This document shows, in pieces, positions 1-64,000 of a stretch of 64,000 nucleotides of DNA; the first letter of the stretch is position 1, and every line of letters begins with the position of its first letter. This DNA comes from Chitinophagales bacterium. GTDB taxonomy: Bacteria; Bacteroidota; Bacteroidia; Chitinophagales; CAIODY01. The stretch lies in assembly GCA_026461075.1 (NCBI GenBank), contig JAPJNH010000141.1:1-64000 (forward strand), given 5' to 3'. Position numbers and translations under genes: made by a program. The notes under the pieces are model-generated. The model was not told where the DNA came from. It worked only from the letters and a program-made list of their open reading frames with translations, and made no database searches.

Positions 1-1751
1 GGCCCTGCCTCACGAAATTTTCGGATGCTGATCAATTTGTCTTCTGGTTTTTGTTCTGCAAGTACTTCCTCTATTCCAAGCAAATTAGCCACACGCATGC
101 AACGCTCTTTCTTGTCGCCACTTAACATGATCACCTTAATGTTTTTAGACTTGGCATAGCGAATCAACTCGACAGCTCCTGCTTTTAATTGTTCCTCCAT
201 AGAGAAGCCTAATTGCCAAACGCCATCTATGTATAAATTAATGGGGAACTCCGATTTAACAGCATTCTCGACAAGGGCAGTAGTACCTAAACATATTTTT
301 CTGCCTTGCTGATCTTCTGCTTTTAATCCTTCTCCTTTTACTTCTTGAATATTTTTTAGCGGAATACTAGGATAATCCTTCAAAGCCTTTACAATCGCTT
401 TTGCAATCGGATGTGAAGAATGCGTTTCCATGCTTTTAACAAGCGAAAATTGTTCTGCTGTCCAATTATGTTCGGAAGGATTTAAAGAGTTTTGCGTAAG
501 CGTTCCTGTTTTATCCATTAACCAAGTTTTGGAATCGGCTAAGGCTTGCATGTGCTGATTACCTTTAAACAAAATTCCATAGCGAGAAGCTTTACCTACA
601 CCAGCCATTACCGCTAATGGAGTCGCTAAGCCCATTGCACAAGGACAAGAAATTACCATTACTGCAATGGCACGGAGTATACTATCAGCAAAAGAGTAGT
701 GTAAGAATAGCATACAACTAAGTAATACTAGTGTTGCGATAATCAATACCGTAGGGACAAACCAAGCTGAAATTTTATCTGCTAATTTTTGAATAGGCGG
801 CAAATCACTCTGCGCTTGTTTCATTAATTCGATGATATGTGCCAAGCGATTGTTTTTTATTTCACTTTGTGCTTTCATCACCGCACTGCCGTCGAGTACG
901 ATTGTACCGCCTGTTAAAGCATCTCCCTGTTTTTTTAGGATTGAATTACTTTCGCCAGTTAGCATAGATTCGTCGACTAAAACTTCGCCCTCCCAAACAC
1001 TTCCGTCCGTTGCAATTCTATCTCCGGTATTCACTTGCAGTCGATCACCTGGAGCAATTTGCGTAGCAGCGATTTCATGAATTTCCACCTGACCTGTCTG
1101 AATGTTTTTTGTCCATAACTTTGCGCTTGGTTCTTGTAATTGCATTAAAGCTCTTAGCGCTGCATTCGTTTTATGAATGCTTCGGTCTTCAATAAATTCT
1201 CCTAACAAAACAAAACAAATGATGGAGGCTGTCGTTTCGAAATACAACATACTTTGCATATCTCCACTAATCCAGTTGACCATACTATAAACATAGGCTG
1301 CTGTTGCCCCCATTAAAATTAAAACATCCATATTGGTCGAACCCTTTCTCATAGAATAGAAAGCCCCTCTGCCAAAGGTTTGCCAGCCAATTATGAAAAC
1401 GGGTGTCGCTAAAATGAATTGAACATATGCCTGATGAAGCCAATGCCAATCTACCCACATGTGTATTAAAAGTGGGGCTGTTAAAATGGCGGTTAACCAA
1501 AATTTTAATGCTAAATGTTTGTTGCTGCTTAAGCCTTTATTTTCCTCTAAAACTGTATATCCGCTCTTTTTTAATTGCTCTTTTACTTTCTTCTCATTGA
1601 CTGTACCAGACACATTGAATCTTGCTGATTTCGTTGCCAAACTAACCTTAACATCTGTATAGCCGGCCTCCTCCAATACTTTCTTCACATTCAAGGAGCA
1701 TGTTTGGCAAGTCATACCATCAATCGACCATTCACAAGTGTTGTTTTCCAT
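1..1751 (-). CDS. copA: Heavy-metal (copper) translocating P-type ATPase, C-terminus cut by window edge
   Basis: My minus-strand translation from ATG at 1751: MENNTCEWSIDGMTCQTCSLNVKKVLEEAG (HMA, CxxC), ...ISCPCAMGLATPL (CPC), DKTGTLT phosphorylation motif, TGES. Open to the window start, so absent from the ORF track. Confidence 0.92.
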   Translation of the reverse strand, partial: MENNTCEWSIDGMTCQTCSLNVKKVLEEAGYTDVKVSLATKSARFNVSGTVNEKKVKEQLKKSGYTVLEENKGLSSNKHLALKFWLTAILTAPLLIHMWVDWHWLHQAYVQFILATPVFIIGWQTFGRGAFYSMRKGSTNMDVLILMGATAAYVYSMVNWISGDMQSMLYFETTASIICFVLLGEFIEDRSIHKTNAALRALMQLQEPSAKLWTKNIQTGQVEIHEIAATQIAPGDRLQVNTGDRIATDGSVWEGEVLVDESMLTGESNSILKKQGDALTGGTIVLDGSAVMKAQSEIKNNRLAHIIELMKQAQSDLPPIQKLADKISAWFVPTVLIIATLVLLSCMLFLHYSFADSILRAIAVMVISCPCAMGLATPLAVMAGVGKASRYGILFKGNQHMQALADSKTWLMDKTGTLTQNSLNPSEHNWTAEQFSLVKSMETHSSHPIAKAIVKALKDYPSIPLKNIQEVKGEGLKAEDQQGRKICLGTTALVENAVKSEFPINLYIDGVWQLGFSMEEQLKAGAVELIRYAKSKNIKVIMLSGDKKERCMRVANLLGIEEVLAEQKPEDKLISIRKFREAG

Positions 1752-1841
1752 AAGGATAATTATTTATTAAAGGTACGCCTTCGCGAACGAATAGTAGTTA
1801 ACTAATTTGAAAAAAAACAGACTTTATAGGTAATTTGGGAT

Positions 1842-3566
1842 ATGCGAATCTCCGCTTGCGTTATTGTAATTTTCTTTTTTGTTTTTTTGTTAGGTAGTGC
1901 CTTTGCTCAAAATACCTTATATGTTGCACCATCTGGCAGTGATGCCAATGCAGGCACTTCCTTAAATGCCGCTTTTAAAACGATTCAGAAGGCTGCTAAT
2001 ACTGCCGTTCCGGGTACGGTAATTTATATAAAGGCTGGAACCTATCATGAGCGCATAATACCCTATACAACAGGCACTCCAGGAAATGAGATTGTCTTCA
2101 AGCCTTATCAAAATGATCAAGTGATTATAGATGCCGCCGGAACTACCGGTTGGAATATTTTTACCTTTTATGGGCAAGCCTATATGCGCTTAGAAAAGTT
2201 GAATTTTCAATTCAACGATAATAGCGTTTCGGCTTATCAATCTGCCATCGGCTTCGGTAAAAATTCACATCATATAAGTATTAAAAATTGTTCCTTTACG
2301 AATCTACTCAATCCAAATTCCACCGGTATCGTCTTTTGGGGCGATGACACCACCTCTACTGGCGTTCATCATGTTTTGATAGACAGCTGTACTATCGGAG
2401 ACGCTAATTTTTCCTTGCTAAATGGAATCGTGCTAAATGGGAACGTTCATGATATTAGCATCACTCATTCGCATATTCATCATTGTCAATCTTCTGCTAT
2501 TGTAAGCAGTGGCGCAGATTCTGTATCTAAAAAACCAAGTTTTGATTTTGTACGCAATTTGACGATTGTTGGCAATAAGATTGATTCCAATTATAACCTA
2601 ACGCCAGGCTCTTATCAAAGTGCTATTGCCATTAGCTCCTGTAGAAATATAACTATCGAGCGCAATTGGATTTCTCAAAATGATATGGCCATAAGTGTGA
2701 CGGCTTTTAGGCTGAATTCCCTTTCACTAAACCATCTCATTCGGAATAATATCATTTGCCTAAATCATCAAGCCGGACTAAATATTGGTGCATATAGTTA
2801 TCCGAATAGTGGCTGGGTAAAGAATGTCAAGGTGCTTAATAATACCTTTTTTCAAAACAACACACTTTCAAATAGCTATGAATTAATTAGCTTTCCTGCA
2901 GATTCAATAACAGTTGGGAATAATTTAATTTATGCAGGAACTTCGGTGAACTTTATTTATGCAGATTGGAAAGGATTGACGAACCTTCAAAATGTCTTCG
3001 ACTATAATTTTTATGCTTCGCCATTTGCTATTCCTTCAAACATGAATTTTGCTTGGAATAATCAATTTTGCACTGCTTTGGGTTATTTTAAGAGTATCAG
3101 TGGACTGGAGTTGCATGGAGATTTCCAATTGCCAAATTTAGTAGATGAAACTGCCTTATCTTTTAATCCGCACCTTTTCAACAATTCACCCCTAATAAAT
3201 AAAGGGAATGCGCTTTGGTTGCCAGATGCAGGATCAACAGATTACGATGGGCAAGCTCGTTTAAATGGGAGTGCCTTAGATATCGGCGCTGATGAGAATT
3301 TTAATGACTATGCGGTGCCTAATGTTGGAATGAGTGACGATTTAATTAATGCAAAGACTTCAATTCTGGTAAAGAGAAATGGTGACTGGGTTTTTAGCCA
3401 TGATTTTTTGGCCTATGCCATTTTTAGTTCGAATGGACAATTGATTTATCATGGAAGCAATGCTGCGAACGGCGAGGTGCTTAAGTTAAAGGGGGCAGGC
3501 GTATTTGTGATTACTGGACTAGATATTAATCAAGAAATTTGTGAACAGCGGATTATAAAGGAATAA
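1842..3566 (+). CDS. Secreted right-handed parallel beta-helix protein (DUF1565/pectate-lyase-like), divergent C-terminal sorting-like tail
   Basis: Signal peptide; LYVAPSGSDANAGTSLNAAFKTIQKAANTAVPGTVIYIKAGTYHERI; repeated N/I-rich beta-helix coils; C-term ends GVFVITGL...RIIKE. Confidence 0.85.
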   Translation: MRISACVIVIFFFVFLLGSAFAQNTLYVAPSGSDANAGTSLNAAFKTIQKAANTAVPGTVIYIKAGTYHERIIPYTTGTPGNEIVFKPYQNDQVIIDAAGTTGWNIFTFYGQAYMRLEKLNFQFNDNSVSAYQSAIGFGKNSHHISIKNCSFTNLLNPNSTGIVFWGDDTTSTGVHHVLIDSCTIGDANFSLLNGIVLNGNVHDISITHSHIHHCQSSAIVSSGADSVSKKPSFDFVRNLTIVGNKIDSNYNLTPGSYQSAIAISSCRNITIERNWISQNDMAISVTAFRLNSLSLNHLIRNNIICLNHQAGLNIGAYSYPNSGWVKNVKVLNNTFFQNNTLSNSYELISFPADSITVGNNLIYAGTSVNFIYADWKGLTNLQNVFDYNFYASPFAIPSNMNFAWNNQFCTALGYFKSISGLELHGDFQLPNLVDETALSFNPHLFNNSPLINKGNALWLPDAGSTDYDGQARLNGSALDIGADENFNDYAVPNVGMSDDLINAKTSILVKRNGDWVFSHDFLAYAIFSSNGQLIYHGSNAANGEVLKLKGAGVFVITGLDINQEICEQRIIKE

Positions 3567-3618
3567 TCAGGAAATACTGCCCATTTTCTTATAGATTTGC
3601 AGTACTAAATAGTTACTC

Positions 3619-4587
3619 GTGTCCGTTTCGATGATACAATCTGTTATTGCCGTTGAACTAAAAGAGTTTGAGCATTATTTCGATAATGCCCTTAAGAGCA
3701 AGGTTTCTCTTCTCGACATAGTTATGAAGTATATTGTTCGTCGTAAAGGCAAACAAATGCGTCCAATGTTCGTGCTTTTAAGTGCAGGAACAAATGGTAC
3801 AATTGCAGATCGTACTTATCGTGCGGCTTCCATGATTGAACTATTGCATACAGCGACACTCGTACATGATGACGTAGTGGATGATTCCTATCAACGCCGC
3901 GGCTTCTGGAGCATTAATGCATTGTGGAAGAATAAAATTGCAGTTTTAGTTGGTGATTATTTGTTATCCAAAGGCTTATTGCTCGCGGTAGATAATGGCG
4001 ATTTTGATATGCTTCAAATTGTTAGTAATGCGGTGAAGCGGATGAGTGAGGGGGAATTATTGCAAATCGAAAAAGCGCGTCGCCTAGATATTGATGAAGC
4101 GGTTTACTATGATATTATTAAAGGTAAAACAGCCTCCTTAATTGCAACTTCTTGCGCTATCGGAGCCGCCTCTGTCGGAGCCGATAAAGAAACAATTCAG
4201 TTGTTTTATCAAATAGGCGAGGATGTCGGGATGGCCTTCCAAATTAAGGATGACCTTTTTGATTATGCAGATGCGGATGTAGGCAAGCCTACCCATATCG
4301 ATATCAAAGAAAAGAAAATGACGCTTCCACTAATATACGCTTTGCAAAAAGCGGATAGTAAGCTCCGTCGAGAAATGATTCAAGTGGTGAAACGCCATAA
4401 TACCGACAAAAAGAAGGTCGATTGGTTGATTTCAAAGGTGATCGAACTTGGAGGAATGGAGTATGCAAAAAATAAGATGAATGCGTTTTATCAAAATGCG
4501 CTGAATGCGATGGCGACCTGCCCAAAGAATCAATATGCTGATTCCCTTACGCAGCTGATTACTTATACTATTGAGAGGACTAAATAA
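3619..4587 (+). CDS. Polyprenyl synthetase family protein (octaprenyl/solanesyl diphosphate synthase type)
   Basis: First Asp-rich motif LVHDDVVDDS, second motif QIKDDLFDY, GKxxR-type KGKQMRP. Confidence 0.93.
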   Translation: MSVSMIQSVIAVELKEFEHYFDNALKSKVSLLDIVMKYIVRRKGKQMRPMFVLLSAGTNGTIADRTYRAASMIELLHTATLVHDDVVDDSYQRRGFWSINALWKNKIAVLVGDYLLSKGLLLAVDNGDFDMLQIVSNAVKRMSEGELLQIEKARRLDIDEAVYYDIIKGKTASLIATSCAIGAASVGADKETIQLFYQIGEDVGMAFQIKDDLFDYADADVGKPTHIDIKEKKMTLPLIYALQKADSKLRREMIQVVKRHNTDKKKVDWLISKVIELGGMEYAKNKMNAFYQNALNAMATCPKNQYADSLTQLITYTIERTK

Positions 4588-4589
4588 AA

Positions 4590-4620
4590 AAAAGGGCGGT
4601 GTAGTTTGCCGCCCCTTTTC
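4590..4620. terminator. Hairpin terminator between convergent genes
   Basis: AAAGGGCGG...CCGCCCCTTTT stem with T-run, between two convergent CDS. Confidence 0.75.
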
Positions 4621-4625
4621 TAAAA

Positions 4626-5315
4626 TCAGTGAATGCTGATTTTTTGGACCACCCTGTTAGGATTTTGGATCACTTCAGCAACGTATACCCCTGTGCTGAG
4701 TGAAAAAGGCAGTTGGATTTCTTTATCTGCTTTGCAAGAGAAGACTCTTTGACCAATTGAATTATATAACTCAAAGGAACTTCCGTTTTGCAAGGATTGG
4801 TCTAAGTAAATGCGGTTAGTACCGGCATCAAAAACAATGTGGTTGTTTGGTTGAATGCTCTCAATGCCGGTAAAGAAATTGACATGTACATTTTGAGTGA
4901 AACTGTCAATGAGAATTTGGTTGATTTGAAAGCTGTCAGCAGTCTGAACACGCGGCCAAATAACCACAATATCGTCTGGAACTAAAAAGTGTTGAGGGTC
5001 GGGACTATAATTAAACACCACATAAGGGAATGTATCCGTCAGTGGATTTAAGTTAGTGATAGGAACATTTAAAGCTAAAGTGTCTACCGGACCATTTCCT
5101 GCTTTCAGTAAGAAATCAACGGTTCCTGTAAATACTACATTCCCAGTATTGATAGTCACAACATCGAAACTGTAATTAGTAGACGGTTGTGATACTGTAA
5201 CAATAGAAGGGAAAGAAATGTACGGAGGGTTAGACGCAATAATACGCAATTGAGGTTGCGCCCACGCTAGCATGGGGAACAACAAAACTGCTAATAAGAA
5301 AATGCGCTTTAACAT
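4626..5315 (-). CDS. T9SS type A sorting domain-containing secreted protein
   Basis: Start re-assigned to internal Met (MLKRIFLLAVLLFPMLAWAQ signal peptide); C-term LYNSIGQRVFSCK...LSTGVYVAEVIQNPNRVVQKISIH is a typical T9SS sorting tail. Confidence 0.8.
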   Translation of the reverse strand: MLKRIFLLAVLLFPMLAWAQPQLRIIASNPPYISFPSIVTVSQPSTNYSFDVVTINTGNVVFTGTVDFLLKAGNGPVDTLALNVPITNLNPLTDTFPYVVFNYSPDPQHFLVPDDIVVIWPRVQTADSFQINQILIDSFTQNVHVNFFTGIESIQPNNHIVFDAGTNRIYLDQSLQNGSSFELYNSIGQRVFSCKADKEIQLPFSLSTGVYVAEVIQNPNRVVQKISIH

Positions 5316-5451
5316 AATTCGTACTGTTTGATAAATCAAATTTAAGACCCTTTTTACTAAAAGGAAGTACAAAATAAAGAAAATCTTACGCGTCCAAAAA
5401 TTTAAAATTAACTGTAACTTTGTATTCGTTCCCCATATAAAAGGGTTTGCA

Positions 5452-6915
5452 ATGGATTTGTTGGCAAAAATTATTACACAGATGACGAAGGAAGAAGTGC
5501 GCTTTTTCCGCCTTTTTGTCGATCGTCAAGATTATGCATTCACCCGTAAGGATAAGGAGTTGTTTCACTTATATCGAGAACAAGGGGAAGGCTTGAATGA
5601 GCGATTAATTGCGGAGAAATGGTATGGGAAAAGTGCCGGAATGAATAGTTTTTATCGTTTAAAAAACAGATTACTTGCTGTCGTTAATAAAAGCCTTGTC
5701 GTCCAACATATGGAAGAGGATGAGTCGATGAAGCTTCTCTATGGCTTACTAATTTATCAGCATCATTATGGTCAGAAGAATTATAAAGTTGCTGCTTATT
5801 ATTTAAACAAATTGGAACGCACAGCAGAGAAGGAAGAACAATTTAGTTTGTTGGATTTAATTTTGAGCGAGCAAATTAAGTTAGCAGCAGACTATACAAC
5901 AGCCAATCCAAAGGAGATTATTGAAAAAAGAACTTCGAACGCAAAGAAGAATGAACCAATTGCTGCCTTGGATCAAATTTTGGCTCAAATACATTTCGAT
6001 TTAAAAGTAAGTCAGAATTATGGTCGGCAGAATACAACGTTGTATGAATATTTGGAACAGCTTTTAAAAAGAACTTCGTTTGAAAATGAGTTGAAAAATT
6101 CACGCGTTTTTCAGGTGAAATTCTTTGACGCAATTAGTCAAATTTTATTACAGCAACATGATTATATTAAACTGGAAACCTTTGCGCAAGAGGCTATTCA
6201 GCTATTTAAAAAGAAGAAGTGGTTCGATAAAGCGCATCATGAAATTGCTTTAAAAATGCATACCTATTGGGTAAACGCTTTGTTCAAAAATGGCAGGTAT
6301 ACACAGTCGTTAAAAGCGGCGGAAGCTTTGAAGAATGAGATGGAGAAATATGATAGAATGTTAGAAGATAAGTATCTAATTTTCTATTATAATGCACTCA
6401 TCATTAATTACTCTGTAATCGATCCGGTGAAGGCGATTAGTCTATTGGAAAAATTGAAAGATGAAAGGAAGATTCAAGCAGAATCCTTTTACTTCCATTT
6501 CGTGTTAATCAACCTGGCTATTCTTTATTACCGCGATAAAAATTATGAAAAATCTATTGATCATATTATCGCATTAAGCACGCGTAGTAGTTTTAAAAAA
6601 GCAGCTCCGCTCTTGCAATTAAAACTGGCAGTATTGGAGTTGATGATTCGTCTAGAACGTAAGGAGTTTGAAGTGATTTTGTATCGTCAAAAACAGATCT
6701 TGCGACAGTTTAAATCAGAGTTTGAAAGTGTTGAAGGGCGTCGTCAAAAAGAAATGCTTGGATTAATTGGGATGCTCTCAAAGCCAAAATTATTGAAGGA
6801 GTGGAAAACGCGCATACAAGAATTTATTAGTAATCGTGATAGCAGTTTGCCAGAAGATGCTGATTTAATTGATTATGATCGTTGGGCGAAACAGCAGTTA
6901 CAGCAACGTCGATAA
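5452..6915 (+). CDS. Conserved hypothetical, helical TPR-like protein
   Basis: Long ORF, all-alpha composition, no signal peptide, -7-like TAACTTTG at 5415-5422 upstream. Confidence 0.75.
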   Translation: MDLLAKIITQMTKEEVRFFRLFVDRQDYAFTRKDKELFHLYREQGEGLNERLIAEKWYGKSAGMNSFYRLKNRLLAVVNKSLVVQHMEEDESMKLLYGLLIYQHHYGQKNYKVAAYYLNKLERTAEKEEQFSLLDLILSEQIKLAADYTTANPKEIIEKRTSNAKKNEPIAALDQILAQIHFDLKVSQNYGRQNTTLYEYLEQLLKRTSFENELKNSRVFQVKFFDAISQILLQQHDYIKLETFAQEAIQLFKKKKWFDKAHHEIALKMHTYWVNALFKNGRYTQSLKAAEALKNEMEKYDRMLEDKYLIFYYNALIINYSVIDPVKAISLLEKLKDERKIQAESFYFHFVLINLAILYYRDKNYEKSIDHIIALSTRSSFKKAAPLLQLKLAVLELMIRLERKEFEVILYRQKQILRQFKSEFESVEGRRQKEMLGLIGMLSKPKLLKEWKTRIQEFISNRDSSLPEDADLIDYDRWAKQQLQQRR

Positions 6916-6934
6916 TTTAGTATCTTTATAGCCT

Positions 6935-7741
6935 ATGCATCGTCAAAAATTAAGAGCAGATAGGGTAGTCGTAATTACAGGCGCAAGCTCTGGAATCGGT
7001 GCTGAATTTGCACTGCAATTGGCTCAGTCTGGTACACGTTTATATCTTGTCGGACGTGATATGCAACGATTAGAAAAAGTTGCGCACGAAGCCTCTCTTC
7101 AAGGAGCTTCTTCCATCTGTTTGACTTGTGATATGTCTAAGCCTACGGAGGTAGAGAAATTAGTTCAAACATTATCCCGTGCCGAAGCTCATGTAGATTT
7201 ATTGATCAATAACGCAGGTCTGAGTCAACGAGGCTATGCTGCTGAAACTAGCTTGGAGGTCGATCGCTACTTGATGGAAGTGAATTATTTTTCAGCGATC
7301 ATCCTTACAAAAGGACTGCTCCCGCTATTACATAAGAGCACGGCTCCGAAAATAATTATTCTAAGCAGCTTATCTGGAAAGTTTGGATTCTTTCAACGTT
7401 CCGCTTATGCTGCTTCCAAACACGCCTTGCATGGGTTCTTCGAATCTTTGCAGGTAGAGAATTATGCGAATGGCTTACGAATTACATTAGCATGTCCAGG
7501 GCGCGTGCAAACGCCTATTTCTATGAATGCCATGAAAGGGGATGGTTCTAGTCATAATCAAATGGATGCTGGTCAGCAAAATGGCATTCCAGTGGATGCC
7601 TGTGTTAGTCAAATTTTAAACGCGTCTAGCAAAGGTCGATTTGAAGTGATTATTGCACAAAACGAAACGCTACTACTACGTTTGAAGGCCATTTCTCATC
7701 AGCTGTTTTTTAAATTAGCACAAAAAGTAAAAGATAAATAA
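6935..7741 (+). CDS. SDR family NAD(P)-dependent oxidoreductase
   Basis: VVVITGASSGIGAEFA, NNAG, SSLSGKFGF..SAYAASKHA (YxxxK). Confidence 0.93.
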   Translation: MHRQKLRADRVVVITGASSGIGAEFALQLAQSGTRLYLVGRDMQRLEKVAHEASLQGASSICLTCDMSKPTEVEKLVQTLSRAEAHVDLLINNAGLSQRGYAAETSLEVDRYLMEVNYFSAIILTKGLLPLLHKSTAPKIIILSSLSGKFGFFQRSAYAASKHALHGFFESLQVENYANGLRITLACPGRVQTPISMNAMKGDGSSHNQMDAGQQNGIPVDACVSQILNASSKGRFEVIIAQNETLLLRLKAISHQLFFKLAQKVKDK

Positions 7742-8802
7742 TGCAATCAGTTTTCGCAGGGATACAACAAGTTGGAATTGGAGTAAGTGATGTTGAACAA
7801 GCTTACCAATGGTATAAGAAACATTTCGGAATGGATATTCCTATGTTCCGTGATAGCGCAGAAGCTAAATTAATGGTGCGCTATACAGGCGGTGAAGCAC
7901 ATCGTAGAACAGCTTATCTTGCGCTTAATGTTGCAGGTGGTGCCGGTTTTGAAATTTGGCAATATACGAGTCGTAAACCTCAGCCCGCAAGTTTTCCAAT
8001 CACCCTATCAACTGCTGGAATTGTAGCGGTTAAAATGAAGACGCGTTCCTTAACGCAAGCAGCTAACTTTTTCGAGAATCAGCATGTAAACTTGCTTCAA
8101 AAGAACTTGGAGGATAATAGTTTTAAAAGCCTTTGGCTGACTGACCCTTACGGGAATTTGTTTCAATGTGTAGAGGATGAAAACTGGTTTGCAGAACCAC
8201 TTTCAGCAGCAAGTACGGGTGGCGTAGTTGGAGCAGTGATTGCAGTGAAGGATATGGACAAAGCACTTGCTTTCTATAAGAAGGTGCTTAATCTTGATCA
8301 AGTAATTTATGACAAGACAGGAGTCTTTGAAGATTTGAAAAATGTGCCAGGAGGAAAGTCTAATTTACGTCGTGTATTATTGACCCAAAGTCAAGGTGTG
8401 ACAGGAGCGTTCTCACGTATGCTGGGTCCTTCTCAGATTGAATTAATTTGTACGGACGAGTGTAAAGAACAGCCACATAGCTTTGCAAATCGCTACTGGG
8501 GTGATTTAGGTTATATCCATTTGTGTTTTGATACGATTGGAATGAAAGCACATGAGAATAATTGTGAAGCCTTAGGATACCCTTTAACAGTTAATAGTGC
8601 TGGTGCCTTTGATATGGGCGAAGCTGCTGGTCAATTTACCTACAATGAAGACCCGGATGGTACATTGTTGGAGTATGTTGAAACCTTTAAAATCCCGATG
8701 TTAAAATCAATTGGATGGTATCTCGATTTGCGCAAACGTGATTCTATGAAGCCTCTGCCGAATTGGATGTTAAAAACGCTCCGCTTTAATCGCGAGAAAT
8801 AA
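7741..8802 (+). CDS. VOC family protein with two glyoxalase/dioxygenase-fold domains
   Basis: IQQVGIGVSDVEQAYQWYKKHFGMDI and VIAVKDMDKALAFYKKVLNL (two betaalpha-beta modules); ..YNEDPDGTLLEYVE; start overlaps SDR stop (TAATG). Confidence 0.88.
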   Translation: MQSVFAGIQQVGIGVSDVEQAYQWYKKHFGMDIPMFRDSAEAKLMVRYTGGEAHRRTAYLALNVAGGAGFEIWQYTSRKPQPASFPITLSTAGIVAVKMKTRSLTQAANFFENQHVNLLQKNLEDNSFKSLWLTDPYGNLFQCVEDENWFAEPLSAASTGGVVGAVIAVKDMDKALAFYKKVLNLDQVIYDKTGVFEDLKNVPGGKSNLRRVLLTQSQGVTGAFSRMLGPSQIELICTDECKEQPHSFANRYWGDLGYIHLCFDTIGMKAHENNCEALGYPLTVNSAGAFDMGEAAGQFTYNEDPDGTLLEYVETFKIPMLKSIGWYLDLRKRDSMKPLPNWMLKTLRFNREK

Positions 8803-8822
8803 ATAAAACTCTTTTTAACTCG

Positions 8823-8850
8823 AAAAGGCGCCCAAATGGGCGCCTTTTTT
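8823..8850. terminator. Rho-independent terminator
   Basis: AAAAGGCGCCC AAAT GGGCGCCTTTT perfect 11-bp stem plus T-run. Confidence 0.88.
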
Positions 8851-8873
8851 TATGCGGTTTTTTGTCAAAAGAC

Positions 8874-8924
8874 AACATTGATACGCCCTTTTGTAACGTT
8901 TATACATTAGTTCGCTACGTTCAT
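8874..8924 (+). promoter_or_regulatory. Triple direct repeat matching the LytTR-type response-regulator binding consensus
   Basis: AACATTGAT (8874-8882), AACGTTTAT (8895-8903), TACGTTCAT (8916-8924): exact 21-bp period, 12-bp spacers. Copies 2 and 3 fit [TA][AC][CA]GTTN[AG][TG] fully; copy 1 has one mismatch. Confidence 0.68.
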
Positions 8925-8934
8925 ACAATCTCCC

Positions 8935-8964
8935 TTGCAGGCAGCTAGGATGCCTATACTTTTG
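8935..8964 (+). promoter_or_regulatory. Bacteroidota sigma-ABfr-type promoter
   Basis: TTG (8935-8937) - 19 bp - TACTTTTG (8957-8964), matching TTG-N19-TAnnTTTG; 72 bp upstream of the ATG at 9037. Confidence 0.75.
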
Positions 8965-9036
8965 TACTATCATTCAAACGAATTGAGTGACTGGAGTGCA
9001 GATGCCAAGTAGAGTATGCAGAATAAATGAGTGAAA

Positions 9037-9927
9037 ATGAAGAAAAATAAAATTTTAAAAATAGTGAGTTTGATTAGTGGACTGTTTTTGTTAGGAACGG
9101 GTGTATTTGCCCAAAATTTGATGACTACCGCGAGCAGTGTCGATTCGGGGGTGGTATTCTACGGCACTGCTGGAGTCGTCAATAAGTTGAATACAGGTGG
9201 CAATAGTACTGCGCCTAATTATTACGGATTTAAACCAGGTGATATTTTGATTGGAGAAGGCAAAGGAGAAGATACCCTGCCAATTACTAGTAATGATATG
9301 TTGGACTGTGACGGCCCTTCCTTAATTGAGCATGCACATGATATGCATTTCTGGTTAGATGCTTGTCGAGTTGCGGACAACTGTCCATTCAAAGCCTTTG
9401 ATGTGTTAACCTTAGATCAAAAAGGGATTACCATCAATACGCAATATGTTTCTCCTACTTGCGCTTGGGTAGGTACTACCACTATTAACAGTCGAACTTT
9501 TCAAAATGGCCCCTTGGTTGTTAATGGATCAGAACGCTTGAATGGGGCACTAATTGTCAACGGCCCTTCGGATTTTTATGGTGATTTAACGGTATTTGAC
9601 AATGCTGGTAATGAAATGATAAAAGCCAACGCAACAAATGGCACATTATTTGCACATGATATTATTGTCCAGGCATCCAATTTTCCGGATTATGTTTTTA
9701 GTCCTGATTATGTATTGCCTAGTATGGAGGCGTTTCGAAATTCCATAGAGAAACATCATCATTTACCCTTATTAAGTTCTGCTGCTTTGTATGAAACGCA
9801 AGGTCTTTCTCTTTACCAGCTAAATAAGCAATTAGTTGAGCAAGTGGAGGTTTTAGCCTTATATCTACTTCAGCAAGAAAAAGAGGTGGCCGCTTTGAAA
9901 AATGAGTTGAACGATTTAACGAAGTAA
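9037..9927 (+). CDS. Secreted protein with tail-fibre/adhesin-type C-terminal coiled-coil domain
   Basis: ATG at 9037 preferred over GTG 9031; signal peptide ..LFLLGTGVFAQN; C-term FSPDYVLPSMEAFRNSIEKHHHLPLLSSA...LSLYQLNKQLVEQVEVLALYLLQQEKEVAALKNEL resembles the Bacteroidota tail-fibre-like C-terminal module. Confidence 0.78.
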   Translation: MKKNKILKIVSLISGLFLLGTGVFAQNLMTTASSVDSGVVFYGTAGVVNKLNTGGNSTAPNYYGFKPGDILIGEGKGEDTLPITSNDMLDCDGPSLIEHAHDMHFWLDACRVADNCPFKAFDVLTLDQKGITINTQYVSPTCAWVGTTTINSRTFQNGPLVVNGSERLNGALIVNGPSDFYGDLTVFDNAGNEMIKANATNGTLFAHDIIVQASNFPDYVFSPDYVLPSMEAFRNSIEKHHHLPLLSSAALYETQGLSLYQLNKQLVEQVEVLALYLLQQEKEVAALKNELNDLTK

Positions 9928-9930
9928 GCC

Positions 9931-12555
9931 ATGAAAAGTTCTATGAAAATCGGTCTGATAAGCGTGCTGCTTAATCTTATGTGTGTTGCATGCGTTCCTA
10001 ACTCTTATGCTCAAACGCGTGGAGGTAATGATTCCCTCATGATATCATCAGGAGGCTTTCTTTGGAATCGCGCTGCGCAGTACACAAACTTGTCGAAATT
10101 TAAAGGAGATGTTCGGGACTCCATTGCCGACGCTCCTTTAATTCGGCAGGTATTATTTGAATCACATCAAGCACAAGTCAATAATAGGTACCCAAGAGTA
10201 GATGTTTTACAAAGGAAAAGTGATTCCCTGTGGAGTACTTCTCATACACTTTGCCTGCAATATTTTGCTGCTGAAGTCAATCGCTATCAAGATAGTAGCT
10301 TATTTGTTTCACAAAATTGGGATACTCTAAAGCATTGTTTTGTATATCCTCAAAATTCAAAATTCACCCTTCAAACCGACACTTTAGTTGTAATGGGAAG
10401 TTTGTTGGATTCTATAAATCAAGCGAGTTTTTCTGTCGTTCTTGATAGTACTTTTATTCAAAAAAAATGGAGAAGTAATTTGCAGCTATTTGTTTCTTTG
10501 GATGATACCTTGCATTATAGCCCGATTGCTCCAGGTAATCCATTAAACCTTGTACTGGATAGCACTTATACACTGCACCGCTTGTATTGCAAGGCATTCA
10601 ATGGTAACAAGGTTTTGTATAGCTCCGCTCAAATACTTTATACGAAGTCTTCTTTCGTTTTTCCTAATCCTGATCAGATAATACCTATTAACGGGACCAT
10701 TCCCTTTAAAGGGCAAATGGCTAGTTTGGAAATGGGGGTTTGGAAGAGCTGTTTGAACACGGTAGGATTCAATCAGCCTGTATTAATTGTCGAGGGATTC
10801 GATCCGCAAAATAGTCGTAGCCTGCTTTCTAGCCAAAGTGCCGCCAATAATTTGTATTGCATATCTAATGCATCTGTATCTAATCATACCAATATGTTGG
10901 ATAGTCTACGTGCCTATGGGCATGATGTCTTGATTGTTGATTTTAAAGATGGCGGGACCTATGTCGAGCAGAATGCGCTGGCATTAATAGAAGCACTGAA
11001 TTATATCAATGCTCATAAAGAAGGAAAGGATGAATTAACCATCGTGGGAGCGTCTATGGGAGGACTTGTAACTAGGTATGCCTTGCTTTATATGGAGCGA
11101 CATCAAACACCGCATCATTGCCGATTATGGATAAGTTTTGACAGTCCGCATCAAGGGGCAAATGTGCCGATTGGCTTGCAAATGATGATTGATTTTATTT
11201 ATAATAACCTTTCGCAAATGCCTTATGCTATTCAAAAGCAAGTGCCTCCGTTGCGAGACGAAGTTTTGAACTGTCCTGCAGCAAGAGAAATGTTATTAAC
11301 GCATTATTCTCAATTGAAGTTAGGTTCTAATCAGCCTTGTCCAGAGTTTAAATCATTGTTTGATACCTTAAACACCTGGGGTTTTCCAACTTGCAGAAAG
11401 ATTAGCCTTTCTGATGGGAATTATTTTGGCGGAGATCAAGGGTTTGTGGCAGGACAACAACTAGTGCATTTTCATTTACCTGCGTACCCTTTATTTATCG
11501 ATATGAAGGCGAACGCTGTCCCACAATCATCGCAAACGCAATCCGTTTTTGATGGAACTATTAAACTCTTTGTCAAGGGGATTCCTGTTAATTTGGCAAA
11601 ATCAACCTATAAACTTAATGGGGGCAATGGAATTGATAATGCGTCTGGAGGCTCTAATTCTTTTCATATCGACGTTGCTAAATCGTTAGGAATTAGTTAC
11701 GGTCAAAGCACTTTAGGGAATTGCTTGATGCAAGAGGATAATTTCGTTCCAACACAAAGCGCATTGGCAATACAAAATGTTATGAATTATCAAACTCCTA
11801 TAAGTAGCTTAATGCCTAATTTGAGTTATAAGGGTAAAACACATAAAGCTGTCGTAAGCCCTTTCGACGTGATCTATTGTATGAAGAATTATTATTCTGC
11901 CAATAGGTATAGTACCATTAATAATGCACCGCATATCATAGGGGGCTTTGATAAACATATGATGCAAATTGTAAGTGAGGAGGTTATGAGTCGAGTTTAT
12001 TATTTGCAAAATATCCAATGGGATGCTTTGCATGAGGTGGAGGCAATGAATGTTGAAATCGGTGCGAATGTTTCAAGTCGTTTTTTATCTGGAGATTTTC
12101 ATTGTCAATCAAATGCAGATGCTACCGTAAAAGCGGTTAATCAAATTCATTTGCAGGACGGGGTCCGCATCCTTCATCCGGTAAAGTGTCATTTAACTTC
12201 CCAATCAACGCTATTCGATGCGAGCTGCATCCAGGTGGCTAGTACGCAAGCCTATAAATTTCAAAACCTAGAGAAGCTTACGGCTAAAAATGAAGGAATG
12301 CCTGTGCGACAAGCAGCGGGGACTTTCATTCATGTACAACCAAATCCAAGTAGCGCTCGCTTTGTGCTGAAGTTTGAGCGTCCTAATGCAGACATTCAAG
12401 TGATTGACATTTATGGGAAATTGATTTATGTGCAGCATGGTTTTAATAGCGGAGAAGTATTAGATCTTAAGGATCTTCCAGAAGGAATTTATTTTGTTAG
12501 TTTGCTCGGTAATCCTCTTTCAACCACAAAAATTATAAAACAAAACTATGAGTAA
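9931..12555 (+). CDS. Secreted alpha/beta-hydrolase (lipase/esterase-like) with T9SS type A sorting domain
   Basis: VLIVEGFDPQNSRS, nucleophile elbow TIVGASMGGLVTRYALLYME (GxSxG), SFDSPHQGANVPIG; C-term VQPNPSSARFVLKF...IYGKLIYV...LPEGIYFVSLLGNPLSTTKIIKQ. Confidence 0.83.
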   Translation: MKSSMKIGLISVLLNLMCVACVPNSYAQTRGGNDSLMISSGGFLWNRAAQYTNLSKFKGDVRDSIADAPLIRQVLFESHQAQVNNRYPRVDVLQRKSDSLWSTSHTLCLQYFAAEVNRYQDSSLFVSQNWDTLKHCFVYPQNSKFTLQTDTLVVMGSLLDSINQASFSVVLDSTFIQKKWRSNLQLFVSLDDTLHYSPIAPGNPLNLVLDSTYTLHRLYCKAFNGNKVLYSSAQILYTKSSFVFPNPDQIIPINGTIPFKGQMASLEMGVWKSCLNTVGFNQPVLIVEGFDPQNSRSLLSSQSAANNLYCISNASVSNHTNMLDSLRAYGHDVLIVDFKDGGTYVEQNALALIEALNYINAHKEGKDELTIVGASMGGLVTRYALLYMERHQTPHHCRLWISFDSPHQGANVPIGLQMMIDFIYNNLSQMPYAIQKQVPPLRDEVLNCPAAREMLLTHYSQLKLGSNQPCPEFKSLFDTLNTWGFPTCRKISLSDGNYFGGDQGFVAGQQLVHFHLPAYPLFIDMKANAVPQSSQTQSVFDGTIKLFVKGIPVNLAKSTYKLNGGNGIDNASGGSNSFHIDVAKSLGISYGQSTLGNCLMQEDNFVPTQSALAIQNVMNYQTPISSLMPNLSYKGKTHKAVVSPFDVIYCMKNYYSANRYSTINNAPHIIGGFDKHMMQIVSEEVMSRVYYLQNIQWDALHEVEAMNVEIGANVSSRFLSGDFHCQSNADATVKAVNQIHLQDGVRILHPVKCHLTSQSTLFDASCIQVASTQAYKFQNLEKLTAKNEGMPVRQAAGTFIHVQPNPSSARFVLKFERPNADIQVIDIYGKLIYVQHGFNSGEVLDLKDLPEGIYFVSLLGNPLSTTKIIKQNYE

Positions 12556-12928
12556 GTTATCTGTTTTGCTGCTCTGTCTTTTTGCCGGAGCCGTATGTAG
12601 TACTTGTCAAAAGAAGGATAGTGATCGTTTTAAAACCGCAATTATAGGCAGCTGGTACCAAGAAGGTACCAGCGCGCCTTCCTTGCACATACAGTTTAAG
12701 GACGACGGCTCCTGTATTTGGTACGATAGTTCCACGGTTGTTCATCATTCCAATTGGTCGTTAGATAATACCTGCTTGTATTTCGATCAGAAAATAGGTA
12801 GTAGTCAGCTTGGCATAGATCCGCAATGTATTAAGAGTATTCAGCATACTAAAATGCTTAGCGCCAAGGTGCGTTGGTCGAGAGGGAAAATTGTTTTTGA
12901 TAACGGAGTAGAATTATTAGAGGAATGA
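12548..12928 (+). CDS. Small lipoprotein, lipocalin-like
   Basis: Signal peptide plus lipobox region (GAVCSTCQKK); IIGSWYQEGTSAP...FKDDGSCIWYDSS resembles lipocalin-like domain openings; overlaps upstream stop by 8 nt. Confidence 0.7.
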   Translation: MSKLSVLLLCLFAGAVCSTCQKKDSDRFKTAIIGSWYQEGTSAPSLHIQFKDDGSCIWYDSSTVVHHSNWSLDNTCLYFDQKIGSSQLGIDPQCIKSIQHTKMLSAKVRWSRGKIVFDNGVELLEE

Positions 12929-13170
12929 GAAAATTTTTTGGACTCTCCGTCGCCTTGGCTATATTCCTTCTTTTTAGCGCTTTTGTAAACAATTCGGATT
13001 TAAATCAAGTACAATTGAAACAGGTCGTTTCTCCTAAAAATAGAGAGGCGAGCTATTATATCAACCTTCTAGGTGATAGGGTAGAGCTTAGCAATACTGA
13101 TTTGCATGGTTGCTGCTATTTGGTGAGGGAGACAAGCAGAGGGAGAACTTGTCAAAAAATTAACTTTTAA
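12925..13170 (+). CDS. Small secreted cysteine-containing peptide (81 aa), unknown function
   Basis: ATGA overlap with upstream gene; signal peptide MRKFFGLSVALAIFLLFSAFV; C-term HGCCYLVRETSRGRTCQKINF. Confidence 0.6.
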   Translation: MRKFFGLSVALAIFLLFSAFVNNSDLNQVQLKQVVSPKNREASYYINLLGDRVELSNTDLHGCCYLVRETSRGRTCQKINF

Positions 13171-13212
13171 GCCCAAATTTTAGCTGAATTTTTATTACTT
13201 TGTGCATTCGTT

Positions 13213-13962
13213 ATGAATGATTGGAAAACACAAATTGATAAGAATCGAATCCCTTCTCATGTTGCCGTGATAATGGATGGTAATGGTCGTTGGGCTAAGT
13301 CTCAAGGACTACCTCGTATCAATGGGCATTTTCAAGGAGTTGAAACGGTACGTCGTGTTACAGAAGCTTGTTCTGAGATAGGCGTTAAATATCTAACACT
13401 TTATGCCTTCAGTACCGAGAATTGGAATCGTCCGAAAGATGAGGTAGATGCCTTGATGTCACTCATGGTTAGTTCTCTAAAGGCCGAGTTACCTACTTTT
13501 TTAACTAATAAGATTCGTTTAAAAGCGATTGGTGATTTATCCTCTCTTCCTGCCGAATGTAAACAGGAGTTAGAGGAGACCATTGCTGCAACTAATCATT
13601 TAGAAGGTTTAACGTTAATTCTAGCGCTTAGTTATTCAAGTACTTGGGAGATTAAAAATGCCATTCAGCAAATAGCGACAAAAGTTAAAAGTGGAGAGTT
13701 GCGTGTGGAGGATATCAATGATCAAGTGGTGGATGCTAATTTAAATACAAGTGAATTTCCGCACCCCGAGCTGATGATTCGCACTTCTGGGGAATTACGG
13801 ATTAGTAATTTCTTGCTTTGGCAACTAGCCTATGCAGAGCTATATTTTACAGAAACTATGTGGCCTGATTTTTCTAAGGAAAATTTTTACGAGGCCATTG
13901 TCAATTATCAAAATCGTGAACGTCGCTTTGGTAAAACTAGCGAGCAAATTGTCAAACCCTAA
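13213..13962 (+). CDS. uppS: Isoprenyl transferase (undecaprenyl diphosphate synthase)
   Basis: HVAVIMDGNGRWAKSQGLPRINGHFQG; TLYAFSTENW; LMIRTSGELRISNFLLWQLAYAELYF. Confidence 0.97.
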   Translation: MNDWKTQIDKNRIPSHVAVIMDGNGRWAKSQGLPRINGHFQGVETVRRVTEACSEIGVKYLTLYAFSTENWNRPKDEVDALMSLMVSSLKAELPTFLTNKIRLKAIGDLSSLPAECKQELEETIAATNHLEGLTLILALSYSSTWEIKNAIQQIATKVKSGELRVEDINDQVVDANLNTSEFPHPELMIRTSGELRISNFLLWQLAYAELYFTETMWPDFSKENFYEAIVNYQNRERRFGKTSEQIVKP

Positions 13963-13964
13963 TT

Positions 13965-16607
13965 ATGGTTAATTATTTAAAGGGCATTTATAGGGTTTTC
14001 TGTTTACTAGCTCTATTTTTACTTTCTTCACCTTTTATTCAGGGGAAATTAAATGCTCAAACGCGTTTTGAATTGCCTGACGCACCAAAGGAGTATGAAA
14101 TCGGCGGAATCCGCATTAGTGGAATTCAGTATCTCGACAAAGATATCCTACGTACCTATACCGGCTTAAGTGTTGGTCAAAAAATAAGTGTTCCAGGAGA
14201 AGATATCGGTAAAGCAATTAATGCATTGTGGCGCCAAGGACTATTTGCTAACATATCTGTTCAAGCTGAACAAATCGTAGGGAATACTATTTTTCTTGAT
14301 TTTCATCTCACCGAAAGACCGCGCCTAGCGAATTATAGTTTTGTGGGAATTGGTAAAACAGATGCGGAAGATTTGAACAAAAAAGTCAATTTGGTTAAGA
14401 TGAAGGTTTTGACGGACAATCTCAAAACGAATGCGATTCAACAAATTGTCGATTATTACAATGAGAAGGGAAATACGGATGTTAAAGTAGAAATAAAAGA
14501 AACTAAGGATACTACTCTAAAAAATGCGGTGAATATCCTTTTTGTCGTTGATAAAGGTCGTAAAATAAAGATTGAAGAGGTGATTATTGAAGGAAACCAA
14601 GCCTTTACCGGAGCACGAATTGAGCGTTTATTGAAGGAGACGAAAGAGCATTTTCGCATTCGTCCACTCACACACAAGGATTTCGAATATATTCAGTCGC
14701 ACAGTTTCAAACAGCTTGTGCACGGGGTATACGCCCTTAGCTTTCCTGAATTGATGGAAGATTTGAGCGACCGCTTTCGTATTAAACTGAGTGGTTCTAA
14801 ATACAACCGCGATATGTTTGACTTGGATAAAGACAAAGTGGTTGAATTTTATAATGAAAAGGGGTACCGTGATGCTGCTGTGGTTTGGGACTCTGTATAC
14901 AAAGGACCGAATGGCAATTATGTGGTACGTTTACGAATTGATGAAGGGCATAAGTATTATTTCCGAAATATTTACTGGAAGGGTAATACGAAATACAGCG
15001 ATAAATTTTTAGCTGCGGTCTTGAATATTCATAACGGAGATGTATACAATAAAGCCGTTTTAGATGCGCGCTTAAATATGAATCCAAATTCAACTGACGT
15101 GAGTTCGTTGTACATGGACGATGGCTATTTGTTTTTCCAAGTCACTCCAAGCGAAGTGTATGTAAATCGTGATTCGATTGATATGGAGATTCGCATTTAT
15201 GAGGGTCCGCAAGCGACAATCAATAAAATCGTCATCAAGGGAAATGACAAGACCAATGAGCACGTGATTCGTCGTGAATTGCGCACCATTCCTGGTCAGA
15301 AGTTTAGCCGAAACGATATCATGCGCTCACAACGTGAGATAGCAGCTTTGGGTTATTTTAATGCAGAGAAAATTGGAATCACACCAATACCACATCCTGA
15401 AAACGGAACAGTGGATATTGAATACGCTGTTGAAGAAAAGTCAAGTGATCAAATAGAATTGCAAGCAGGCTGGGGTGGTAAAGTGACTGGTTTGATTGGA
15501 ACGGTGGGGGTTAACTTTAATAACTTCTCCGTTAAAAATATGTTGAAGCCGAATGCTTGGGGGCCACTGCCTTCAGGTGACGGTCAGAAGTTGGGCTTGC
15601 GTTTACAAAGTAATGGTAAATACTATCAAGCGGCAACCTTCTCTTTCACGGAGCCTTGGCTTGGCGGTAAAAAACCGGTCTCCTTATCGATCGCCCTCTA
15701 TAAAACGGCGATGAATAATACGTACAACTCTGCTGCTAGTAAATTTAGCACGACCGGCGCTACAGTCGGTATTGGTAAGCGTTTGAAGTTTCCTGATGAG
15801 TTTTTTACACTCTCGTCTAATTTGACCTTCGAACAATATGACGCAGTTAATTCTAGTCCTTATTATTCGATTCTTCAAAATGGAAAGTCGAATAACTTCA
15901 ATTTAGAAGAAGTGTTGGTTCGTAGCACTATTGGTGATCCATTATATCCTCGAGGAGGTTCTAAGTACTCTCTAAGTGTTAAAATGACGCCTCCTTATTC
16001 GATGTTTAATAACATGAATTATGACGCCGCTACTTTATCCGAAAAGTATAAGTGGTTAGAATATAATCGTTGGCGTTTTACTGCTGAGAATTATACCAAG
16101 GTTTATGGTAATTTGATATTAAAGACTTCTGCCAAGATTGGTTTGTTGGGTAATTATTCTGGTAAAACTGGCGACTCTCCATACGAGCGTTTTCAAGTGG
16201 GTGGTGATGGCTTGTCAAATTATAGTATGCGCGGTTTAGGAATTGAAATCATTTCACTACGTGGTTATGAAGTAGCAGATGTTTTTCAAAATAAAAATTC
16301 TGGAAGCTCTACCTCTACGATTTTTAATAAGTTTACAATGGAACTTCGTTATCCATTCACGCTTAACCCTTCTTCTACTATTTATGGTTTGGCTTTCATT
16401 GAGGGAGGTAATGCGAATATTGGGATAAAAAATTACGATCCTTTCCGTTTGAAACGTTCAGCTGGTATTGGTATCCGTGTATTTTTACCCATGTTTGGAT
16501 TACTTGGTGTCGATTATGGCATAGGATTTGACAAAGCTAATTTAACTTCAACAAAACTTTCTAACTTGGGTAAATTCAATATTATTCTTGGTTTCGAACC
16601 GGAATAG
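13965..16607 (+). CDS. bamA: Outer membrane protein assembly factor BamA
   Basis: POTRA repeats, GDPLYPRGGSKYSLS, C-terminal beta-barrel (..LRYPFTLNPSSTIYGLAFIEGGNA..); adjacent to uppS and skp. Confidence 0.96.
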   Translation: MVNYLKGIYRVFCLLALFLLSSPFIQGKLNAQTRFELPDAPKEYEIGGIRISGIQYLDKDILRTYTGLSVGQKISVPGEDIGKAINALWRQGLFANISVQAEQIVGNTIFLDFHLTERPRLANYSFVGIGKTDAEDLNKKVNLVKMKVLTDNLKTNAIQQIVDYYNEKGNTDVKVEIKETKDTTLKNAVNILFVVDKGRKIKIEEVIIEGNQAFTGARIERLLKETKEHFRIRPLTHKDFEYIQSHSFKQLVHGVYALSFPELMEDLSDRFRIKLSGSKYNRDMFDLDKDKVVEFYNEKGYRDAAVVWDSVYKGPNGNYVVRLRIDEGHKYYFRNIYWKGNTKYSDKFLAAVLNIHNGDVYNKAVLDARLNMNPNSTDVSSLYMDDGYLFFQVTPSEVYVNRDSIDMEIRIYEGPQATINKIVIKGNDKTNEHVIRRELRTIPGQKFSRNDIMRSQREIAALGYFNAEKIGITPIPHPENGTVDIEYAVEEKSSDQIELQAGWGGKVTGLIGTVGVNFNNFSVKNMLKPNAWGPLPSGDGQKLGLRLQSNGKYYQAATFSFTEPWLGGKKPVSLSIALYKTAMNNTYNSAASKFSTTGATVGIGKRLKFPDEFFTLSSNLTFEQYDAVNSSPYYSILQNGKSNNFNLEEVLVRSTIGDPLYPRGGSKYSLSVKMTPPYSMFNNMNYDAATLSEKYKWLEYNRWRFTAENYTKVYGNLILKTSAKIGLLGNYSGKTGDSPYERFQVGGDGLSNYSMRGLGIEIISLRGYEVADVFQNKNSGSSTSTIFNKFTMELRYPFTLNPSSTIYGLAFIEGGNANIGIKNYDPFRLKRSAGIGIRVFLPMFGLLGVDYGIGFDKANLTSTKLSNLGKFNIILGFEPE

Positions 16608-16630
16608 TACTTCCCACAAAATTCAATTTT

Positions 16631-17212
16631 ATGAAAAAGCTAATCTTGTTTTTGTCGATCGTTTTCATGACCCTAGGCGCTTCCTCAGCCTTTGCTCAGA
16701 AATACGCGTATGTAGATTCTAAGTATATTTTGGAAAATATGCCTGAATATGCAAAAGCGCAAACGCAATTAGATGCTCTTTCTGCTTCTTGGCAGAAGGA
16801 AGTTGAGCGTATGTACAAGGAAATCGATGAAATGTATAAGTCGTATCAGAATGAACAAGTATTATTGACGGATGAAATGAAAAAGAAGCGTGAAGAAGAA
16901 ATTACCAACCGTGAGAAGGCGGTGAAGGAATATCAAAAGTCGAAATTTGGTTACGAAGGAGAATTGTTTAAAAAGCGCGAGGAATTAGTAAAGCCTATTC
17001 AGGATCGAGTTTATGAGGCGATTCAAAAAATGGCGCAGGCCAAAGGTTATGATTTCGTTTTTGATAAGTCTGTTAGCGGTAGCCCGATTTTATATTCGAA
17101 TCCTGCATTAGATAAGAGTAATGATATCCTTCGTGATCTAGGTATTACACCTGGCTCCAAGAAAAATAATGCTGGCTCTGGTTCAGCTCCTGCTGCCGGG
17201 CAAAAACGTTAA
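16631..17212 (+). CDS. OmpH/Skp family periplasmic chaperone (copy 1)
   Basis: Signal peptide; KYAYVDSKYILENMPEYAKAQTQLDAL; long coiled coil; KGYDFVFDKSVSGSPILYSNP. Confidence 0.92.
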   Translation: MKKLILFLSIVFMTLGASSAFAQKYAYVDSKYILENMPEYAKAQTQLDALSASWQKEVERMYKEIDEMYKSYQNEQVLLTDEMKKKREEEITNREKAVKEYQKSKFGYEGELFKKREELVKPIQDRVYEAIQKMAQAKGYDFVFDKSVSGSPILYSNPALDKSNDILRDLGITPGSKKNNAGSGSAPAAGQKR

Positions 17213-17266
17213 GCCGATTTTTTTTACTACCTTTAGAAACTTATAATCAACACTACAAATCCCTTT

Positions 17267-17854
17267 ATGAAAAAAGTATTAGTAATTGCTGCTTTAGTAT
17301 TGACATCTACTTTCGGAATGCTTAAAGCACAAACACAGAAGTTAGGTCATATCAACTCGTTGGAATTAATGCAAATGATGCCAGGTGTTAAGGAGGCTAA
17401 TGAATCCTTAGAGAAATATCAAGCTGATTTGGAAGATGCTTTAAAAACAATGTATCAAGAATATCAAACAAAAGCTGCTGATTACGAAGCAAAGAAAAAT
17501 TTGATGAATGATATCGTTCGCGAGCAAAAAGAAAAGGAATTAGGCCAAATGCAAGCGAATATCCAAGATTTCCAACAGACAGCTCAAGATAAAATTCAAG
17601 CGAAGAAGGAAGAGTTATTAGCTCCAATTTCTAAGCAAGCTGAAGATGCAATCAAAACTGTTGCAAAAGAAAATGGTTATACCTACATCTTCGATACAAG
17701 CATGGGTATGGTTATTTACTTCCCAGATAGCAATGACATCATGGATTTGGTAAAGAAAAAATTGAATATCGTAGCTCCTGCGGCGACCACACCAACTACT
17801 CCAAACAAAACTACTCCTGCTCCAGCTCCGGCACCAGCAGCAGGAAAGAAATAA
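17267..17854 (+). CDS. OmpH/Skp family periplasmic chaperone (copy 2)
   Basis: Signal peptide; QKLGHINSLELMQMMPGVKEANESLEKY; ENGYTYIFDTSMGMVIYFPDSNDIMDLV; Pro/Ala/Thr-rich tail. Confidence 0.92.
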   Translation: MKKVLVIAALVLTSTFGMLKAQTQKLGHINSLELMQMMPGVKEANESLEKYQADLEDALKTMYQEYQTKAADYEAKKNLMNDIVREQKEKELGQMQANIQDFQQTAQDKIQAKKEELLAPISKQAEDAIKTVAKENGYTYIFDTSMGMVIYFPDSNDIMDLVKKKLNIVAPAATTPTTPNKTTPAPAPAPAAGKK

Positions 17855-17870
17855 TTAATCTTCATTTTTG

Positions 17871-17898
17871 AAAAGTCCCTACCTAGGGACTTTTCTTG
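17871..17898 (+). terminator. Hairpin terminator/attenuator between skp copies 2 and 3
   Basis: AAAAGTCCCTA cc TAGGGACTTTT perfect 11-bp inverted repeat followed by CTTGTTT. Confidence 0.7.
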
Positions 17899-17916
17899 TT
17901 TATAAACCTTTTTAAT

Positions 17917-18504
17917 ATGTCAAGAACTATCATTTATGTCTGGAATGCAGCCCTAACTATCGCCTTAATTGGATTGATTGTTTATGTTAGTGGAGCGAAG
18001 AAAAATAGTACTAATGGAAACGTTTTAACAGGTGATGGTAAAGGTGCTGCAATTGCTTACGTCAATACAGACACTTTATTGGAGCACTATAATTATTTTA
18101 AAGCGAATCGTGATCGTTTAGATGCGAAGCAAAAGCAAATGGAACAAGAGTTGACTAATGCTGGGAATGCTTTACAATCCGAGTATGAGGGCATTCAACG
18201 TCGTCTAAACGCAATGAGTGCGAGCGAAGCAAAACAAGCTGAAGCTAATTTACAAAGTAAGCAAGAAGCTTTAATGCAACGTCGAGACGCATTGGGAGAG
18301 CAAATGAATGAAGAGATGAAGAATATGGATGATGAATTGTATAAAAAGATTCAAGCCTATTTAGGGGAATACAATAAGAATCACAAATTCGCCTATATAT
18401 TGGGCTTTACACGCTCAGGTGGCATTCTACTAGCCGATCCAAAGTTGGATATTACTAAAGAGGTTTTAGAAGGAATGAATAAAGCTTACGATAAAGAAAA
18501 ATAA
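17917..18504 (+). CDS. OmpH/Skp family protein with N-terminal membrane anchor (copy 3)
   Basis: Internal Met preferred because ORF start at 17896 lies in the terminator stem; [28 protein letters not shown] helix; [53 protein letters not shown]. Confidence 0.88.
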
Positions 18505-18505
18505 G

Positions 18506-19702
18506 ATGAAGGAAATTTATGTTTTTGATGCAGTAAGATCTGCAATTGGTAAATATGCAGGTAGTTTAAGTACCGTTCGTCCGGATGATTTAGCGTCACA
18601 TGTGATTAAAGCATTGATGTCTCAGCACCCTGAAATGGATTGGAAAGACTGTGAGGAGGTTATCTTAGGAGCTGCCAATCAAGCAGGGGAGGACAATCGT
18701 AATGTGGCGCGTATGGCCGCTTTACTAGCTGGTCTTCCGCAAGAAGTAGCTGGTATCACTGTCAATCGCTTGTGTGCAAGTGGATTGCAGGCAATTATGG
18801 ATGGGTTTCGCGCTTTACGGAATGGTGATGGGGAAATGTATATTGTTGGGGGAACAGAGAGCATGACCCGAGCTCCTTTTGTGATGGCAAAATCTGAAAC
18901 GGCTTTTGGTCGTACACCTGAAATCTATGATACAACGATTGGCTGGCGTTTTACAAACAAGACCTTAGCGAGTATGTATCCGGCTTATACTATGGGTGAG
19001 ACGGCTGAAAATGTGGCTGAACGTTGGGGGATTAGTCGCGAAGAACAAGATGCTTTTGCGATGCAATCGCAAGAACGTTTTAATGTGGCGCAACAAAAAG
19101 GGACCTTCAAAAGTGAGATTGTTCCTATAGAGGTTAAGCAAGGTAAAAAGTCTTTTGTTTTCGATACGGATGAACATCCTCGTTTGACAGATCTTGCTAC
19201 TTTGGCTGGATTAAAACCTGCGTTTAAAAAGGTTGGAACGGTAACTGCTGGTAATTCGAGTGGTGTTAATGATGGTGCGGCAGCTTTGTTAATCGGAACA
19301 GACAAAATAAAGGAGAAGTATAATCTTAAACCGATGGCTCGTATTGTGGCTGTTGCTGCAGCGGGTGTAGATCCTGCTGTTATGGGCGTTGGACCAGTGC
19401 CTGCGGTTAGGAAAGTATTAGAGCGTGCAGGATTGAAGGTGGAGGATATTGATTTGTTTGAATTGAATGAAGCCTTCGCTTCTCAAAGTATTGCATGTAT
19501 GCGTGAATTAGGTTTGGATGCTTCGAAAGTGAATGTGAATGGCGGAGCAATAGCGCTTGGTCATCCATTAGGTTGTAGCGGGGCTCGAATCTCCACTACA
19601 TTATTGCATGAGATGAAACGTCGAGGTTCTAAATATGGCATCGCAACTATGTGCGTGGGAGTAGGACAAGGTGCTGCTATCTTGTATGAAAATTTAGCCT
19701 AA
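18506..19702 (+). CDS. Acetyl-CoA C-acyltransferase (thiolase)
   Basis: [12 protein letters not shown] (active Cys), [35 protein letters not shown]. Confidence 0.96.
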
Positions 19703-19720
19703 GCTTACAATAATGGAATA

Positions 19721-19757
19721 AAAAAAAGCCCTTCCAGAAATGGTAGGGCTTTTCTAT
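19721..19757. terminator. Hairpin terminator between convergent genes
   Basis: AAAAGCCCT...AGGGCTTTT stem, A-run and T-run on the two sides. Confidence 0.8.
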
Positions 19758-19773
19758 TGGGTATAATTAACAA

Positions 19774-20688
19774 CTAAAACAAACCACCTTCTAATTTGAA
19801 CGTAGATACGCCCACTAACACTCCTTCGGAGTAGAATTCAACACGATAATCACCTTTACTCAATTTGTCTTTAGGATGACATTTAACGCTAAGTGCTGTT
19901 TGAGAACCATCGAAATCGAAATTGATTTTACCACTAGATTGTAGCTCGTCAGCTCCGTCCGCTAAGCTAAAATTATCGCTGCCTTTTTTGTCTTTGATTA
20001 GATTTTTCGTTGGTCCGATGATACGGTAGAATATGTTTTTCTCTCCTTTCTTTGCTACTTTGTTTTCAGCGACATCAAAATTGATTTTTACGAAATCAGC
20101 TTTTCGTGCTTTTTCAGTTTCTTTGTCTTTTTTGCCTTTATCAGAACCAGTACTAGCTTTTACGTTAATGATACGCAATACGGAAGCTACTTTAGTAAGC
20201 TTATTATTGTCGTCGTTGAGTTGTTCATTTGTTTTTTTACTTTCTTCCAAATCAGCTTTAGTAGAAGTAAGTTGTTCAATGATGATTTGATTCGCACGAC
20301 GGAATGAATCGATCGTACCGAGCATACGGTTATTTTCACGTTTCAAATCAGCGATTTTTCTGATGGCTAAATTAAGATCTTGTTGATCTAAATTTTGTTT
20401 CGCGAGCATTAACTTGATTTCTTCTTTCTTGCTTTTAAGGGCAGCTTCTTTAATTTGAACTAAAGAATCAAGTGCTGCGTTGGCGCCTTTGTATTGTTCA
20501 ATTTCAGCTAATGATCTTTTGTAATCGCGCTCTAATTGGGAATAGGCTGAATCGACTTTAGATTTGTCGGCCAAGATTGCCTTTTTCTCATTATTCGTCT
20601 TAAAGTACATAAATACGTTTAAGCCGATTAACAAAACGGCGATAATCGTGTACACGACCCATCTGTTTGAATTCTGATTGTTACCCAT
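19774..20688 (-). CDS. Membrane-anchored coiled-coil protein, conserved hypothetical
   Basis: N-terminal TM (VVYTIIAVLLIGLNVFMYF), long coiled coil, C-terminal beta-rich domain. Confidence 0.78.
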   Translation of the reverse strand: MGNNQNSNRWVVYTIIAVLLIGLNVFMYFKTNNEKKAILADKSKVDSAYSQLERDYKRSLAEIEQYKGANAALDSLVQIKEAALKSKKEEIKLMLAKQNLDQQDLNLAIRKIADLKRENNRMLGTIDSFRRANQIIIEQLTSTKADLEESKKTNEQLNDDNNKLTKVASVLRIINVKASTGSDKGKKDKETEKARKADFVKINFDVAENKVAKKGEKNIFYRIIGPTKNLIKDKKGSDNFSLADGADELQSSGKINFDFDGSQTALSVKCHPKDKLSKGDYRVEFYSEGVLVGVSTFKLEGGLF

Positions 20689-20741
20689 TGCAAATTATTT
20701 TGCAATAAAATTACAATCTTGTTTCAGCGTTGTTTTAAAAA

Positions 20742-22103
20742 CTAGTCAAGATTAATGCGCAGCTTGCCTGTGCAATTGTACTTTATCAAGGACAAATGCG
20801 GGTTATAGTAATAGTCGACTACAGAATGATGTGGGTAGAGGCTTTTGTTTTTGCTAGGAATGATTCGGATAGGCTGCAGGTACATGGTTTTATAAACCTC
20901 GTCTTTGAAAAGGTAAAATCCGGTTCCTTTGTTATTGAGTGCGTGTGCTGCAAGTAACGTGTTGGAATAACCTCTTATCGCTAGTTCGCTTGGGGCGATT
21001 CTAAATTTTTCGTAAAAACGGCGACTGAAATTTTTGTAGGAATTGCTGTTTTTGTCGACGCTATAAGTGTTTGGGATATAGATATCTGATTTTTTGCCAG
21101 CTAAAGTTGCGATGGATTCGATGTCTTTCCAAGATGGCAGTCCCAAATAACTTAGTTTGATACTATCGTTGACGGGTTTCATGGCTTTGAGAAATTGACT
21201 AGCGAAATTAGGGTCGGTGCTAGCCAAGAGGATTACGTAACGGTAGTTGCTGTCTAGTAGTTGAAAGAAGGTGTCTGTTTTAGTAGTGTTCGACCAGTTG
21301 AATTCTTCGTAAGCAGCGGAAGTTTTGGCAGATTTGTTGATGGCGCTGTAATACTTATCAAAAATACGTTTTTCAGATTTGTTCGAATTTATGAGAATGA
21401 AACGAGTGGGCTTTTCGGAGCCGTCTGTTTTGAAGTGATGAATTGTCTTTTGTTGAATTTCAACAATACTTGGATTTAGTGTGATGTAATAAGGGTTATG
21501 GGTTGGCAGAAAACTATTTGCCAGTGGCGAAAGAAAAGGAATTCTTTTCTCTAAGGCATAGGCTGCGACTTCTGCCGCGTCATTACTGCTAAGGGTGCCC
21601 ATCAGCAAGTCCATCTCTTCTAAATGGGCTTTATTGGCTATGGTTTTAAATGATTTGCGTCCTTTGCTATAGTCGACTATATGTACATCTAGTCGCATTC
21701 CTGTATTGTGTAAAGAGTCGAGCGCGATGCGTAATCCTTCATAAAAATCAAGTGCTGGGTAAATTCCTTTTGGGATAGGGGAATAGGCTATGGCTGAACT
21801 ATCGCGATAAAGGGAATCGAAGGCGAAGGGGAGTATTACCCCAATTTTATAGGTCTTTTGAAAATGAAACGAATCGTTATGTGTGATATAATCGTAAGAT
21901 TCCAGACTTGGTTCTTCTATGATGGTTGGTTGAACGACTTTTTTCTTTTTGCTATAGCCAAAAGATGTTTTTCCGGGTTTATTGCTGTAGATCGGGGCGT
22001 TGTAAACCATTTTGTACGTTGGCTTTTGCGAGCAAGCGAACAATAGGAGTAAGCCGATGAGTTTAAAAGTGCTGTAAAATGCGTGCTTTTTGGCAGAATG
22101 CAT
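20742..22103 (-). CDS. Lipoprotein with periplasmic-binding-protein-like (receptor ligand-binding, PBP1) domain
   Basis: Lipobox LLLFACSQKP; KIGVILPFAFDS...GLRIALDSL...VHIVDYSKGRKS; FLSPLANSF; LGLPSWKDIES. Confidence 0.75.
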   Translation of the reverse strand: MHSAKKHAFYSTFKLIGLLLLFACSQKPTYKMVYNAPIYSNKPGKTSFGYSKKKKVVQPTIIEEPSLESYDYITHNDSFHFQKTYKIGVILPFAFDSLYRDSSAIAYSPIPKGIYPALDFYEGLRIALDSLHNTGMRLDVHIVDYSKGRKSFKTIANKAHLEEMDLLMGTLSSNDAAEVAAYALEKRIPFLSPLANSFLPTHNPYYITLNPSIVEIQQKTIHHFKTDGSEKPTRFILINSNKSEKRIFDKYYSAINKSAKTSAAYEEFNWSNTTKTDTFFQLLDSNYRYVILLASTDPNFASQFLKAMKPVNDSIKLSYLGLPSWKDIESIATLAGKKSDIYIPNTYSVDKNSNSYKNFSRRFYEKFRIAPSELAIRGYSNTLLAAHALNNKGTGFYLFKDEVYKTMYLQPIRIIPSKNKSLYPHHSVVDYYYNPHLSLIKYNCTGKLRINLD

Positions 22104-22111
22104 GTGCGAAT

Positions 22112-23155
22112 TTACTGATTCTTAGCGTAATTAAGGAGATAATTCTGTAAACGGAGATGCGCATTGTCTCTCACATTTAAATAAAACAGATTATAATCTG
22201 CAATATGGTAATTCTTGTTTTTAATCCATCTGCTTCCCTTGAAATGGGGTTTTTGGACCCAGAGAATGCTATTGCTTATTTGAGCGCCAGTGGCTTTGGG
22301 TATTAGTTTGTTGAACGGAAGAAGGACGGCACCTTTGTTATAGGTTTTGTCAATGGCGGTTGAATCTAAGTTCCAGCTGATTGGGTTGGTGCACACGACT
22401 TCCTTTCCACGGGGGAGGGTAGGCGGGTAATAGCCTTTTTCTGCGCTACGCCAAACACAATAGCCTCCGACGAAATTACTGTCGGGCGCTGCTTGTAAGT
22501 TTTTAAAATCAGAATAACGGACGGTCATGCCTGGAATATAGGCGGTGACAAGTTGTTTTTTTAGATCTGTGGTATCGAAAAATTCTTTAAGGAGCCAGAT
22601 GGCATGAGTGCTTCCTTGGCTATGGGAAGCGATGATAATGGGGCGGCCGTGGTTATAATTTTGGAGATAATAGAGGAAAGCGCGACGGACATCTGCATAA
22701 GCGGTATCGGCTGCCCAGAATGCCTTTTGAAGGTCGTTGGTATAATAGATTTCAATATTAGCTTGTCTGTAGAAGGGGGCGTAGATTCTTCCGACGTGGT
22801 TGAATACCGAAGCTTGGAACTTAATTGCGTTTTTTAAGGTTTTTTCTTGTTGTTTAGGATCGTCCCACGCGGCATTCCAGTGGAGCGAATCTGTTTTTTC
22901 AGTGAAGGAGGTGGGGTGGATAAAGAAGACATCTGCAATAGAAGTGTCATTGAATGGGTATTTGACTTGCTTGGGGCAAAGGTCGCTAGGATCTTGTTTG
23001 AATGGGGAGGCGGCCCAAGTGGCCAGATTGGCGTAATTAGGGCGCGGAGGGAAGATAAGATGGGATTGCGCAAAAATAGGATAGCCTGGAATCAAAAGAA
23101 ATTGCAGCAGAAGCTTTAAGGATAAAATAGGATAGGACTTTGCTTTAGTGGGCAT
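22112..23155 (-). CDS. DUF3089 domain-containing protein (alpha/beta-hydrolase-like)
   Basis: ADVFFIHPTSFTEKTDSLHWNAAWDD; HGRPIIIASHSQGSTHAIWLL; IPGMTVRYSDF; start placed at MPTKAKSYPILSLKLLLQF to avoid overlap with the rplY promoter region. Confidence 0.85.
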   Translation of the reverse strand: MPTKAKSYPILSLKLLLQFLLIPGYPIFAQSHLIFPPRPNYANLATWAASPFKQDPSDLCPKQVKYPFNDTSIADVFFIHPTSFTEKTDSLHWNAAWDDPKQQEKTLKNAIKFQASVFNHVGRIYAPFYRQANIEIYYTNDLQKAFWAADTAYADVRRAFLYYLQNYNHGRPIIIASHSQGSTHAIWLLKEFFDTTDLKKQLVTAYIPGMTVRYSDFKNLQAAPDSNFVGGYCVWRSAEKGYYPPTLPRGKEVVCTNPISWNLDSTAIDKTYNKGAVLLPFNKLIPKATGAQISNSILWVQKPHFKGSRWIKNKNYHIADYNLFYLNVRDNAHLRLQNYLLNYAKNQ

Positions 23156-23306
23156 GTTGACAATTGATTCGTTTAAATTAGTGGAATTGATTGATTTTGA
23201 GTATTTTTGTGGCCCTTGATAAGGGGATTTACGCGTTAGGAGTAAAAGATTTCCACCGATTGCAAATTTCGCGATAAATTTTCTTTCTATTTTGTAAAAT
23301 TTGTTA

Positions 23307-23314
23307 TACTTTTG
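23307..23314 (+). promoter_or_regulatory. -7 element of rplY promoter
   Basis: TACTTTTG matches TAnnTTTG, 22 nt before the ATG; -33 element weak. Confidence 0.55.
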
Positions 23315-23335
23315 CAATCCCAAATTATTGGACTC

Positions 23336-23917
23336 ATGGACGCAATTAAAATCAACGGTCAGCTTCGTACCGATTTATCAAAACAAGCTAACAACGCACT
23401 TCGTTCTAACGGAATGATTCCTGCGGTAGTTTATGGAGGAACTGAAACTATGCACATTGCAGTTTCTGCTCGCGAAATGCGCCCTCTTATTTACACTCCT
23501 GAATTCAAGAAAGCCCTAATTGATATCAATGGCACTTCTTACGAATGTATCATTCAAGATTCTCAATTCTCTGTAGTGGATGATGAATTAATTCACATCG
23601 ACTTTTTGCAATTGTCTGAAGGTAAAGCTGTAGTAGTTGATATTCCAGTTAAATTCGTAGGAACTTCCAAAGGTGTTCGTGCGGGTGGTAAGTTGATTCC
23701 ACGTTTACGTAAATTGAAAGTAAGTGCTTTGCCAAGTGCAATGCGTCCTTATTTGGAGGTTAACGTTGACGATTTAGATTTGGGTAAGCATATCCGTGTT
23801 CGTGATCTCAACTTCGACGGTATTTCTATCGTTACAGCTGCTGCGAACCCTATCGTATCTGCGTTGGTTACTCGTCAGTTGAAACAAGCTGAAGCTGAAG
23901 CAAAAGCTAAAAAATAA
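23336..23917 (+). CDS. rplY: 50S ribosomal protein L25/general stress protein Ctc
   Basis: Start moved to internal ATG 23336: MDAIKINGQLRTDLSKQANNALRSNGMIPAVVYGG; VVDIPVKFVGTSKGVRAGGKL. Confidence 0.95.
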   Translation: MDAIKINGQLRTDLSKQANNALRSNGMIPAVVYGGTETMHIAVSAREMRPLIYTPEFKKALIDINGTSYECIIQDSQFSVVDDELIHIDFLQLSEGKAVVVDIPVKFVGTSKGVRAGGKLIPRLRKLKVSALPSAMRPYLEVNVDDLDLGKHIRVRDLNFDGISIVTAAANPIVSALVTRQLKQAEAEAKAKK

Positions 23918-23938
23918 TTAGATTTCATCTATATAACG

Positions 23939-23967
23939 AAAGCCCTTCCCAACGGAAGGGCTTTTTG
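23939..23967. terminator. Rho-independent terminator of rplY
   Basis: AAAGCCCTTCC CAAC GGAAGGGCTTT + T-run. Confidence 0.88.
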
Positions 23968-23978
23968 TTTTAGGTAAA

Positions 23979-24047
23979 TCGCGATACGCGATATGCAATA
24001 TGCGATTTGTAATACGCAATACGCGATATGCGATTTCCGATATGCAT
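23979..24047. repeat. Degenerate tandem repeat: two 28-bp units with ~7-bp ACGCGAT/ATGCGAT sub-period
   Basis: Units 23986-24013 acgcgatatgcaatatgcgatttgtaat and 24014-24041 acgcaatacgcgatatgcgatttccgat (22/28 identical by eye). Confidence 0.85.
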
Positions 24048-24053
24048 TAAAAC

Positions 24054-24085
24054 AGGCCTATCACTCGGAGCGATAGGCCTTTTTA
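24054..24085. terminator. Terminator hairpin downstream of purH (likely bidirectional)
   Basis: AGGCCTATC ... GATAGGCCT + TTTTT. Confidence 0.8.
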
Positions 24086-24102
24086 TATACTCGTAATTAG
24101 AA

Positions 24103-25590
24103 TTAATGTCTGAAGTGACGGTGGCCACTCATATACATGGCCATTTTATGTTCAGTGCAATAATCAATCGATGCTTGATCTTTTAAAGAGCCACCAGGTT
24201 GTACAATCGCATTAATACCTGCTTTGTCAGCAATTTCAACACAGTCAGGGAAAGGGAAGAAGGCGTCACTCGCCATTACAGCGCCTGATAAATCGAAGTT
24301 GAATTGTTTTGCTTTGTTGATAGCCGAGTAAAGCGCATCTACACGTGATGTTTGACCGCAACCACTTCCAATCAACTGTTCATTCTTAATTAAGGCAATG
24401 GCATTCGACTTAAGATGTTTGACTACTTTATTGGCGAATTGCAAATCTGCTAATTGTGATTCGGACGCTTCAACGCCTGTTACACTATTCAAACCGCGCA
24501 TATCTACCATGAAGTTATCATAGTCTTGTTCCAAGCTTCCATTCAGAATCGTACGTTTTTGACGAGCCTGCGGAACGTAGATGTTTTTCTGTAACAAGAT
24601 GATACGATTCTTTTTCTCCTTTAAAAGTTGAAGCGCGTCCTCTGTATATGACGGAGCGATAAGTACTTCTAAGAAAATAGGGTGGATGGCTGTAGCCATC
24701 GCTAAATCGATCGTTACATTACTAACTACGACTCCGCCAAATGCAGCCACTGGGTCGCCTGCTAAGGCTTTTTCCCAAGCTTGCAATCCGTTTTCAGCAC
24801 TAGCTATGCCACAAGCATTATTGTGTTTTAAAACAGCGACTGTAGGCTTATTGAATTCAATGATTAGATTCATCGCTGCATCCATATCCAATAAGTTATT
24901 ATAGGAAATGGCTTTGCCGTTTAGCTGTTCAAATAGGTTTTCAAATTCTCCATTGAAAAGCGCCTTTTGATGCGGATTTTCACCATAACGTAGCGATTCA
25001 TCTTTCATCATCCAGTTACGAATAGCTCCGTCATAATGTGTGGTCTCTGCAAAGGCAGCGCGCGCCATTGCTTGACGATCAGCCAATGAGGTACTCGCAT
25101 TTTGTTGGAACATCACCTGGTGTAAGAAGTAATATTGACGTTTAGAAGGAATAATGAGAACATCTTTATGATTTTTTGCAGCGGCGCGAATTAATGAAAC
25201 ACCTCCGATATCGATTTTTTCGATAATAGCGGATTCATCACTGCTGGAGGCTACCGTTGCTTCGAAAGGATACAAATCAACCATTACGGCATCAATTTCA
25301 GGGATATGATATTGTGCTAATTCTTGTTGATCTTTTTCGATGGCACGACGTGCTAGAATTCCACCGAAAACGCCTGGGTGTAAGGTTTTTACTCGTCCAC
25401 CTAGGATTGATGGGAAACTGGTGATTTCTTCTACTTCAATCGCGTCGAAACCTCTTTCCTTGATGAAGGTATAGGTTCCTCCTGTAGAGTAAATTTTTAC
25501 GTTATGCTGCTTGAATGCAGGCAATAATTCAGCCAAGCCTTCCTTATCGAAAACCGATATAAGGATGGAGTTGATTTTTTTGAAGTCCAT
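24103..25590 (-). CDS. purH: Bifunctional AICAR transformylase/IMP cyclohydrolase
   Basis: ILISVFDKEGLAELLPAF, STGGTYTFIKERG, TLHPGVFGGILARR, LRYGENPHQKALF, AVLKHNNACGIAS, GSGCGQTSRVDA. Confidence 0.97.
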   Translation of the reverse strand: MDFKKINSILISVFDKEGLAELLPAFKQHNVKIYSTGGTYTFIKERGFDAIEVEEITSFPSILGGRVKTLHPGVFGGILARRAIEKDQQELAQYHIPEIDAVMVDLYPFEATVASSSDESAIIEKIDIGGVSLIRAAAKNHKDVLIIPSKRQYYFLHQVMFQQNASTSLADRQAMARAAFAETTHYDGAIRNWMMKDESLRYGENPHQKALFNGEFENLFEQLNGKAISYNNLLDMDAAMNLIIEFNKPTVAVLKHNNACGIASAENGLQAWEKALAGDPVAAFGGVVVSNVTIDLAMATAIHPIFLEVLIAPSYTEDALQLLKEKKNRIILLQKNIYVPQARQKRTILNGSLEQDYDNFMVDMRGLNSVTGVEASESQLADLQFANKVVKHLKSNAIALIKNEQLIGSGCGQTSRVDALYSAINKAKQFNFDLSGAVMASDAFFPFPDCVEIADKAGINAIVQPGGSLKDQASIDYCTEHKMAMYMSGHRHFRH

Positions 25591-25636
25591 AATTGTGAGG
25601 GATTGCGCCGCAAAGGTACGCGAAGTCCCTTACAAA

Positions 25637-26536
25637 TTAGAGTAGGTCTTTCGAAGCGTGGATAAATTCCTGCATTTCTGTGGATAGTGAAGGAGATGCG
25701 CTTATTAATGGAAGACGCAACTCGTTTTCACAGAGTCCCATTTGTGCTAAGGCTAATTTCACGCCAACCGGATTTCCTTCCTTAAACAACAAATTGATTC
25801 CTTTAAAAAGACGTAGGTGAATTGGTGCAGCCGCTGCAGTATTTCCCGCAAGCGCGTCTTGCACCATTTTACAGAAAGGTTTTGGAAAAGACTGTGCTGC
25901 CACAGAAATTACGCCATCAAAACCGCAAGCGATTTGAGGGAAGGTCAAATCATCATCCCCGCTTAATAAAAGAAATCCTGCCGGACGGTCGCGTAGCAAT
26001 TCAAAAGTAGCATACATACTACCTGCGGCTTCTTTAATGCCGATGATATTTTTGTGTTTAGTGGCTAAATGAATTACCGTTGCAGGTTGTAAGGTAACAC
26101 CCGTTCTTCCAGGTACATTATATAAAATGATTGGCAAAGGACTCATAGCGGCGATAGCGTCATAATGCGCTATCATTCCTTGCTGTGAGGGCTTATTATA
26201 ATACGGCGTAACAGAAAGGAACGCACAGTATTGATCACGGAAGGCAAACTGGCGCATGTCTTCGATCACTTGCATGGTATTGTTTCCGCCCATACCGGCT
26301 ACCAAAGGAACTCTTCCGTTTACAAATTCAACCGCTTTGCCGAATACTTCTTGTTTTTCTTCTTTTGTAAGTACCGGACCTTCTCCTGTCGTACCTAATA
26401 TGATGAAATAGTTGACTCCGTTCTCAATATTAAAATCGATTACACGTTGCATGGCTGCAAAGTCGATGCTTTTATCTTTTTTAAAGGGAGTGATTAACGC
26501 TACACCTGTTCCTCTTAAATGGCTATTGCTAAACAT
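25637..26536 (-). CDS. dapA: 4-hydroxy-tetrahydrodipicolinate synthase
   Basis: GTGVALITPFKKDKSIDF, LGTTGEGPVLTKEEK, YYNKPSQQGM, ILYNVPGRTGV, GIKEAAG; start at MFSNSHLRG (26536). Confidence 0.95.
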   Translation of the reverse strand: MFSNSHLRGTGVALITPFKKDKSIDFAAMQRVIDFNIENGVNYFIILGTTGEGPVLTKEEKQEVFGKAVEFVNGRVPLVAGMGGNNTMQVIEDMRQFAFRDQYCAFLSVTPYYNKPSQQGMIAHYDAIAAMSPLPIILYNVPGRTGVTLQPATVIHLATKHKNIIGIKEAAGSMYATFELLRDRPAGFLLLSGDDDLTFPQIACGFDGVISVAAQSFPKPFCKMVQDALAGNTAAAAPIHLRLFKGINLLFKEGNPVGVKLALAQMGLCENELRLPLISASPSLSTEMQEFIHASKDLL

Positions 26537-26537
26537 A

Positions 26538-29222
26538 TTATTGCTTGATGAATTTCTTTGTAAAGGTATGATTTGTTTTGTCAGTAAACTGCACGAGATA
26601 TAAACCTGCAGGCCATTCCAGACATTCGATGCCGGTTTGGGTGTTAACATTTATTTTTTCAATAACAAGTTCTCCTTTTAAGTTGTAGATGCGAATTGTT
26701 CCCGGAAGCTTATTTGTTATTTGAATGAAATCGTGGCTAGGATTTGGAAAAAGTTGAATTGGTTCTTCCGCAATGGCTGGAGAAACACTAGTGTTTGTTC
26801 CCATATCGATTTTAGGGCAAGAGCCGCAAAGTGAATTGCTGTAGAAAGCGCCACGTCCGTGTGTGCCTGCATAGAGGTAGTATTGTCCGTTTGTGTCGGG
26901 CACCGCCAATAATTGCATCGTTGGTACACGTGGGAAATTGCTGTTTTCTTCTTGCCATTGCGGAGAAGGTGCGTCGATATCGTTGCATGCCCAAACACCG
27001 TATTCTGTACCGATGATACAATTGGAAGGGTTATAAGGATTCAATAGGATATCGTAAACAGGGAATGCAGGAAGGTCGCCTTGTAGATTGCTAGTGTTGG
27101 TATTGCCTGTGCCAGTGCTCGTCAATGCGTTATTGATTCGTACAATATGGTTGGCTTGTCCGTAATTCGAAAGCGATAAAACAATACTATCAGGATTACG
27201 AGGATTGATACTAATGCCCGTAATGAAACGGGAGGAAGAATAGATTAAAGTGGTTTTAATACCAACATTAGCGGCATTAAAGGTGGTATAATTAAAGTTA
27301 GGATATTGTGCGGTGTCGATTCCACTAATGCGATATAATCTTCCATCTTCCGTTCCTACAAAAACTGTATTTAGATCAGGCGTCGCAATCATACGATAAG
27401 CATTGCTGATACCAGTACTATTAATTTTGTACCATGTTGGAATCGTAGCTGCAGGATCTTTACAAAGCCAAATATTCGCAGTAGACGCGTAAAACAAATA
27501 GGATTTTGGAGTTGGTAAGAAGCGTTCCTGTAAGGAGATACGCGTTAAGAAATAGCCTGCCTCGCCAGCTATATGTGCGTCGGAAAGGCTATTAGTAAAG
27601 GTTTGAGCACCGTTTAAAGAACGGTAAACTTCTGTCATGCCGCCATTTGCATCACCATATAAGGAACCAAAGACCATATTCGGATTTACTTTCGACCATG
27701 CACACTGGAATCCGTCTCCGCCAATTACCCCTTTCCAATAAGTATTATAAATTCCTTTAAAGTCGTTTACATTGGTGCCATTGTCTTGTGCACCACCAAT
27801 TACTTTGCCGGCAGGACTAGCGCCGATTCCATAAAATTGAGTTGGGCTATATCCTTTGTTACGGTCTTGGAAAGTGACATCATTTTTCTGCAGATTGGAT
27901 GCTTGATAAATTCCTCCATCATTTCCGATATACATCACATCAGGGTTACTTGGATGCGTAACAATAATATGATGATCTGGGTGGAGATAATATTTTGATG
28001 TATAGCCAACGGTATATCCAGAGCCGATTCTAAGCCAACCAACATTGTTATTCTCCCAAGTATAGATATCGCCCATACCTCCGATATAGATTTTGTTTTT
28101 GTTGTTAAGGGCAGCAGCGATACACATATCGTAATAGCCTTGGTTGCCATAAGGATTGAAGCCATTGTTGCCGTTAGCAGGATTCGCGATAGCAGCGAAT
28201 GTAACGCCTTTATCAGTGGTACGATATACACCTCCACTTACGCTAGCTGCAAGTGTAGCTATGTAGATATAATCAGGGTCGGCAGGAGAAATTGCAATTC
28301 GGATTTGTTGAAACGACTTTCCATTAGCAATAGCTCGTGGCGTGAACGTTTGTCCGCCATCTGTTGAAAGCATGATAGAGGTCAATGCGCCTACTTGGGC
28401 AGCCACGACAGATCCGTCACTACCGCATTGTACATCCCAACAGGTGCCGGAGCCGCTAACGCTACTTCTTTTTCCAAAGTAAATACCGTTTGTTGCACCG
28501 AATCCTGATCCTGCAATGCCTGGGTTAGCGGTCGCGTTATCGCTGACATAGAGTCCGTTGTTAGTAGCTAAATAAACTCTTTTCGCATCGGTAGGGTCGC
28601 ATGCAATAGCGTTGATATAAGCAAAGCCAGCAGATTGTGAATTGGCAGAAGGCTTGGTAATGATTATTTGTTTGAACGTTTTTGCATGGTCGGTCGACTT
28701 GAAAACACCTGCGCCAGGGAATTCATAGCCAGGGTAGGCGGCTACAGATTCACCTGTACCAAAATAAATATCTCCGTTAGCTGCTTGTGCAAGGCAAGAA
28801 ATATTTAGGTTGCTAAGACTATCGATATTCCAAGCGTTCCAACTTTTTCCTGCATCAAAACTTTCGAATAGACCGCCGCTCACACCTCCCGCAAGCATGT
28901 GTTGGGTGTTCTGTTTGTCGATTAATAGTGCGCGGGTGCGTCCGCCTACATTATGCGGCCCTAAATCAGTCCAACTAAGGCCCAGTGATTTTAATGATTT
29001 TTGTTGTGTGCTTTGTTCTACAGCTCGTGCAACACGATAGTATTCCTTTTGGTCGAGTACGCCCGTTGCAGGGTCTACACGCAGCTTTTGCCAAAAAGTA
29101 AAAAACTTAGCAAAATGACCTTGCTCTTCCTCCGCTTCATTTTCGAAATTCTGAAAACGGACCAAAGGGAGGTACGCACACAATATTGTTGCGAACAAGA
29201 ATAGGGTAAAACGTTTAACCAT
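26538..29222 (-). CDS. Secreted BNR/VPS10-sortilin-like beta-propeller protein with T9SS type A sorting domain
   Basis: GGVSGGLFESFDAGKSW, GVFKSTDHAKTF, YRTTDKGVTF; C-term LFPNPSHDFIQITNKLPGTIRIYNLKGELV...WPAGLYLVQFTDKTNHTFTKKFIKQ. Confidence 0.88.
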   Translation of the reverse strand: MVKRFTLFLFATILCAYLPLVRFQNFENEAEEEQGHFAKFFTFWQKLRVDPATGVLDQKEYYRVARAVEQSTQQKSLKSLGLSWTDLGPHNVGGRTRALLIDKQNTQHMLAGGVSGGLFESFDAGKSWNAWNIDSLSNLNISCLAQAANGDIYFGTGESVAAYPGYEFPGAGVFKSTDHAKTFKQIIITKPSANSQSAGFAYINAIACDPTDAKRVYLATNNGLYVSDNATANPGIAGSGFGATNGIYFGKRSSVSGSGTCWDVQCGSDGSVVAAQVGALTSIMLSTDGGQTFTPRAIANGKSFQQIRIAISPADPDYIYIATLAASVSGGVYRTTDKGVTFAAIANPANGNNGFNPYGNQGYYDMCIAAALNNKNKIYIGGMGDIYTWENNNVGWLRIGSGYTVGYTSKYYLHPDHHIIVTHPSNPDVMYIGNDGGIYQASNLQKNDVTFQDRNKGYSPTQFYGIGASPAGKVIGGAQDNGTNVNDFKGIYNTYWKGVIGGDGFQCAWSKVNPNMVFGSLYGDANGGMTEVYRSLNGAQTFTNSLSDAHIAGEAGYFLTRISLQERFLPTPKSYLFYASTANIWLCKDPAATIPTWYKINSTGISNAYRMIATPDLNTVFVGTEDGRLYRISGIDTAQYPNFNYTTFNAANVGIKTTLIYSSSRFITGISINPRNPDSIVLSLSNYGQANHIVRINNALTSTGTGNTNTSNLQGDLPAFPVYDILLNPYNPSNCIIGTEYGVWACNDIDAPSPQWQEENSNFPRVPTMQLLAVPDTNGQYYLYAGTHGRGAFYSNSLCGSCPKIDMGTNTSVSPAIAEEPIQLFPNPSHDFIQITNKLPGTIRIYNLKGELVIEKINVNTQTGIECLEWPAGLYLVQFTDKTNHTFTKKFIKQ

Positions 29223-29260
29223 CAGATTTGTTGTTGATGGTTAAATATACAAATTAGTCT

Positions 29261-30265
29261 TTAAATACTAGCGTTGAAGTGTTGCATTAAATCGTCCACC
29301 ATATCTGAAGAACCGATATAGATTGGCGTGCGTTGGTGAAGCGCCTCAGGTTGCATTTCCATGATGCGAATTTTTCCATTCGTTGCTTTACCGCCCGCTT
29401 GTTCTACAATGAAGGATAATGGATTACATTCATATAACAAACGCAATTTTCCATTAGGCGCATCTGTTGAGGAAGGATACATAAAGATTCCTCCTTTTAA
29501 CATCGTACGATGTAAATCAGCTACCATACTGCCAATATAACGGATACTATAAGGCTTCTTTTGTGATTTATCCAAAATCGTACACGCGTTCACATAATTC
29601 TTAACCGCATCAGGGAATGTCTGGATATAACCCATGTTTACGCTCACGATATTGCCGTTTTTAGGCATTTGCATATCAGGATGGGATAAGCAAAATTCAC
29701 CGATGGTAGGATCTAATGTAAATCCGTTTACGCCATTTCCTGCTGTATAAATCAACATGGTAGAGGTGCCATAAATAACGTAGCCGGCAGCTACCTGCGC
29801 CACGCCTTTTTGCAAAAAGTCTTCCTTGCTAACAGGATGATCGTTGTGTAAACGCTTAAAAATGCTAAAAATGGTGCCTACGCCCACGTTCACATCAATA
29901 TTTGAAGATCCGTCTAGCGGGTCCATGCAAATGAGGTATTGCGCTCCGTGTTCGTCCGTAAGGATCATATCTTCATCTTCTTCACTCACGATACCGCAGC
30001 AACGGCGACCGCGTTTGAAGGCAGCAATAAAGTGTTCATTAGCGAACACGTCCATTTTCTTTACCGTTTCCCCCTGCACATTGGTTGCGCCATGATCACC
30101 TAATATATCTACTAATCCTGCTTTGTTTAATTCTCTATTGACAATTTTTGCAGCAAGACCTACGCTACGAAGCAATCCAGAAAGAGTTCCGTGCGCACCA
30201 GGAAATTTACGTTCTTGTTGGTTAATAAAACCATTCAAAGTCACTAATTCGGTAGATAATGGCAT
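29261..30265 (-). CDS. fbp: Class 1 fructose-bisphosphatase
   Basis: YLICMDPLDGSSNIDVNVGVGTIFSIF; NGKLRLLYECNPLSFIVEQAGGKA. Confidence 0.96.
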   Translation of the reverse strand: MPLSTELVTLNGFINQQERKFPGAHGTLSGLLRSVGLAAKIVNRELNKAGLVDILGDHGATNVQGETVKKMDVFANEHFIAAFKRGRRCCGIVSEEDEDMILTDEHGAQYLICMDPLDGSSNIDVNVGVGTIFSIFKRLHNDHPVSKEDFLQKGVAQVAAGYVIYGTSTMLIYTAGNGVNGFTLDPTIGEFCLSHPDMQMPKNGNIVSVNMGYIQTFPDAVKNYVNACTILDKSQKKPYSIRYIGSMVADLHRTMLKGGIFMYPSSTDAPNGKLRLLYECNPLSFIVEQAGGKATNGKIRIMEMQPEALHQRTPIYIGSSDMVDDLMQHFNASI

Positions 30266-30368
30266 ATGTGTTTGGGTTCTTACCGCAAATATACAATTGT
30301 ATCTTGAAACTGAAAGTGATGAAGGTTTGGATTCGTCTTATTAACTTTGGGATTCCAAAAGAACAATT

Positions 30369-31526
30369 ATGCCTCATTACATGCGCTTGGGCGATTTGCC
30401 TCACAAACGACATACTCAGTTTCGTCAGCAGGATGGTTCGCTATATGCGGAGCAACTTTTCAGTACGGAAGGATTCTCTTCAAATTATTCTTTATTGTAT
30501 CACTGCCATCCACCAACTGAGATTTTGTCGGTAGGGCAGGGTAAAGACATCCGTCCGAAACGTGCTGCTGATCAAACCTTGAAGCCGCGTAGCTTAGAGT
30601 CGTTCAATTTAAAGCCGCAAGCCGACTTTTTAGATAGCCGTACCTACCTTTTAGTAAATGATGATTTATTACTTGGTGTAGCGGCGCCACAAGAATCTAT
30701 GCAAAGCTACTTTTATAAGAATGCGGATGCAGACGAGTTGTTGTTTATTCATGAGGGAAAGGGTGTATTGGAAACGGCCTATGGTAGTTTGCCATTCAGT
30801 TATGGCGACTATTTAATTATCCCACGTGGAACGATTTATCAAATTACGTTCGAGACCAAGGAAAATAGAATGTTGTTTTTAGAGTCTTATTCTCCGATAC
30901 GTTATCCTCGTCGTTATTTGAGTCATTATGGTCAGTTAATGGAACACGCGCCATTCTGTGAGCGTGATATCCGCGGGCCACAAGATTTGAAGACACATAA
31001 TATCGAAGGAGAGTTTTTAATGCAGGTAAAGAAGGATGGGCATTTACATCCGATTACCTACAAACATCATCCATTTGATGTAGTGGGTTGGGATGGATGT
31101 GAGTATCCATTTGCCTTCAGTATTCATGATTTTGAGCCAATTACAGGTCGAGTGCATCAACCACCACCAGTACATCAAACTTTTGAAACAAAGAGTTTCG
31201 TAGTATGTAGTTTTGTGCCACGTTTATACGATTATCATCCACTATCCATTCCTGCTCCTTACCATCACTCGAACATCGATAGTGATGAGATTTTGTATTA
31301 TGTGGATGGCGACTTCATGAGTCGTAAGCATGTAACGCGAGGGATGATTTCTGTTCACCCTGCAGGTATTCCGCATGGTCCGCACCCAGGTACGGTAGAA
31401 AAGAGTATAGGTGCGAAGGAAACGCGTGAATTAGCCGTAATGGTAGATACCTTCCGTCGTTTGTATGTAACGGAGGCTGCGCTTCAAATTGAAGATCCTA
31501 AGTATATGCGTAGTTGGGTAGATTAA
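30369..31526 (+). CDS. Homogentisate 1,2-dioxygenase-like protein
   Basis: MPHYMRLGDLPHKRHTQFR...LYAEQLFSTEGFSSNYSLLYHCHPPTEI; GRVHQPPPVHQTFE; HPAGIPHGPHPG. Confidence 0.88.
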   Translation: MPHYMRLGDLPHKRHTQFRQQDGSLYAEQLFSTEGFSSNYSLLYHCHPPTEILSVGQGKDIRPKRAADQTLKPRSLESFNLKPQADFLDSRTYLLVNDDLLLGVAAPQESMQSYFYKNADADELLFIHEGKGVLETAYGSLPFSYGDYLIIPRGTIYQITFETKENRMLFLESYSPIRYPRRYLSHYGQLMEHAPFCERDIRGPQDLKTHNIEGEFLMQVKKDGHLHPITYKHHPFDVVGWDGCEYPFAFSIHDFEPITGRVHQPPPVHQTFETKSFVVCSFVPRLYDYHPLSIPAPYHHSNIDSDEILYYVDGDFMSRKHVTRGMISVHPAGIPHGPHPGTVEKSIGAKETRELAVMVDTFRRLYVTEAALQIEDPKYMRSWVD

Positions 31527-31557
31527 TCTTAGAAAAGAGGATTTTATTCAAATAAAT

Positions 31558-31592
31558 AAAAAAGCCGCTCTGCAATGCAAAGCGGCTTTTTT
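31558..31592. terminator. Hairpin terminator between convergent genes
   Basis: AAAGCCGCT...AGCGGCTTT + TTTT. Confidence 0.85.
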
Positions 31593-31610
31593 TATAGCAA
31601 GAATCTATTA

Positions 31611-34169
31611 TTAATTCTTAATAATACGTTTTACGATGGTTTCGTTTTTCGTTTCTAATTTGATTAAATAAACACCATCTGCAAGTGTATTCATGTGTAC
31701 TGGAATTATCGCATTATTCTTCAAAGCGCCACTGTAAACATCCAATACTTTACGTCCTAAGATATCATTCATCGTAATTTGAACTTGGTTCAAATTAATA
31801 TTGCCGATACTTAAGTAAGTAAGTTCGTTCGCTGGGTTAGGCTGAATACTTATGGAAGCGTTATTCAAGCTAGTAATCCCTAAGAATTCAGTGATGGTAA
31901 CATCTTGAGAATAAGTACCTGAACAACCATATTGATCAGTGAAAGATAATATAACTGTGTAGGTTCCAGGAGCTGCATAACTATGTTTAGGATTTGCAGT
32001 TTGGTCGCTACCGCCATCTCCAAAATTCCAGTTATAGGTTCCTGAACCTGTAGTGGTATTTGTAAAGGAGTATGCATTTCCATTATTAGTGAAAGTGAAG
32101 CTAGGTGTTGGTAATGCATGTACGTTAACCGTGAGCATCGGAGAGTTTCCGGAGCAACCCGCAACCGTTTGTGCTACTTGTAGCGTGCTCAAACCTGCAG
32201 TATTGAAGGTTACATTAATGGTGTTAGTTCCTTGCCCGTTGTTGATTGTTGAGTTTGCACCACCGCTCACCCAATTGTAAGTGCTTCCGTTTACTGCGGT
32301 CACATTGTAAGGGGTCATATTACCAACGCAAACATCACCAGATCCAGAGATAGTTGGTGACGGAGCCGAGTTTACATTAACAGTAATGGTGTCTTTACCA
32401 ATACAACCAGCATAATAAGTTTGAGCAATCATCACAGAAGCAGATCCTGCAGCAGTAAATGAAGCGTTACAGGTTGATGCCGTAGAACCAGAGTTAATTG
32501 TTCCATTAGAAACTGACCATGCATAGGAAGAACCAGTTACTGGCGTAATAGAATAGTTTGAGCTACCAGATGTGCAGGCTGTTGCATTTCCTGTGATATT
32601 CGGTTTCGGGGTTGATGCTGTAATATTGATGGTATCAGTGCTTGAGCAACCACTACCGCTTGCGGTAACAATTAGGTTGCCGTTAGAGCCATTCGCACCC
32701 CAAGCAACAGTCACAGCGTTTGTTCCTTGTCCACTCACGATGTTACCACCATTTGCGGTCCATGTGAAAGTAGCATTCGCTGAATTGGCAATGCTATAAG
32801 CAGCCGTTGTGTTAGCACAAGGAGTAGCAGAACCGGAGATGTTCGCAATAGGTCCTGCGTTTACAGTAATCGTATCTTTTTTAGTAGAGGTTCCATTTGA
32901 ATTGCTTACAGTATAGGTTACAATGATTGAACCTGCACTGTTAAACGTTACGGCATGCGGACCAGCAGTTGTTGCGGTTGCTGGTGTAGCACCTGTGCCA
33001 AAGTTCCAAGAATAGGTTGTAGGGGTAGCAACTGTAGTTGCATCTGAGAAGGTAACAGTTTGACCTTGACAAATTGTTTGAGCACTTGCAGTGATCCCTG
33101 CAACAGGAACGGGGCCAAGTGGCAAACAACCTTGTGAGGTTAATAATCCCGAGCGTGATGTATTGATACAAGCTTGCATACGAGCGATTTGATCGTTCGA
33201 GAACATGTACATACATGCGTCATCGGTATAGTCCATATAGTTTTCCCAATTGTCAACGCGGTTGCCTAAATAGGTTTCCGCACAAGTGTTCACTGTAGAA
33301 GCAGGACATCCGAAATTTGCTGATGAAACAGGAGGTGTGTCACAACACATATCACCTTGCGAAGCACAATTAGCTGCGCTCATACCTGTACAACCTCCTT
33401 GGAAAGTGTGGTAAAGATTTAACCAGTGGCCCACTTCGTGGGTTGCTGTACGACCTTTATCATAAGGTGAGGCTGCAGTTCCTCCGTCGCCAAAAGCTGA
33501 ATAGGTGATTACCACTCCGTCAGTAGCTGCCGTTCCGCCAGGGAATTGCGCATAGCCTAAAACACCACCAGAAAGGTTACATACCCACAGATTTAGGTAT
33601 TTCGAAGTATTCCAAGCATCTTCTCCACCTTGCGCTGTATATTTCACTGCATCATTAGTGCTGAAAGAGCTAACAGTCGTTTGCTTACGTAGAATGCCGG
33701 TTGTTGGTTGGTTACTAGGGTCACGTACCGCAAGGCAGAATTCGATTTGAGCATCCCCTGCAATCGACTTAAAGGTATTACGCACAGAGTTTGAATCTGA
33801 ATTGTTTTTGCGGTAATCTGCATTTAAACGAGCAAGCTGAGTGTAAACTTGTGTGTTGGAAATGTTTTGTGCGGTCGTTTTGTAAATGATATGCACGACC
33901 ACAGGAATCGTTATAATTGGGGGTTGACCATTACTTGTTTTTACAGTATAGTTATTTGGGTGTGTCGCCATCCAGTTTTGGATTTGACTTTCAGCCATTT
34001 GATAGTTAATAGCGGCGGCTGGATTGGCAGCGATTTCTTGCGCCTTGTGTTCGTCAGAATAACAACGAACAGGACGTGGCGAAGTAGGGTTGGCCTTTTG
34101 AGCGAGGGCACTCGTCCCAAGCGTTAATAAGCTAAGGGTAGCTAAAAATAAAGTAGAGATTTTCTTCAT
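31611..34169 (-). CDS. M43-family zinc metalloprotease (cytophagalysin-like) with PKD domains and T9SS type A sorting domain
   Basis: TATHEVGHWLNLYHTFQGGC (HExxHxxxxxH); PKD SYAAPGTYTVILSFTDQYGCSGTYSQ; C-term ISIQPNPANELTYL...LADGVYLIKLETKNETIVKRIIKN. Confidence 0.93.
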   Translation of the reverse strand: MKKISTLFLATLSLLTLGTSALAQKANPTSPRPVRCYSDEHKAQEIAANPAAAINYQMAESQIQNWMATHPNNYTVKTSNGQPPIITIPVVVHIIYKTTAQNISNTQVYTQLARLNADYRKNNSDSNSVRNTFKSIAGDAQIEFCLAVRDPSNQPTTGILRKQTTVSSFSTNDAVKYTAQGGEDAWNTSKYLNLWVCNLSGGVLGYAQFPGGTAATDGVVITYSAFGDGGTAASPYDKGRTATHEVGHWLNLYHTFQGGCTGMSAANCASQGDMCCDTPPVSSANFGCPASTVNTCAETYLGNRVDNWENYMDYTDDACMYMFSNDQIARMQACINTSRSGLLTSQGCLPLGPVPVAGITASAQTICQGQTVTFSDATTVATPTTYSWNFGTGATPATATTAGPHAVTFNSAGSIIVTYTVSNSNGTSTKKDTITVNAGPIANISGSATPCANTTAAYSIANSANATFTWTANGGNIVSGQGTNAVTVAWGANGSNGNLIVTASGSGCSSTDTINITASTPKPNITGNATACTSGSSNYSITPVTGSSYAWSVSNGTINSGSTASTCNASFTAAGSASVMIAQTYYAGCIGKDTITVNVNSAPSPTISGSGDVCVGNMTPYNVTAVNGSTYNWVSGGANSTINNGQGTNTINVTFNTAGLSTLQVAQTVAGCSGNSPMLTVNVHALPTPSFTFTNNGNAYSFTNTTTGSGTYNWNFGDGGSDQTANPKHSYAAPGTYTVILSFTDQYGCSGTYSQDVTITEFLGITSLNNASISIQPNPANELTYLSIGNINLNQVQITMNDILGRKVLDVYSGALKNNAIIPVHMNTLADGVYLIKLETKNETIVKRIIKN
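32110..32870 (-). repeat. Tandem PKD-like/Ig-like protein repeats encoded in the metalloprotease gene
   Basis: Three related segments: ISGSATPCANTTAAYSI.., ITGNATACTSGSSNYSITPVTGSSYAWSV.., ISGSGDVCVGNMTPYNVTAVNGSTYNWV... Boundaries approximate. Confidence 0.65.
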
Positions 34170-34273
34170 CTATTTCGTTTTTAAGAAAGGTGGTTGTGTG
34201 TTCTTAATTAATCCAAAAGTGGAAATTAATTTTTTTTAACAAATTGCCAATAAAAATCGGCTATCGTTAAGAA

Positions 34274-35440
34274 TTAGTCTAAAATAGACTCTAAAAAGCG
34301 CTTCAAAAACTCAATTTGACTCAGATTGTGAGTCGCAAAGGATTGGCAATTCTGTTGAATTGAAAGTCGCTGTTCCGCATTCGAATAGATAGACGACATG
34401 TTTTTTAGCCATTCTTCCGTAGAATTCGCGGAAAGGTAGTCTAAGTCGATTTTTGCGTTTAATCCTTCCATCCCTTTATCACTGCAAATACATGGGATTC
34501 CTAGTGAAAAAGCTTCAATTAATTTGATGCGAACCCCGGCTCCGTGAAATAATGGAACTAGCATCGTGCCATGCGCTTGCATAAATGCTTTAGCCGATTC
34601 AACTTCGCCATGATTCACCACACCGACAGGCAATGCCATTTCCTGCCCTAAACCTCTACCTGCTAGATGTAATGATGCCTTTGGATGCGCTGCAAAAAAC
34701 GGTGGCCAGACCTGCTGAAGAAACCATTCCATTCCAACTTTATTTGGCATCCATTCCATCGAACCAATATGAAAGAAATCTTGATTGGCAGGTTTAATCG
34801 TCTCATTTTTAGCAAACCATCCCGCTTCCAGTAAATAAGCCTTTTGATAGTTTTGAATGAAAGATAATTCATCTGAATTGATTGCTGCAATCACATCCGC
34901 TTTCGCCCAAGCATTTAGTTCATACGCTTTTAGCTGTTTCGCCAAGTGCTTCAGATAAATTCGCTTTAATCCGCTAGCTGCGTCCGCTAGGCCTTCCCAT
35001 ATTTTGAATTCGATATTGTGTGCACGAAGGATGATCTTGGCCTTAGAATGTTTGCGGATGCATTCGATATAAGGCGCCATGAATACCCCGTCGAGATGTA
35101 TAAGGTCGAAGGTTTGGCTTTGCAATACATGCACTATTTGTTGCTCCATTTCAGCGTTCACAAAACGACTGATATGGTAGGATTCGCCTTTGATTAAGCT
35201 TTTCAACGCGCCGATAGCTGACGGCGTTGTTTTTAAGTCCACGAAATCGGCTTGCGTGACGTAAGGCAAGAGCTCTTGAGCGGCTATTGCGGGATCAAGG
35301 TAGTGTTTGTCGGTATTGAAGCCGATAAAATGTACGTCATGACCAAGTGCAGCGTAGGCTTTAAGGAGATGCCAAATACCGATGGCTCCTCCATCCTTTG
35401 GAGGTAACGGTAGTCGATAGCTCAATTGCAAAACCTTCAT
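34274..35440 (-). CDS. Glycosyltransferase family 4-like (group 1)
   Basis: LSYRLPLPPKDGGAIGIWHLLKAYAALGHDVHFIGF; VPLFHGAGVRIKLIEAFSLGIPCICSDKGMEGL. Confidence 0.92.
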   Translation of the reverse strand: MKVLQLSYRLPLPPKDGGAIGIWHLLKAYAALGHDVHFIGFNTDKHYLDPAIAAQELLPYVTQADFVDLKTTPSAIGALKSLIKGESYHISRFVNAEMEQQIVHVLQSQTFDLIHLDGVFMAPYIECIRKHSKAKIILRAHNIEFKIWEGLADAASGLKRIYLKHLAKQLKAYELNAWAKADVIAAINSDELSFIQNYQKAYLLEAGWFAKNETIKPANQDFFHIGSMEWMPNKVGMEWFLQQVWPPFFAAHPKASLHLAGRGLGQEMALPVGVVNHGEVESAKAFMQAHGTMLVPLFHGAGVRIKLIEAFSLGIPCICSDKGMEGLNAKIDLDYLSANSTEEWLKNMSSIYSNAEQRLSIQQNCQSFATHNLSQIEFLKRFLESILD

Positions 35441-35500
35441 TCTATAAAGGTAAAAAATGAAATGTTAGTGGAAGGGTAAAATTCTTGTATTTTCGCACCT

Positions 35501-36241
35501 ATGATTTTCGATAAAAAGTTGGTGATAGTAATGCCAGCTTACAATGCTGCAAAAACACTGGAAGCGACGCTCGCTGCTATCCCGCAAGGCTTGGTAGACG
35601 AACTTGTTTTGGTGGATGATTCAAGCTCTGATGATACCTCTACTGTTGCTAAGCAATTAGGAGTCCCTCATGTTATTCGCCATGAGAAAAACAAAGGCTA
35701 TGGCGGGAATCAGAAAACCTGTTATCAAAAGGCGCTTTCCTTGGATGCTGATATCGTGATAATGTTGCACCCCGATTATCAATACGATCCACAATTAATC
35801 CCTGCCATGGCGCATTTGGTGGCAACAGGATTGTATCCTTGTGTTTTAGGGTCTCGTATTTTGGGTAATGGTGCTTTGACGGGAGGAATGCCACTTTATA
35901 AGTATTTCTTTAATCGTGCGATGACCTTTGTTCAGAATATTTTGCAAGGACAAAAGCTATCGGAATATCATACGGGCTATCGCGCCTTTTCTAAAGAGGT
36001 GCTGACTTCGATTTCATTCATGAACAATTCGGATGATTTCGTGTTTGACAACGAAATGCTTTCTCAGATTATCATGCGCGACTATAAGATTGGAGAAATC
36101 TCTTGTCCGACGAAGTACTTTGCAGAAGCCTCTTCCATTAATTTTCGTCGTAGTGTGATTTATGGGATGGGGTGTATGCGTGTCGCGGCACGTCATTTTT
36201 TACATAAGCGTGGTGTGTGGCGTTCTAAATTGTATGTATGA
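35501..36241 (+). CDS. Glycosyltransferase family 2
   Basis: VIVMPAYNAAKTLEATLAAIPQGLVDELVLVDDSSSDDT; MLHPDYQYDPQLI. Confidence 0.94.
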   Translation: MIFDKKLVIVMPAYNAAKTLEATLAAIPQGLVDELVLVDDSSSDDTSTVAKQLGVPHVIRHEKNKGYGGNQKTCYQKALSLDADIVIMLHPDYQYDPQLIPAMAHLVATGLYPCVLGSRILGNGALTGGMPLYKYFFNRAMTFVQNILQGQKLSEYHTGYRAFSKEVLTSISFMNNSDDFVFDNEMLSQIIMRDYKIGEISCPTKYFAEASSINFRRSVIYGMGCMRVAARHFLHKRGVWRSKLYV

Positions 36242-38415
36242 ACAAGTCTTTATTTTTTATTCTTAGTGTATTGTTGATTCTTATTTCGAACCAATCATTT
36301 GCAAATGATTCTACGAGATATGAAATGTATGCGCATCATATTCAAAAGCCAATTCACCTAGACGGAAAATTGGATGAACAGGAATGGAGCGACGCCAAGG
36401 CTGCGGAAGGTTTTACTGAAAACTTTCCTATCGATACTATCGCCGCGAAGAGTAAAACGCGTATCAAGATATTGTATGATGATGACAATGTTTACATAGG
36501 TGTTTGGTGCGAGAATAAGTATCCGGGAAAGTTTGTCGTGCAGTCTTTTAAACGTGATTTTGAGAATAAGGTGAATGATATGATTGCTGTAGCCATCAAT
36601 CCTAGTGCCGACCGGTTGAATGGGTATAATTTTAGTGTGAGTCCGATGAACGTGCAGCGAGAGGGAACAATTGAGGAAGGTGGTTTGCAAGGGGTAACTA
36701 CGGCGTGGGATACGAAGTGGCATTCTGAGACATTTCACGGAGACGGGTTCTGGAGTGCTGAGATGCGCATTCCCGTACGTTCTATGCGTTTTGATAGCAC
36801 CTCTTACTGGCGTGTGAATTTTGCACGTAACGACTTGAAGATCCCAGAGGCAAGCGCATGGGTGCCTGTTCCTCGTCAGATAAATATTTCCTCTTTGTCG
36901 AATACAGGGAAATTGTATTTCGATGATCATATGCCGAAGCCGCGTAATAATATTGTTCTTTTGCCTTTCGCTACCTGGAATTATAGTCAGGATAAGGATG
37001 GAATCAAGAACAAACCGAATGCGGGTGTTGGGCTGAAATATGGAATGAAAAATGGATTGACATTAGATTTAACGTATAATCCGGATTTCTCTCAAGTGGA
37101 GGTAGATAGGCAAGTTACGAACCTTACACGCTTTAATATCTTCTATCCAGAGCAACGAAATTTCTTTATTGAAAATGGTGATTTATTTGCTCGTTTTGGG
37201 TTTTCAAGAATTCGTCCCTTCTTTTCTCGTCGTATTGGTTTGGATGATAAAGGAAATGCGATTCCAATATTATATGGCGCTCGTTTAAGCGGTAAGCCGA
37301 ATGAAGATTGGCGTATTGGTGTTTTAAGCGCGCAGACTATGGCCGTTCCTGATAGAGATTTATTGGCGCAAAACTATTTTGTTGCGGCGGCGCAACGTCG
37401 TGTTACAGGGCGTTCCAATATTGCATTTATGACCGTGAATCGTCAGTCATTTGACAAACCATATGCTTTGAATGATTACAATCGTTTGTTAGGCGTTGAA
37501 TATAATCTTAGTTCCTTAGATAATAGATGGCAAGGAAAAGTATTTGTGCATCAAACCTTGCAACCTAAGCAACCAAAGGATGCGTGGGCTACAGCAGCTT
37601 GGATAAATTATACTGGAAGGAATTGGACTATCGCGTATAATCATGAATATGTGGGGGAGAATTATAAAGTGGATGCCGGATTTTTGTACCGAAAGAATTA
37701 TTTACGATTTGAAGATTGGGCCTATTATTCGTTCTATCCAAAATCTAAAAGAATCTTCTCACATGGACCAGGCGTTTATGTGGATTGGTACGTCGACAAA
37801 CAAGGGCAGACAATGGATTTGATCTATCGCTTACAGTATAAAGTGAATTGGCGCAATACAGCCAATTTTGTTTTGCAGGCGAATCAGAATGAGTTGTTGT
37901 TAAAACAAGACTTCGATGCTTCGGGTAAGTTTAGTGATTCGAAATATAAGAAGGGGGAGCGTTTTAACTTTAAAAATATTTATGGTCAGTATGTGAGTGA
38001 TGGTAGAAAACGTCTCCGTTATACCTTTACGGCTGATTACGGTGGCTATTTTAGTGGGACAAAATTTACGGGAGGTTTCGATTTGAGTTATCGTTTCCCG
38101 CCTTATTTAGTTCTTTCTGTGAATTATGAAAGAAACGAAATACGTCTACCGCAAGCGTATAATTCTGGGTACTATGATTTGTTGGGTACAAAGATTGAAT
38201 TGACAATGACACGCAACCTGTTTTGGACAACCTATGTTCAATACAACTCACAAATGGCGAATGTCAATGTGAATAGCCGTATTCAATGGCGTTACTCTCC
38301 TGTGAGTGATGTATTCTTGGTGTTTACTTCCAATCATACCACTGCTGAACAAAAAAATAAGCCCACCCAATACGTAGTATTAAAGTGGACTTATTGGTTT
38401 GATGGACTACATTAA
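36238..38415 (+). CDS. DUF5916 family protein with CBM9-like N-terminal domain, predicted outer-membrane protein
   Basis: HIQKPIHLDGKLDEQEWSDAKAAEGFTENFP; NPDFSQVEVDRQVTNLTRFNIFYPEQRNFFIENGDLF; beta-barrel-like C-terminus. Confidence 0.87.
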   Translation: MNKSLFFILSVLLILISNQSFANDSTRYEMYAHHIQKPIHLDGKLDEQEWSDAKAAEGFTENFPIDTIAAKSKTRIKILYDDDNVYIGVWCENKYPGKFVVQSFKRDFENKVNDMIAVAINPSADRLNGYNFSVSPMNVQREGTIEEGGLQGVTTAWDTKWHSETFHGDGFWSAEMRIPVRSMRFDSTSYWRVNFARNDLKIPEASAWVPVPRQINISSLSNTGKLYFDDHMPKPRNNIVLLPFATWNYSQDKDGIKNKPNAGVGLKYGMKNGLTLDLTYNPDFSQVEVDRQVTNLTRFNIFYPEQRNFFIENGDLFARFGFSRIRPFFSRRIGLDDKGNAIPILYGARLSGKPNEDWRIGVLSAQTMAVPDRDLLAQNYFVAAAQRRVTGRSNIAFMTVNRQSFDKPYALNDYNRLLGVEYNLSSLDNRWQGKVFVHQTLQPKQPKDAWATAAWINYTGRNWTIAYNHEYVGENYKVDAGFLYRKNYLRFEDWAYYSFYPKSKRIFSHGPGVYVDWYVDKQGQTMDLIYRLQYKVNWRNTANFVLQANQNELLLKQDFDASGKFSDSKYKKGERFNFKNIYGQYVSDGRKRLRYTFTADYGGYFSGTKFTGGFDLSYRFPPYLVLSVNYERNEIRLPQAYNSGYYDLLGTKIELTMTRNLFWTTYVQYNSQMANVNVNSRIQWRYSPVSDVFLVFTSNHTTAEQKNKPTQYVVLKWTYWFDGLH

Positions 38416-39525
38416 TTATTGTCCAGTAACAGCTTTAATTTTCTTAATCATTTTAATCAACTCTGATTGACCAGGTTTGATAGAATCTGCTTTTACTAAA
38501 TAAGGTAAAGCCTCTTTAAATGCCACATTACGTTTAGCTTCGAATTCGTTATAGATTTTTTCTTTGCTAGGATCGCGATTTTCCAACATTTTATTATTGC
38601 AGATTACCGCCTTGTTATAAAGTGAGGTACCCATCATTTCATTAACGTCGTAATCATCCGGATTGATCGCAAGCGCTTTTACAAAGGTTTCACGAGCCTT
38701 TTCACTTTCTCCTTGGTATTCATAAATTGAACCAAGAATCATTAACAATTCGCCATTTTTAGGTTCTTTGTCAATTAAAGCTTGGATAGTACTAATGGCA
38801 TCTGCATAACGTTTCGCACGCAACAACATATCCTTCTTCGCAATCAACATGCTGTAATCATCAGGGAAGGATGAAACTGCCTCATTCATTACATTAATTG
38901 CTTTTACTGTATCTCCCATGGATAAATAGGTATAAGAAAGCAATTTGTAAGCGTCTTTGTATTTTACTTTAGTACAAGCCTCAAATGCAATGGCTGCTTC
39001 TTTATTCATTTCCGCCATATAGGCTGCTTGGGCAGCGTAAAATAACATGGTAGTGTCCAACGGAGCCTCTTTGTTGATAGAACGGATAAGTCCGTCTGTT
39101 TGCGTTGAGTTGTTCAAAGCATGATAAGCCGTTTTGTATTCTTTAGCATTATAGGCAAGGATACCGTCGTTTTTATACTGAACAGATAACTGGCCAAGAT
39201 AAGGCATCATGTCGGCGCCAAATTCTTCTGCATTAAGTGCTAAAGAGCGACGGAAAGAGTTTAATGCTGTATCCAAAGCTCCAGAGATATGCATTACGGA
39301 GTCTTGTTTCTTCTGATTGATCGTCAAGTAAATCAAACCGCGATAGTACCATGCTTTCGGCATCATAGCGGTTGTAGGGTCTTGAATAGCTTCGTTAATG
39401 TTTTGAATTGCTTTGTCATACTCATCGTAGTTCAAATAATTCTTTGCGCTGTTCACTTTAGCCTTTTGAGCGAATACTGATCCAAACGATAAGATTGCTA
39501 GGCAAATCAGGGTTAGTTTTTTCAT
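38416..39525 (-). CDS. Secreted tetratricopeptide repeat protein
   Basis: Signal peptide; TPR segments e.g. GELLMILGSIYEYQGESEKARETFVKALAINPDDYDV. Confidence 0.88.
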   Translation of the reverse strand: MKKLTLICLAILSFGSVFAQKAKVNSAKNYLNYDEYDKAIQNINEAIQDPTTAMMPKAWYYRGLIYLTINQKKQDSVMHISGALDTALNSFRRSLALNAEEFGADMMPYLGQLSVQYKNDGILAYNAKEYKTAYHALNNSTQTDGLIRSINKEAPLDTTMLFYAAQAAYMAEMNKEAAIAFEACTKVKYKDAYKLLSYTYLSMGDTVKAINVMNEAVSSFPDDYSMLIAKKDMLLRAKRYADAISTIQALIDKEPKNGELLMILGSIYEYQGESEKARETFVKALAINPDDYDVNEMMGTSLYNKAVICNNKMLENRDPSKEKIYNEFEAKRNVAFKEALPYLVKADSIKPGQSELIKMIKKIKAVTGQ

Positions 39526-39570
39526 GAGGTTTTATTTACGGAGGCGAATTTACAAAAAAGCTTCAAATGC

Positions 39571-40053
39571 TTATACCAAACAAGAACCGTCGAAGTTAAT
39601 AGGAAGTAAATCTTTTACAGAATTTACGGCATAGACAACATCTCCTTGTCCTTTTAACCAAATTTCTATCGGACTGTTTGAAATATTTTCCTGTTCCAAA
39701 ATAGCCTGACGGCACATGCCGCATGGTGCTACGGGATGTAATACGGGACTTCTTTTGTTCTCTATCACAATGGCCATTTTAAGGACTTTTGTTTTAGGGT
39801 AAAGGGACGAAATAGCGGCAAGATTGATTCGTTCCGCACATAATCCCAAAGGGAAAGAGGCGTTTTCTTGATTGGTTCCACAAACAATTTCACCGTTCTC
39901 CAACAAACTCGCGCTTGCGACATGAAATTGCGAATAGGGGGCGTGTGCATTCGGCAGGTTTTCTATCGCTTTCCCAAATAAAGTTTTGATACTTGCTTCC
40001 AACTCCTCAAATTGATACACTCGAACAGGTATCGTTAAGTTTTCTATCTTCAT
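39571..40053 (-). CDS. cdd: Cytidine deaminase
   Basis: APYSQFHVASASLLENGEIVCGTNQENASFPLGLCAERINL; HPVAPCGMCRQAILE. Confidence 0.94.
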   Translation of the reverse strand: MKIENLTIPVRVYQFEELEASIKTLFGKAIENLPNAHAPYSQFHVASASLLENGEIVCGTNQENASFPLGLCAERINLAAISSLYPKTKVLKMAIVIENKRSPVLHPVAPCGMCRQAILEQENISNSPIEIWLKGQGDVVYAVNSVKDLLPINFDGSCLV

Positions 40054-40104
40054 TTTTTTATATTACTTACTAAATATAATAATTTTGCAGCGTAATACGA
40101 CGTT

Positions 40105-41433
40105 ATGAAAAAGATATTAATGATTGGTGCAGGAAAATCTGCTACCGTAGCGATAGATTATTTTTTAGAACATGCTGCTCAAGAGCAATGGTTTTTGCTA
40201 TTGGCTGATGCAGATTTGAAAACGGCGCAAAAGAAAATTCATAAGTCAAAGTTCGCAAGTGCACATCAATTAGACGTTACAGATGCCACGGAACGTCGTA
40301 AGTTGATTAAACAAGCTGATCTAGTAGTTAGTATGATGCCGCCGGCTTTGCACCTTGTGATTATCAAGGATTGTATTGATCTTGGAAAACATGTGGTGAA
40401 TGCGTCTTACGTGAGTCCGGAAATAAAAGCATTAGAACCATTAGCGAAGAAAGCAGGCGTGATATTGCTTTGTGAAATGGGCCTAGATCCTGGTATTGAT
40501 CATATGAGTGCCATGAAAACTATTCATGAACTGCAAGATAAGGGTGCTAGGATTACAAGCTTCAAATCCTTTTGTGGCGGATTGATTGCGCGTGAATCAG
40601 ATACTAATCCTTGGCATTATAAATTTAGCTGGAACCCTCGTAATGTCGTAGTGGCTGGACAGGGGACGGCTCAATTTTTAGAAGGTGCTCAGCTCCGCTA
40701 CTTACCTCACAGCCGACTTTTTGCTAGTCCGTGGAAGGTGTCAGTAAATGGAAGTGGCTCTTATGAAGCGTATCCTAATCGCGATTCTTTGAGCTATATT
40801 GAATTATATGGACTACAAGGTGTGCAAACATTTATTCGTGGTACGCTTCGTAAAAAAGGGTTCATGGAGGCTTGGCATACTTTGGTGCAGTTAGGCTTGA
40901 CTGATGATACCTATACAATCGCCAATTCGGATAAACTTTCGTACAAGTCATTTTTGAAAATGTATAGCGCACCATCTACAGATAAAGCGCTACAAGCTAT
41001 TTATAATTACCTCAATGGGGAGAAGTCGAAGCATCCAATTATTGCAATGTATGCTTTTGCTGGTTTACTTAGTGATCAGTTAATTCCTTTAAAACAGGCA
41101 ACTCCTGCACAGATTTTACAATCCGCATTAGAGCTTGCTTGGAAAATGGAAGAGAAGGATAGGGATTTAGTCGTGATGCAACACGAATTTGAATATGTAT
41201 TGAAAGGGCGTAAACGGAATTTGTATTCGAGCTTTGTATTAAAAGGGGAGGACCGTGTGAATACAGCGATGGCGCGTACCGTAGGCCTTCCATTGGCTAT
41301 CGGCGCGAAATTGATTTTGCAAGGACGCTTGAAAGGCAGTGGTTTGCTTTTGCCTATTATGCCAAAGGTTTATAATCCTGTACTTGTCGAACTAAAGACT
41401 AATGGAGTCGAATTTTTGGATATAGAGGCTTAG
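40105..41433 (+). CDS. Saccharopine dehydrogenase family protein
   Basis: KKILMIGAGKSATVAIDYFLE; LVVSMMPPALHLVIIKDCIDLGKHVVNASYVSPE; CEMGLDPGIDHMSAM. Confidence 0.93.
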   Translation: MKKILMIGAGKSATVAIDYFLEHAAQEQWFLLLADADLKTAQKKIHKSKFASAHQLDVTDATERRKLIKQADLVVSMMPPALHLVIIKDCIDLGKHVVNASYVSPEIKALEPLAKKAGVILLCEMGLDPGIDHMSAMKTIHELQDKGARITSFKSFCGGLIARESDTNPWHYKFSWNPRNVVVAGQGTAQFLEGAQLRYLPHSRLFASPWKVSVNGSGSYEAYPNRDSLSYIELYGLQGVQTFIRGTLRKKGFMEAWHTLVQLGLTDDTYTIANSDKLSYKSFLKMYSAPSTDKALQAIYNYLNGEKSKHPIIAMYAFAGLLSDQLIPLKQATPAQILQSALELAWKMEEKDRDLVVMQHEFEYVLKGRKRNLYSSFVLKGEDRVNTAMARTVGLPLAIGAKLILQGRLKGSGLLLPIMPKVYNPVLVELKTNGVEFLDIEA

Positions 41434-42320
41434 CGTTTATTCCAATATTCATCGTAGGCTAAACGAACGATTCCATCACTAAGTCCCATCTTTGGAACGA
41501 ATACTTCATTAATACCAGTCCATTTCATGATCTTGGTAAAAATCTCCAAAGCAGGGAGGATTACATCTGCACGATCTGGATTTAGATCGAATTGTAATAT
41601 ACGTTCTACATACTCCATTGATTGCAGTTCTTCCAAAAGTGTTTTAAGATAGCGGTAAGATAAAGAATCGTCTTTTTCTGCGTTCGCCATTTTAAAAACT
41701 TTATTTATGTTTCCTCCTGAACCAACGATTACAACGTCTCCGGGAGCAACACCACTCTTTAAGAATTGCTTCATTTTATCCCACTCCGTTTTATCAAGCG
41801 GACTATGCATCAGTCGTAAGGTACCAACTTTGAAAGATTTAGAAAAAACCACTTGACCTCCTTGAAAGAGCGTGATCTCGGTACTTCCACCTCCTACATC
41901 CACAAATAAATAATCTTGGTGTGCGTAGTTGTTTTCTTTTTCTAATTGGTATAAAATATTTGCCTCTGTCTTGCCATCAATAACTTCAATTTGTATATCT
42001 GTATTGTCTTTTATTTGTTTCGCAACTTGCTTTGCGTTTTTTGCTTCACGCATCGCAGCAGTTGCCAAGGCTTTGTAATGAATTACTTGATGCGCATTCA
42101 TTAAATGTTTGAAGCCTAACATCGTCTCCGAAAGCAGAATTATATTTTCTTTGGAAATTTCTCCCGTAGAAAAAACGTCACTACCTAATCGCACGGGTAT
42201 GCGTATCAAAGCACCTTTTTTAAAGTATGTTTCGTTATCTTTTTGAATAATGTTTCCGATTAAAAGTCGTACAGCATTGGAGCCGATATCTATGCCTGCG
42301 AAACGCGATAAATGGTTCAA
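41430..42320 (-). CDS. Ppx/GppA exopolyphosphatase family protein
   Basis: FAGIDIGSNAVRLLI; YLFVDVGGGSTEITLF; VGSGGNINKVF; TTG start. Confidence 0.92.
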   Translation of the reverse strand: MNHLSRFAGIDIGSNAVRLLIGNIIQKDNETYFKKGALIRIPVRLGSDVFSTGEISKENIILLSETMLGFKHLMNAHQVIHYKALATAAMREAKNAKQVAKQIKDNTDIQIEVIDGKTEANILYQLEKENNYAHQDYLFVDVGGGSTEITLFQGGQVVFSKSFKVGTLRLMHSPLDKTEWDKMKQFLKSGVAPGDVVIVGSGGNINKVFKMANAEKDDSLSYRYLKTLLEELQSMEYVERILQFDLNPDRADVILPALEIFTKIMKWTGINEVFVPKMGLSDGIVRLAYDEYWNKR

Positions 42321-44395
42321 TTTTTAATTATTTTATTTTGGTAGTAGCTGGATAAAAAGGTTTGAGCGCTGCAAGCAGGTGCCAAACTGCTAAAGTAATT
42401 GTTTTGAAGGTTTTTATCAATGATTCTCGACTTCGTATTATCATTCCATTGCGTATCGAAAATCATTTCTATTTCATTTACTAAGGATCTATCTAAAATT
42501 GGGGTACTGACTTCATAACGCAAATCTAAATTTCGAATCATCCAATCAGATGAAGAGATATAACATTTGGTTCGTCCGCCATTAGCAAATATGTAAATTC
42601 TCGAATGTTCCAAGTAAGCATCAATAATTGATTTCGCTTGAATGTTTTCAGATAAATTCTTTTTACCAGGTATTAGACAGCAGACGCTTCGAATGATCAA
42701 TTCAACCTTAACCCCAGCTTGACTTGCCTTATACAATTTGTCAATTAAAACAGGGTCAACCAAATTATTCATTTTGAGTTTTATATAGGCCGTTTTTCCT
42801 TTTTTTGCGTTTTCTATTTCTTTCTCAATCAGCTCTAGAAAGGAGCTTCTAGTATTTATAGGAGATACTAATAAGTTTTTAAATTTAACTTTCGCAAGAT
42901 TGTTTTCAAAGAAGTTGAAGAGTTGCTTTATTTCGCTCGTTATTTTAGGATTTGAGGTAAATAAGGAAAGGTCGCCATACAATTTTGCTGTTTTCTCATT
43001 ATAATTCCCTGTCCCAATATTTGCATAGTAGGACGTCTTTCCACCAGCTTTACGAGTGATTAAACAAATCTTCGAGTGAACCTTGTATCCTGGAACGCCG
43101 AAAATAACCTTTACCCCTTCTTCTTGCATTTTCTTTGCCCAGTAGATATTGTTCTCTTCATCAAATCTAGCTTGTAGTTCTACTACAGCGACCACGTTTT
43201 TACCGTTTTTTGCAGCGTTAATCAAAGCATTGGTTACAAATGAATTTTCAGCAATACGATAAAGCGTAATTCGGATGGAAGTAACTAATGGGTCGAGGGC
43301 CGCATCTCTGAGGGTATCAATGAAATAATTAAAGGTTTGATATGGATAGTGCACAAGGATATCTGCCTTATTCATCTCCTTTATCATATCGTGTTTCTCG
43401 CTAATAAGTGCAGGGTGCAAAGCTGGTTTTGGTAGTTGATAGACAAGATCTTGTCGGCCGAAGTTGGGGAACTTAATCAAGTCGCGCATATTGTGATAGC
43501 GTCCCCCGCTAATTAACTCATCTTTTTTGGAAACCTTCAGACGTGTACTTAAAAAGTCCAAAACATCTGCAGGAACTTCTTTGTCATAAACTAATCGTAC
43601 AGGTTGCCCTTGCTTACGTGCTTTTACACTCTTGGCAATTCTGTCCATCACTCCTTGCGTTAGATCTGTCGTATCGAGATCTAATTCCGCATCGCGAGTT
43701 ATTTTAATGGTGTATGCTTCAATTTCGCTTGCGCTAAATTGTTTGAATATGGAAGATAAATTTTCGCGAATCACATCATCCAAAAAGATAATCGTCTTTT
43801 GCTGTGATTTGTTCGGTAGTTCCACAAATCTCGGCAAGGAGTTTGGGATTTCAATGAGTGCGTAATCGTTTTGTTTGCCGAAGCTTTGTTCTGCGAATCG
43901 TATAATTAAATAAACAGATTTGTCACTTAATTGTGGAAGTGATTTTGTCTTGTTTAAGATAATTGGAAATAGTGCTGGACGAACTAATTCGTTAAAATAG
44001 GTATGCACGAATTTCTTATGTTCTCTATTGAGTTGCTTCTCATTAATCAGCTGAATACCTTTCTTTTCTAGTGCTTGAATAATACCATTAAATGTCCGCT
44101 CAAATTCAAATTGTAGCGATTGAATTTTATCATGTAGTTCGCCAAGAAGTTCCTTTTGGGTATAACCGGCAAGTGTTTCATTAATGTCACCTTTGTAGGT
44201 TTTCCCTAGGCGTTTTACGGTTGCAATACGAACCCTGAAAAACTCATCCATATTACTGGAATAAATTCCAAGAAATTTTAGTCTTTCAACTAATGGAACT
44301 GTTTCATCCATGCCTTCTTGCAAAACTCTCTCATTAAAAGAAAGCCATGATAAGTCGCGGTTAATAAACTTGTTTTTTAGTTTAGACATTAACAT
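42317..44395 (-). CDS. ppk1: Polyphosphate kinase 1
   Basis: FINRDLSWLSFNERVLQE; DILVHYPYQTFNYFIDTLRDAALDP; VKVIFGVPGYKVHSKICLITRK; YANIGTGNYNEKTAKLYGDL. Confidence 0.96.
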   Translation of the reverse strand: MLMSKLKNKFINRDLSWLSFNERVLQEGMDETVPLVERLKFLGIYSSNMDEFFRVRIATVKRLGKTYKGDINETLAGYTQKELLGELHDKIQSLQFEFERTFNGIIQALEKKGIQLINEKQLNREHKKFVHTYFNELVRPALFPIILNKTKSLPQLSDKSVYLIIRFAEQSFGKQNDYALIEIPNSLPRFVELPNKSQQKTIIFLDDVIRENLSSIFKQFSASEIEAYTIKITRDAELDLDTTDLTQGVMDRIAKSVKARKQGQPVRLVYDKEVPADVLDFLSTRLKVSKKDELISGGRYHNMRDLIKFPNFGRQDLVYQLPKPALHPALISEKHDMIKEMNKADILVHYPYQTFNYFIDTLRDAALDPLVTSIRITLYRIAENSFVTNALINAAKNGKNVVAVVELQARFDEENNIYWAKKMQEEGVKVIFGVPGYKVHSKICLITRKAGGKTSYYANIGTGNYNEKTAKLYGDLSLFTSNPKITSEIKQLFNFFENNLAKVKFKNLLVSPINTRSSFLELIEKEIENAKKGKTAYIKLKMNNLVDPVLIDKLYKASQAGVKVELIIRSVCCLIPGKKNLSENIQAKSIIDAYLEHSRIYIFANGGRTKCYISSSDWMIRNLDLRYEVSTPILDRSLVNEIEMIFDTQWNDNTKSRIIDKNLQNNYFSSLAPACSAQTFLSSYYQNKIIKN

Positions 44396-44464
44396 AACAT
44401 TCGGGCCATTTTAAATTGCAATTTCTATACTTTTTGTTAATCCAATATTATGAAGTGGTGAACT

Positions 44465-45079
44465 TTAAGGCAAAAGTGCTTCTCTAGCCGCAGGCCCTTC
44501 CATAAACAATAAGTCGAGTGCACTCATGTTTGGAAAAAATCCGTTTCTGTCTTCAAAGAGCTGAAAGTAGACTGGACTGTCTTCAAAACTAAATCCAGGC
44601 TTAATTTTGTTGCGTAGATTAATCGTGTTGGGATCTTCAATTTTGAAGAGACTGCTTTTTTGAAGGGTGCCTTTAAAACCGAATTTTTTAAGCATCCAGG
44701 CAGTCAAATTATACGACCAGTCAAACAGAAATTCGTTCGGAGCATCAAATAATTCCTTGAGCTCGTCTTCATAGTATTCGAAGTAAGGAGAACTCCGGTA
44801 CATAAAGGTCAATGACTTCCATTGCTCTCTTTTCCATGGTAAATTATTGGCAAGCAGTACCTCCTGAATAGTAGTATGTTGATTTTTGCCATGCACGAGC
44901 GGTAGGGAGAGTAGAAGCTGTCCGTTTGGACCAGGAAAATAGGCCCTATTGCGATAACTTCCTTTCTGATAATTTTCGCAAGCCTCGATTTCTAGGGTAT
45001 TCGCATGAATAACCTGCTTCATCCATTGAATGCTTGGAAAATAATGTAGTTCAATTCTAATCGTCTTATGCGTATCCAT
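44465..45079 (-). CDS. WbqC family protein
   Basis: ELHYFPSIQWMKQVIHANTLEIEACENYQKGSYRNRAYFPGPNGQLLLSLPL. Confidence 0.88.
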   Translation of the reverse strand: MDTHKTIRIELHYFPSIQWMKQVIHANTLEIEACENYQKGSYRNRAYFPGPNGQLLLSLPLVHGKNQHTTIQEVLLANNLPWKREQWKSLTFMYRSSPYFEYYEDELKELFDAPNEFLFDWSYNLTAWMLKKFGFKGTLQKSSLFKIEDPNTINLRNKIKPGFSFEDSPVYFQLFEDRNGFFPNMSALDLLFMEGPAAREALLP

Positions 45080-45120
45080 CCGTGCAAAATTGCTAAATTT
45101 AAGGCGGAATCAATACCCTT

Positions 45121-46668
45121 ATGCGAAAATTACTTCTTTTATCGCTGCTTTTAGTTGCTGGCTATGCCGTGCAAGCGCAAATTGAGTTTCATTCTCAAGT
45201 GAATGTTTTTTATGAGAAACAGAAACCCTACGCTGAAATTCACCTGTCTTTCAATCCAACTACTTTCAATTATAAAACACAGCAAGACAAATCACTGAAG
45301 GCAAAACTAGAGGTTACGGTTTTATTCAAACAAAATGGAGAAATCAAATCGTTTGATAAATTCGGTTTGCAAACAAAATCCTATGCTTCGATAGCTGAAA
45401 TAGCTTCGGAGACGGGAGCGCTGCTTTGTCAGAAACGCTATGCGCTTAAAGAAGGGGAGTATATGTTAGATGTCGAAGTGAGTGATACTTTGTTTACAAA
45501 GGAGCAAAAAGATATACCTGTTCACGCGAGCCGTTTGTCGAATGAAAAACCGTACTTAAGTGAGCTTGAATTGATCGATACTGCCTATTTTCAAAATAGT
45601 AATTCTCCTAATTTTATGGCGGATTTACCTTTTGTAAAGAATGCGTTTGTGTTAAAACCATACGTCGTTAATTTCTTTCCAGATAACAGAAACGTGTTGC
45701 GCGTTTATACCGAACTTGCCCTTACTAAGGAAGTGTCAAAGTCATTACCGGAAAAATTTGTTGCAGTACTAGATTTATATAGTGAGGATTTGAAAAATCC
45801 CTATTCTCAAAGTACGCGAATCGTATTAAACAAGGATGAAGTTGTTCCCATTTATATCGAAATGCCGATTGATAAAGTGTTTTCTGGCGAATATCAATTG
45901 CATTTAAAAATTGAAAACCGGGAGAGATTGGTGATTGCAGAACAAAGTATGAATATTCATCGGGTTCATTATCCGCAAAAGACGTTTGCACAAATTAAGA
46001 ATTTGGATAGCATCGACTTTTCTACCTTTCCTTATAAAGGAACCTTCATTGACAAAATGAGCTTGGAGGAAATCACCTATCGCTTGAATAGCATTTTTCC
46101 ATTGGCTGAACAAAGTGAAAGGAACTATATTTCTCACCTCGTGAAGGAGCAAAAAGAGGTATTTATGAAAGGCTTCTATTATAATTTTTGGCTGAATAGA
46201 AATCCTAATGTGAACATCGCTTTTATGCAATATGAGGAGGAGTTGAAGAAAGCCAATGATATCTTCGGAACACCCACTCGTTACGGATTTGATACAGATC
46301 GCGGTAGAGTTTATTTGCAATACGGGCCGCCGAATACAATTCAAGATGTCCCTAACGACGCCGACGCATTGCCGTATCAGGTTTGGAACTACTATGATTT
46401 GCCAACCCAAAAGAATGTTGTTTTTGTATTCTATACTAGAGATCGCTCTACTAATAATTATGAGTTGATTCACTCTACGGCAAGAGGTGAAAGAAATGAT
46501 CCTAAATGGGCAGCCATTATTCAAGGATCACGCATGAACAGTGATTTTATAAATATGGATAGTCCGGGTTATCGACAGAATTCTGGTAGTCGATTGCAAG
46601 ATATGTACGGTCGTCAAATTAATTTGAACGGATCTCCTTCTAATGGTACCAATGATAATAATCGTTAA
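45121..46668 (+). CDS. GWxTD domain-containing secreted protein
   Basis: Signal peptide; ANDIFGTPTRYGFDTDRGRVYLQYGPPNTIQDVPNDADALPYQVWNYYDLP...VFVFYTRD. Confidence 0.85.
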   Translation: MRKLLLLSLLLVAGYAVQAQIEFHSQVNVFYEKQKPYAEIHLSFNPTTFNYKTQQDKSLKAKLEVTVLFKQNGEIKSFDKFGLQTKSYASIAEIASETGALLCQKRYALKEGEYMLDVEVSDTLFTKEQKDIPVHASRLSNEKPYLSELELIDTAYFQNSNSPNFMADLPFVKNAFVLKPYVVNFFPDNRNVLRVYTELALTKEVSKSLPEKFVAVLDLYSEDLKNPYSQSTRIVLNKDEVVPIYIEMPIDKVFSGEYQLHLKIENRERLVIAEQSMNIHRVHYPQKTFAQIKNLDSIDFSTFPYKGTFIDKMSLEEITYRLNSIFPLAEQSERNYISHLVKEQKEVFMKGFYYNFWLNRNPNVNIAFMQYEEELKKANDIFGTPTRYGFDTDRGRVYLQYGPPNTIQDVPNDADALPYQVWNYYDLPTQKNVVFVFYTRDRSTNNYELIHSTARGERNDPKWAAIIQGSRMNSDFINMDSPGYRQNSGSRLQDMYGRQINLNGSPSNGTNDNNR

Positions 46669-46680
46669 AAAATAGAAATA

Positions 46681-47997
46681 GTGAAGACAAAATCACGCGC
46701 AAAGAATAAGGTAAATGTAATTACACTCGGTTGTTCTAAAAACCTAGTGGATAGTGAAGTGTTAATGGGGCAGTTGAAAGCAAACGACTTCGACGTACAA
46801 CATGAATCCAATAAGATTAAGGACTCTGAGATCGTTATCATTAATACGTGTGGTTTTATCGAACAAGCCAAACAAGAAAGTATTAATACGATTATCGAGT
46901 ATAGCGATTTGAAATCTGAAGGTAAAATTGATCAGTTGATTGTAACGGGTTGTTTATCGGAGCGCTATAAGGATGATTTGGTGAGCGAGTTTCCAGAAGT
47001 GGATGCTTTCTTCGGTACGATGGAATTGCCTAACATTCTTAAAAAACTAGGCGCTGATTATAAGCATGAATTAATTGGTGAACGTTATTTAACAACGTCT
47101 CCGCATTATGCTTATCTAAAGATTTCAGAAGGTTGTAATCGTACTTGTGCTTTCTGTGCCATCCCTTTAATGCGCGGTCAGCACGTCTCCCGTAAGATTG
47201 AAGATTTGGTGGAAGAGGCCAAACATCTTGCGAAGAATGGGGTGAAAGAAATAATGCTGATAGCGCAGGAGTTGACCTATTACGGATTGGATATTTATAA
47301 GGAGCGTCGCTTGAATGCCTTGTTACAAGCTTTGGCGCAAGTGGAGGGTATAGAATGGATTCGCTTACATTATGCTTATCCTACCGGATTTCCATTAGAT
47401 ATTTTGGATGAGATTCGTGAAAATCAGAAAGTTTGTGCCTATATCGACATTCCATTCCAACACGCTGCTAATGGTGTTTTGAAGCGCATGCGTCGTGGAA
47501 TTACCCGTGAAGAAACGGAAGCGCTCATTGCTACGATTCGTGAAAAAGTGCCAGGCATTACCTTACGTACAACAATGTTGGTCGGCTTCCCTGGTGAAAC
47601 GGAAGCAGAGTTTGAAGAGCTATGTGATTTTGTTCGTCGAATGAAGTTTAATCGCCTAGGCGTTTTCACCTACAGTCATGAAGATAATACCCGTGCATTC
47701 GAGATGGAAGATGATATTAGCGAAGAGCTAAAGCAAAAGCGCGCGAATGCTTTGATGGATATTCAGCAAGGAATTTCAGAATCATTGAATAAAGAGAAAG
47801 TGGGTAAAGTTATGAAGGTGATGATTGATCGCAAAGAAGGGAAATACTTTGTAGGTCGTACGGAAGGCGATTCTCCAGAGGTAGATAATGAGGTATTGAT
47901 AGCGGCAGACAAGAATTATTGCCGTGTGGGTGATTTTGTGAAAGTTACCATAACAGGTGCCGAAGAGTTTGATCTTTTTGCAGAACCGGTTAAATAA
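46681..47997 (+). CDS. rimO: Ribosomal protein S12 methylthiotransferase
   Basis: VNVITLGCSKNLVDSEVLMGQL; KISEGCNRTCAFCAIPLMRGQHVSR (radical SAM CxxxCxxC); GTG start. Confidence 0.95.
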   Translation: MKTKSRAKNKVNVITLGCSKNLVDSEVLMGQLKANDFDVQHESNKIKDSEIVIINTCGFIEQAKQESINTIIEYSDLKSEGKIDQLIVTGCLSERYKDDLVSEFPEVDAFFGTMELPNILKKLGADYKHELIGERYLTTSPHYAYLKISEGCNRTCAFCAIPLMRGQHVSRKIEDLVEEAKHLAKNGVKEIMLIAQELTYYGLDIYKERRLNALLQALAQVEGIEWIRLHYAYPTGFPLDILDEIRENQKVCAYIDIPFQHAANGVLKRMRRGITREETEALIATIREKVPGITLRTTMLVGFPGETEAEFEELCDFVRRMKFNRLGVFTYSHEDNTRAFEMEDDISEELKQKRANALMDIQQGISESLNKEKVGKVMKVMIDRKEGKYFVGRTEGDSPEVDNEVLIAADKNYCRVGDFVKVTITGAEEFDLFAEPVK

Positions 47998-48046
47998 TAA
48001 CGTTCAATCAACATACTAATTCTTTACTTTGTAAAAATATAAAGCA

Positions 48047-48592
48047 GTGATAGTCTATTTTACGGGTTTTATGGGTTCTGGTAAAAGTACGATGGGTGCT
48101 TTAGTTGCAGACGCCATGCTTTATCCTTTTATCGACTTGGATAAGTATATCGAAGAGCGATTACATATTCCTGTTCACAAAATATTCTCTCACTACGGAG
48201 AGTATTATTTCAGACAGACAGAAACTGATTTTTTACAAGAAACGGCCAATTGGCGCAATCTTGTTTTGGCAACTGGAGGTGGTACTCCTTGTCATGATAA
48301 GAACATGGAATGGATGAAGGAAAAGGGCTTGACGGTCTATCTAAAAACGAACGAAGATGAATTGTTTCGCCGTTTAGCAGATCCCGCTCAAAAGCTGCAT
48401 CGCCCATTGATAGCAGATTTGAAGGCCGCAGAGTTAAAGAAATATATTAAGGATACCATCGCAAAAAGAGAAGTACATTATAACAAAGCGGATATCGTCT
48501 TTGAACAAACAAATGTTTTAGATGTTGATGTTAGAGTACTCACTAAAACCATTTTAGAAAAGATTCAAAATTTGTCACAGAACAAAAAATAA
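48047..48592 (+). CDS. aroK: Shikimate kinase
   Basis: IVYFTGFMGSGKSTMGALVADAM; FIDLDKYIEERL; FRQTETDFL; LATGGGTPC; GTG start. Confidence 0.94.
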   Translation: MIVYFTGFMGSGKSTMGALVADAMLYPFIDLDKYIEERLHIPVHKIFSHYGEYYFRQTETDFLQETANWRNLVLATGGGTPCHDKNMEWMKEKGLTVYLKTNEDELFRRLADPAQKLHRPLIADLKAAELKKYIKDTIAKREVHYNKADIVFEQTNVLDVDVRVLTKTILEKIQNLSQNKK

Positions 48593-48595
48593 GGT

Positions 48596-50233
48596 ATGGC
48601 GAACAAGGAAACGATTTTACAAAATCAAAATGAAGATGCGTTAAAGCTTTTGGTGGCTGATATCCGCAAGAAGTTGGATGTGATTCGACTTGGAGGTGGT
48701 CAGAAGAATATCGATAAGCTACATGCAAAGGGTAAATTATCCGCTCGCGAAAGAGTAGATTTATTAGTAGATAAAGATTCTCCCGTTATTGAAATCGGTG
48801 CATTTGCAGGTTATGAAATGTATCCAGAACATGGAGGTTGCCCAGCAGGTGGTGTAGTAGTGGTGATGGCTTATGTAGCTAAGCGCTTATGTATAGTTGT
48901 AGCAAATGACGCAACCGTGAAGAGTGGTGCTTGGTTTCCAATTTCTGGCAAAAAGAATTTACGTGCACAAGAGATTGCAATGGAAAACCATTTGCCAATC
49001 ATCTATTTGGTAGATAGTGCTGGTGTTTACTTGCCGATGCAAGATGAGATCTTCGCCGACAAAGAACATTTCGGTCGTATTTTTAGAAACAATGCGGTGA
49101 TGAGCAGCAAGGGTATTCCACAGATCTCTGCTGTGATGGGTGCTTGCGTAGCAGGTGGAGCCTATTTGCCGATTATGAGTGACGAAGCCTTGATTGTAGA
49201 AGAAACAGGCAGTATTTTCTTGGCTGGTCCGTTCTTAGTGAAAGCTGCGGTAGGTGAGAATATCGATGCAGAAACTTTAGGTGGCGCCACAACACATAGC
49301 GTAGTTTCTGGCGTTACTGATTATAAAATGAAAAACGACGAAGAATGTTTGTCGCAAATTCGTCGACTAGTAGATAAGATGGGCAAGCAAGGCAATGCCG
49401 GCTTCGATAGAAAAGATGCTAAAGCTCCTGGTCGTGCTGCAGATGAAATTTTGCAATTATTCCCTGCCGATGGTAAGCCTTATAACATGAAGGACATCAT
49501 CGAATGTATGGTTGATGCAGATAGCTTTGATGAATACAAAGAACATTATGGCAAGACCATTATGACGGGCTATGCGCGTATTGATGGTTGGGCTGTAGGG
49601 ATTGTTGCCAATAATCGAATTATCGTTAAGAATGGCAAAGGAGAAGTGCAAATGGGTGGCGTGATTTACTCTGATTCTGCCGACAAAGCGGCTCGTTTCA
49701 TTATGAACTGTAACCAGAAAAATATTCCGCTCGTCTTTTTACAAGATGTGACAGGATTCATGGTTGGCAGTCGTAGCGAACATGGGGGAATCATTAAAGA
49801 CGGAGCGAAATTGGTGAACGCGATGGCGAATAGTGTCGTGCCTAAGTTTACTGTAGTTGTAGGAAATTCATATGGTGCCGGTAATTACGCAATGTGTGGA
49901 AAGGCTTACGATCCGCGTTTAATCGTGGCATGGCCGACTGCGAAAATCGCGGTAATGGGTGGCGAACAGGCTGCTAAGACGCTTTTACAGATTCAAGTGG
50001 GTGCGATGAAGTCGAAAGGCCAAGAAATTAGCCCTGCCGAAGAAAAAGAATTGCTCGATAAGATTACGGCGAAATATCAAGCTCAGACGAAGGCTACCTA
50101 CGCAGCTTCAAGATTATGGGTAGATGCGATTATTGATCCTCGCGAGACACGTCAATGGCTCAGCATGGGTATCGAAGCCGCGTTTAATAACCCGGAAATC
50201 AAGCGTTATAACGTAGGCGTTTTACAAACCTGA
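48596..50233 (+). CDS. Acyl-CoA carboxylase beta (carboxyltransferase) subunit
   Basis: GGGQKNIDKLHAKGKLSARERVDLLVD; IYLVDSAGVYLPMQDEIF; VFLQDVTGFMVGSRSEHGGIIKDGAKLV; GNSYGAGNYAMCGKAYDPR. Confidence 0.96.
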   Translation: MANKETILQNQNEDALKLLVADIRKKLDVIRLGGGQKNIDKLHAKGKLSARERVDLLVDKDSPVIEIGAFAGYEMYPEHGGCPAGGVVVVMAYVAKRLCIVVANDATVKSGAWFPISGKKNLRAQEIAMENHLPIIYLVDSAGVYLPMQDEIFADKEHFGRIFRNNAVMSSKGIPQISAVMGACVAGGAYLPIMSDEALIVEETGSIFLAGPFLVKAAVGENIDAETLGGATTHSVVSGVTDYKMKNDEECLSQIRRLVDKMGKQGNAGFDRKDAKAPGRAADEILQLFPADGKPYNMKDIIECMVDADSFDEYKEHYGKTIMTGYARIDGWAVGIVANNRIIVKNGKGEVQMGGVIYSDSADKAARFIMNCNQKNIPLVFLQDVTGFMVGSRSEHGGIIKDGAKLVNAMANSVVPKFTVVVGNSYGAGNYAMCGKAYDPRLIVAWPTAKIAVMGGEQAAKTLLQIQVGAMKSKGQEISPAEEKELLDKITAKYQAQTKATYAASRLWVDAIIDPRETRQWLSMGIEAAFNNPEIKRYNVGVLQT

Positions 50234-50325
50234 TTTTATAGTTAAAAGGGTTTGAATTTCCGATATTTAGACAATAGAGTCGTACTTTTTTTGTAAATTC
50301 ACGCAATTTTTATCGAAAGAACAAA

Positions 50326-51744
50326 ATGAGCGAATTACAAACTACGCTGAAACAGGCGGTAACTTTATCCGGTGTGGGTTTACACACAGGTAAAGAAGTG
50401 ACCATTACTTTTACTCCTGCAGCTGCTAATCATGGCTATAAATTTAAACGTGTTGATTTGCCAGAACAGCCAATCATCCCTGCGGATGCTGATTTGGTGG
50501 TCGATGTATCACGTGGTACAACCTTGGAATTAAATGGTGTTCGCGTTTCTACCGTTGAACATAGTCTTGCCGCTTTAGTCGGTTGTCAAATAGACAACGT
50601 GTTGATTGAATTAAACGGACCAGAAGTTCCAATCATGGATGGATCTTCAATGCCCTTCATCGAAGCTTTCGAAGCGGTAGGGGTTGAAACCTTGAACGTT
50701 GCGCGTGAATACTTTCAAATCAGTTCTACTATTCACTATACAGATCCTGTTAAAAAGGTGGAGATGACCATCGTGCCTTCAGAAGATTATCAAATCTCTG
50801 TTATGGTGGATTATAATTCTCCTGTTCTCGGCACACAGCATGCGACTATGCATCATGTGAACGAGTTTAAAGATGGATTTGCGGCGTCTAGAACTTTCTG
50901 TTTTTTACATGAGTTAGAAGTTTTGTTAGAGCATAATTTGATTAAAGGCGGCGATTTGTCTAATGCGATTGTAGTAGTAGATAAAGTGGTGAGTGATGAA
51001 GAACTACAGCGTCTCTCTGTCTTATTCAACCGTCCGAGTGTTCAAGTTCAGAAAGAAGGTATTTTGAACAACGTGGATTTGCGTTTCCAAAACGAACCTG
51101 CTCGTCATAAGCTACTGGATGTCTTAGGTGACTTAGCCTTAATCGGAACTCCTATCAAAGGAAAGATTTTTGCTACTCGTCCAGGTCATGCTAGCAACGT
51201 TGAATTTGCTAAGAAAATTAAGGCACATATCAAATCTGCCAAAAGCCAAAACATCGTCCCTCACTATGATCCGAATGCCAAGCCCGTTGCTGATATTCGC
51301 GAGATAGAAACGATGTTGCCACACAAATATCCGTTCTTGCTAGTTGATAAAATTATCGAGATTAGTGAAAATCATGTGGTGGGAATTAAGAATGTAACCT
51401 TCAACGAGAATTTCTTTCCTGGGCATTTCCCTGGCAACCCAGTGATGCCAGGTGTTTTACAAATTGAGGCAATGGCGCAAACAGGTGGAATTCTTGCATT
51501 GCGTTCTGTGGCGGATCCTTCCAACTACGATACCTACTTCGTTAAAATAGATAAGGTTCGTTTCAAGAACAGAGTCGTTCCAGGCGATACACTTATTTTG
51601 AAATTGGAATTATTAAGTCCAATTCGTCGCGGTATTTGCGAAATGAAGGGTACGGCATATGTTGGTAATAAGATTGTTACCGAAGCTGAATTAGTGGCTA
51701 AATTGGTTCAAAAAGAGCCAGTTCCTAGCGCACAAACTGTTTAA
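50326..51744 (+). CDS. lpxC/fabZ: Bifunctional UDP-3-O-acyl-N-acetylglucosamine deacetylase / 3-hydroxyacyl-ACP dehydratase
   Basis: Lpx[47 protein letters not shown]; Fab[43 protein letters not shown]. Confidence 0.96.
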
Positions 51745-51756
51745 TTTTTAATTTTT

Positions 51757-52557
51757 ATGAATCAACCGTTTTCATATATACATCCTCAGGCAAAAATTGC
51801 GAAGAATGTCGTGATTGAGCCATTTGTAACGATTGCTGCGAATGTTGAAATAGGGGAAGGAACGATTATTGAATCAAACGTTACCATAATGGAAGGTGCG
51901 CGCATTGGTAAAAATTGCCGCATATTTCCCGGAGCCGTTATCTCTGCCATTCCGCAAGACTTAAAATACGAGGGAGAAGAAACGCTCACAATCATTGGGG
52001 ACAATACTACGATTCGTGAATGTGTAACGATCAATCGTGGTACGAACGCTTTGGGTAAAACGGTGGTAGGAAGCAATTGTTTGTTGATGGCCTATGTACA
52101 CGTTGCACATGATTGTATCGTTGGGAACAATTGTATTCTAGCTAATAACGTCAATCTTGCTGGTCATATTGAAATTGAAGATTGGGTGGTCGTTGGCGGT
52201 ATGACTGCGGTACATCAGTTTGTGAAATTAGGTAAGCATGCCTTTATATCAGGTGGCTCATTGATTCGTAAAGATGTACCTCCTTTTGTGAAAGCTGCAC
52301 GTGAGCCATTATCATATGTTGGTATCAACTCGGTGGGCTTACGTCGTCGTGGATTCACTACCGAACAGATTAATAATATTCAAGATGTTTATCGCTACTT
52401 ATTTGTTCGTAGCACGAATACATCTAAAGCATTAGCGGCTATCGAACGTGATTTGGTAGCTACTCCAGAACGTGATGAGATCGTAGACTTCTGTCGTAAT
52501 TCTGTAAGAGGTATTATTAAAGGTTATAGCCGTCGCAATGAAGGTTCAATTGATTGA
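51757..52557 (+). CDS. lpxA: Acyl-ACP--UDP-N-acetylglucosamine O-acyltransferase
   Basis: IHPQAKIAKNVVIEPFVTI left-handed hexapeptide repeats; VGSNCLLMAYVHVAHDCIVGNNCILAN; GINSVGLRRRGF. Confidence 0.96.
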   Translation: MNQPFSYIHPQAKIAKNVVIEPFVTIAANVEIGEGTIIESNVTIMEGARIGKNCRIFPGAVISAIPQDLKYEGEETLTIIGDNTTIRECVTINRGTNALGKTVVGSNCLLMAYVHVAHDCIVGNNCILANNVNLAGHIEIEDWVVVGGMTAVHQFVKLGKHAFISGGSLIRKDVPPFVKAAREPLSYVGINSVGLRRRGFTTEQINNIQDVYRYLFVRSTNTSKALAAIERDLVATPERDEIVDFCRNSVRGIIKGYSRRNEGSID

Positions 52558-53143
52558 TGTCGCGAAGCGATTCAATAAAGAATGGATTTTTAAAGGAGTT
52601 AACCTCACTTTAGAAGCCAATAAAATATATGGACTGACGGGTATTAACGGAAGTGGTAAAACAACTTTATTAAGTATTCTTAGTCATTTTGTAGCCCCTA
52701 CTGAAGGGGAAGTAAACTATGAGTTAGGTTCTGAAAGCGACTTGCGCCAGTCAATCAGTGTGGCTTCGCCAGCCATTAGTTTATTAGAAGAGATGAGTGT
52801 ATTGGAGGCTATTGAATTTCATGCGCATTATAAACCGTTCAGAAACAGTTTAAATTCTAAAGCAGTTATCCAACTACTTGGCTTTGAAAAACATCAGAAT
52901 AAGTTGTTACGCGAGTTGAGTACAGGGATGAAGCAACGTGTCAAATTGGTCTTGGCGATTTTGTCACAAAGTGAAATTCTGTTGTTAGATGAACCAGGTT
53001 CTAATTTGGATGCAGCGGGTTTTGAATTTTGGAAGGGCTTATTAAAAAATAACTCTAAAGACAGAATTGTTGTCATTGCTTCGAATGATGAACAAGACTT
53101 GGCGATTTGTGATCAGCGTTTAGATATGATGCAATGGAAATAA
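52538..53143 (+). CDS. ABC transporter ATP-binding protein (no permease adjacent)
   Basis: GINGSGKTTLL (Walker A), LSTGMKQRVKLVLAI (signature), EILLLDEPGSNLD (Walker B). Confidence 0.93.
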   Translation: MKVQLIDVAKRFNKEWIFKGVNLTLEANKIYGLTGINGSGKTTLLSILSHFVAPTEGEVNYELGSESDLRQSISVASPAISLLEEMSVLEAIEFHAHYKPFRNSLNSKAVIQLLGFEKHQNKLLRELSTGMKQRVKLVLAILSQSEILLLDEPGSNLDAAGFEFWKGLLKNNSKDRIVVIASNDEQDLAICDQRLDMMQWK

Positions 53144-53218
53144 GTTCATTATAGGTGCTTATTTGAATGTAATAGGGTGTCAAGAGGTTTTGTGTTTTAA
53201 ATAATTAAAAAAAATAAC

Positions 53219-54460
53219 GTGAGCGAAAAAGAAAACAAGTTTACATCGTACCAATGGTTTGTCATTGCGATTTTGGGATTCATTCAATTTACGGTGGTCC
53301 TCGATTTTATGGTGCTTTCACCCTTAGGAGCGATTTTGATGCCAAGAATGAAAATTGGTCCTTCGGAGTTCGGACATATTGTTTCTGCCTATGCGTTCAG
53401 CGCAGCAGTATCTTCTATTTTAACCGCCTCTTTCGCAGACAAATTCGATCGTAAGAAACTACTATTATTCTTCTATGTAGGCTTTGTGTTAGGGACTTTG
53501 TTCTGCGCTTTGTCGAATACCTATTGGAGTTTATTGTCCGCGCGAATATTTACCGGTATTTTCGGAGGGGTTATCGCTTCTATTAGTATGGCAATTATCA
53601 CGGATTTGTTTCCAATGAATCGTCGAGGAACTGTGATGGGATTTGTGCAAATGGCATTCTCTGCTAGCCAAGTTTTAGGTATTCCAATAGGATTGTGGTT
53701 AGCAAATCACTTTAGCTGGCAAATGCCGTTCTTTGTAATTGTAGTGGTTGCTTTTATTGTCGGAACCATTATGATGATTCAATTAAAGCCTGTGGATGAA
53801 CATCTAAAAAGAAATTATGACCATAATGCGATGCATCACTTGTGGAGTGTTATGAAGAAAAATATCTATCGTAGAGGGTTTTTGACAACTTCACTATTAG
53901 CGCTGGGTGGCTTTATGTTGATGCCATTTACTTCAGCATTTTTATTAAACAATGTTGGGATAGATAAAGATCATATACCTTATGTATTTATGATGGGTGG
54001 TGCAGCTGCTATGATTGCAGGTCCATTAGTAGGACGCACCAGTGATCGCTTTGGTAAATACAATCTGTTTGTGATAGGAACCATTATCTCTTGCGTCATG
54101 GTGTATATTTATACGCATATGGGTATTGCGCCGATGTGGGTGATGATGCTAATTAACGCAACACTTTTTGCGGGTATTACAGCCCGTTTAGTTACCGCAC
54201 AATCCTTAATGAGCGGTGTTCCCGAGCCAGCTGATCGTGGAGCTTATATGAGCTTAAATTCGGCTGTTCAACAAATGGCCGGCGGATTAGGTGCTGTGCT
54301 TTCAGGTTGGATGGTTATGCAACCAAACGGAAAAGGACCTTTATATCATTTTGATGAAGTGGGTTATGTCGTTATCTTTACGATGATTGCTTGTGTATTA
54401 CTCATGTATTTTATGAATAAATACGTTCGTTTAAAACAACTTTCCAATAACTATAAGTAA
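53219..54460 (+). CDS. MFS transporter
   Basis: 12-TM-like hydrophobic pattern; ADKFDRKKLLLF, GRTSDRFGKYNLF; GTG start. Confidence 0.93.
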   Translation: MSEKENKFTSYQWFVIAILGFIQFTVVLDFMVLSPLGAILMPRMKIGPSEFGHIVSAYAFSAAVSSILTASFADKFDRKKLLLFFYVGFVLGTLFCALSNTYWSLLSARIFTGIFGGVIASISMAIITDLFPMNRRGTVMGFVQMAFSASQVLGIPIGLWLANHFSWQMPFFVIVVVAFIVGTIMMIQLKPVDEHLKRNYDHNAMHHLWSVMKKNIYRRGFLTTSLLALGGFMLMPFTSAFLLNNVGIDKDHIPYVFMMGGAAAMIAGPLVGRTSDRFGKYNLFVIGTIISCVMVYIYTHMGIAPMWVMMLINATLFAGITARLVTAQSLMSGVPEPADRGAYMSLNSAVQQMAGGLGAVLSGWMVMQPNGKGPLYHFDEVGYVVIFTMIACVLLMYFMNKYVRLKQLSNNYK

Positions 54461-54467
54461 TTCTGGA

Positions 54468-55199
54468 ATGAGTCGTCCTTATGTCCTTTCTATTGCTGGT
54501 CTAGACCCATCAGGGGGCGCTGGAATATTAGCGGACATTAAGACGATGGAAGCGCTACAGGTACAGGGTTTTGGGGTGGCCACTTCTTTAACTTACCAAA
54601 ATGAAAATGTGTTTCTTGGCCTACATTGGATAAGTTTAGAAAGAATTGTTGCACAGCTAAAACCACTGATTGCCTTCTATCCAATTTCTGTGGTGAAAAT
54701 TGGTTTGATAGAAAGTCCGGCGGTTCTTCAAGGCTTGTTAAGCTACTTGAAAGAAAATCTTCCTACGGTACGTATTGTTTGGGACCCAATCCTACGCGCT
54801 AGTGCGGGTTTTGATTTTCATCAAGGTGGGATTGAAAGCTTCAAAGACTTGTTGAGTGCAATCGAAATAATAACACCTAATTGGAAAGAATTGTCTGCCG
54901 CAAATAGCGATGCAATGGAGAATGCTATACAGCTCTCTAAATATTGTAAGGTTGTTTTGAAAGGAGGTCATTCTGACGAAGAACGTGCGAACGATTATTT
55001 AATCACGCAAGGACAGCTGCAAAGTTTTTCATTACCTCGACTAGAGGCGGCATCCAAGCATGGAACAGGATGTATGTTCTCCTCCGCCATCGCTTCTAAT
55101 TTAGCCTTAGGAGAAACCGTAGAGGAGTCGGTTCGAAAGGCAAAGTCTTTTGTTTACGAGCGATTGCAGTCGCAAGAAGGAGGGCTCGCTTCCTTTTGA
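54468..55199 (+). CDS. thiD: Hydroxymethylpyrimidine/phosphomethylpyrimidine kinase
   Basis: VLSIAGLDPSGGAGILADIKTMEALQVQGFGVATSLT; WDPILRASAG; KHGTGCMFSSAIASNLALG. Confidence 0.92.
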   Translation: MSRPYVLSIAGLDPSGGAGILADIKTMEALQVQGFGVATSLTYQNENVFLGLHWISLERIVAQLKPLIAFYPISVVKIGLIESPAVLQGLLSYLKENLPTVRIVWDPILRASAGFDFHQGGIESFKDLLSAIEIITPNWKELSAANSDAMENAIQLSKYCKVVLKGGHSDEERANDYLITQGQLQSFSLPRLEAASKHGTGCMFSSAIASNLALGETVEESVRKAKSFVYERLQSQEGGLASF

Positions 55200-55224
55200 T
55201 TCTCGTTAAAATAAGGTAAATTTG
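55196..55224 (+). promoter_or_regulatory. Bacteroidota-type promoter upstream of methylmalonyl-CoA mutase
   Basis: TTG (55196-55198)-N18-TAAATTTG (55217-55224). Confidence 0.5.
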
Positions 55225-55241
55225 TAGCCTAATACAAGTTT

Positions 55242-56813
55242 ATGGCGGATCAAAAATCTCCTGTTATTTTAACAGATGCTGGCATTGAAATTAAAGCGGT
55301 TTATAACGAAAGTGATGTAAATCAGCAGCCCTTAGAAGCGCCTGGTGCTTTCCCTTATACCCGTGGGGTACACCCAACCATGTACCGTGATAAGAAATGG
55401 ACCATGCGTCAGTATGCAGGATTTAGTACTGCCGAAGAAAGTAATAAGCGTTACCATTATTTATTGTCGCAAGGAACGACAGGCTTATCTGTGGCTTTCG
55501 ATTTGCCGACACAAATAGGCTACGATAGTGATCACGCATTAGCTGACGGAGAAGTAGGTAAAGTAGGGGTGGCTATCGACTCCTTAGCCGATATGGAGAT
55601 CTTGTTTGACGGAATTACTTTACAAGAGATTTCAACTTCTATGACTATCAATGCCACAGGTTTTATTCTTTTGGCGTTTTATGTTGCATTAGCTAAAAAA
55701 CAGGGCGCTGATTTAAAGCAAATCAGTGGTACCATACAAAATGATATTTTGAAAGAATACGCCGCTCGCGGTACCTATATCTATCCACCGAAGCCTAGCA
55801 TGCGTATCATCACGGATATTTTCGACTATTGCAGTCGTGAATTACCAAAATGGAATACGATTTCTATCAGCGGCTATCATATTCGTGAAGCGGGTTCTGA
55901 CGCTGTACAAGAATTAGCATTTACACTCAGCAACGGAAAGGCTTACTTGCAAGCCGCCATGGATAAGGGTTTAGATATTAATGTCTTTGCAAAACGTCTT
56001 TCTTTCTTCTTTAATTCACACAATAATTTATTTGAAGAAGTTGCTAAGTTTCGTGCCGCTCGTCGAATTTGGGCAAAGATGACACAAGAATTAGGCGCCA
56101 CCGATCCTAAAGCACAGATGTTGCGTTTCCATACACAAACGGGTGGCTCAACGTTAACAGCGCAACAACCAGAAAATAATATCGTTCGTGTTACCATACA
56201 AGCCTTAGCTGCTGTATTAGGCGGAACACAATCTTTACACACAAACGGCTTCGATGAAGCATTGTCATTGCCAACCGCTGAAGCGGCTCGTACCGCATTG
56301 CGCACACAGCAAATCATCGCTTATGAGAGCGGTGCTGCCGATACCGTAGATCCTTTAGCGGGTAGCTATTTCGTGGAAAACTTAACGGATACACTTGAAG
56401 CAAAAGCATGGGAATTGATTCAACGCATTGATGAAATGGGCGGTTCTGTTTCAGCTATCGAACAAGGATTCATGCAAAATGAAATCGCTCGTAGTGCTTA
56501 CAAGTATCAAGTGGCCATCGAAAAGCAAGAGAAGATTATCGTTGGAGTGAATAAGTTTCAGGTAAAAGAAGAGGCCTTCACCAATATCATGAAAATTGAT
56601 GAAGCGATTCAAACGTACCAGGTGAAGAAGTTAACCGACATGAAAGCGAATCGTGATCATGCGAAGGTAAGCGCCTTACTCAATAATTTAAAGGCCGTAT
56701 CTCAAACGGATGAGAATATCATGCCAAGCGTGATTGAATGCGTTGAAGCCTATTGCACCTTAGGTGAGATTGCAGATGTATTACGTAGTGTTTATGGCGA
56801 GTATCAAGGATAG
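55242..56813 (+). CDS. Methylmalonyl-CoA mutase family protein, catalytic (TIM-barrel) portion without B12-binding domain
   Basis: [84 protein letters not shown]; no DxHxxG motif. Confidence 0.95.
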
Positions 56814-56814
56814 G

Positions 56815-58416
56815 CTACCAGACGAGGTCTTGGCATACTAGGCTCTTTTCTGGATAATCAGTGGTATAATGTAATCCGCGGCTTTCTTTTCGGAAGCTCG
56901 CACCTTTGATAATTAAATACGCTACCGTTATTAAGTTTCGGAGTTCGCACAGTTGTGGCGATAAAGTCGTGTTATTGTACAAGTCTTCGGTCTCTTCCCA
57001 TAGTAAATCAATACGTCTATTGGCGCGTGCTAAACGTTCGTTGCTGCGCACAATACCCACGTAATCGCTCATCGTTGACTTGACTTCTTTTAAAGATTGT
57101 GTAAGCAAGATAAGTTCTTTCGGCGTGGAGGTGCCGCTTGCGTTCCAATCAGGAATATTTGGAATAGCAGGGGTTTTATCGATAATTTCTGCAACGTCAT
57201 TGAACGCACGTTGCGCATAAACAAGTGCTTCTAGTAGTGAATTGGATGCTAATCGATTTGCCCCATGTAAACCTGTGCTACTGCATTCTCCGACAGCATA
57301 AACACGTTGAATACTTGTTCTTGCCTTTTCATCCACTTTGATTCCGCCGCATGAATAATGTGCTGCTGGTGCAACAGGGATAAAGTCAATACGCATATCA
57401 ATACCAATGCTCAAACATTTTTCAAAAATAGTTGGAAAATGCTCTTGCAAAACTTTCGCATCGATATTCGTACAATCAAGCCAAACATGTTCGTTACCAC
57501 CTAATTTCATTTCACTATCTATCGCTCGCGCAACAATATCACGCGGGGCTAATTCTCTTCGTTCGTCATATTTATCCATAAAGGCTTCTCCTTTACGATT
57601 GCGTAAAATAGCGCCTTTACCACGTATCGCTTCCGTTATTAAAAAGGAGGGGGTAGTGCCTTGTTGAAATAAAGCAGTAGGATGGAATTGTATAAATTCC
57701 ATATTTTCTACTCTTCCTTTCGCGCGATAAAACATCGCAATCCCGTCTCCGGTAGCAATGCTCGGATTGGTAGTGGTGCGATAAGCCTGACCAACACCTC
57801 CTGTAGCCAACATGATTACTTTCGCTTCAACTTTTTTAATCTGATTCGTTCTAGTGTCTAACACATAAGCACCATAGCAAGTAATATCAGGCGTTGCCTT
57901 CGTTACCATATAACCAAGATGATGTTGTGTGATCAAATCGACAACGAAGCAATGATTTAAAATTTCGATATTTTTTAAGGAATGAACTTTCTCCAAAAGC
58001 GCTCGCTCCATTTCTTTGCCAGTCGCATCCTTGTAATGTAAAATTCTATTGGAGGAATGTCCGCCCTCTTTTCCTAAATCAAAATCGCCATCTGCATTTT
58101 TATCAAAGTTGGTACCTAGTTCAATTAACTCTTTAATTCTAGCCGTGCTTTCTCTAACCACTAATTCAACCGTCTCTTTACGACACAATCCGTCTCCGGC
58201 AATTAAAGTGTCTTGAATATGTTTCTCATAAGAGTCATTATCGAAATTGATGACCCCAGCGATACCGCCTTGTGCGTATTTGGTATTGCTTTCCTCTTCG
58301 TCACTCTTAGTGATTAAAATGATTTTTTTATCAGGGAACTTTTCTGCACACTTGTAGGCAAAACTCAATCCCGCAATGCCTGATCCAATCACTAAAATAT
58401 CGCTGCTTAGATTCAT
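56815..58416 (-). CDS. nadB: L-aspartate oxidase
   Basis: ILVIGSGIAGLSFAYKCAE; NTKYAQGGIAGVI; HFPTIFEKC; PAAHYSCGGIKVDEKARTSIQRVYAVGECSSTGLHGANRLASNSLLEALV. Confidence 0.95.
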   Translation of the reverse strand: MNLSSDILVIGSGIAGLSFAYKCAEKFPDKKIILITKSDEEESNTKYAQGGIAGVINFDNDSYEKHIQDTLIAGDGLCRKETVELVVRESTARIKELIELGTNFDKNADGDFDLGKEGGHSSNRILHYKDATGKEMERALLEKVHSLKNIEILNHCFVVDLITQHHLGYMVTKATPDITCYGAYVLDTRTNQIKKVEAKVIMLATGGVGQAYRTTTNPSIATGDGIAMFYRAKGRVENMEFIQFHPTALFQQGTTPSFLITEAIRGKGAILRNRKGEAFMDKYDERRELAPRDIVARAIDSEMKLGGNEHVWLDCTNIDAKVLQEHFPTIFEKCLSIGIDMRIDFIPVAPAAHYSCGGIKVDEKARTSIQRVYAVGECSSTGLHGANRLASNSLLEALVYAQRAFNDVAEIIDKTPAIPNIPDWNASGTSTPKELILLTQSLKEVKSTMSDYVGIVRSNERLARANRRIDLLWEETEDLYNNTTLSPQLCELRNLITVAYLIIKGASFRKESRGLHYTTDYPEKSLVCQDLVW

Positions 58417-58528
58417 AATAATTTTGTTACGCTAATATACTAGAACAAATGCAAGAAGAATATGTTTCAAATCAGTAATGTAAATTGTAGTCAAGCTTTA
58501 TTTTAGAAATTCGCCGTATCTTTATCGC

Positions 58529-59512
58529 ATGTCATTGTCTGCCCAAGATTTATTGCAAATAAGTAGCAAAGCTGAGTTTCAAGCAGCAGCTCTTGCTACG
58601 TTTAAAGACCAATATGAGTCGATTGCTTTTTATCGTTCTTATGTCGATTTACTAGGCATTCAAGCGGCTTCTATCACACACTATTCTCAAATTCCTTTTT
58701 TACCCATTCGTTTTTTTAAGACACAACAAATTCTGAGAGAAGGTTTAGATCCTGTATTGCATTTTGAAAGTAGTGGTACGACGAGCGAACAGAGCAGTAA
58801 ACACTTTTTAGCTGAAACACAATTATATAATCAATTAAGCGTTGCAAACTTCGAGTCTGTATACGGCACCTTAAAAGACTATTGCATTCTCGCACTTTTA
58901 CCTTCGTATCTAGAAATAGGTCAGTCCTCACTTGTCTATATGGTGCAACATTTTATGAATGTCTCGCAACATCCGATGAATGGTTTCTTTCTTCATGACT
59001 TATCTAAATTAGCCGAGACCTTGTCTGTCTTAGAACAGCAACAGCAAAAGGTTTTGCTAATTGGTGTTACCTATGCTTTGCTTGATTTCGCAGAACAATT
59101 TCCAATGCCATTACCCAATACTATAGTGATGGAAACAGGTGGTATGAAAGGTAGACGAAAGGAGATGTTGCGTGAAGAAGTACATAGCGTTTTGAAATCT
59201 GCATTTAGTAAGGATGCGATCCATTCTGAATATGGTATGACCGAATTATTATCGCAAGCGTATGCGCCTAGCGAAGGGTTGTTTAGTTGTCCGTCTTGGA
59301 TGCGCGTTTTGTTGCGTGATCCTAATGATCCATTATCTGTTTCAAATGAGTTAGGTAGCGGAGCTGTGAATATAATCGACTTAGCGAATCAGGATTCTTG
59401 CGCATTTATCGCAACAGATGATTTAGGTTTTTTGACGAAAGAAAATCAATTCAGAATTCTAGGCAGATTGGATGAAGCCGAACTCCGTGGCTGTAATTTG
59501 CTAGTGCAATAA
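58529..59512 (+). CDS. LuxE/acyl-protein synthetase-like protein
   Basis: QIPFLPIRFFKTQQIL, FESSGTTSEQSSKHFL, SEYGMTELLSQAY. Confidence 0.87.
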   Translation: MSLSAQDLLQISSKAEFQAAALATFKDQYESIAFYRSYVDLLGIQAASITHYSQIPFLPIRFFKTQQILREGLDPVLHFESSGTTSEQSSKHFLAETQLYNQLSVANFESVYGTLKDYCILALLPSYLEIGQSSLVYMVQHFMNVSQHPMNGFFLHDLSKLAETLSVLEQQQQKVLLIGVTYALLDFAEQFPMPLPNTIVMETGGMKGRRKEMLREEVHSVLKSAFSKDAIHSEYGMTELLSQAYAPSEGLFSCPSWMRVLLRDPNDPLSVSNELGSGAVNIIDLANQDSCAFIATDDLGFLTKENQFRILGRLDEAELRGCNLLVQ

Positions 59513-60937
59513 GCTAATAATTGGATGCCAAAAGCTGTCGACCGCAATGCTATGTTGGCGCGGTTTTATTTTTCCTTTAATGGAGGTGTTTCCCACAGCG
59601 ATATTTCTTCCACTGAAATAAATAAGTACGGGTATTTGTGCCACCTGCGACTTACTGCACTTTAATAGGATTTGCTGTTCTTTCGATTCTTCTTTAATCG
59701 CATTTGCAAACTGTTCTACATATCTTTCTTCTTCTAGTTGTTTGTAATCGAATCGATAGCCTAGCTGAACAAAGCTTAAATAGCTTGCTCCGACAAATAA
59801 TAAACTCCAGACATAGCCTTTATTACTAAATCCAATCATCAGTATTGGCCAGGCAATAATCAATGCTTTTATGAGCAATTGATGGTGTTGTAAATTAGCA
59901 TTCAAGAAAAGGATAAGATGGATAATTATCGGCGCAAGTGCTATCAGAATACCTTTGCTAGAAACCGTTGATTCGTTTCTTCTTTTTGAAATAAACCACA
60001 GCATAATCGCACTCAGACTTAAAAAGATAATAGGGGAAGCAAGTGTTTTTAGAATTATAAAGCCACTTTGCAGCAAGCCGCCATTCCATAACGTAGCACC
60101 GTTTTCTGCAATAGAATCGCTTGTCCATCCACTTCTTCCTAAAAAGCGAATTGCTGTTTCTCGAAGGATTGCAAAGACACCATCTATACTTGCATAAATG
60201 CTAAAAATAAGCAAGGCGCATGCGGAGAATACAATCAATGGCCATTTAATATTCTTCCCATTTCGGTAGAGTAGATAGATTAAAACCGCTCCGTAAAAAA
60301 AGCCAATGCTTTCACATAAGCTCAGTACGGTCATAAATATAATCGCAATCCAAATATCGCGTTGCTCCTTAAATTCTTGTTGGGAGATTTTCCAGAGATA
60401 ATAGGAACTCCAAACAGTTAAGCACAAACTTATATTTTCAATGAAATAATAAGTCGAAAAGAAGAATAAGAAAAGTGGCGTCAATCCGATTAATAAAAGT
60501 CCACTCGGAATCAGCCATTGGCGCGCTATTTGATTTTGTGTTCCTAGAATTTGATAACCCCAAATCCCTAACGCAAGCAGGGTGGCGATAAACAAGATAC
60601 TATTCAATAAACCTAAGGCTAAGCTTATTTCTAAGGGAAGAATATTTACCCACAAATAGCTTATCCAGAGCGCTCCGGGAGGGAACGAGGTATAATAGCA
60701 ATTGCCTAATTGGTCGACCGGACCTTGATAAAATTGTACGAATTGGTCACCAATATTTCCTTGTGTATAGCTCGGGGAAAAGTGTAAATGCGAAATACCT
60801 TGGGCTTTCCACGCGTTTAGATGAATCATGGTCGTCGCATAGCCTGAGATATGCGATAAATTCATATAAGCACTTTGCGTACCTAATAAAATAACGGCGA
60901 CAATTAGTAATAAAGTAAAAAACAAGGCCTTGCGCAT
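59501..60937 (-). CDS. Polytopic membrane protein, dolichyl-phosphate-mannosyltransferase-like hypothetical
   Basis: About 12 hydrophobic segments with extracytoplasmic soluble loop; SFPPGALWISYLWV context. Confidence 0.7.
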   Translation of the reverse strand: MRKALFFTLLLIVAVILLGTQSAYMNLSHISGYATTMIHLNAWKAQGISHLHFSPSYTQGNIGDQFVQFYQGPVDQLGNCYYTSFPPGALWISYLWVNILPLEISLALGLLNSILFIATLLALGIWGYQILGTQNQIARQWLIPSGLLLIGLTPLFLFFFSTYYFIENISLCLTVWSSYYLWKISQQEFKEQRDIWIAIIFMTVLSLCESIGFFYGAVLIYLLYRNGKNIKWPLIVFSACALLIFSIYASIDGVFAILRETAIRFLGRSGWTSDSIAENGATLWNGGLLQSGFIILKTLASPIIFLSLSAIMLWFISKRRNESTVSSKGILIALAPIIIHLILFLNANLQHHQLLIKALIIAWPILMIGFSNKGYVWSLLFVGASYLSFVQLGYRFDYKQLEEERYVEQFANAIKEESKEQQILLKCSKSQVAQIPVLIYFSGRNIAVGNTSIKGKIKPRQHSIAVDSFWHPIISLLH

Positions 60938-60958
60938 AAGCCGAAAATACTAACTTTG
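60930..60958 (+). promoter_or_regulatory. Bacteroidota-type promoter upstream of rpe
   Basis: TTG (60930-60932)-N18-TAACTTTG (60951-60958). Confidence 0.5.
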
Positions 60959-60974
60959 TGACACAATTTTTCCT

Positions 60975-61625
60975 ATGGCACATTTAATTGCACCTTCACT
61001 TTTATCGGCTGACTTTTTAAACCTCCAAAAATCAATGGACCAACTCAATGCGAGTCAGGCGGATTGGTTACACTATGATGTGATGGATGGTAATTTTGTT
61101 CCGAATATTTCCTTCGGATTGCCCATTTTACAAGCGATTCGTAAGGCAACGACTAAGCCTATTGATGTGCATTTAATGATTACGCAAAATGACGCATTTA
61201 TTCAGCCTTTTAAAGATGCGGGCGCAGATATTTTGACCGTGCATTTCGAAGCTTGCACACATTTACATCGCACGATTCAAGCAATCAAACAAGCAGGAAT
61301 GAAAGCGGGTGTAGCACTTAATCCGCATACACCTGTGCGTGTTTTGAAGGATATCATAGCTGATTTGGATCTTGTGCTTATTATGAGTGTAAACCCTGGT
61401 TTTGGCGGACAGAAATTTATACCGCAAGCCATTCAAAAAGTGAAAGAGGCTAAAGCTTTAATCCTAGAGAGTGGTTCTAGTGCATTGATTGAAGTGGATG
61501 GTGGAGTAGGGATGTCTAATATCAAAAGTTTAGTAGAAGCCGGTGCTGATGTTTTGGTTGCAGGGAATGCGGTGTATGGTGCGGCTGATCCAGTTGCTGC
61601 TGCGAATGAATTGAAAAATGCATAA
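60975..61625 (+). CDS. rpe: Ribulose-phosphate 3-epimerase
   Basis: LIAPSLLSADFLNLQKSM; HYDVMDGNFVPNISFG; LIMSVNPGFGGQKFIP; EVDGGVGMSNI. Confidence 0.97.
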   Translation: MAHLIAPSLLSADFLNLQKSMDQLNASQADWLHYDVMDGNFVPNISFGLPILQAIRKATTKPIDVHLMITQNDAFIQPFKDAGADILTVHFEACTHLHRTIQAIKQAGMKAGVALNPHTPVRVLKDIIADLDLVLIMSVNPGFGGQKFIPQAIQKVKEAKALILESGSSALIEVDGGVGMSNIKSLVEAGADVLVAGNAVYGAADPVAAANELKNA

Positions 61626-61627
61626 AC

Positions 61628-62293
61628 ATGGCTGGATTAACTAAAAAGACCTTTGAGTTTTTAAAAGGAATCAAGCTCAATAATAATCGCGATTGGTTAG
61701 AGGCTAATCGACCTTTATACGAGGCTTCCAAAAAAGAAATGGAGACTTTGACGGAAGCCATGTTGAAAGAAATGCTTCCTTTCGAGCCTTTATTCGCGGC
61801 TACGACACCTAAGTCGTGTCTGTTTCGTCTGAATAGAGATGTTCGTTTCAGTGCCGACAAATCGCCCTATAAAACTGCTTTTGGCTCCTATATGTCACCG
61901 AACGGTAAAAATGCTTACCATGGTGGGTATTATTTGCATGTGGAACCTGGAAATTGCTTCGTGGCTGCCGGTGTTTGGATGCCTCAAGGAGAAACAATCG
62001 CTAAGATTCGTCAGGAGATAGATTATAATGCCTATCAATTAATTAAAATTATTGAGAATAAAAGCTTCAAAGCTAATTTTTCTAAGATTGAAGGTGAACA
62101 GTTAAAGAAAGCTCCTAAGGGTTACGACCCGACACATCCGGCTATTGACTTACTCCGTTATAAAAGTTGGACGGTGAGTCATAAATTCACGCAAGACGAA
62201 ATGCTACAAACTGACTTTTCTAAAAGTTTTGGAAAACTGGCCAAACAACTGAAGCCTTTCAACGATTTCTTTACCCTAGCGATTGAGCACTAA
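61628..62293 (+). CDS. DUF2461 family protein
   Basis: LTKKTFEFLKGIKLNNNRDWLEANRPLYEASKKEMETL; FRLNRDVRFSADKSPYKTAFGSYMSPNGK; HGGYYLHVEPGN. Confidence 0.92.
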   Translation: MAGLTKKTFEFLKGIKLNNNRDWLEANRPLYEASKKEMETLTEAMLKEMLPFEPLFAATTPKSCLFRLNRDVRFSADKSPYKTAFGSYMSPNGKNAYHGGYYLHVEPGNCFVAAGVWMPQGETIAKIRQEIDYNAYQLIKIIENKSFKANFSKIEGEQLKKAPKGYDPTHPAIDLLRYKSWTVSHKFTQDEMLQTDFSKSFGKLAKQLKPFNDFFTLAIEH

Positions 62294-62592
62294 AATTTTG
62301 ATCGGAGTTCGCGAATCATGCGAACACGTTCAATCAGCAAATCTGCAATACGCTCCGGTACATGCTCACGGCTTGCTAAAATAGCGCCCACTTCTTTTTC
62401 TGCAATATCCATTCGATATAACAATTGCCAAAGTGATTCAGGCTTTTTGATTAAAGCTTCCGCAATCCCTAAGGTTAAAGCCTCTTTGAAGTTCGGACTC
62501 GCTTCGTCAATGCTCGAATCGGAAATTAATCCGGCATAGAAATGTTGCGGTGACTGCCATTGCGCATCGTCATCAAAAAGCGGTTTATTCAT
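62290..62592 (-). CDS. Conserved hypothetical protein (100 aa)
   Basis: Tightly fitted convergent ORF, acidic helical protein; start within intergenic region before 62618 gene. Confidence 0.65.
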   Translation of the reverse strand: MNKPLFDDDAQWQSPQHFYAGLISDSSIDEASPNFKEALTLGIAEALIKKPESLWQLLYRMDIAEKEVGAILASREHVPERIADLLIERVRMIRELRSKF

Positions 62593-62617
62593 AGCTTTAA
62601 ATTACTTAGTTTTAAGG

Positions 62618-63907
62618 ATGAATTATAGAATAAGCATCAGTCCGCTACTTTTGTTTTTCTGCCTGTTTTTTATTAACTTCTTTTCTGAAGCGCAAGTAAA
62701 GAACAAGGTTCCAATCATTCATCCATCTTTTTTCAGAAGTAATGAGCAGCAGTTCAAGCGACTGCTTCGTCACAAATTACCGCAATGGGAAAATGTTCTC
62801 GATTCAGCCTCTAATTATCGCTTACAGATTTATCTGGCGCAAATAGATGAAAAGGAGAATGGTAATTTAAAAATAAGCTACTATCAATATCCAAGTAAAG
62901 TAGATTACTATACCTATCCGGCAAGTATTATCAAGTTGCCAATGGTTTTTCTATTCTTATTAAAACTAGAAGAAATAAATCTTCAACAGTCTAGCAAAGC
63001 TATAAGTTTGGATGATCGTCTTTTTATTGATGATAGCACGTATTGCGGTCAATTAGGGACTAATGGCATTCAAAATGGAATGCGTATCGGAAGTTTGCTG
63101 CAGGAGCTTTTGCAAAAAAGCAATAATACAGCCTTTAACCCTTTATACGATGTTGTGCGCGATTATAAAGGAAATCAAGAATTGGATTTTATGGAGGCAA
63201 TCTTTCAACAACGCTTTTCTTATAAATGTGATTCTTCAACTAATCAAACCTTCGCCGCCTATCACATTGAAGATGCGACTGGTAATATTAAGTACGCAGA
63301 GGCTATTGCTCCAAAACAGCCAATTAGAAGACTTTCTAAAGAATTTGCAACAGCCGGAAAAGCATATTTAGACAATAAGGATTCTCTCATAACTAGTCCG
63401 AAGAGTTTTGAACGATCGAATTATGTCAGTATAGAAAATGCACATCAATTACTAGTGCGATTCGTTACTTCAGAAAACGTAGGCGACTTCTTCTCTAGAA
63501 CTTTTCGAGATTCACTGCTGTATTATATGCTTGCATTGCCTCCGAAGGATACCGCGATTGAAATTTATCCCAGTACCTTTAAATATCTCTATTATGGCAG
63601 TGATGTGTCTGATCGAAAAAAGCCATTGACAGCAGCTCAAAGTTCGAACCAAGAGGCATTTCATCTATATAATAAGGTAGGGCAAGCTTATGGCTTCTTA
63701 AGTGACGTCGCCTATTTCGAGTCTGAAGATCATTATACGAAATACGTTTTAGCCGCCTCCATTTTTGTAGATCGTGATGGGGTATTGAACGACGGCAAAT
63801 ATGCGTACGATGAAATCGGTTTTCCTTTTATGGCCGACTTAGGAAAGTTGATTTTTCAATCCGAATTCAAACGGACACACAGAAGAAGATACTTGAAGAG
63901 TTTATAA
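62618..63907 (+). CDS. Secreted serine hydrolase, class-A beta-lactamase-like
   Basis: Signal peptide; YPASIIKLPMVFLFL (SxxK), QKSNNTAFNPL (SxN-like), LYNKVGQAYGFLSDVAYF (KxG-like). Confidence 0.82.
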   Translation: MNYRISISPLLLFFCLFFINFFSEAQVKNKVPIIHPSFFRSNEQQFKRLLRHKLPQWENVLDSASNYRLQIYLAQIDEKENGNLKISYYQYPSKVDYYTYPASIIKLPMVFLFLLKLEEINLQQSSKAISLDDRLFIDDSTYCGQLGTNGIQNGMRIGSLLQELLQKSNNTAFNPLYDVVRDYKGNQELDFMEAIFQQRFSYKCDSSTNQTFAAYHIEDATGNIKYAEAIAPKQPIRRLSKEFATAGKAYLDNKDSLITSPKSFERSNYVSIENAHQLLVRFVTSENVGDFFSRTFRDSLLYYMLALPPKDTAIEIYPSTFKYLYYGSDVSDRKKPLTAAQSSNQEAFHLYNKVGQAYGFLSDVAYFESEDHYTKYVLAASIFVDRDGVLNDGKYAYDEIGFPFMADLGKLIFQSEFKRTHRRRYLKSL

Positions 63908-63921
63908 CTTCTTGCGTTAGG

Positions 63922-64000
63922 CTAGTGCGTGCTTTTCTTTTTCCGCATACGCATATTCAATAACTCCACTCCGAACGAGAAGGCCATTGCGAAGTAGACG
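63922..64000 (-). CDS. TerC family membrane protein, C-terminal fragment
   Basis: Minus-strand translation ...VYFAMAFSFGVELLNMRMRKKKSTH* resembles the conserved TerC C-terminus; continues past window edge. Confidence 0.65.
   Translation of the reverse strand, partial: VYFAMAFSFGVELLNMRMRKKKSTH

Follow-up and report, generated by a model that had tools for sequence, protein, structure and literature searches.

Known LytTR-type binding sites

The canonical site of LytTR proteins consists of direct repeats about 9 bp long, separated by gaps of 10-13 bp (PMC11347149). The published repeats are 9 bp long, mostly 12 bp apart, strongly biased to a position 10 bp before the -35 element and variable between GTT and GCT (PMC6193735). 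Such repeats stand ahead of the LRS operons, which encode a LytTR regulator together with a membrane inhibitor and are autoregulated. Among Bacteroidota, only Bacteroides yielded LytTR-type repeats in the literature examined, namely its LRS-like repeats (PMC6193735). Here we analyzed a stretch of 64,000 nucleotides (the window) from a Chitinophagales genome (G000; 2.5 Mb, 166 contigs), where an initial annotation had pointed to three LytTR-like repeats upstream of a promoter. Three genomes were compared in all: the host, its nearer congener (G002) and a more distant one (G001), both GTDB congeners being Chitinophagales MAGs.

The repeat array and its promoter

Direct reading of the sequence bore out the annotated repeats, three 9-mers that start 21 bp apart and are separated by gaps of 12 bp:

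8874..8882, + strand: repeat copy 1, AACATTGAT, read directly; extended form CATTGATACG at 8876-8885; the weaker copy, probably auxiliary
8895..8903, + strand: repeat copy 2, AACGTTTAT; extended form CGTTTATACA at 8897-8906; 8 of 10 columns invariant in the three species
8916..8924, + strand: repeat copy 3, TACGTTCAT; extended form CGTTCATACA at 8918-8927; 8 of 10 columns invariant in the three species

Against the consensus [TA][AC][CA]GTTN[AG][TG], copies 2 and 3 match in full and copy 1 carries one mismatch (A for G), as had been annotated. The window holds a single triple that departs from this consensus by no more than one mismatch, and 40 random 64-kb sequences contained none; a strict pair at 21-bp spacing is present once, with about 0.1 expected per 64 kb of random sequence. 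The reported absence of a second array also held across the window, where the array pairs scored 33 and 28 and the next pair 17 with a matrix that was built from the array and its relatives and favours the array by construction; the best pairs in random 64-kb sequences reached 11-15 with the same matrix. A genome-wide scan for strict LytTR pairs remained at chance (five matches, three in the reversed-pattern control), and the match to the LytTR consensus alone therefore carries little weight. The evidential weight of the array is in its internal repetition and its conservation, not in the consensus match. Elsewhere in the window (23984-24034), a 14-bp tandem repeat of 3.6 copies (ATACGCGATATGCA) was the only row returned by Tandem Repeats Finder.

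The surroundings of the array were annotated as follows:

7741-8802: glyoxalase-family gene, upstream of the hairpin and the array
8825..8853, + strand: terminator-like hairpin with T-run, AAGGCGCCC-AAAT-GGGCGCCTTTTTTT, 3' of the glyoxalase-family gene, which it separates from the array
8935..8937, + strand: TTG, candidate -33 element, 19 bp before the -7 box
8957..8964, + strand: -7 box TACTTTTG of the Bacteroidota type TAnnTTTG (consensus and position from PMC9723704)
9037..9927, + strand: first gene of the putative operon, an exported protein with a signal peptide-like start; the reading frame opens at GTG 9031, the likely start is ATG 9037
9931..12555, + strand: second gene, coding for a PGAP1/DUF676-like esterase that ends in a sorting tail for type IX secretion

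The TTG begins exactly 10 bp past the end of copy 3, in agreement with the initial annotation. Since the -7 box has been mapped at -12 to -5 in Flavobacterium psychrophilum (PMC9723704), transcription would start near 8969, which would place the first bases of the three copies at about -95, -74 and -53. In Rfam, the hairpin draws terminator look-alikes only. An inverted repeat between the TTG and the -7 box (AGGCA-N7-TGCCT) was considered and set aside, being conserved in neither G002 nor G001.

Judging by their spacing, the first genes probably form one operon. The esterase is followed by two small ORFs, which complete this same-strand run of genes, and then by uppS and bamA; a similar esterase gene also follows in G001. 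Full-length orthologs of the first protein were found, among the species examined, only in the two congeners (76% identity in G002, 43-44% in G001), and a contig scan yielded no species beyond these two. Its C-terminal part is common to many proteins of the order; searches returned neither a Pfam family nor phage relatives, and the predicted structure (mean pLDDT 31) is unusable.

Conservation of the array in the genus

Conservation of the 9-mers and of their 21-bp phasing in orthologous upstream regions had been named as a touchstone. It stands for copies 2 and 3, which keep their phase in both congeners; it falls for copy 1, which is out of phase in G001, and for the GTT core, which is broken. 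Specifically, GCT replaces GTT in the orthologous copies GACGCTTAT of G002 and AACGCTTAT of G001, while copy 1 retains nine of its ten positions in G002 (CCTTGATACG) and has its nearest likeness in G001 8 bp out of phase. Between the host and G002 the copies are 90-100% identical, compared with 52% in the terminator region and 48% in the interval that separates array and -7 box. The invariant columns of copies 2 and 3 likewise compare with about 20% in those flanks across all three species, and of all 21-bp pair frames in the region the one made up of copies 2 and 3 is the best conserved. What is conserved is the 10-mer CGYTYATACA, which extends past the 9-mer and whose two variable positions are both C/T. 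The distance from this 10-mer to the -7 box is 29 bp in the host and in G002 and 30 bp in G001, and the -33 TTG is at the same place in G002 and absent in G001. We consider it very likely, from sequence comparison, that this is a functional protein-binding array; it is phylogenetically footprinted and promoter-proximal, and most probably represents an operator for an activator.

In the host, where the genome-wide work consisted of pattern searches and sampled stretches, all 19 other perfect CGYTYATACA sites fell inside coding frames, so that the pair at 8897/8918 is the sole intergenic occurrence. In G001, the 10-mer is established exactly 30 bp before TAnnTTTG, with no mismatch, at three promoters (0.017 expected from composition), two of which are independent, because the orthologous promoter helped to define the motif. 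The other two are:

G001:C290, 7577-7586, - strand: box before infC, 30 bp from TAnnTTTG
G001:C69, 4580-4589: box before a secreted-protein gene with an almost leaderless start; partners 21 and 42 bp upstream

All three G001 box promoters lack a -33 TTG, and a box at a fixed distance from the -7 element combined with missing -33 elements suggests an activator. Overall, CGYTYATACA occurs 31 times in G001 and 16 times in the reversed-pattern control, a ratio of about two. A wide regulon of the exact motif was rejected after CGYTNATAC pairs were counted in 100 relatives, their number outside the genus being about equal to controls; looser CRYTYAT pairs were at chance.

A DUF805b-like leader downstream of the array

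Between the promoter and the first gene a second element was detected:

8993..9020, + strand: leader element resembling DUF805b RNA, GG-N3-GCA-N4-CC-N4-AGAGTA-TGC-A, identical in G002

The orthologous leader of G001 (L005, 1359-1391) is a member of RF02914 and passes the gathering cut-off (39.9 bits, E-value = 4.5e-10). The leader of the window has no match in Rfam at all. It shares with DUF805b RNA (RF02914) the site before the start codon, the GG...CC, the AGAGTA and the closing 3-bp pairing, and it differs in being without the GAAAA loop and in closing with GCA/TGC, not GCC/GGC; other leaders of the family close with GCC/GGC or ACC/GGT. A descriptor that demands the GG/CC stem, the AGAGTA and the closing 3-bp pairing immediately ahead of the start codon, which is our own reading and not the structure annotated in Rfam and which several family members fail, matches at 8993-9020, its single site in the window, and at no site in 30 random 64-kb sequences. 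These observations suggest that DUF805b-type RNAs can drift beyond the Rfam model with the closing pairing kept by compensatory change.

Across the order, many unrelated genes have a DUF805b element in front of them. By eye, none of 23 leaders inspected was preceded by a CGYTYATACA array, and the leader and the array are for this reason best regarded as neighbours and not as one system. Additionally, four DUF805b elements lie within 1.7 kb at G003:C98 181-1852, some of them with no obvious gene immediately downstream, and clusters were also seen in G013:C7, G052:C6 and G016:C501.

The candidate regulator and alternative explanations

The presence of LytTR proteins, on which the initial annotation depended, was established: the host encodes two LytTR response regulators (G000:C87 and G000:C136), each beside a PF06580 histidine kinase, and orthologs of both occur in the congeners (both 89% identical in G002; 48% and 63% in G001). 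The number of LytTR genes differs within the genus, with 15 in G001 and two each in G000 and G002. The array is absent from both LytTR operons of the host. Autoregulation of the two operons in G000 and G002 was also considered and rejected, no pair being above chance.

As for the sites themselves, the description as LytTR-like is upheld by their geometry. The 12-bp gap and the 21-bp period are each realized twice, copies 2 and 3 are phased in three species, the array of the window ends 10 bp before the TTG, and the distance to the -7 box is a fixed 29-30 bp in the three species and at two more G001 promoters. Copies 2 and 3 of the window match the LytTR word, and their orthologous copies have GCT; neither the genome-wide pattern nor a matrix of the published LytTR repeats discriminates, the latter ranking the array pairs 376th and 538th of 127,942 in the window. 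In place of an LRS operon, the array is followed by the exported-protein gene, the esterase gene and small ORFs. A LytTR protein is plausibly the leading, if unproved, candidate for a site that is LytTR-like in geometry, and we put the chance that such a protein is the binder at about even.

The following model, an activator site driving the operon and most likely serving a LytTR regulator, appears to us about as probable as its negation. The regulator would bind the direct repeats along a single face of the helix, 21 bp corresponding to two turns, with copies 2 and 3 as the core pair and copy 1 as an auxiliary site. From about -53/-45 the bound regulator would contact RNA polymerase and so increase the output of the TAnnTTTG promoter, from which the operon for the exported protein and the type IX secreted esterase would be transcribed. 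The most likely regulator would be G000:C136 or G000:C87, the host's pair of LytTR response regulators. For a lineage known here from MAGs only, the array with its fixed distance to TAnnTTTG offers a concrete, testable operator together with a small set of regulators that may bind it.

A serious competitor, to which we give somewhat under an even chance, is that the array is a genuine operator of a protein outside the LytTR family, such as an AraC/XylS-type regulator, a MerR/BldC-like cooperative binder or an undescribed factor of Bacteroidota. CGYTYATACA is longer than the LytTR consensus and partly unlike it, the published LytTR repeats fail to single the array out, and the host encodes two HTH_18 (AraC-type) proteins, both on contigs other than that of the array. 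A period of about 21 bp is also possible for the paired sites of AraC/XylS-type proteins, and BldC-type proteins reportedly bind direct repeats. However, the length of the unit, the 12-bp gap and the 10 bp to the -33 element are LytTR-like, and the orthologous copies AACGCTTAT and GACGCTTAT resemble the published ACCGCTTAT. In a more specific proposal, which we regard as unlikely, CGYTYATACA at a 21-bp phase would be the operator of an undescribed Bacteroidota regulator that takes over from the -33 element at a few promoters, among them some that drive secreted-protein genes; at the present locus it would be combined with a DUF805-type pseudoknot leader into two layers of control.

It is improbable that the repeats are the operator of a repressor or a mere part of an extended promoter. 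A precedent is given by CoxC, a LytTR-type repressor whose operator has three repeats (PMC11347149), but this operator overlaps the -35 element and the array described here ends 10 bp upstream of the corresponding TTG; the G001 box promoters that do without a -33 TTG also suit activation. Finally, although iterons are direct repeats of similar period and one similar pair in G001 stands just before a small gene that resembles, by eye, a REP-associated transposase, a reading of the repeats as an iteron or mobile-element remnant, as RNA structure or as chance is very improbable, given that no triple arose in the 40 random sequences, that the array is tied to one gene in three species, that its flanks have diverged and its copies have not, and that the repeats fold no better than shuffles (z = 0.74). 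The G001 pair in question (G001:C271, 1198-1230) repeats AACGTTTAT at 21 bp (AACGTTTATTAAACGGTTTGGAACGTTTATACA), and the gene shortly behind it encodes 181 aa.

Comparison with known systems

The preferred candidate, a LytTR regulator, invites comparison with four described systems. The promoters of LRS operons (PMC6193735), exemplified by that of BrsR (ACCACTTAT-12 bp-ACCGCTTAT), share with the array the 9-bp repeats, the 12-bp gap and the distance of typically 10 bp to the -35 element, and it is their word ACCGCTTAT that the orthologous copies approach. The array differs in having three copies, not two, in the lack of a LytTR/LRS membrane gene downstream, in A and not C at the second position and in a conservation that continues to ATACA. 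In Escherichia coli, the probe of the yjiY promoter bound by BtsR/YehT (PMC4847170) contains, as read off its sequence, GCCGCTCAA, ACCGCTTAC and ACCACTCAG at steps of 20 and 21 bp, and the partner of BtsR/YehT is a LytS-type kinase, which also holds for the two regulators of the host; its consensus is unlike ours at several positions, and the target here is a secreted-protein operon and not a pyruvate transporter. CoxC/RcoM (PMC11347149) likewise binds three direct repeats through a LytTR domain, these being 8 bp long with gaps of 12-13 bp, although the word there is TTCNNGCA and CoxC represses from over the -35 element. The LRS-like repeats of Bacteroides (PMC6193735, Table 3) come from the same phylum and have the same type of -7 box (TATCTTTG, 19-bp spacing), with the repeats 11 bp before the promoter, but they consist of 11-bp words (TCCGGTATTCA/ACCGGAAATCA) with an 11-bp gap and their sequence is unlike that of the array. 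Set beside these systems, the array is a fresh example of an already known type of site.
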